24,907 nt of DNA, from positions 1 to 24,907 of the IMG/VR virus record IMGVR_UViG_3300032323_000734; one strand, given 5' to 3'. Made by a program: the position numbers and the translations under genes. The stretch is from a virus. Below are positions 1-24,907 of this stretch, in pieces (positions within the stretch are counted from its first letter, which is position 1; the number at the start of each line of letters is the position of its first letter). Under the pieces are notes generated by a model, which was not told the origin of the DNA, did no database searches, and saw only the letters and a list, made by a program, of their open reading frames with translations.

Positions 1-1038
1 ATCAGGCTCTTTAGTTTCTGGATAAATGTCGTCTTTGGTTGTGACTGCGACTCCTGGACTTCTGTCTTCGGTGCTGACATGTTCGCTGGAATTTCCACTG
101 TCACTGTTTCCGACACTGTTAATGATTCCTTCGGAACTGCTTTCTGGAGATCGTTGTTCCAAATCTGGTTCTTTGGTTGCTTTGAACTTGCTGAAGAATC
201 TTTCTTTGATGATGTTTGCTTTGGCTTGGAATTGCTCTGCGATGGAGTGTTCTTCGTTGCTGGTTTCTTCGTTGGTTGGACTTTCATTTTCTTCCTTCTT
301 TTTTATTGGCATTGATGCTGCCATTAGTAATAAAACTGCCAGTGGGTCAAATACAATAACAATCATGATAATAACTACTCTAACTGCTTTTTCTAAAATA
401 TTATTATCAGGATTATCACCATAAATTAGTGCTGCGATATATTTAATTGGTCCAACTTCGGCTTCAACTTTGCGAAGTTCTGCAGCAATGGGTGATCGTT
501 CTTCGTTTAATCTGGCGACTCTGGTTTGAGCTGATCCAATTTCAGCAAGTAATGTGGATCTTTCCTTTTGCTGTCCTCGTCTAATCTGTAAAGATCTCTC
601 CACTCCTTGCGCATTGTCGCTTCTTCCAATAATCTGGTCAACCTGAGAGTCCAATTGTTTAAGTTGTTGTCTTGATGCATCGATGTTATCTTTTTCTGTT
701 CTAATCTTCTCATCAATGATGGCTACTTTTGCAGCAACATCACCTGTAGGAACTGCTTGGTCTAAGTGTGCTTTCGATAAGAAACCGAAAATACCCATAG
801 AGGTAAGCGACATCAGAATTACTAGGGAGATTGAAAAGTATGTTCGCATTAAAAATGGAACATAATTCCATGAACGATATAACCAAGAAGCTACTACTAA
901 TTTAGCGAACTCTAAAACACTACCCATAACCACAATAGGAATGACTGCTGCTGCAAAAATTGCAGCAAGCCCAGCGATTGAATAATATGCTGAAACAATC
1001 GACAGTGCTATTGCCGTAAAGAACAGCAAATATGTCAT
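1..1038 (-). CDS. Large membrane/coiled-coil protein, partial (runs off left edge)
   Basis: An uninterrupted reading frame of 346 codons starts at ATG 1038 and is still open at base 1, so the C-terminus is missing. The start overlaps the stop of the GIY-YIG gene as ATGA. Hydrophobic segments lie at about residues 2-22, 24-45 and 67-90, and a fourth at about 225-246. A Gln/Glu/Lys/Arg-rich, probably coiled-coil stretch lies between them (about 100-205). After the fourth segment the chain becomes polar, rich in Glu, Ser, Asn and Lys. From memory, a similar protein with a PIVVMGSVLE-like membrane motif and GIFGFLSKAH is common in aquatic T4-like phages, always of unknown function. An envelope role (for example membrane remodelling or superinfection exclusion) is possible but not shown by the sequence. 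Confidence 0.85.
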   Translation of the reverse strand, partial: MTYLLFFTAIALSIVSAYYSIAGLAAIFAAAVIPIVVMGSVLEFAKLVVASWLYRSWNYVPFLMRTYFSISLVILMSLTSMGIFGFLSKAHLDQAVPTGDVAAKVAIIDEKIRTEKDNIDASRQQLKQLDSQVDQIIGRSDNAQGVERSLQIRRGQQKERSTLLAEIGSAQTRVARLNEERSPIAAELRKVEAEVGPIKYIAALIYGDNPDNNILEKAVRVVIIMIVIVFDPLAVLLLMAASMPIKKKEENESPTNEETSNEEHSIAEQFQAKANIIKERFFSKFKATKEPDLEQRSPESSSEGIINSVGNSDSGNSSEHVSTEDRSPGVAVTTKDDIYPETKEPD

Positions 1039-1442
1039 TTCTTTGGTTTGATGTGTGATTTGTGTATCCTGCATTGTATCTGCCCATTATACCAGAGTTC
1101 TGGATGTTCTAATACTTCATTAATAAATTGTTCTTTTGCTTCATAGTATGATGTCGATCCTTTATTTAGGCAAAAATGTAATATTTCTCGCTTAAACATT
1201 GACTCGCCCAATTTCAAGACATCTGCTTTTACTTCCTCTGAACTGGACCAATAAGTTCTCCAGTCTGATTCGACTTTAGTCCTTTTCTTTTTACCTTTTA
1301 TTATACGCTGTTTTGAGAACCAAAGCAACTTTTTCCCAATATATTTCTTGCCTGTTGCAAGATTGGTAATGAGATATACAAACCCTAACCAGTCTTGTAT
1401 ATCTTCGCCTTTGTATTCTTTATCTTTATAAAGCCATGTCAC
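1035..1442 (-). CDS. GIY-YIG-like endonuclease (Seg-type)
   Basis: This 135-residue protein has a GIY-YIG-like core: VYLI at residues 22-25 and KYIGKK at 33-38, followed by a basic KGKKKRTK stretch (49-56) and a Glu-Ser-Asp-Trp motif (58-61). In GIY-YIG nucleases the two short motifs form the beta-hairpin of the active site, and a later Arg and Glu contribute to catalysis. T4 carries several such free-standing (Seg) nucleases; related proteins are common in aquatic T4-like phages. The start is GTG at 1442, chosen because it overlaps the upstream zinc-ribbon stop as GTGA. Its place among metabolic genes suggests either a homing nuclease or a domesticated nuclease. The exact GIY tripeptide is not kept, so activity is uncertain. 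Confidence 0.7.
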   Translation of the reverse strand: MTWLYKDKEYKGEDIQDWLGFVYLITNLATGKKYIGKKLLWFSKQRIIKGKKKRTKVESDWRTYWSSSEEVKADVLKLGESMFKREILHFCLNKGSTSYYEAKEQFINEVLEHPELWYNGQIQCRIHKSHIKPKK

Positions 1443-1591
1443 TGGTCATCCTCATCATAGTCATCCTCTTCATATATATCTGCTGAACAGACAGGACAAA
1501 ATACGATGTCTTCTAACCTAGTATCATTACCTTTAACTATAATTTTCCCTTGCGAACCGCACTCTTCGCATTCAAAATGTTTTGTTGTCAT
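1439..1591 (-). CDS. 50-residue zinc-ribbon protein
   Basis: A short gene starts at ATG 1591, overlapping the ErpA stop (ATGA), and ends with TGA at 1441-1439, overlapping the GTG start of the next gene (GTGA). The product begins [13 protein letters not shown]. Two knuckles, CEEC at residues 8-11 and CPVC at 32-35, form a classic four-cysteine zinc ribbon (or possibly rubredoxin-like metal) site. The last dozen residues are very acidic (Glu, Asp and Tyr). Four-base overlaps on both sides and the intact CxxC pairs make it a real coding gene. The partner is unknown; location directly after iscU-erpA suggests, without proving, a link to metal or Fe-S handling. A nucleic-acid or RNA polymerase contact is an alternative for an acidic zinc ribbon. 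Confidence 0.85.
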
Positions 1592-1899
1592 ACGCTAAAT
1601 GAACTCCCACATCCACAAGTTGATTTCGCATTAGGGTTTGATATAACAAACTGTGAACCCTTTAGTTTATCGCTTGTATAATCAATAGTTGCGTTATCAA
1701 AATATTGCATACTCATTGCATCAACGAGTAATTGTTCTGTTATTTCAAAATCATCATCGTTCTTAGTGTTTTCTAGTGTGAATCCATAATTGAATCCAGA
1801 GCAACCACCACCTTCTATGAATGCTCTGACATATTTGGCTTCTTCACCAAGAAGAATTTCTTTTATTTGCTCAGTTGCATTTGCAGTTATTGTTATCAT
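1588..1899 (-). CDS. erpA: A-type Fe-S cluster carrier, ErpA-like
   Basis: This 103-residue protein is a full-length A-type carrier (HesB/IscA/SufA/ErpA family), which receives Fe-S clusters from the scaffold and passes them to apo-enzymes. The three cluster cysteines are present: Cys33 in [11 protein letters not shown], and Cys95 and Cys97 in STCGCGSSF. The GFxYGF context and the ending [16 protein letters not shown] match ErpA better than IscA as I remember them. ATG 1899 is preceded by a purine-rich AGAGAAAAAA. It follows iscU with an unusual 29-base overlap (see findings) and precedes the zinc-ribbon gene with an ATGA overlap. HesB-like genes are known in T4-like cyanophages. Such proteins act in the host cytoplasm as auxiliary metabolic functions. 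Confidence 0.93.
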
Positions 1900-2269
1900 T
1901 TTTTTCTCTGTAGTTGGTTATAGCAGATCGTATAGCGTCTTCCGCAAGGATCGAACAATGAATCTTAACTGGTGGGAGTGCGAGTTCCTCTGCAATTTCA
2001 GCATTCTTAATTTGTCCAGCTTGCTCCAGCGTTTTACCCTTGACCCACTCCGTGACGAGCGAACTACTCGCGATCGCTGACCCACACCCATATGTTTTAA
2101 ATTTCGCATCAGTGATAACTCCATCTTCCACTTTGATTTGTAACTTCATTACATCACCACAAGCTGGAGCACCGACCATACCAGTACCAACTGATGAATC
2201 GTCTTTATCTAAAGAGCCTACATTGCGTGGATTTTCGTAGTGATCTATTACTTTATCTGAGTATGCCAT
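1871..2269 (-). CDS. iscU: Fe-S cluster scaffold protein IscU
   Basis: A 132-residue IscU starts at ATG 2269, which overlaps the nrdB stop as TAATG. All scaffold residues are present: Cys37 and Asp39 (GAPACGDV), Cys62 (YGCGSA), and His104-Cys105 (KIHCSIL). The motif LPPVK (98-102), the known binding site for the chaperone HscA, is intact, so the phage protein should dock on the host ISC machinery (IscS, HscA/HscB). The sequence is strikingly close to cellular IscU of Beta/Gammaproteobacteria, suggesting acquisition from such a host. The C-terminus is odd: after REKND it reads NNNCKCN, translated from the beginning of the erpA gene in another frame. This may reflect loss of one A in an A-run. 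Function call is firm; the exact C-terminus is not. Confidence 0.95.
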
Positions 2270-3261
2270 TAAGCTGCCTTACCCCATACATCTCCCCAAT
2301 CGCCTGACAATGCACCTTTGGCATAGTCAGTGACACGATTCTCAAAGAAGTTTCCATGAATAGGAGCATTGATCATTTCTTCAACCCATGGTAGTGGATT
2401 CTTTTTAACTTTGAAGATACCTTTCATACCAAGACTTATTAATCTACGATCGGCAATATAACGAATGTATTGTTTAACATCAGCAGCAGATAATTCTCTC
2501 ATGTCTCCTGCAGCATAGCATAAGTCAATGAACTTATCTTCTAACTCTACCATCTTCTCAGCGATGGTATAGATTTTACCCTTCAAATCATCATTCCAAA
2601 TTTCAGGATTTTCTTTTACATACTCACGGAACAACTTAATCATTGACTCAGCGTGGATAGTTTCATCGGCAATAGACCAAGTAACAATTTGACCCATACC
2701 TTTCATGATCCCGTGACGAGGAAAATTAAGCAACATGATAAAAGAACTAAACAACTGCATGCCTTCAGTAAAGGCACTGAAAACAGCAATATGCTCAGCA
2801 GTACTAGCGATAGTACCATTGCGACTAGAAAGGTCAAGTACATAGTCATGCTTATCCTTCATCTCTTGATACTCAAGGAATTGGTTGTAAGTAGATTCTG
2901 GTAAACCCAGCGTTTCAATTAGATGCGAATATGCTGCAATATGTAATGCTTCTCTTGCCGCAAATCCCATCAACATCATTCTTACTTCAGGTTGAGGAAA
3001 ATAAGGCAAATAATTATTAACATAACCACCAGCAACATCAATGTCTCCCTGAGTAAAGAATCGGAAGATGTTCGTGAGGAATTGTTTTTCTTCATTTGTT
3101 AGTTTCTTTTTCCAGTCTTTAACATCCTCAGCCATTGGAACTTCTGAGTGAAGCCAGTGTGCCTGTTCATGTTTCAACCAAGCATCATATGCCCATGGAT
3201 AGTTAAATGGTTTAAAATGGTTTCTCGTATCTGTTAGTCTTGATTTTGTTTTAGTTATCAT
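2269..3261 (-). CDS. nrdB: Ribonucleotide reductase small subunit (class I, NrdB)
   Basis: This 330-residue protein is the radical-generating subunit that, with NrdA, reduces ribonucleotides to deoxyribonucleotides. Metal-binding residues follow the family order: Asp73 or Asp75 (TQGDIDVAGGY), Glu104 and His107 (REALHIAAY), Glu166 (FTEGMQL), and Glu200 with His203 (ADETIHAES). Tyr111 has the correct spacing after Glu104/His107 to be the radical tyrosine, so this looks like a normal tyrosyl-radical enzyme rather than a tyrosine-less variant. ATG 3261 lies 11 bases inside the preceding gene, and its stop overlaps iscU as TAATG. It is one of several iron-dependent products of this phage; linkage to iscU/erpA is notable although NrdB itself has a di-metal rather than Fe-S centre. 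Confidence 0.96.
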   Translation of the reverse strand: MITKTKSRLTDTRNHFKPFNYPWAYDAWLKHEQAHWLHSEVPMAEDVKDWKKKLTNEEKQFLTNIFRFFTQGDIDVAGGYVNNYLPYFPQPEVRMMLMGFAAREALHIAAYSHLIETLGLPESTYNQFLEYQEMKDKHDYVLDLSSRNGTIASTAEHIAVFSAFTEGMQLFSSFIMLLNFPRHGIMKGMGQIVTWSIADETIHAESMIKLFREYVKENPEIWNDDLKGKIYTIAEKMVELEDKFIDLCYAAGDMRELSAADVKQYIRYIADRRLISLGMKGIFKVKKNPLPWVEEMINAPIHGNFFENRVTDYAKGALSGDWGDVWGKAA

Positions 3262-3901
3262 TGTTATTATTTTCCTGTTCGTACATTACGGTATTCGTTT
3301 CTCCAAGTGCCCACTTGGCATCAGTTTCAACTGACCAGCGTTTCGTTGCTACTTTAAAATCAGGCATCTTTAATTGTTTTGGATTACTGCTTGGTTCTAA
3401 TATAATTAAACGATTATTAGGCTGAGCAGCAAACTGCCCATTATCACACTGAATGAAATTATAAGACTTGTGGTCTTCGACATCTTCAGAAAAGCCTGTA
3501 TCAAGAATGTTAAAATCAGGATGAGCACTATCAACTGTAAAAAGATAAACACCATACATCCAATCCCCATTCTTTAGTTTAAATTTACAACGCATTGATT
3601 GAAGTTGTGCTTTCTTTATAATAGTTATATCATATGAAAGACAATCCCATAACTGTAAATAATCTAATGGTAGTGGTTCACCTTCAATTGGTTTCCAACA
3701 ATATGCATGCAATGGCAGTTTATCATATAAGGCACCATAATTATTCAAGTAAGATTCAATACGAAATGCTTGACCTCTTAATGATTTAATACTTATCCAC
3801 CAACAAGGTTCAAGTTCTCCATGACCTTTTTCGAAGTCATAGAGAAACTCTTTGCGAACGAAACATTTAACAGGAGGGAGGTTCGCAACAATATGTGCCA
3901 T
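3251..3901 (-). CDS. Conserved unknown protein between nrdA and nrdB
   Basis: This 216-residue protein is not recognised by function. It starts at ATG 3901, overlapping the nrdA stop as TAATG, with GAGGGG just upstream, and its end overlaps nrdB by 11 bases. It has no signal peptide and no membrane segment. Aromatic residues are abundant (PCWWISIKS, HAYCWKPIEG, LWDCLSYD), and the tail is Asn/Asp-rich (EQENNNNDN). The central section KNGDWMYGVYLFTVDSAHPD looks like the beta-rich core of a globular domain. I recall similar proteins near ribonucleotide reductase genes in other aquatic T4-like phages, so a role linked to nucleotide metabolism or a conserved housekeeping role in that operon is plausible but unproven. 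Confidence 0.85.
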   Translation of the reverse strand: MAHIVANLPPVKCFVRKEFLYDFEKGHGELEPCWWISIKSLRGQAFRIESYLNNYGALYDKLPLHAYCWKPIEGEPLPLDYLQLWDCLSYDITIIKKAQLQSMRCKFKLKNGDWMYGVYLFTVDSAHPDFNILDTGFSEDVEDHKSYNFIQCDNGQFAAQPNNRLIILEPSSNPKQLKMPDFKVATKRWSVETDAKWALGETNTVMYEQENNNNDN

Positions 3902-5691
3902 TACCCCTCACATGCCAAACATTCATTACCTTCTGTTAAATCGTGGAGATTGATCTCTTTAATAATATCTCGTTCAATTCTCTTTGATACCTTGTCTGCC
4001 TTGGCAATCTTATCACTACGGCAGTAGTATAAGGTTTTAAGTTTTTGTTTCCATGCTTGGAAGTGAACAGCATGTATGTATTTAATATGGCTGTCAGGTC
4101 TAAAGAAAAGATTGACTGATTGTGCTTGGTCAATGAATTCTTGTCGATCACTAGCATGTTGGATGAGCCATCTCTGGTCAATTTCCATACTTGTTTTGAA
4201 TACATCTTTTGTCCATTCGTCCAAGGATTCCATATGTTGTACGGATCCGTCATTGGCAATGATACTTGACCAAATTTCATTATATTCATTTTCATCTTTC
4301 GCTTTGTCTTTAATAATTTTATCAAGATAACGATTCTTATTTAAGTGAGAACCCGATAGAGTGTCTTGGCGATAAGCATTGGCACGATAAGGTTCAATGC
4401 TAGGACTAGTATTCCCCATGAGAATGGAAGAAGAAGCATTGGGAGCAATAGCCATAAGATGACTAAAGCGATTCCCAGTACCCACTGCGTCAGGAGCTTC
4501 ACCCCTGAGAGATCCCAATTCTTTATTAGCGACATCTAATTTCTCTCTAATTGTTTTAAAGATTTGTTTATTTTTACCAACTGCTAGTGATGATTCCCAC
4601 GGTAGGTTATTTCTTTGCAGGTAGGCATGCCAACCCAACGCACCAATGCCGATGCTTCTCTCTCGCATGGCGGAATATTTCGCTCGTTTGATTGCGGAAG
4701 GTGCATGATCAATAAAATACTGAAGAACATTGTCAAGCATTTCTGCAATATCAGAAAGGAAAGTAGGATGCGATTTCCAGTCGTCATAGTACTCCAAGTT
4801 TAGTGATGATAAACAACAAACAGCGGTACGCTTCTCATTGGTTGGTAGAATAATTTCTGAACAAAGATTACTTTGATTAATCTTTAAACCAAGATCCTTT
4901 AAGTGCTGAGGCATCTTACGATTAGATTCATCAATAAAGTGTAGATATGGCTCGCCTGTTTGCATGCGCAACTCTAATAGTTTCTGCCATAGTTCTTTTG
5001 CTGACACTGTCTCACGAATCTCATTCGATGCTGGGTCAACAAGATTCCATGAATCATCAAAGTTTGGATCAATCATCGACTGCTCAATAATTTCCATGAA
5101 CCTGTCAGGAATATTGATACCATGATGCATGTTAAGTGTTCTTAGATTTTGATCGCCTGTCGGCTTACGCATTTCTAAAAATGGGATAATGTCTGGATGA
5201 TCAATAGACAGGTAAGCAGCATAACTGCCCCTGCGAGTACGACCTTGCCTGTATGCCAGAGAACTGGCGTCATACATTTTGAGGTGAGGCATGACACCAG
5301 TAGATTTATCGTCTGCTGAACGAATACCAAAGCCAATACCAACACCACCCCCGAGCATAGAAAGCCAATTAGTTTCTGATAAGTTATCAACTAGTCCCTC
5401 CGCAGTATCTTCAATATAATTAAGGAAACATGATATAGGCAAGCCACGCTTACTGCGACCAAAAGAAAGAATGGGAGTAGAATAACTGAGCCAATGCTTA
5501 CTGCTGTATTCATATAACCTTTGCGAATGGGCTTGGTCAGTCCCGAACTGTTTTGATACATAAGCAAACCTTTCTTGAGGAGAACTTTCATCATCTTTCA
5601 TATAGGATTCTTTTAATCTAGTCAATCCTAACTCATCAAATAGATTATCGCGACTGTAATCTACCTTAATACCATGCACTTCATCTGCCAT
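3901..5691 (-). CDS. nrdA: Ribonucleotide reductase large subunit (class I, NrdA), short form
   Basis: The 596-residue protein carries the catalytic features of class I NrdA: Cys88 (PISCFLNY) and Cys292/293 (AVCCLSSLN) as the redox pair, Asn275-Cys277-Glu279 (SNLCSEI) as the active site with the thiyl-radical cysteine, the Tyr555-Tyr556 pair (TLYYCRS) for radical transfer, and the C-terminal Cys591/Cys594 pair (ECLACEG) that receives reducing power. The glycine-rich GGGVGIGFGIRS loop is present. It is much shorter than T4 or E. coli NrdA (about 750-760 residues) and has no room for the N-terminal ATP-cone, so dATP feedback inhibition is probably absent. GGAG lies 6 bases upstream of ATG 5691. 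The gene follows thyX by 18 bases. Confidence 0.97.
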   Translation of the reverse strand: MADEVHGIKVDYSRDNLFDELGLTRLKESYMKDDESSPQERFAYVSKQFGTDQAHSQRLYEYSSKHWLSYSTPILSFGRSKRGLPISCFLNYIEDTAEGLVDNLSETNWLSMLGGGVGIGFGIRSADDKSTGVMPHLKMYDASSLAYRQGRTRRGSYAAYLSIDHPDIIPFLEMRKPTGDQNLRTLNMHHGINIPDRFMEIIEQSMIDPNFDDSWNLVDPASNEIRETVSAKELWQKLLELRMQTGEPYLHFIDESNRKMPQHLKDLGLKINQSNLCSEIILPTNEKRTAVCCLSSLNLEYYDDWKSHPTFLSDIAEMLDNVLQYFIDHAPSAIKRAKYSAMRERSIGIGALGWHAYLQRNNLPWESSLAVGKNKQIFKTIREKLDVANKELGSLRGEAPDAVGTGNRFSHLMAIAPNASSSILMGNTSPSIEPYRANAYRQDTLSGSHLNKNRYLDKIIKDKAKDENEYNEIWSSIIANDGSVQHMESLDEWTKDVFKTSMEIDQRWLIQHASDRQEFIDQAQSVNLFFRPDSHIKYIHAVHFQAWKQKLKTLYYCRSDKIAKADKVSKRIERDIIKEINLHDLTEGNECLACEG

Positions 5692-5709
5692 TTAATACTC
5701 CGAGTATAA

Positions 5710-6372
5710 TTATTGTTTTTCTACAAATTCAGTCGTTAGTGGGAATACGGTGGCGATAACCTTTGCGCATTCTTTGGCAACTAACTGATGTTCTTTTTGT
5801 GTACCATTTGCACTGCGTAATTCAATAAAGTGAATCCAACTTCTCAATGTGCCATTCATGTATAAACGAGAAACAGTTAGTCCTTCTGGCAGTACTGCTC
5901 TTGCTTGTTCCTTTGCGATTCCATTATCAATCGCCCACTCATATGCAGATTTCGCTGCATCGAGTACTCTATTCTGCTGAGTTTCCCAAAATGCTTGAAG
6001 TGCTGGGTTATCAGTTTCAATACTATTTTGTCTGTTCTTGGAATCTTGAAGTCGTGCTTCCCTTAGAACAAAGTCTAATTCTTTAGTTGGGTCAGCATAT
6101 CGCTGACTGAATTCTTGAAACGAGAAAGATCGATGACGCAAGATTTGCCTTGCTATGTCACGAGTAGTTTCGATTTCTAAACACATAGAAACCATCTCGA
6201 GTGGCGACCAGTGTTTGTTTTTAACGAGATATCGAATTAACTTCTCTGATGTATCTGTGTTGTTTTGATTGCTGGGATTACTTACACGAGCACAGAACGC
6301 AATCAGTTCTGTCATATTCTCCACAAAGTATGTGTCAGGTTGGCTATAACTTATCAACTGAACTTTCAACAT
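5710..6372 (-). CDS. thyX: Flavin-dependent thymidylate synthase ThyX
   Basis: ThyX makes dTMP from dUMP using FAD, NADPH and methylene-tetrahydrofolate. The family signature RHRxxSxxExSxR is present as RHRSFSFQEFSQRY (about residues 79-92), and the C-terminal substrate-binding motif appears as SWIHFIELR. The length, about 220 residues, is normal. Two starts are possible: ATG 6381 (MEKMLKV) has no ribosome site, whereas ATG 6372 (MLKVQLI) follows GGAG closely, so the shorter form is given. It overlaps the primase gene either way. T4 itself uses a ThyA-type enzyme; ThyX is common in aquatic relatives. Together with NrdA/NrdB it provides dTTP for replication and possibly the thymine substrate of the dioxygenase at 22997-24358. 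Confidence 0.95.
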   Translation of the reverse strand: MLKVQLISYSQPDTYFVENMTELIAFCARVSNPSNQNNTDTSEKLIRYLVKNKHWSPLEMVSMCLEIETTRDIARQILRHRSFSFQEFSQRYADPTKELDFVLREARLQDSKNRQNSIETDNPALQAFWETQQNRVLDAAKSAYEWAIDNGIAKEQARAVLPEGLTVSRLYMNGTLRSWIHFIELRSANGTQKEHQLVAKECAKVIATVFPLTTEFVEKQ

Positions 6373-7382
6373 TTTCTCCATTCTGTAAATCTTAATTTTG
6401 CTTCCATACCTGTGTAGGTATTTGTATTTATTGTTTCTAGAATTTGCTCAGGTGTTTTACCTGATAAAATCATTTCATTAATATCCTTTTCTTGAACATT
6501 ATCAGGATACATACATACATTATAACCTTTATCTATGTACTTAGCAAGTTGTTTTGTTATATCTTTGCTTCTTGGTTCGTTGTCCATTACTATCGTAGCG
6601 TTAGTAAGGATACTGCGAACAGTAGGGGTGTCAAAACTTGCTCCTGAAACAGCCACTGTATTCGGGAGAAATAGACTATCCAGTGGTCCCTCAACAACAT
6701 AAATTCTTTTTCCAAAGTCGACTCTATCAAGCCCATATATTTTTTCCTCTGTTTCGTCAATCTTGATTGTATAATACTTAGGTTCTTCTTTACCGAAGGC
6801 TCTTCCTTGGTAAGCAAATACTTTACCAAAAGAATTAAAGTAAGGGATTATTAACCTTGGATGGTCATCCTCCTCATTGGTAAATTTAAATACACGATCG
6901 TTGGTCCAATTTTTAAACTTAGAACAGAAATACAGTAGATTCCATTTATCTTTTGGAAGTTTTCTGTTTATAACATACTGAACTGCAGGATGTGACTCGG
7001 GCAATTTGTCAATTCTAGTTAGACCATCTAGTATGTCATCTTCAAGCACAACTGGAGCAGTTTCATTTACAAACTCTTCAACATTTTTGTGATCATTATA
7101 TCGAGTAGCACCATTCTTATATCGTTCAACAACATACTGGTCGTACAAGTTTGAATCAACATATTTCATTAGATTGCCGATGTTCGTACTGTAACCACAC
7201 TTGTGGCATTTAACCAACAAGTCTTGTTTAAACTTGTAGATATAACCTCTTGCTTTGCGGGAGTTTGTTTTAGAATCACCACAGACTGGGCAACTGTAGT
7301 TCCAAAGATAATCGTTCTTCTTTGCAAAGTTGCGCAATCTTGTGCCTAACATAGATGCGTATTTCGTGTCAATATGTAACAT
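6366..7382 (-). CDS. DNA primase (T4 gp61-like)
   Basis: This 338-residue protein makes RNA primers for lagging-strand synthesis with the gp41-type helicase. The N-terminal zinc ribbon has CPVC at residues 31-34 and CHKC at 59-62, followed by a SKARGYIYKF-like block. The TOPRIM domain includes YVVEGPLDSLFL, with the catalytic Glu, and the later IVMDNEPRSKD acidic motif. ATG 7382 (MLHIDTKY) is chosen because gp61-like proteins begin near here and because the further upstream frame passes through the terminator at 7405-7431. There is no Shine-Dalgarno sequence at normal distance, and a sigma70-like -10 box lies immediately upstream, so the mRNA may be nearly leaderless. It begins the operon primase-thyX-nrdA-unknown-nrdB-iscU-erpA. 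Confidence 0.92.
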   Translation of the reverse strand: MLHIDTKYASMLGTRLRNFAKKNDYLWNYSCPVCGDSKTNSRKARGYIYKFKQDLLVKCHKCGYSTNIGNLMKYVDSNLYDQYVVERYKNGATRYNDHKNVEEFVNETAPVVLEDDILDGLTRIDKLPESHPAVQYVINRKLPKDKWNLLYFCSKFKNWTNDRVFKFTNEEDDHPRLIIPYFNSFGKVFAYQGRAFGKEEPKYYTIKIDETEEKIYGLDRVDFGKRIYVVEGPLDSLFLPNTVAVSGASFDTPTVRSILTNATIVMDNEPRSKDITKQLAKYIDKGYNVCMYPDNVQEKDINEMILSGKTPEQILETINTNTYTGMEAKLRFTEWRKC

Positions 7383-7388
7383 AATATA

Positions 7389-7417
7389 ATTATACCCTAT
7401 TACCAAATAAAAAGCAA
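7389..7417 (-). promoter_or_regulatory. Sigma70-like promoter before primase (candidate)
   Basis: On the minus strand TTGCTT (7417-7412) and TATAAT (7394-7389) are separated by exactly 17 bases. The -35 overlaps the 3' stem and T-run of the terminator. Transcription would start about at 7382, at or next to the primase ATG, so the message would have little or no leader. It is the only promoter-like sequence in the gap before the nucleotide-metabolism operon. Confidence 0.45.
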
Positions 7418-7431
7418 GCCCGAAGACTTGC
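7405..7431 (-). terminator. Rho-independent terminator with UUCG loop
   Basis: Read on the minus strand, GCAAGTC-TTCG-GGCTTGC (7431-7414) forms a 7-bp stem (one G-U pair) closed by a C(UUCG)G tetraloop, followed by TTTTTATTT. This is the T4-style strong intrinsic terminator. It lies 21 bases after the stop of the gene at 7453-7971 and separates the structural/lysis transcripts from the primase operon. Confidence 0.9.
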
Positions 7432-7452
7432 CTTTGCAATAATCAATTGCAG

Positions 7453-7971
7453 TTATACTCTGTCTGGAGAACCTGACATAGTGGTCGAAGCACCAACTCT
7501 AGTTGGGTCATCATATGCGCCATAAGTAGAATTTTCAACTTTTGGAGTCCAACCTTCTTTTCTTAAACGAAGAATACAATGTCCTGGACCATCGAATGTT
7601 AGTCGAAGATCTTTGTTGGCATAAACACGATCCGCAAAGTCGTGGAAATCATGAAAACCAGTTTGCATAAGATAATAATGGCCATGTAGAGTGTCTGGGT
7701 TCGGAGTAGTATCAAGAATTCTTGAAATATCTAACTGTTTACCAGATTTTATACCCCACCAGATACCAGTAATATAAACCCTAGATCCAGTATAATTAAC
7801 AAACGCTCCACCAGTTTCATCTGGAATAGATGTCGGTGCTACATATGCTTGTGTAGATTTTGTGCAGTCATTTTGAATACTGATATCTACATCAGCACCT
7901 CCAGCAGCTGTTGCGTAACACTTGAAAACAATTTCAGTTTCAGTGTGTTTGATTATGTGTTTAAGTGACAT
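7453..7971 (-). CDS. Probable virion structural protein, unknown role
   Basis: A 172-residue protein starts at ATG 7971, seven bases after the holin-like gene's stop, and is the last gene before a strong terminator. It has no signal peptide or membrane segment. The sequence looks beta-rich with alternating hydrophobic residues (SRVYITGIWWGIKSG, RLTFDGPGHCILRLRKEGW) and a His/Asp-rich patch GFHDFHDFADRVY at about residues 105-117. From memory, similar proteins accompany structural genes in aquatic T4-like phages, but no function is assigned. A small virion decoration or baseplate accessory would fit the fold impression and position. Confidence 0.8.
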   Translation of the reverse strand: MSLKHIIKHTETEIVFKCYATAAGGADVDISIQNDCTKSTQAYVAPTSIPDETGGAFVNYTGSRVYITGIWWGIKSGKQLDISRILDTTPNPDTLHGHYYLMQTGFHDFHDFADRVYANKDLRLTFDGPGHCILRLRKEGWTPKVENSTYGAYDDPTRVGASTTMSGSPDRV

Positions 7972-7978
7972 GGTATCT

Positions 7979-8332
7979 TTACTTTAAATATTTTGTAATC
8001 TCAGACAAATGTCCGATGATAAATCCTACTGCTGCAGCACCACCAATAACATACCACTTCCACTGCTCCAAAGAAGTAACTCTGTTGTTCATTTTTTCGA
8101 GATCTTCAATAACATCTTTACGAATTTCAGCATGTTGATCTTGTGATATTTGCGCATTAGCATTCATCTTGTGTTCGATGCGAGTTTGCATATCGTCAAT
8201 CTTATCAACGATCTCTCGATTTGAAGTTGTAACACGAGAATGTATTTCTTTGATATCGTGTTTTACTTCAGCAACATCCTCTTTTAAGGCATCCATTTGA
8301 GCTTCCAATTTAGCAACTCTCTCTAGTTCCAT
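7979..8332 (-). CDS. Coiled-coil protein with C-terminal membrane anchor (holin/XhlA-like)
   Basis: This 117-residue protein starts at ATG 8332, overlapping the o-spanin stop as TAATG. Residues 1-90 are heptad-like and charged (LERVAKLEAQMDALKEDV, IHSRVTTSNREIVDKIDDM, VTSLEQWKW), predicting a long coiled coil. A single membrane segment WYVIGGAAAVGFIIGHL lies at about residues 93-109, with a short basic end. This is the architecture of XhlA-like proteins of phage lysis cassettes. Position next to the spanins supports a holin or holin-associated role. No T4 t-holin similarity is visible and no endolysin gene lies nearby, so the precise lysis role is inference. Confidence 0.8.
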   Translation of the reverse strand: MELERVAKLEAQMDALKEDVAEVKHDIKEIHSRVTTSNREIVDKIDDMQTRIEHKMNANAQISQDQHAEIRKDVIEDLEKMNNRVTSLEQWKWYVIGGAAAVGFIIGHLSEITKYLK

Positions 8333-8598
8333 TACTTTACACTCTCGAAAATTTGTTTTTGCGTTTTATACCATTCAACCCATGTATCGACTTTAACTTT
8401 ACATTCATGATATTGTCCATAATTGTTTACTACCACTTTTAAAACTTCACTAAGTTTTTCAGTAGGTTCAGTTTGTTGTAAATCAGGACACGCTTCCATT
8501 ATTTCTTTCGGAACTTCTGGAAAATTGCGTTTAACAGGTGTTGTTATTAAACAACCTGATAGTAGAATTACTGGAAAAACTAATAGGAGTCTTTTCAC
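8332..8598 (-). CDS. Outer-membrane spanin lipoprotein (Rz1-like o-spanin)
   Basis: The 88-residue product has a lipoprotein signal: MKRLLLVFPVILLSGC, with lipobox LSGC and acylated Cys16. No Asp follows the cysteine, so sorting to the outer membrane is expected. After a Pro-containing linker, a helical segment LSEVLKVVVNNYGQYHEC and KVDTWVEWYKTQ follows. It starts at GTG 8598 in a GTGA overlap with the preceding i-spanin-like gene; GGAG lies seven bases upstream. Spanin pairs join inner and outer membranes and fuse them in the last step of lysis of Gram-negative hosts. The pairing with the adjacent gene makes this call strong although spanins are sequence-divergent. Confidence 0.85.
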   Translation of the reverse strand: MKRLLLVFPVILLSGCLITTPVKRNFPEVPKEIMEACPDLQQTEPTEKLSEVLKVVVNNYGQYHECKVKVDTWVEWYKTQKQIFESVK

Positions 8599-9050
8599 TT
8601 CTTAACTCCCACTGCTGCTTCGTTTAGAATACTAATTGCATCAGGAACTACTTTACAGTTTGCATCAATTTTAATTTCAACTGTTTTAAGTTTTTCTTGT
8701 ATAATAATTTGTTGTTCTTTAACTACTTTAACTCTATCAACATATACTGTTTGTATTTTAGTATTTGCTTCTTTTGACTGTTGTTCAGCGACAGCAACTT
8801 TTGCTTCTAACTCTGCAACTCTTGCTCGCCATTCAGCTTCAACAGCATATCCACCTTTCAGATATACACCCAATACTAATAGTATAACTGAAACTACTTG
8901 CAATAGCAAACGATAGGGAATAATCCAAGGAAAATATCGAATGGCAAATTTAAACATAATTGATACTGCAGTTCCTGCAATACCAATAAGAAGAACTGCA
9001 TTAATTGCCCATACTAATAGAGCATCAGGTATAAAACTTAACATCCACAT
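8595..9050 (-). CDS. Inner-membrane spanin-like protein (i-spanin)
   Basis: This 151-residue protein has two hydrophobic segments near its N-terminus (about residues 9-33 and 43-64), then a charged coiled coil (AEWRARVAELEAKVAVAEQQ to about 125) and a short C-terminal region with Cys132. Classic i-spanins have one N-terminal membrane segment and a periplasmic coiled coil; here the first segment may be an additional anchor. Two membrane passes would put the C-terminal coil on the same side as the N-terminus unless one segment only lies in the membrane, so topology is uncertain. Its stop overlaps the o-spanin start, the usual gene arrangement. ATG 9050 follows the previous TAA directly; an ATG at 9044 is an alternative. 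Confidence 0.75.
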   Translation of the reverse strand: MWMLSFIPDALLVWAINAVLLIGIAGTAVSIMFKFAIRYFPWIIPYRLLLQVVSVILLVLGVYLKGGYAVEAEWRARVAELEAKVAVAEQQSKEANTKIQTVYVDRVKVVKEQQIIIQEKLKTVEIKIDANCKVVPDAISILNEAAVGVKK

Positions 9051-9704
9051 TTAATAACCTATATTCTGTGGCTTGCTACGAACAGCCATATTTTTATATT
9101 TCTTAATATCTTTTTTATTTGGAACAGGAATATCGGTAGATACTTTTTGTCCTGTTACATTAGCAGGTGCGACAGCTTCACCTTCTTCTTTAACTTGTTC
9201 TTGTTTTTTTGGAGGATTCAATAACTCTTGAGCACGCTTTCTTGATGCTTCAGATTTTTGTTGTTCTCTTTCAAATGCTCTTTGTAATTTTACTTGAGCG
9301 GACATACGCTTTGTCTCATCAAGCATATCTAATACTGCGAGTTCTTCTTCAACGAGAGTAACTCTATCTAATTTCTCAACCAAAGCAACGAATTGTTTTT
9401 CGTTAATATAAGAACTTTTGTTTTCATACTTTTCTCTGACCATAAAGTATGCAGCAGTTAGGTTCTTTAGTTTTGATTCGCCACCTGGGAGTTTGTTAAT
9501 TAATCGTTTAACATTAAAAATTAAACGATCTAGATAATTGTAAGCATTTCTTTCTGCTTCAGTTTTTAAGGTTGATGCTGGCTTGAGCACTTTACCTTTG
9601 GCATCTATAATACCAAGTTTAAATGCATTTGTTTGCTCAAATGGAGTTACTAATTTGTAAAGCAATCTTAGTGCAATCAAATTATCCATCAATCTTGTAG
9701 ACAT
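9051..9704 (-). CDS. Conserved T4-like phage protein, unknown function
   Basis: This 217-residue protein starts at ATG 9704, overlapping the preceding stop as TAATG. The first 150 residues look all-helical (NLIALRLLYKLVTPFEQT, DRLIFNVKRLINKLPGG). Residues about 145-185 are Lys/Glu/Gln-rich and probably coiled or disordered, and the end is basic with Pro. From memory, the same TPFxxTxAFxLGIID pattern occurs in other aquatic T4-like phages next to virion genes. A prohead core or assembly role would fit a soluble helical charged protein in this position, but nothing in the sequence proves it. Confidence 0.82.
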   Translation of the reverse strand: MSTRLMDNLIALRLLYKLVTPFEQTNAFKLGIIDAKGKVLKPASTLKTEAERNAYNYLDRLIFNVKRLINKLPGGESKLKNLTAAYFMVREKYENKSSYINEKQFVALVEKLDRVTLVEEELAVLDMLDETKRMSAQVKLQRAFEREQQKSEASRKRAQELLNPPKKQEQVKEEGEAVAPANVTGQKVSTDIPVPNKKDIKKYKNMAVRSKPQNIGY

Positions 9705-10099
9705 TAAATTTTCCTTAAAGCATTTATAATGGTTTCATCTAACTCTATATCGGAAACTTTAATTCCGTACTGAGGTAGATACTCAGGCATTCTTTCAAGA
9801 TACACTAAAAATGTAACTAAAACATTCCAGTGTTGTTCGTCTATCTTATAGAACATCATGTTAGTTGCAGCATCGCCAAAAACATTATAGAGAACTATAA
9901 TATGGTTTAATACCAATCGTTCTCTCAGTTCACCAGATTGTTTGTATCTTGTAATTAATTTTTTAAGATAAACAAAAATTCTTAAATCTTTTTCAAATTC
10001 AGTTATATTGTGACACTGCGGATTATCGTAGTAATGCATCGCATATAACAGGAAATCTTGTTCATTTAATTTTTTATTAATGTCGACCACAATTCTCAC
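9704..10099 (-). CDS. Conserved T4-like phage protein, unknown function
   Basis: A 131-residue helical protein begins at GTG 10099; no in-frame ATG is available because the nearest upstream ATG (10106) is followed directly by TGA. Recognisable blocks are DINKKLNEQDFLLYAMHYYD, PQCHNITEFEKDL and LVLNHIIVLYNVFGDAATNM. I recall this pattern as widely conserved in aquatic T4-like phages without a known role. It has no membrane segment. It is coupled to the next gene (TAATG). It lies only 10 bases after the T-run of the terminator at 10109-10136, so it must depend on readthrough or on a promoter inside or before that hairpin. Confidence 0.82.
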   Translation of the reverse strand: MRIVVDINKKLNEQDFLLYAMHYYDNPQCHNITEFEKDLRIFVYLKKLITRYKQSGELRERLVLNHIIVLYNVFGDAATNMMFYKIDEQHWNVLVTFLVYLERMPEYLPQYGIKVSDIELDETIINALRKI

Positions 10100-10108
10100 T
10101 TCACATTC

Positions 10109-10136
10109 AAAAGAGAGGGTGGAACACCCACCCTCT
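10109..10136 (-). terminator. Rho-independent terminator after the 416-residue virion gene
   Basis: On the minus strand a 9-bp perfect stem AGAGGGTGG / CCACCCTCT encloses a 5-base loop (10136-10114) and is followed after one C by TTTT (10112-10109). It starts 12 bases after the stop of the gene at 10149. The T-run is short, so partial readthrough into the next gene is possible. Confidence 0.82.
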
Positions 10137-10148
10137 TACATAAAGTAT

Positions 10149-11399
10149 TTAGTCTGGTAATACTAAATCGTCAGCAGCATCGCCAGAAGTTGCAGCAGCA
10201 GTTCCCATAGCTACTAATGTTTCATACTGAACACGACCAGCACGACCACCAGTACCAACAGTACGCTTAATCCAACCAGAGTGAGTAATCTTTTCAAATC
10301 CAGAATTGGCGCCATCAGTAGAACCAGATCCCTTTGAAGCAACAGCTGTTGCACGAGTTCCAGCAACAATAATAAAGTATTGTGCATTGTTACCAGTACC
10401 AGAAATATCAACAACAGTTTCAGCAGTATATGTTAAACCAGTTGGAGTGCCAGTAGTAGTAACGATAGCTGAACCAGCTTCGTCAGTTAAAGTAAAGCCA
10501 GTTACGTTTGGTGAAGTTCCAGTGATAGCAGAAACTTTATATACATTACCAGTTGCATAACCAGTAATCGAACCAGTGCCACCTAATGTGCCAGTGATAG
10601 TAACACGATCGCCAACTGCAAGAGCAGCAGCAGTGTTAGTGAACTGTCCACCAGTTCCACCAATAGCAACACCAGTCAAAGCAACAGAAGTGTTTGCAGT
10701 TTTGACTTTAAATGCGTTAGCAGTACGACCAGCTGTAGCTACAAAGTAAGTAGTTCCAGATGTTAAACCAGTAGCAGATGTTGAGCCACCATTATTGTAA
10801 GTTAATGAAGCACCTGCTGCCTGTCCATGAGCAGTATAACTGATAGTATCAGTTGAAGTAGTAATACCAGAAGTTGGAACAGTTAAAACTGGAACTTGAA
10901 CTGTTACAGTTGGAATTGTTTCGTAAGATGAACCTACATTGGTAACAGCGATTGAAGTTACTGCACCGCCAGCAATACTAGCAGTAGCTGCAGCGGAAGA
11001 ACCGCCACCACCAGTGAATGAAACTCCTGGAACTTCAACATAACCAGAACCTCCAGTTGCAACTGCAACACCAGTAACATTATCGCCACCAGCTGAAACC
11101 TCAGCTGCATCAGCAAAGTATACATCAGCCATTTCACCTAAAGTGATATATGCTGGTTGCTCATTAGCAGTAACAGTTAAACCAGATGCAGTGCTACCTG
11201 CGTATACTGGAGCAATAACCAATGCAGTGTTGGTAGTAATTCTAGTAATACGATACTCAACACTGTCAATAACTAATGTTTGACCTGTTTTTAATGCTGT
11301 TGTAAATGCAGTAGATGTTCCAACAACTGCTCCGCTACCGTTTGTTACGGCGATAGTACCAGCAACTGCCTTGGTATCTTTATTTCCGAATAGTGCCAT
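10149..11399 (-). CDS. Gly/Ser/Thr-rich virion protein with beta repeats
   Basis: This 416-residue protein is very rich in Gly, Ala, Thr, Val and Ser and poor in charge, typical of extracellular beta-sheet virion proteins. Residues about 113-165 carry the phage repeat GGSGYxxxPxVxFTGGGG...GGAVTSIAVTNxGSSYxxxPTVTV. Two further beta units follow: one around SATGLTSGTTYFVATA (207-222) and one around AVGDRVTITGTLGG (261-274). The C-terminal part SGWIKRTVGTGGRAGRVQYE (374-393) and ending DDLVLPD resemble a conserved ending of structural proteins in T4-like cyanophages, as I remember them. The start ATG 11399 has a perfect AAGGAG eight bases upstream inside the preceding stop region, suggesting high expression. 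A capsid-surface or fibre protein is likely; the exact location on the virion is unknown. Confidence 0.85.
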   Translation of the reverse strand: MALFGNKDTKAVAGTIAVTNGSGAVVGTSTAFTTALKTGQTLVIDSVEYRITRITTNTALVIAPVYAGSTASGLTVTANEQPAYITLGEMADVYFADAAEVSAGGDNVTGVAVATGGSGYVEVPGVSFTGGGGSSAAATASIAGGAVTSIAVTNVGSSYETIPTVTVQVPVLTVPTSGITTSTDTISYTAHGQAAGASLTYNNGGSTSATGLTSGTTYFVATAGRTANAFKVKTANTSVALTGVAIGGTGGQFTNTAAALAVGDRVTITGTLGGTGSITGYATGNVYKVSAITGTSPNVTGFTLTDEAGSAIVTTTGTPTGLTYTAETVVDISGTGNNAQYFIIVAGTRATAVASKGSGSTDGANSGFEKITHSGWIKRTVGTGGRAGRVQYETLVAMGTAAATSGDAADDLVLPD

Positions 11400-11410
11400 T
11401 TTTGTGCTCC

Positions 11411-11689
11411 TTAATAAGATTTGTTTGAGTTTGGCAAATGTAATTTGTAGCCAGTGTATTCAACACCGCTACCTTTTTTAGAAGCACCGCCCAATTGCCT
11501 TGCTCCTGATTTAGCTCCAGCAGGTCTGCCACGACCACGCTTTACAGCTGGTTCTTTTGCTTGAGTAGAGTCGTTATCCTCTTTACCTTCTGGATCATCA
11601 TAGGATGTTCCATACTTACCTTTATGTACATAACGACCATCTTTAAATTCCATCTCAAGCATCATAGCGAATTCTTTGAATGTCTTCAT
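11411..11689 (-). CDS. Possible internal in-frame product with its own leader (92 residues)
   Basis: Inside the 508-residue gene, Met417 begins MKTFKEFAMMLEME, which matches the leader pattern of neighbouring genes (compare MLQFKEFLKE and T4 MKTYQEFIAE). On the minus strand ATG 11689 is preceded by GAGGA with a 4-base gap, a better ribosome site than many annotated starts here. Translation from it would give a 92-residue basic protein holding the AT-hook-like region. Alternatively it is the scar of a fusion of two genes. Unlike the others, residue 10 is Met rather than Glu. Confidence 0.4.
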   Translation of the reverse strand: MKTFKEFAMMLEMEFKDGRYVHKGKYGTSYDDPEGKEDNDSTQAKEPAVKRGRGRPAGAKSGARQLGGASKKGSGVEYTGYKLHLPNSNKSY

Positions 11690-12937
11690 AGTTTCCTCGT
11701 TGGTTTCTTTTTTACCTGTTAAGAAACGACCGAGATTTTTTAGATCGCTTTTAACTCCAGGTTTATCTTTTAAATAACTTTTGTCGGCAAGGTCATCGCC
11801 TTTCTTTGGTGTATCCCATGCGCCACGCTTCTTTAAGAAGTTAGCAACAATCTTATGGCCACGAGATTCTTCAATATCAGTCTCTTCTTTAGTTAAGCGA
11901 TCAACTGCTTTCTTAATATTGTCTTGACGCTTCCAAGATTTATTTTGAAAATCATTTGCAATACTAGTATTAGCATCTTTCATGCTTTGTTTTCTAGATG
12001 TTTTAGCACGATGTTCAAAGTCAGATGCAATCTTACGAGTAATTGTAGCATCGTCTGCTGCTTTCTTTACATAAGAACCGATAGTTGCTTTTGAAATCTC
12101 ATCGATAGATTCAACTTCTTCTTTAACACCTTTCTTAGCTGAGTAGTAAGCACCTAGTGCCATTTGTTGGCGTTCTTTCTTACTCTTACCTTCGAACTTA
12201 GGATTTTCGCTGTGAACAAAATCAGATATCCACTTACCTGCGCCATCAGAAACTTTTAAAACTTCTTCTAATTCAACTTCTTCTTTGACTTCTGGTAATT
12301 GTGAACCAATTTTAAATTTATGAACAGAACCAACTTTCTTATCATCATAAGAGTCATGAGTTTGTTTCATGTGAACTTCAGTGTCGTTCTTATGCATAAC
12401 TTTACCATGAACTTTGTCGCCAGTCTTTGGCTCGTAGTAATCCATAGTGTCACCAACAGACATATTTTTTGCCATGTTTGGATGCATCATACCAGCTGAA
12501 GCCAAGTCGCGATGATTTGCTTCGTCAAGAATTTCTTCGTTTGTTTTACCAAAGTGACTTTGTTTTAACTTATCTGGAATAGAGGTAAATCTCTCATGTC
12601 CTTGAATAGTTCCATACTTCTTTTGTTTTACAGTTTGCTGTAATGCTTTGCGAGCTAAATTTCTGGCACGGCTCATCGGACTGTGAACAGCACCAGACTT
12701 ATCGGTGATATTACCTTTAGTAGTTGTATATGGACCATCGAATGGTGGCTCAGTAGCCTCTTTCATATCATCGCACTCACACTTTACTTTACCGCAAACT
12801 TTACAAGGTGTTTCTTCTTTTTGTAGTAACTTAAAATCATGAGCATCGATCTTACCATTTTTGTTCTTATCAATCCTGTGCTGCTTACCTTTAAGCTGCT
12901 CTTGCATTTCTACATATGATTCGAATAATGTTTTCAT
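11411..12937 (-). CDS. Modular head-cargo protein with EF-hand loop, Cys cluster and AT-hook
   Basis: This 508-residue protein begins MKTLFESYVE, with Glu10 as in the neighbouring leader-bearing genes. In order: an EF-hand-like calcium loop DKNKNGKIDAHD (23-34); a CxxC...CxC cluster (Cys45, 48, 53, 55); low-complexity charged sequence; a block SDGAGKWISDFVHSENPKF (230-248) with KSKKERQQMALGAYYSAKKG (251-270) that I recall from many aquatic phages; a block EEVESIDEISKATIGSYVKK (273-292) also found in the 1343-residue neighbour; and an AT-hook-like KRGRGRPAG (466-474) in a basic tail. Linkers are acidic and contain Leu/Ile-x-Glu sites. AGGA precedes ATG 12937, four bases after the Dps stop. It is probably a capsid-interior, DNA-contacting protein; the modules' functions are unknown. 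Confidence 0.85.
   Translation of the reverse strand: MKTLFESYVEMQEQLKGKQHRIDKNKNGKIDAHDFKLLQKEETPCKVCGKVKCECDDMKEATEPPFDGPYTTTKGNITDKSGAVHSPMSRARNLARKALQQTVKQKKYGTIQGHERFTSIPDKLKQSHFGKTNEEILDEANHRDLASAGMMHPNMAKNMSVGDTMDYYEPKTGDKVHGKVMHKNDTEVHMKQTHDSYDDKKVGSVHKFKIGSQLPEVKEEVELEEVLKVSDGAGKWISDFVHSENPKFEGKSKKERQQMALGAYYSAKKGVKEEVESIDEISKATIGSYVKKAADDATITRKIASDFEHRAKTSRKQSMKDANTSIANDFQNKSWKRQDNIKKAVDRLTKEETDIEESRGHKIVANFLKKRGAWDTPKKGDDLADKSYLKDKPGVKSDLKNLGRFLTGKKETNEETMKTFKEFAMMLEMEFKDGRYVHKGKYGTSYDDPEGKEDNDSTQAKEPAVKRGRGRPAGAKSGARQLGGASKKGSGVEYTGYKLHLPNSNKSY
11694..11698 (-). promoter_or_regulatory. Internal Shine-Dalgarno site GAGGA
   Basis: Minus-strand GAGGA followed by AACT and ATG (11689) lies within the 508-residue coding region. 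It is what supports the internal start. Confidence 0.5.
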
Positions 12938-12939
12938 TA

Positions 12940-13389
12940 TTATCCTGCCTTATTTAAAGTTGATCTAAGCATCCAAGCATGTTTGCTGTGTGCTGCCATT
13001 CTGTCTTGTAGATAGTTAGATAAACCATCTTCCTTTTGCATATTTGCTAACTCGAATCCCTGTTTTAAGGAAGTCATTACTAATTCGTTTGCACTTAGTA
13101 AATCAGATAACATTCCAGTACAATCTGTTGGAGTAATTACTGAAGTATCTGGAACAGTTCTATACTTGTCGAATTCTAAGAGAGTGTGGATAGCACGACC
13201 TTTTATCTGGCGAATATGTTCTGCCGTAGTGTCGATGCTTCCATATACCTCTTGGTAGATATCTCCAAAAAACTCATGAAACATAGGGAAATATTCTCCC
13301 TCTACATTCCAGTGGTAGCCTTGTGCTTTTGTGTACATAACGAAACTATTCGCCAGTACCACTTTCATTTGTTCTACGAGCATTTCCAT
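12940..13389 (-). CDS. Dps-like ferritin-fold protein
   Basis: This 149-residue protein has the Dps signature: GYHWNVEGEYFPMFHEFFGD then SIDTTAEHIRQIKG. His26, His38, Asp53 and Glu57 fall at a constant offset of 25 from the E. coli Dps ferroxidase residues His51, His63, Asp78 and Glu82. The residue equivalent to Asp67 is Gly42, with Asp43 adjacent. Dps proteins form 12-mers that oxidise and store Fe(II), protecting DNA from Fenton damage; some bind DNA through an N-terminal Lys-rich tail, absent here. There is no leader like that of its neighbours. ATG 13389 and ATG 13383 are both possible. It sits in the middle of the head-cargo cluster, so late expression and an association with packaged or injected DNA are plausible but inferred. 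Confidence 0.88.
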   Translation of the reverse strand: MEMLVEQMKVVLANSFVMYTKAQGYHWNVEGEYFPMFHEFFGDIYQEVYGSIDTTAEHIRQIKGRAIHTLLEFDKYRTVPDTSVITPTDCTGMLSDLLSANELVMTSLKQGFELANMQKEDGLSNYLQDRMAAHSKHAWMLRSTLNKAG

Positions 13390-13394
13390 AAGTA

Positions 13395-13402
13395 TATTTA
13401 TT
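13395..13402 (-). promoter_or_regulatory. Late-promoter-like box AATAAATA (weak candidate)
   Basis: The minus strand reads AATAAATA, seven of eight matches to the T4 late consensus TATAAATA, in the 17-base gap before the Dps-like gene. Initiation would fall about at the first ATG, leaving almost no leader, so a role is doubtful. Confidence 0.2.
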
Positions 13403-13406
13403 CCTT

Positions 13407-16400
13407 TTATCTCTTCTTAATATTATGTTTTGTGTTTGGAGATGCTTTTGCAGCCTTTTTATGAAGTCTTTTTGCTTCAGTTTCTCTAACACGATTCGCC
13501 ATTTTCATAGCCAATCTGTTAATTACGCTTTGGAATTGAGGATTTTTCAACACTCCCTCAGCTCTCTCCTTGTCGCTAATGCTCATCTGACTTAGTGGCT
13601 TTTTAACAATTTTTGCCTTGATTGTTCTTATGGCTAAACGCTTGGCTCTTTGATTAATTCTCTCTGGAGTAGATTTAGTTCTTAAACGAATACTTAACAA
13701 ACGACCACGCTTTGTAGCATTTCTGGCAAATCTTACTTTAGATTTAAGTCTCTCAGTTCTAGACAAACCTTCCATAATACGATCGTCTTGTTCAATTTCA
13801 AACTCTTCGCCAGTTTCTTCGTCAACAATAATTAGTTCGTTATCGTCATACTCTTCCAACATATCTTCTAAATCGGCATATTCATTGACCATCTCGTCAA
13901 TTTCGTGCTCTTCAAAGAATGGATCAAATGGAGGAGTTCCGCCAACAGTCAAAGTTGCAGTATCAGCCTTTGGCTTTAATACTTTCTTTTTGGCTTCTTC
14001 TAATTCACTTTCTACTTCTTCTTTATTCATCAAACGAACTGTAGCACGACCAATACCATCTACATCTTTTTGGGTTGGAACTCCAGGTTTGCTAATTTTC
14101 TTTTTCAGATAAGATTTAACTGTTGATTTATCCAACTCATCAATTTGCTCAACTTCTTCGTTTTTAACTTTAGAATATTCTTTATCAAGATCTAACTTGC
14201 GCTGTTGAACTGCTTTCTGATCAACATCTTTGTTCATTGATAGTTGTTGTAATACTTTATTCTTTTCCTGATAATCTTTGTGTACATTGGCAGGATTTAA
14301 TTTAGATTCACCGAGATATGGCCAACCTGATTGTTTAGTTTCTGGATCAGTTTCAACTTCTTCTGGTTGCTCTTGTTTCGGCTCAGCTTTTTCTTTACCA
14401 ATCATTGAAGTCTGAGTAAGAACCCATGCTTCATAAGTTGGTTTCTTTACATCTTTTCCAACCAATCTTTTAAATTCTGCTCGTCTTGCTTTAGCAGCAT
14501 CAATCTTTTTCTTTAACTCAGGATCGGCTTTAACCATCCATCCTGGACGCATATTGTGTTCTGGTTTATAACCTTCGCCAAGTTCTTCTTTTGATTTTAA
14601 ATAATCTTTTACGCAAGTAATATAATCTTGAGCAAGAGTAATCTTAGACTGAACCCACTCAGGCATATTTTCATATGGAGTCAACATCATAATCAATTCT
14701 GTTGAGCTGCGAGCAATAGTCTGCAGTTGAGTTCTTGCCATTGCACCTTCGTAGTCGTACTCACCTTTGTCGATTGTATCAACTGCTTCGTCGAGGATAT
14801 CGATTAACTCGTCAAGTTCTTCTTTAACTGGCACACAATTTGGTACCATCTTAGAACCTTTTTTCTTTACTCCAATTTGTCTATACCCTGACCAGCATGC
14901 TTCTAATAACTCTTCATCAATTTCTTCGCCGAACATTGCACGATACTTCAATGTATGTTTGCTAAGTTTTGTTTTTGCGGTCGCATCTCCAGGTGCTGGT
15001 TCATATGCTGATGGATCGCTATCGCTTTTCTTATCCATCTTATCCCAGTGTGCTGCTCTGGCTTTAGCAGTGTCAGCAGATAATCCTGCTACATATTTTT
15101 TCGGAAGACCAGACTCTTTATCTTTGTCAACTCTTGGTAACTTACTAGTATCACCTTCTAAAATTTCTTCTTCGCGAAGATCTTTATCGGCACCGTGGTA
15201 AGTTCCCTTACCTTTAGTAATGTAAGAGTTCACTCGAGCCATACCCCACTGTTGCGGAGTTGTTCCTGGACGATGACCAGAATTCCATGCAGCTACACCA
15301 CGACGATATACCTTGCGTAGTGTACCGATTGATACACCAGATTTCTCAGCTTTAGCTGCTAATCCTGCATCAGCAGTCTCATTAATAGTTTCTTCTTTTA
15401 ATCTTTTGGCTAATTTATCAATTGAAGCTGACATAGATTTAGATCTCTCTTTGTCTGCTTCAGGGGAATATGGTTTATTCTTTTGTTTTTGATAGTATTC
15501 AGTGTCTGCTTGTTGTTGTTTTGCGCGAATATCAGCACCAGCTCTCCACTTATCAAGAGCAGACATTTTTGGTTTCTTATCTTTAACTAATCCACCTTGA
15601 GCACCGCTGGCTGCAAAGTTAATTCTGTTTGGGCGAATTTTATGGCTTTTAGTTTTTCCAGTAACTGGATCCACATGTTGATGAACAACATAGTCGGAAG
15701 CATAAACATCTTCTGATAATTTTTTAACATGAGCCATTACTTCATCATGGTCTAATGAACTGCGAGAATCTCGTTCGTTTTCAATATCTTTAATATGTTG
15801 TTTTGTAACATTATTACCATGCCGTTTTACTAATTCTTTTGCTATAGAAGCATAATTATCAATACCTTCGCCCAGTTGATACTTGACCTTTTGGCGACGG
15901 AGTGTGTCGTTTATATCAAAAGGTTTCTGCATAGCAAAACCAGTGGCAACATGTTTCGGTTCTGTTTTCTTTACCTCAGAATCGATATCAGATTCAGTCT
16001 GTTTACTAGTTGTCTTTGGTTCTTCAGGTTTCTTATAATCAGATGCAGAATCTTGACCCATCTCAACAGGTGGTTCAGTCATAGTAGAAGTCTTAATGAA
16101 ATCTTTGTAACGAAGCATTACTCGTTTAGTTTCTGGATCATTTCTTAATTTGTCGTTTGCCATAGTACCCTCTGTGTTTAGAGATTCTGCAACCTCTCCC
16201 TTACCTTTTTCGTAATAGTCTGCCATTAACATTTGTAATTCGTGACCATGACTATCCCAATAATCCATATGGTGCAAGAATTCGCCAATTCGTTCAAGAG
16301 ATTCTTTTGCTTTCATATGAGCATGAACCCATTGTTTGACTTCTGATTCAATTGGTGGTTTCATTTGTTCTAGATGAGTATCACCAATTTGCATATATTC

Positions 16401-17438
16401 GTCAGTGTGTTTCAGTGCATTGATAACTGCCACACAATCTTTAATTAACCCACCCTGATACTTAGCAATTGTTTGTTCAAATGCTTTTGCTGCATCGGCT
16501 GAGTGGTGTAAATTTTTTGTCGTATAACCTTTGAAACTAATTTCTTCAGGAGCATATCCACCTGGAATATCTTCTTGTACTTTCTTTAGTTTCTCAAAAT
16601 CATCTGGTCTAAGAATACTTTTTGCCAAATTATATTTACTTTTCTTGTTTATAACATCTTCAACTACAGTTACTTTATCAATCCACTTCTTAGACAAAAC
16701 ACCTGATTCATTTACGACTGTTATGTAATTTGCGCCACGATCCATGACTTCATAAACACCTTTGTCGTCTTGAACTTTATCTCCAACATTGAAGATTTCT
16801 CCAGCAACATATTGTTCACGAATTGAAGAGCGAGTAAACTCAACTACTCCTTTTAATGCGTCTAGACCAATACCTTTACGCACTTCATTCATCAATCGAC
16901 GCGAATCATGTTCGGTCAGCGTATGTGGTAATCCTTTTTTAAAATCATCAAACTTACCAGATTTTGCAGATTCACACATTCTTAAACCAGAAACACCTGA
17001 AGACAAATCGCTGTCTGGATCTGTACTTCCTGTTGATACTACTTTAATAGATTCAAAGGTAAACTCTTTATTGTTTGCTTTGTTTAATTGTTTTGTTACA
17101 TCAGCTACTTTATCTTCGCCAACAACTACAACTAAATTTTTATATTTCTCGTTTAATCGTTTAGCCAAAGAAACAATTGTTGGCTCAGTAGTTTCTTGGA
17201 AGTTTGTTCCTGGAAACATACGATTTAAAAAGTATACTTTTCGATCTACTGGTAGGGGATTATATTTTTTATCCTCGTTTGCAGAGGCATAGATGGTATA
17301 GTCTGCTGAAGATCCAGCAACTGTTTTAACAGATTTAATTAAATGTTCGTGAATTGAAGTTGGTGGCTGAAACGCACCAAAAGCAACTACTATTTTGTTA
17401 GAGGGTAACTCTTTAATTAACTGTTTAAAATTCTTCAT
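13407..17438 (-). CDS. Giant modular head-cargo protein; degenerate nucleotidyltransferase N-domain
   Basis: This 1343-residue protein begins MKNFKQLIKE (Glu10 leader). Residues 15-170 are a nucleotidyltransferase fold like the product of 17470-18078, but the TxGH motif is TSIH (27-30) and the KMR motif is replaced by LRMC (152-155), so catalysis is probably lost. A conserved block EHDSRRLMNEVRKGIGLDAL follows (176-195), then an SH3-like NVGDKVQDDKGVYEVMDRG (217-235). Later modules are AGLAAKAEKSGVSIGTLRKV through GTTPQQWGMARVNSYI (691-740; known to me as a DUF5824-like phage domain), CWSGYRQIGVKKKGSKMVPN (848-867), EEVEQIDELDKSTVKSYLKK (1094-1113), and a strongly basic end (1224-1343). Acidic linkers with Leu/Ile-x-Glu sites separate modules. 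Likely a capsid-internal protein or polyprotein cut by the prohead protease; unproven. Confidence 0.88.
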   Translation of the reverse strand: MKNFKQLIKELPSNKIVVAFGAFQPPTSIHEHLIKSVKTVAGSSADYTIYASANEDKKYNPLPVDRKVYFLNRMFPGTNFQETTEPTIVSLAKRLNEKYKNLVVVVGEDKVADVTKQLNKANNKEFTFESIKVVSTGSTDPDSDLSSGVSGLRMCESAKSGKFDDFKKGLPHTLTEHDSRRLMNEVRKGIGLDALKGVVEFTRSSIREQYVAGEIFNVGDKVQDDKGVYEVMDRGANYITVVNESGVLSKKWIDKVTVVEDVINKKSKYNLAKSILRPDDFEKLKKVQEDIPGGYAPEEISFKGYTTKNLHHSADAAKAFEQTIAKYQGGLIKDCVAVINALKHTDEYMQIGDTHLEQMKPPIESEVKQWVHAHMKAKESLERIGEFLHHMDYWDSHGHELQMLMADYYEKGKGEVAESLNTEGTMANDKLRNDPETKRVMLRYKDFIKTSTMTEPPVEMGQDSASDYKKPEEPKTTSKQTESDIDSEVKKTEPKHVATGFAMQKPFDINDTLRRQKVKYQLGEGIDNYASIAKELVKRHGNNVTKQHIKDIENERDSRSSLDHDEVMAHVKKLSEDVYASDYVVHQHVDPVTGKTKSHKIRPNRINFAASGAQGGLVKDKKPKMSALDKWRAGADIRAKQQQADTEYYQKQKNKPYSPEADKERSKSMSASIDKLAKRLKEETINETADAGLAAKAEKSGVSIGTLRKVYRRGVAAWNSGHRPGTTPQQWGMARVNSYITKGKGTYHGADKDLREEEILEGDTSKLPRVDKDKESGLPKKYVAGLSADTAKARAAHWDKMDKKSDSDPSAYEPAPGDATAKTKLSKHTLKYRAMFGEEIDEELLEACWSGYRQIGVKKKGSKMVPNCVPVKEELDELIDILDEAVDTIDKGEYDYEGAMARTQLQTIARSSTELIMMLTPYENMPEWVQSKITLAQDYITCVKDYLKSKEELGEGYKPEHNMRPGWMVKADPELKKKIDAAKARRAEFKRLVGKDVKKPTYEAWVLTQTSMIGKEKAEPKQEQPEEVETDPETKQSGWPYLGESKLNPANVHKDYQEKNKVLQQLSMNKDVDQKAVQQRKLDLDKEYSKVKNEEVEQIDELDKSTVKSYLKKKISKPGVPTQKDVDGIGRATVRLMNKEEVESELEEAKKKVLKPKADTATLTVGGTPPFDPFFEEHEIDEMVNEYADLEDMLEEYDDNELIIVDEETGEEFEIEQDDRIMEGLSRTERLKSKVRFARNATKRGRLLSIRLRTKSTPERINQRAKRLAIRTIKAKIVKKPLSQMSISDKERAEGVLKNPQFQSVINRLAMKMANRVRETEAKRLHKKAAKASPNTKHNIKKR

Positions 17439-17469
17439 TTTTATCCATCTATAAAATATAACTTACTGT

Positions 17470-18078
17470 TTATTTATGCCCCATGCCATTTCGAACATCA
17501 TGGTACATTTCGTCTTTTTGTTTGCTACTCATCGATGACGGAGCACCAGCATGAAAGTCTTTCTTATTACCAGCTGATGCATGCTCTCTCATTTTACTTG
17601 CTGAAATACCAGTAGTTCCTTCGGCATCTGGATCTCTCTCACCAGAAGAATGTACTGTTACTGACTTAAAATTATAAGTGCCATGAGCAGACTTTTTACC
17701 ATTATATTTGTTCAATAATGTTTTCATTTCTCCAGCACGATCAGAACCAGCAACAACATGTAAATGTTGAACACCTTGCTTATGCATTTCTGCAGCATGG
17801 TGTAGAATTGTTGGTGCTTCTTTACTTGCTGCTTTTACATTAGTTTTTGGAAATGCAGCTTTAGCATGCTTAACTTTTTGTTCAGCAGTAAGTGGATTCT
17901 TCTTAGCATCTTGGCTATGAGAAACAACCAACTGATGCGATGCGTTATGTTCTTTGGCAACTGAGTGTAGTTTATTGACAACTGCTTCGTGACCAGAAGT
18001 AATTGGATTCATACGACCAAAGGCAAGAACTCCATGTTTCTCGTCAGCTTCAACTAGATATTGAGTAAATGATTTCAT
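17470..18078 (-). CDS. Nucleotidyltransferase (HxGH/TxGH superfamily) with capsid-targeting-like leader
   Basis: The 202-residue protein begins MKSFTQYLVE. The start at ATG 18078 is chosen because it overlaps the preceding stop as TAATG and gives the shared leader; a longer frame to 18105 adds nine residues without merit. It contains the motifs of the cytidylyltransferase-like/NMNAT-PPAT superfamily: FGRMNPITSGH (20-30, TxGH), VVAGSDRAGEM (108-118), and GISASKMREHA (157-167, ISxxxxR type). These enzymes transfer a nucleotide from ATP or CTP with release of pyrophosphate. Substrate is not readable from sequence; NMN (NAD synthesis) is one option. His content is high (about 9%). The gene lies between a small cargo gene and the giant protein, whose N-domain is its decayed paralogue. 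Confidence 0.9.
   Translation of the reverse strand: MKSFTQYLVEADEKHGVLAFGRMNPITSGHEAVVNKLHSVAKEHNASHQLVVSHSQDAKKNPLTAEQKVKHAKAAFPKTNVKAASKEAPTILHHAAEMHKQGVQHLHVVAGSDRAGEMKTLLNKYNGKKSAHGTYNFKSVTVHSSGERDPDAEGTTGISASKMREHASAGNKKDFHAGAPSSMSSKQKDEMYHDVRNGMGHK
17471..17478 (-). promoter_or_regulatory. Late-promoter-like box CATAAATA (candidate)
   Basis: The minus strand reads CATAAATA, seven of eight matches to the T4 late consensus, across the last codons of the nucleotidyltransferase gene. Its start point would lie about 25 bases before the giant gene's ATG (17438), a workable leader with GGAT near the start. Because the bases also encode His-Lys-stop, chance is possible. Confidence 0.35.
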
Positions 18079-18356
18079 TAGCAATCCCATGCTCTTCTTG
18101 ACCAATAGTTGGCAGAAGTTTTGTCTGTTAAATTACCCTGACCACCTGACCGAGCACAATATGATCTTTTTCTGGCAGGAATATGTTTTTTAATACTTAA
18201 TGTTTTATCGCCGAAGTTTACCTTCTGTGCTTTACCATCTCCGTCTGGATCAACAAACACTTTAGATTTCTTAACATCACCAGCCATAGGTTTGTTAAGG
18301 GAAACAGTCTTACCTTTGTAGGTAGCTTCTTCTAGATATTCTTTAAATGATAGCAT
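18078..18356 (-). CDS. Small basic protein with capsid-targeting-like leader
   Basis: The 92-residue protein begins MLSFKEYLEE at ATG 18356, one base after the preceding TAA; the frame can be extended to 18371 but that loses the leader position. After the leader come KKSKVFVDPDGDGKAQKVNF, GDKTLSIKKHIPARKRSY and CARSGGQGNLTDKTSANYWS, ending RRAWDC. The pattern VFV-D...KVNFGD...I...ARKxxxxRxG...T..YWSxRxW is familiar to me from several phage proteins annotated only as unknown; the small Cys/Trp-containing end may be a metal or nucleic-acid binding module. It is coupled to the nucleotidyltransferase gene by a TAATG overlap. Confidence 0.85.
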   Translation of the reverse strand: MLSFKEYLEEATYKGKTVSLNKPMAGDVKKSKVFVDPDGDGKAQKVNFGDKTLSIKKHIPARKRSYCARSGGQGNLTDKTSANYWSRRAWDC

Positions 18357-18357
18357 T

Positions 18358-19506
18358 TTATTTTGTCGCAAATCTTGGGTTGTTTAAAATTGAATTTGAA
18401 ACTTTAACAGGAACTAATTTAGTAGCAGGTCTCATTTTTCCTGTTGAATCTTTCTGTTGAAGAACGATGCCTTCGCCTTGGGATTTCTTTCCATCGATAG
18501 ATGTTTCCATATCTGGATGTTCAATACCCTTTAATACATGTTCAGTTGCTTGTCCTAAGTGATGACGAATCTGTAGTGATCTTTCAAAGTGTTGCACATG
18601 ATCATCAACATGAGATTGTAGTGATTCAAATTTGGCTTTAGTTTTTTGTTTACCTGCATCAGTTTTTAATTTACCTGCTGCCTTGTCACCCTCATCACTT
18701 AGATGTTTCTTATATCCCTCGATAGAAGCTGTTTCGCCACGACGAGTAGTTCTATTTAAATAAGTGTTAAAGTGTCCACCCTTTTTAATATCAATATGTT
18801 CAGGTGTAAGATGATCAGTTGTATGTTTCTTTAATAAAGATTTGGCAGCATCAATATGTTTCTGAGTTGCTTCTTTGTCTTTATCTGAGTAGGTAGAAGG
18901 GTCTGCCTTATACTCATGCTCAGGAACAAACACATTAGGACTCTTACTTAATGCTTCTTTAGAAACGCCATGAGCAACACCTTTAGTTATCTCTGTATGA
19001 ATAGCGATACCAAGAGGTGCTTTAGTTTTTGCTTTATAGGTAATTCTATTTGGAGTTGTGCTTGTTGTTTGACCAGACTTTTCTCCAGGTGCTTCAGGAG
19101 TGTGTAATAAATCTCCTTGAACATGGTGTCCTTTATTAACAAACTCGTGACCATGCTTCAATAAATGTTTTAGTGATGCTGCATATTCTGGAGCATGACC
19201 AAAGTGTGTATCTATTTCTTCAGGAGTTCTGGCAATAACACCTCTAGACATTCTGTGTTTGTCTGAGATACCAATACCTTTGTTATCATGTATAACATGA
19301 ACTGATGCACCACCATCCGTCTTAAGTGATGCTCCGACTGGGCTCGACTTACCCATTCTCTTATTATGAAATTGTTGTAGCAATTCAACTGCAGTATTTG
19401 TATGCTCAGGAGCTTCGTGCGGTAGATCTTTAGTATGTGTTAGATGTCCCAGCATCTCATCATCAACTGAGGTTGCTTCTTTTAAAAATTCTTTAAACTG
19501 CAGCAT
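18358..19506 (-). CDS. KxDG ligase-like nucleotidyltransferase with capsid-targeting-like leader
   Basis: The 382-residue protein begins MLQFKEFLKE at ATG 19506, one base after the preceding stop. Motifs of the covalent nucleotidyltransferase (DNA/RNA ligase, capping enzyme) superfamily occur in the right order: Lys62-Thr-Asp-Gly (SLKTDGGASVHVI, motif I with the nucleotide-accepting Lys), QGDLL (about 130-134, motif III-like), LGIAIHTEI (motif IIIa-like), GEGIVLQ (Glu345, motif IV) and KLVPVKV (motif V). The enzyme should become adenylylated on Lys62 and could seal or end-modify nucleic acid. Between motifs IIIa and IV lies a long His/Lys-rich helical insert. No oligonucleotide-binding domain follows, unlike typical DNA ligases, so an RNA ligase-like or novel activity is possible. 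His is about 8% of residues. Confidence 0.85.
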   Translation of the reverse strand: MLQFKEFLKEATSVDDEMLGHLTHTKDLPHEAPEHTNTAVELLQQFHNKRMGKSSPVGASLKTDGGASVHVIHDNKGIGISDKHRMSRGVIARTPEEIDTHFGHAPEYAASLKHLLKHGHEFVNKGHHVQGDLLHTPEAPGEKSGQTTSTTPNRITYKAKTKAPLGIAIHTEITKGVAHGVSKEALSKSPNVFVPEHEYKADPSTYSDKDKEATQKHIDAAKSLLKKHTTDHLTPEHIDIKKGGHFNTYLNRTTRRGETASIEGYKKHLSDEGDKAAGKLKTDAGKQKTKAKFESLQSHVDDHVQHFERSLQIRHHLGQATEHVLKGIEHPDMETSIDGKKSQGEGIVLQQKDSTGKMRPATKLVPVKVSNSILNNPRFATK

Positions 19507-19507
19507 A

Positions 19508-20869
19508 TTAATCCTCAAACTTATGATTATCTAACTTGGCTGTCATAACACGACCTTTGTGTGCACCAGAACCAGTCTTAGCACCAAGAGTCATAACATT
19601 CTTTGGCTTACCACCTTCTTTTGGTGTACCTTTAATAACAATGTTATTTGCACCACTATGTGAAACATGCAAGTCAGTAAAGTTGTCTGTATGTTTTTTG
19701 CCCATGCCAGCCATTGGAATTAATTTATGTTTTGCAGTTCCATCTGCTTGAACATGAGAGTGCGCAATCCAATGTTCAGTTACTGTTTCAGGAGAAGCAA
19801 CTGAGTGGATTAATTCACGCAATTCTGAGTCAGACTTTTTCTTCAAGCCACCAGCAATATCACTGGTAACTTTCTTGGTTGTTTCATCAGCACTTTCTCT
19901 TGCTTGCTGAGCACGCTGTCTAGCCAGCATTTCATTTTGTTGTGGAGTGCCATGTTCTGCGTTGTTTATATAATCTAGATACATACCTAGATGTTCATGC
20001 ATAGTTTTTTCTTTGCCTTCTAATGGCTTCAATTTATGCTTAGCAGATAATTCTTTATGAAGAGATTTCGCTCCAAGTATTTTCTTACCTTTGGCATCAA
20101 CTCTATCATTAACACCCATCTCATCAATCTTGGTTTGAATATTTCTTGTGTCAGCCGAACCTGTATAACCAAGTTCATCTGTTTTCTTTTTATGTTCTTG
20201 CTGATGTTTATCGAGCGAACCACTTTCTAATCCAGCATGTTGCTCCATTGTATCTAAACCCATATTGGCTAGATTTGCTTTTGCTGTATATCCATATTTG
20301 TCAGACCAAGCGACATGTCCAAACACTTTTGGTTTACCATCTTCGCCAAGAATTTTGTTTCCATCTTTATCAACTTTGTGCATCTCAGTCATACTGTCAC
20401 CTTTAGCATTAGGATCGTGTATGCCTGTTGTCTTTTGGTGATCGCCACTAATCTTCTCACCTTTTTTATTTACTTTGTCTGGGTTTGAAGTCCAGTAACT
20501 ATTACCATGGACAAATCCTTTGCTTGATGGATACTTCTTTTCTATAACTTTTTTCTGCTCAAGATGCATTTCATAAGCATGTTTATTGATTTCTTGATAT
20601 GCAGCTTCGCCAACTTTCTTACGAAGTTTATCGTGTACTTGTTGGGGAGTTCCAGCATGGTCAGGATTTTCTGACTCGGATCTGTGGTGAGATGGTAAAT
20701 GAAAGTCTGGATGTTCTGGATCTTGATGCCAACCACCCTTTGTGTCAGGATGCATGTACCCAGCTTTAATGATTTCGTACAGCTTACCCTTGTCGTCTGC
20801 TTGGGTATCTTTACCAGCTGTATCTTCTACTAGAAATTCTTCTTTAAGGAAGTCTTTAAACTTTAACAT
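19508..20869 (-). CDS. His-rich protein with capsid-targeting-like leader, unknown function
   Basis: The 453-residue protein begins MLKFKDFLKE at ATG 20869, five bases after GGA; an earlier frame start at 20884 would bury the leader. It is strongly hydrophilic, with about 33 His (7%), many Lys, and no membrane segment. The middle looks like an extended or helical chain with Asp/Asn-Gly turns (VDKDGNKILGEDGKP, 170-184). The last 80 residues, from WIAHSHVQADGTAKHKLIP to VMTLGAKTGSGAHKGRVMTA, look like a compact beta domain. I do not recognise the family with confidence. It is the first gene after the late promoter and the first member of the six-gene leader cluster, so it is probably made late and packed into the head. 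Confidence 0.85.
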   Translation of the reverse strand: MLKFKDFLKEEFLVEDTAGKDTQADDKGKLYEIIKAGYMHPDTKGGWHQDPEHPDFHLPSHHRSESENPDHAGTPQQVHDKLRKKVGEAAYQEINKHAYEMHLEQKKVIEKKYPSSKGFVHGNSYWTSNPDKVNKKGEKISGDHQKTTGIHDPNAKGDSMTEMHKVDKDGNKILGEDGKPKVFGHVAWSDKYGYTAKANLANMGLDTMEQHAGLESGSLDKHQQEHKKKTDELGYTGSADTRNIQTKIDEMGVNDRVDAKGKKILGAKSLHKELSAKHKLKPLEGKEKTMHEHLGMYLDYINNAEHGTPQQNEMLARQRAQQARESADETTKKVTSDIAGGLKKKSDSELRELIHSVASPETVTEHWIAHSHVQADGTAKHKLIPMAGMGKKHTDNFTDLHVSHSGANNIVIKGTPKEGGKPKNVMTLGAKTGSGAHKGRVMTAKLDNHKFED

Positions 20870-20897
20870 AGGTTCCATCCACAAATGTAATAACTTT

Positions 20898-20926
20898 ATT
20901 ATACTTGCAAATCAAATTAATAGCAA
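20898..20926 (-). promoter_or_regulatory. Sigma70-like promoter before the head-cargo cluster (candidate)
   Basis: On the minus strand TTGCTA (20926-20921) and TATAAT (20903-20898) are 17 bases apart. The start point would be about 20891, giving a leader of about 20 bases to ATG 20869. The -35 region CTTGCTATTAATTTG resembles that of the promoter candidate before primase (CTTGCTTTTTATTTG). Confidence 0.4.
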
Positions 20927-20941
20927 GTATATTAGACTAAC

Positions 20942-21631
20942 TTATTTATAGTTATTATACTTGCGTTCCCAGACTAAAATCTTGCGCAGAAGGAGTGGAA
21001 TAACCTCATTATGTTTATCTGTTCTGAAGATTCTTTGGATTCCAGAGAGGTTTTTAGATACCTTATAGGTCTTGGCATATCTAATTAGAGTGGCTATTGG
21101 AACTGTTGGACGCTTGTTCTTAAAGTCTAGGTATACGCAGTGGGCATATGCCTCAATCTCGTCACGACCAGCATGGTAGTCTCTGTTATTGTCGATCTTT
21201 TCTATGCCAGTTCTGGAGAAGTAAACCTTGCTTGCGCAATATTCCTCATGTTTACCATAGTACTGTTTACAGTGGATTAGTTCATGCATTGCAACCTGAA
21301 TAACCCTATACTTGAAACGATCCCAACTGGCTTCTGTAAACTTATACTTGTTAAAATCTGTATCTGGACTAGTCCAAAGATCTAACTCAGAACGACCTGT
21401 ATCTGGATAGTAACCACCACCAACGGCAATATATTTGGTTGGCTTAGTTTCTTGGTGCCATACAATGCTGAAACGCCACTTCTTGAAATAATTTATCAAG
21501 CCAGTGGCGTCATTTTCATACTTATCAAGATCAGTCCAGACTTTTGCTGGAACAAACTTTGCCCTGAATGGACGATCATCAAAGTTCAGCATATCGATAA
21601 AGTCGAAGTCTAAACTCTGAATGTATCTCAT
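20942..21631 (-). CDS. HExxH zinc-metallopeptidase-like protein
   Basis: This 229-residue protein has the zinc motif HELIH (116-120) in QVAMHELIHCKQYYGKH, and a downstream DEIEAYAH (157-164) whose Glu is spaced as the third ligand of gluzincin-type enzymes. The N-terminal half (KWRFSIVWHQETKPTKYIAVGG region) looks beta-rich as in small SprT- or M78-like peptidases. No signal peptide is visible, so it acts in the cytoplasm or virion. ATG 21631 lies six bases after the glycosyltransferase stop. Target unknown: host-protein cleavage, or processing of a phage protein, are both possible. Homologues with the same HELIH...DEIEAYA pattern occur, as I recall, in other aquatic T4-like phages without assigned function. 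Confidence 0.8.
   Translation of the reverse strand: MRYIQSLDFDFIDMLNFDDRPFRAKFVPAKVWTDLDKYENDATGLINYFKKWRFSIVWHQETKPTKYIAVGGGYYPDTGRSELDLWTSPDTDFNKYKFTEASWDRFKYRVIQVAMHELIHCKQYYGKHEEYCASKVYFSRTGIEKIDNNRDYHAGRDEIEAYAHCVYLDFKNKRPTVPIATLIRYAKTYKVSKNLSGIQRIFRTDKHNEVIPLLLRKILVWERKYNNYK
20943..20950 (-). promoter_or_regulatory. T4-type late promoter TATAAATA
   Basis: The minus strand carries an exact copy of the T4 late promoter consensus recognised by the phage sigma factor gp55 with the sliding clamp. It overlaps the stop codon of the HExxH gene and lies 74 bases before ATG 20869, so it would start late transcription of the six-gene head-cargo cluster. It is the only exact copy I found in the window. 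Confidence 0.75.
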
Positions 21632-21637
21632 TTTACA

Positions 21638-22987
21638 TCACCCAAATAGTGATTCCAAATCGACTGCTTGCTTGGACTCAAAATGTTCATCAAACATCTC
21701 CTGTGCTTTACTTGGGATTGATGGATCGTGATTGGTTTTAGTTTTTAACTCAGTTAAATAGCCAGTTGGCTTTTGGTTCGCCAAATCAACATAGTGCTGG
21801 GCGATTACCTTTCGGTCAAACTGTTTAATGAGTTCATAGTTATTTAGCTGAATTTGTTTGTAGTCAGCTTCTGACATGTTACAAAAGTTAGCGATCGCTT
21901 CGCCATATTGTTTTGGAGTGGAGGACTTTTTAATCATGCAATAGTTAATTCCAGCCTTTAAAACTACACCCATACCTTCTTCATTGTTGGATACCCCATA
22001 GTTAATAGCAATGGGAACTGTGCCAATACGCATGGCATCAATAACAACCCTGTTGAAATGCTCACCAAAGGTATTAGACCAAGATGGATCGACCAAAAAC
22101 TTAGAAGTTGCAAGAATTTCATCACGCTTTGCACCTGAGATAAATCCAAGATATTCAAAGTTACCTGAGTTCTCAGCATTTTCCCAAATACGCTTGCCAA
22201 ATCTATCTTCGCTTACATCTGGATCATAGTCTTTGGTTGCATAATATTCTTCTTTACACTTATCCTTTGACATCATGTATGCTGCTTCAATACCATAACC
22301 ACCAACCAAAGTTTTAACTGTAGGCATATAGGGAACTGCACGAATCAAATCATCAACACGCTTCCAGCGTTTGAATGTCTGAATAGAAAGTAACTTGTTT
22401 TCACGCTGGGCAAAGGGAGGTGTTTCTGGAACACCAGCGATATCTTGAGGATTCAAAATCAAAGCACGAGGAACATTCATAAAGTCAGCCGAGTCATATG
22501 CTGCTGGATGGACGCAAGCCAAACCTGAGAAGTGTTTCTCGAACAACTGAATCCAAGGATAGAGTTTCTTTAGATTAGCATCGTGAATAATTGGAACTTG
22601 TTTTGATGTAATCTTTTCAACCATTGGAAGCCAGTCAAGATTTTGTTCTGTGTCTTTGTTTTTAAATCCAAAGATTGATTGCCAAATAACAATATCGTGT
22701 TGGTTAGCATCAGAAATAAACTTATCAATAGATTCTTTAATCAAGTAAGAATAATATGGAGCAATCCAACCATCGCCTTGATGAACAGGATAACCTGAAC
22801 CAACACCAATCTCATAACCCTCTTTCAATGGAGCAGTCATGTCAGGTTGCTTCAAAGTTTTGGCTGGTTTAAGGTAAGCGAATGTTACCTCATGACCGAT
22901 TTCTTTTAGACCAGCCATGAGATGTTCACAGTGGTTGATAATACCTCCAAAGTTATTGAAGGTGTGCATTACCATCATAATTTTCAT
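21638..22987 (-). CDS. GT-B glycosyltransferase, probable DNA-base or virion glycosylation
   Basis: The 449-residue protein has the two-domain GT-B pattern. The N-terminal domain opens MKIMMVMHTFNNFGG then LMAGLKEIGHEVTFAYL. The nucleotide-sugar domain contains LSIQTFKRWKRVDDLIRAV (200-218), TLVGGYG, and the GT4-type motif around DPSWSNTFGEHFNRVVIDAM to GTVPIA (300-327), where Glu316-type and Asp positions replace the usual EGFG...xxEAM. AAGGAA lies six bases before ATG 22987, and the gene follows the dioxygenase gene after nine bases. This pairing suggests it glycosylates the hydroxymethyl base made by that enzyme. T4 alpha- and beta-glucosyltransferases are also GT-B, but this sequence looks closer to bacterial GT4 enzymes. 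Protein or lipopolysaccharide glycosylation is the alternative. Confidence 0.88.
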   Translation of the reverse strand: MKIMMVMHTFNNFGGIINHCEHLMAGLKEIGHEVTFAYLKPAKTLKQPDMTAPLKEGYEIGVGSGYPVHQGDGWIAPYYSYLIKESIDKFISDANQHDIVIWQSIFGFKNKDTEQNLDWLPMVEKITSKQVPIIHDANLKKLYPWIQLFEKHFSGLACVHPAAYDSADFMNVPRALILNPQDIAGVPETPPFAQRENKLLSIQTFKRWKRVDDLIRAVPYMPTVKTLVGGYGIEAAYMMSKDKCKEEYYATKDYDPDVSEDRFGKRIWENAENSGNFEYLGFISGAKRDEILATSKFLVDPSWSNTFGEHFNRVVIDAMRIGTVPIAINYGVSNNEEGMGVVLKAGINYCMIKKSSTPKQYGEAIANFCNMSEADYKQIQLNNYELIKQFDRKVIAQHYVDLANQKPTGYLTELKTKTNHDPSIPSKAQEMFDEHFESKQAVDLESLFG

Positions 22988-22996
22988 AGTGTTTCC

Positions 22997-24358
22997 TTAA
23001 CCAAAAAATTCATCAAGAGTTGTAGCTGCAGCATTTGGGTGATACTTCAAGAGTTGTTCGCGACCAAGTTTGGCTTCACAGTAATCATACCACTCTTTAT
23101 CTTCCCACATTCCTGGACTAATACCATTCCAAAGTTTTCTTTGTTCAGGGTGTTCAGGATTTAGTCGGCGAGATTCAACATAGTCATATCGAGTATCTTC
23201 ATATTGTTTAGAACCCAACTCAAGCATTTTCTCACGGAAATAAACTACCAATGATACACGCTCAGAGCCTTCGGCGCATTCAATAGGAGTGTTACCATGC
23301 ATAACTTCATGGTTGTTAATCAGAAGCAAATCTCCTGGACGAACATTAACTGCCACACGATATTCAGGTGCAATCAAATAACCACCTGTGTAATTACCAT
23401 CATTAGAAAGTGTAAGTAGATTAGATAAACCCGTATTCAAATCACCAGCATCATAGTGTGCTGCAGTTCTAAATGTTTTATTCACAGTGATAGTGGTGAA
23501 GGGAGTTCCTGGAACCAAAAACGCTGGATCAACTTTATTTGCTGCTTCCATTTGGTTATTATAACGCCAAGGTAAGAGTTCTTTAAATCCACGAGCCAAC
23601 GATTGTAGGAATGGATAAGACATCTTAAATTTCTCAAAACTATTAGCAGTATAAGAAGTGGCACGACCATAGGGAATGCGAGGATAACGATCGAACCAAC
23701 CAGCGATACCTGAATTAACAGCAGTGCCATAGGTAGTTAAACTCATCATAGTCATAACTTCTTCAGTAGCCTTTGCTCGGTCTTCACGATTCAATGGCTT
23801 AATAGAATCTAACCATGCTTCGAAGTCAAATTTACCACCACGATACCTAGAGATTACCCAAACATTATTTTTACCTGCACCGCCAGCACGCTTTTTATCT
23901 TCAAGTGTTGGATACTTGGCACGAATGGAATCGATAACATCAGTTTCATCAAGAGAAGCATTACGATTAGCAATCAATGCAGAAGTCATTTCATCTTGAT
24001 AGTTAGTAACCCACTCACGACCTTCGTCAGTTGCGATTACACCTTCTTTGATGCCCGACGCAATACCCCTGTTTTCTGTTCGGGTTGCTGCTTCGCGCAA
24101 TCCTTGATAAGCCATTTGCTGTTCTTCTTGCGTGAAAAAGTTTTTACGGAATTTAAAAACGATTCTTCTTTCATCGGCTCCGATGTCGCAAGTGGAGCAT
24201 TCTTGTTCGCAGTCTGCCTTTGTTCCAATTTCGCAATTAGCTGGTGCGTAAACATCGCAATCTTCTTCAACCAGAATATCATAGTGTCTCTCATCTAGAA
24301 ACTTCCCCAATAAATCCGTACAGTCATATTTTCTATCCGCAACAATTGTCTTTACCAT
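22997..24358 (-). CDS. TET/JBP-type Fe(II)/2-oxoglutarate dioxygenase
   Basis: The 453-residue protein has the iron facial triad His301-x-Asp303 (AAHYDAGDLNTGLSNLLTL) and His354 (NNHEVMHGNTPI), with Arg367 (ERVSLVVYFREKM) to bind 2-oxoglutarate. The intervening GGYLIAPEYRVAVNVRPGDLL and the following LGSKQYEDTRYDYV are the pattern of TET/JBP nucleic-acid oxygenases, which hydroxylate the methyl group of 5-methylcytosine or thymine in DNA. The N-terminus has a Cys cluster (Cys34, 42, 50, 54, 57), possibly a metal site, and a helical middle region. AGGAG precedes ATG 24358. Gene order gp41 helicase, this enzyme, then glycosyltransferase argues for post-replicative base hydroxylation then sugar addition. 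A protein or small-molecule hydroxylase is less likely. Confidence 0.82.
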   Translation of the reverse strand: MVKTIVADRKYDCTDLLGKFLDERHYDILVEEDCDVYAPANCEIGTKADCEQECSTCDIGADERRIVFKFRKNFFTQEEQQMAYQGLREAATRTENRGIASGIKEGVIATDEGREWVTNYQDEMTSALIANRNASLDETDVIDSIRAKYPTLEDKKRAGGAGKNNVWVISRYRGGKFDFEAWLDSIKPLNREDRAKATEEVMTMMSLTTYGTAVNSGIAGWFDRYPRIPYGRATSYTANSFEKFKMSYPFLQSLARGFKELLPWRYNNQMEAANKVDPAFLVPGTPFTTITVNKTFRTAAHYDAGDLNTGLSNLLTLSNDGNYTGGYLIAPEYRVAVNVRPGDLLLINNHEVMHGNTPIECAEGSERVSLVVYFREKMLELGSKQYEDTRYDYVESRRLNPEHPEQRKLWNGISPGMWEDKEWYDYCEAKLGREQLLKYHPNAAATTLDEFFG

Positions 24359-24367
24359 ATCTTTCTC

Positions 24368-24907
24368 CTAAAACTTAAATCCTTCAAATTCTTCTGACTT
24401 GATTCGTTTACCGAAATCGCTCTTGTCAAAAACTGGTCCAGTATCTTGACCAGATTCAGAAATATTTTGCTGAGCCTGTGCTTCAAGATTATACAGTTTC
24501 ATCTTAGAACGATCAACCCCAATAACAAACTTTTTGTAATATGCAGGGTCGCCATAACGATTCTTCAATTGCTTAACTAATAGTTGATTCAATGCTTCAA
24601 GTTCTTCAGAAGAAATCAAAGCAAACATAAAGTCAACTGTTGCTGGCAAACCAAATGATTCAGAAGTGTCCGTTAGTTCTACATCCGTGTTAGAGAATCC
24701 TGACCGAGTTGTTTGTGTAGCTGATAAAATAGGAACTGCATATTCAACTGCCAATCCCCTCAACTCTTCTGCGATGCTCTTAATATATGTATAAGAATTT
24801 ACATTCGCCCCCTGCTTCATTCTAGAAGAAGAACAAATATTCAAATAGTCAATAATGACCATGTCAGGAACAAACTTTTTCTTTTGTTTTAATTCTTCCA
24901 TCAATGC
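24368..24907 (-). CDS. Replicative DNA helicase (T4 gp41-like), C-terminal part
   Basis: The frame is open at the right edge, so only the last 179 codons are visible. They contain the Walker B-type motif VPDMVIIDYLNICSS, the block YTYIKSIAEELRGLAVEYAVP, then ILSATQTTRSGF with the H3-type Gln, and SFGLPATVDFMFALI, all arranged as in the DnaB-family RecA core of T4 gp41. The C-terminal tail (GQDTGPVFDKSDFGKRIKSE) is polar and ends EGFKF, like the gp41 end NELKF. The ring helicase unwinds DNA ahead of the fork and works with the gp61-like primase encoded at 6366-7382. The Walker A region lies outside the window. Confidence 0.93.
   Translation of the reverse strand, partial: ALMEELKQKKKFVPDMVIIDYLNICSSSRMKQGANVNSYTYIKSIAEELRGLAVEYAVPILSATQTTRSGFSNTDVELTDTSESFGLPATVDFMFALISSEELEALNQLLVKQLKNRYGDPAYYKKFVIGVDRSKMKLYNLEAQAQQNISESGQDTGPVFDKSDFGKRIKSEEFEGFKF

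Follow-up and report, generated by a model that had tools for sequence, protein, structure and literature searches.

In bacteriophage T4, the internal proteins IPI, IPII, and IPIII carry the capsid targeting sequence (CTS) MKTYQEFIAE (Mullaney and Black 1996, described in PMC9026906 and PMC3012670). Residues 4 and 7 of IPIII act in targeting and residues 8 and 10 in processing. The ten N-terminal residues are sufficient, and the IPIII leader is enough to package a foreign protein in T4 (PMC9026906). The protease gp21 cuts after L/I-x-E (PMC9026906). T4 Alt, a packaged ADP-ribosyltransferase, is also processed by gp21 at L/I-x-E, and at both of its ends (PMC9026906). N-terminal signals that bring unrelated cargo into the head have been described outside the T4 group as well. 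In P1 DarB, the first 30 residues suffice, and their sequence differs from that of the leaders described here (PMC9024508). The giant phages SPN3US and phiKZ have propeptides and a Glu-specific prohead protease; in SPN3US, unlike in the leaders considered here, the cuts are at AxE and several propeptides are longer than 100 residues (PMC5694885). We found no report of a CTS in cyanophages or in marine T4-like phages in the open-access literature.

The window analyzed here is an entire viral contig of 24,907 bases from a T4-like phage, and all genes of interest are on its minus strand. The gene block lies close to helicase and ribonucleotide reductase genes, at the site that a cytidylyltransferase cluster occupies in other T4-like marine phages. 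Five consecutive genes, starting at 20869, 19506, 18356, 18078, and 17438, have in common the leader M-x-x-F-x-x-[F/Y/L]-[L/I]-x-E, and we consider it highly probable that each of the five (13407–20869) begins with a T4-type CTS placed on cargo that is enclosed in the head.

A leader profile scored these five genes at 19.5–21.7 bits; none of the remaining 22 window genes exceeded −6.6 bits. With profiles trained without the gene's own family, the five leaders scored 12.7–20.7, values reached by 0–1 of the 2,914 10-mers that start at an internal Met. The leaders (arrows mark the predicted cut after E10 in window genes) are MLKFKDFLKE↓E in gene 1 (20840–20869; score 21.7; leave-family-out score 20.3, 0/2,914 null 10-mers), MLQFKEFLKE↓A in gene 2 (19477–19506; score 20.9), MLSFKEYLEE↓A in gene 3 (18327–18356; score 20.6; leave-family-out 18.8, 0/2,914), MKSFTQYLVE↓A in gene 4 (18049–18078; score 19.6; leave-family-out 15.6, 1/2,914), and MKNFKQLIKE↓L in gene 5 (17409–17438; score 19.5; leave-family-out 12.7, 1/2,914). 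The single null 10-mer above the threshold, MKSFKAYISE, is inside a longer ORF of a relative (G002) and looks like a genuine internal (fused) leader.

An earlier, sequence-only reading of this DNA had proposed a set of six leader genes, the sixth starting at 12937. All six quoted N-termini were confirmed at minus-strand ATGs; the five consecutive genes were retained and the sixth was not. Gene 6 (11411–12937; 508 aa) is without a canonical N-terminal leader: its MKTLFESYVE scored −6.6 bits, was equaled or bettered by 53 of the 2,914 null 10-mers, and is absent from most homologues, and the gene was rejected as a sixth CTS gene. It contains an internal leader-like element, MKTFKEFAMMLE (11654–11689, starting at 11689; profile score 4.1), immediately before an AT-hook-like tail. 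This element is kept in one relative (L003), and similar elements occur in two others (MKTYSDLISQLDE in L055 and KKTLKEFVQDLLE in L060); leader-like elements were also found inside longer ORFs. The statement in that reading that longer frames exist in four genes was correct, the frames being slightly longer, with upstream TTG codons at 20884, 19518, 18371, and 18105. Its choice of the ATG starts is also supported, because relatives keep the leader whereas the residues 5′ of the ATG vary.

In approximately 60 IMG/VR relatives, F4, F/Y/L7, L/I8, and E10 were kept, and positions 2, 3, 5, 6, and 9 varied. Among 57 distinct leaders from five families in these relatives, F4 and E10 were each present in 57 of 57, position 8 was L, I, or V, and position 7 was mostly F, Y, L, or I. 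The leader was kept in homologues down to approximately 30% body identity, and in the aligned leaders of relatives, indels and linkers start directly after E10. The codons for F7, L/I8, and E10 vary synonymously in the DUF6267 family, to which gene 2 belongs; in the gene 2 leader, F4 and E10 were invariant in 18 homologues and in 32 N-termini whose codons differ synonymously. Because the leader codons vary synonymously, the constraint is on the protein, and the start-codon context was rejected as the source of the shared letters. The leader is real and is under selection at the protein level. In the relatives, the leader also occurs on further families (17 leader-bearing clusters), and an ADP-ribosyltransferase (PF03496) of one relative (L015) bears an IP-type leader. 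The cytidyltransferase of HTVC008M is without the leader (MKTLKELLRK), as is a fusion protein of S-PM2 described below; because some orthologues are without it, the leader is not obligatory for the cytidylyltransferase family.

The conserved leader columns (4, 7, 8, and 10) are the columns that are functional in T4 IPIII. When a profile built from marine sequences only was run on T4 (n = 276 ORFs), gene 61.1, ipI, ipIII, and ipII were the sole ORFs scoring above 6 bits; the chance that all three internal proteins land in the top four is 1.2e-6. In T4 ipI, a cut after ITE-19 leaves 76 residues, and the published length of mature IPI is 76 residues (PMC3012670). The T4 CTS and the window leaders are alike in being ten-residue N-terminal leaders with an aromatic residue at positions 4 and 7, L or I at position 8, E at position 10, and often Ala next, and in being carried by cargo that is otherwise unrelated. 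They differ at position 4, which is F in the window leaders and Y in T4. The cargo differs as well: in T4, it consists of three small basic proteins (IPI being anti-restriction), whereas in the window larger proteins of 92–1343 aa are encoded in tandem, ligase-like and nucleotidyltransferase enzymes among them. T4 Alt has a parallel in the leader-bearing ADP-ribosyltransferase of L015, but was not among the T4 profile matches.

A gp21-type protease and gp23 LxE sites like those of T4 are present in relatives of the window virus. The genes for gp21, gp22, and gp23 lie outside the 24.9-kb contig, which is a fragment; no Pfam S77 peptidase match was obtained in it, and the control likewise gave no match. 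Homologues of gp21 were found in nine of nine reference phages, one of which is T4, and in three near relatives, G001, G002, and G006; across cargo genes 1 and 2, G006 is approximately 96–99% identical to the window. At the site that is cut in T4, gp23 has LFE↓T in G006, LNE in G001, and LSE in G002. Each of the reference phages has LxE at the gp23 cut site (LTE↓AEIGG in T4, LSE↓A in Melnitz).

The published virion proteome of S-CREM2 was compared with a strict rule, M..[FYW]..[FYWLIM][LIVMF].E at annotated starts. MS had identified 52 virion proteins of this phage (PMC10665884, Table 3); 218 of its 219 CDS were scanned, and only four followed the rule: gp6 (MKDFDSFLEE), gp14 (VKRFDAFLTE), gp136 (MQTFSMFFSE), and gp154 (MKNFSSFLTE). 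Beyond the predicted cut, gp154 continues with ADEK, gp6 with FDRD, and gp136 with DAGD. All four were MS-detected in the virion and none is assigned as structural. The Fisher test gave P = 2.2e-4 when the comparison was with the 28 virion proteins without an assigned structural role and P = 0.003 when it was with all virion proteins, for a rule that was written after the N-termini of the S-CREM2 virion proteins had been seen and while those of the non-virion CDS were still unseen. The set includes a SAM lyase (gp6, PF23780) and an orthologue of the window nucleotidyltransferases. A near match, gp13 (MKDLHSFLTE), was also MS-detected.

In S-SM1, the sole profile match was the T4-GC190 cytidylyltransferase, which has been detected in the virion (PMC3037559). 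The cytidylyltransferase of S-SZBM1 (MRFRQFIIE↓A) is present in the published MS table, as are the two products of 457 and 199 aa from its cluster, and a leaderless DUF6267 neighbor is absent from it. The top profile match in S-SZBM1, gp085 (105 aa), is also absent from the MS list. No leader match was obtained by profile in S-PM2, where a leaderless cytidylyltransferase is fused to a DUF6267 domain; PMC3037559 gives this fusion as undetected in S-PM2 virions. In P-SSM2, a cultured relative rich in leaders, PSSM2_194, PSSM2_115, and PSSM2_211 are the predicted cargo. Many cyanophage virion proteins are without the leader, and none of the published peptides available to us starts at residue 11. 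The T4-GC190 cytidylyltransferase/NMNAT of cyanophage virions (PMC3037559, PMC10665884, PMC9146016, and PMC9602691) is homologous to the window genes at 17470–18078 and 13407–17438. The text of these papers available to us places the protein in virions and names no signal for packaging, and the leader provides such a signal.

Gene 1 (19508–20869; 453 aa) has no assigned function. It had no Pfam or PHROG match, and its known relatives are close kin only. Its leader is retained as MLSFISFLIE in a 33–41% identical homologue (L055), and its AlphaFold model (pLDDT 58) was too poor for a fold search. Gene 2 (18358–19506) encodes a ligase-like DUF6267 protein (PF19782, E = 5e-26) with the motifs KxDG at K62, EGxV at E345, and KLV at K363; residues K62, D64, G65, E345, G346, V348, and K363 were invariant in 21 sequences. 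DUF6267 has no sequence relative in the PDB. The best PDB fold matches were mostly ATP-dependent DNA and RNA ligases and were weak (best E = 0.015, from a model of pLDDT 65). Because the invariant motifs are accompanied by fold matches that are weak but consistently to ligases, the modeled protein is probably a covalent nucleotidyltransferase of the ligase type.

Gene 3 (18078–18356) is a 92-aa module (phrog_7595) that forms an internal or C-terminal domain of larger proteins in other phages. Gene 4 (17470–18078) encodes an NMNAT/cytidylyltransferase-like protein of the HxGH type and of the cyanophage T4-GC190 family (phrog_3041, E = 4e-59; PF01467, E = 9.5e-5, above the cut-off), and its orthologues occur in cyanophage virions. 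The phrog_3041 cytidylyltransferase/NMNAT-like family was matched in 511–514 phage records. Gene 5 (13407–17438) encodes a composite protein of 1343 aa (phrog_3041, E = 1.5e-75; PF19141, E = 2e-16), in which an N-terminal nucleotidyltransferase is followed by DUF5824 and a CWxGY..VPNCVP module. The description of the cargo as otherwise unrelated thus applies in part: the proteins belong to different families or to none, but genes 4 and 5 share a nucleotidyltransferase domain (34% identical, same PHROG).

The leader proteins may, tentatively, be modular cargo polyproteins, in which one tag would import a chain of domains and a gp21-type protease would free them at L/I-x-E sites on their borders. 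All 11 occurrences of the 80-residue gene 3 module were directly preceded by [LIVM]xE, against a background of 13%. Treating the occurrences as independent gives P = 2.6e-10, but they come from related sequences, and some of the examples were already known when the test was designed. At another module border, [LIVM]xE was present in 5 of 15 cases (P = 0.047). The leader-like elements within longer ORFs would also suit this reading. Gene 5 has 22 internal [LI]xE sites, with 13.9 expected (P = 0.014); a general [LI]xE enrichment of the cargo was rejected, only the 1343-aa protein being enriched. Polyprotein cutting at the DUF5824 border was likewise rejected (0 of 4).

The sequence-only reading of the leaders as capsid targeting sequences is supported by the IPIII columns, the recovery of the T4 internal proteins, the virion proteomes of relatives, and the gp21 and gp23 LxE sites of relatives. 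The products of the five genes are very probably enzymes carried within the virus particle. In the window virus, the leader would bind the prohead scaffold core, and the ligase-like, NMNAT/cytidylyltransferase-like, and other cargo would be enclosed as the head assembles. By analogy with T4, a gp21-type protease would cut after Glu10, at the end of L/I-x-E. The mature cargo might then accompany the DNA out of the head and take effect in the host early in infection, a step we put forward with less assurance than the others.

This last step is where the most serious alternative departs. The leader could target proteins to the prohead core and be cut there, with the cargo working inside the head, in scaffolding or DNA condensation, rather than as an injected host-takeover set. 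We regard this as possible but doubtful. A host role for T4 IPIII and IPII has yet to be settled (PMC9026906), and the cluster has a Dps/ferritin-like gene and many Lys-rich proteins, as such a function would have it; the leader proteins, however, include enzymes or host-directed factors, namely the SAM lyase of S-CREM2, the PF03496 protein of L015, DUF6267, and the NMNAT-like proteins.

The remaining alternatives bear on whether the leader is a CTS at all. It is improbable that the N-terminus is another signal that resembles a CTS, such as an amphipathic helix for docking to a membrane or complex, or a translation start context. The pattern MxxFxxFLxE can indeed adopt a short amphipathic helix, but the conservation is in the protein while codons vary synonymously, the profile recovers the three T4 internal proteins, and leader-bearing proteins occur in virions. 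Still less credible is the idea that duplication of one gene spread the leaders and that common descent alone, with no function, has preserved them. Genes 4 and 5 are indeed paralogous nucleotidyltransferases, but the other gene bodies are unrelated, orthologues with and without the leader both exist, and the leaders diverge except at the functional positions, in keeping with purifying selection confined to residues 4, 7, 8, and 10, which has already been seen. Chance similarity, for which the shortness of the motif speaks, has a negligible probability and is refuted statistically by the gap in profile score between the five contiguous genes and the others, the rule matching one in 850 internal Met 10-mers.

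The reading of the leaders as T4-type capsid targeting sequences thus places a known mechanism in a new setting; what is new is its presence in a large marine group and its enzyme-rich tandem cargo. Marine cyanophage virion proteomes repeatedly hold cytidylyltransferase, SAM hydrolase, and kinase-like proteins, and the available portions of the papers do not settle whether these proteins are truly packaged or by what route. A ten-residue tag explains the enzymes in the published virion proteomes. The tag settles the choice of start codon as well, and it marks T4 gene 61.1 as a possible unrecognized head protein. From sequence alone, it predicts which proteins are carried in the heads of T4-like phages that infect ocean bacteria, uncultured ones among them, and it points to a probable host-takeover or counter-defense set comprising SAM lyase, ADP-ribosyltransferase, and ligase-like and NMNAT-like enzymes.

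An [LIVM]xE site lay directly before the 80-residue module of the minus-strand gene at 18078-18356 in all distinct occurrences (11/11), both in stand-alone and in internal copies of the module. The module was present in the window gene and in homologues from the phage sequences L001, L003, L013, L035, L036, L038, L039, L041, L065, L067, and L072. A leader-like element, MKTFKEFAMMLE, was also found inside gene 12937 (11654-11689, minus strand), ahead of the AT-hook-like tail KRGRGRPAGAK; it was conserved in L003, with comparable elements in L055 and L060.

A Dps/ferritin-like protein without a leader (PF00210; 12940-13389) was located inside the block, and adjoining the block was a 229-aa protein (20942-21631) with a zinc-metalloprotease-like HELIH motif, for which no family match was found in Pfam or PHROG.

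Among relatives, a 265-aa ADP-ribosyltransferase (L015:613-1410; PF03496, E = 1.8e-7) carried the leader MITFLNFMAE/A (slash, predicted cut), paralleling the packaged T4 enzyme Alt. S-CREM2 gp12 (L094:7704-10313) showed a leader-like RFASFMAEA approximately 17 residues past the annotated start. This protein is named Cas9 in GenBank and in PMC10665884; it had no match in Pfam, its sole PHROG match was to an unknown PHROG, and the name looks doubtful. In P-SSM2 (NC_006883), PSSM2_194 (158143-159417), PSSM2_115 (100269-100529), and PSSM2_211 (169737-171458) each had a leader and are predicted, from sequence, to be head cargo.

When the leader profile was run on T4, the top score (23.7 bits) belonged to gene 61.1 (NC_000866 18966-19130, equivalent to L182:467-631), a 54-aa product annotated as hypothetical and beginning MKTFKEFIKED. 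Tiny basic proteins of 57 aa (L089:14652-14837) and 62 aa (L022:8620-8808), which have the leader and a tail rich in Lys/Arg, resembled gp61.1 in layout. Judging by its sequence, gp61.1 may be an unrecognized head protein of T4.
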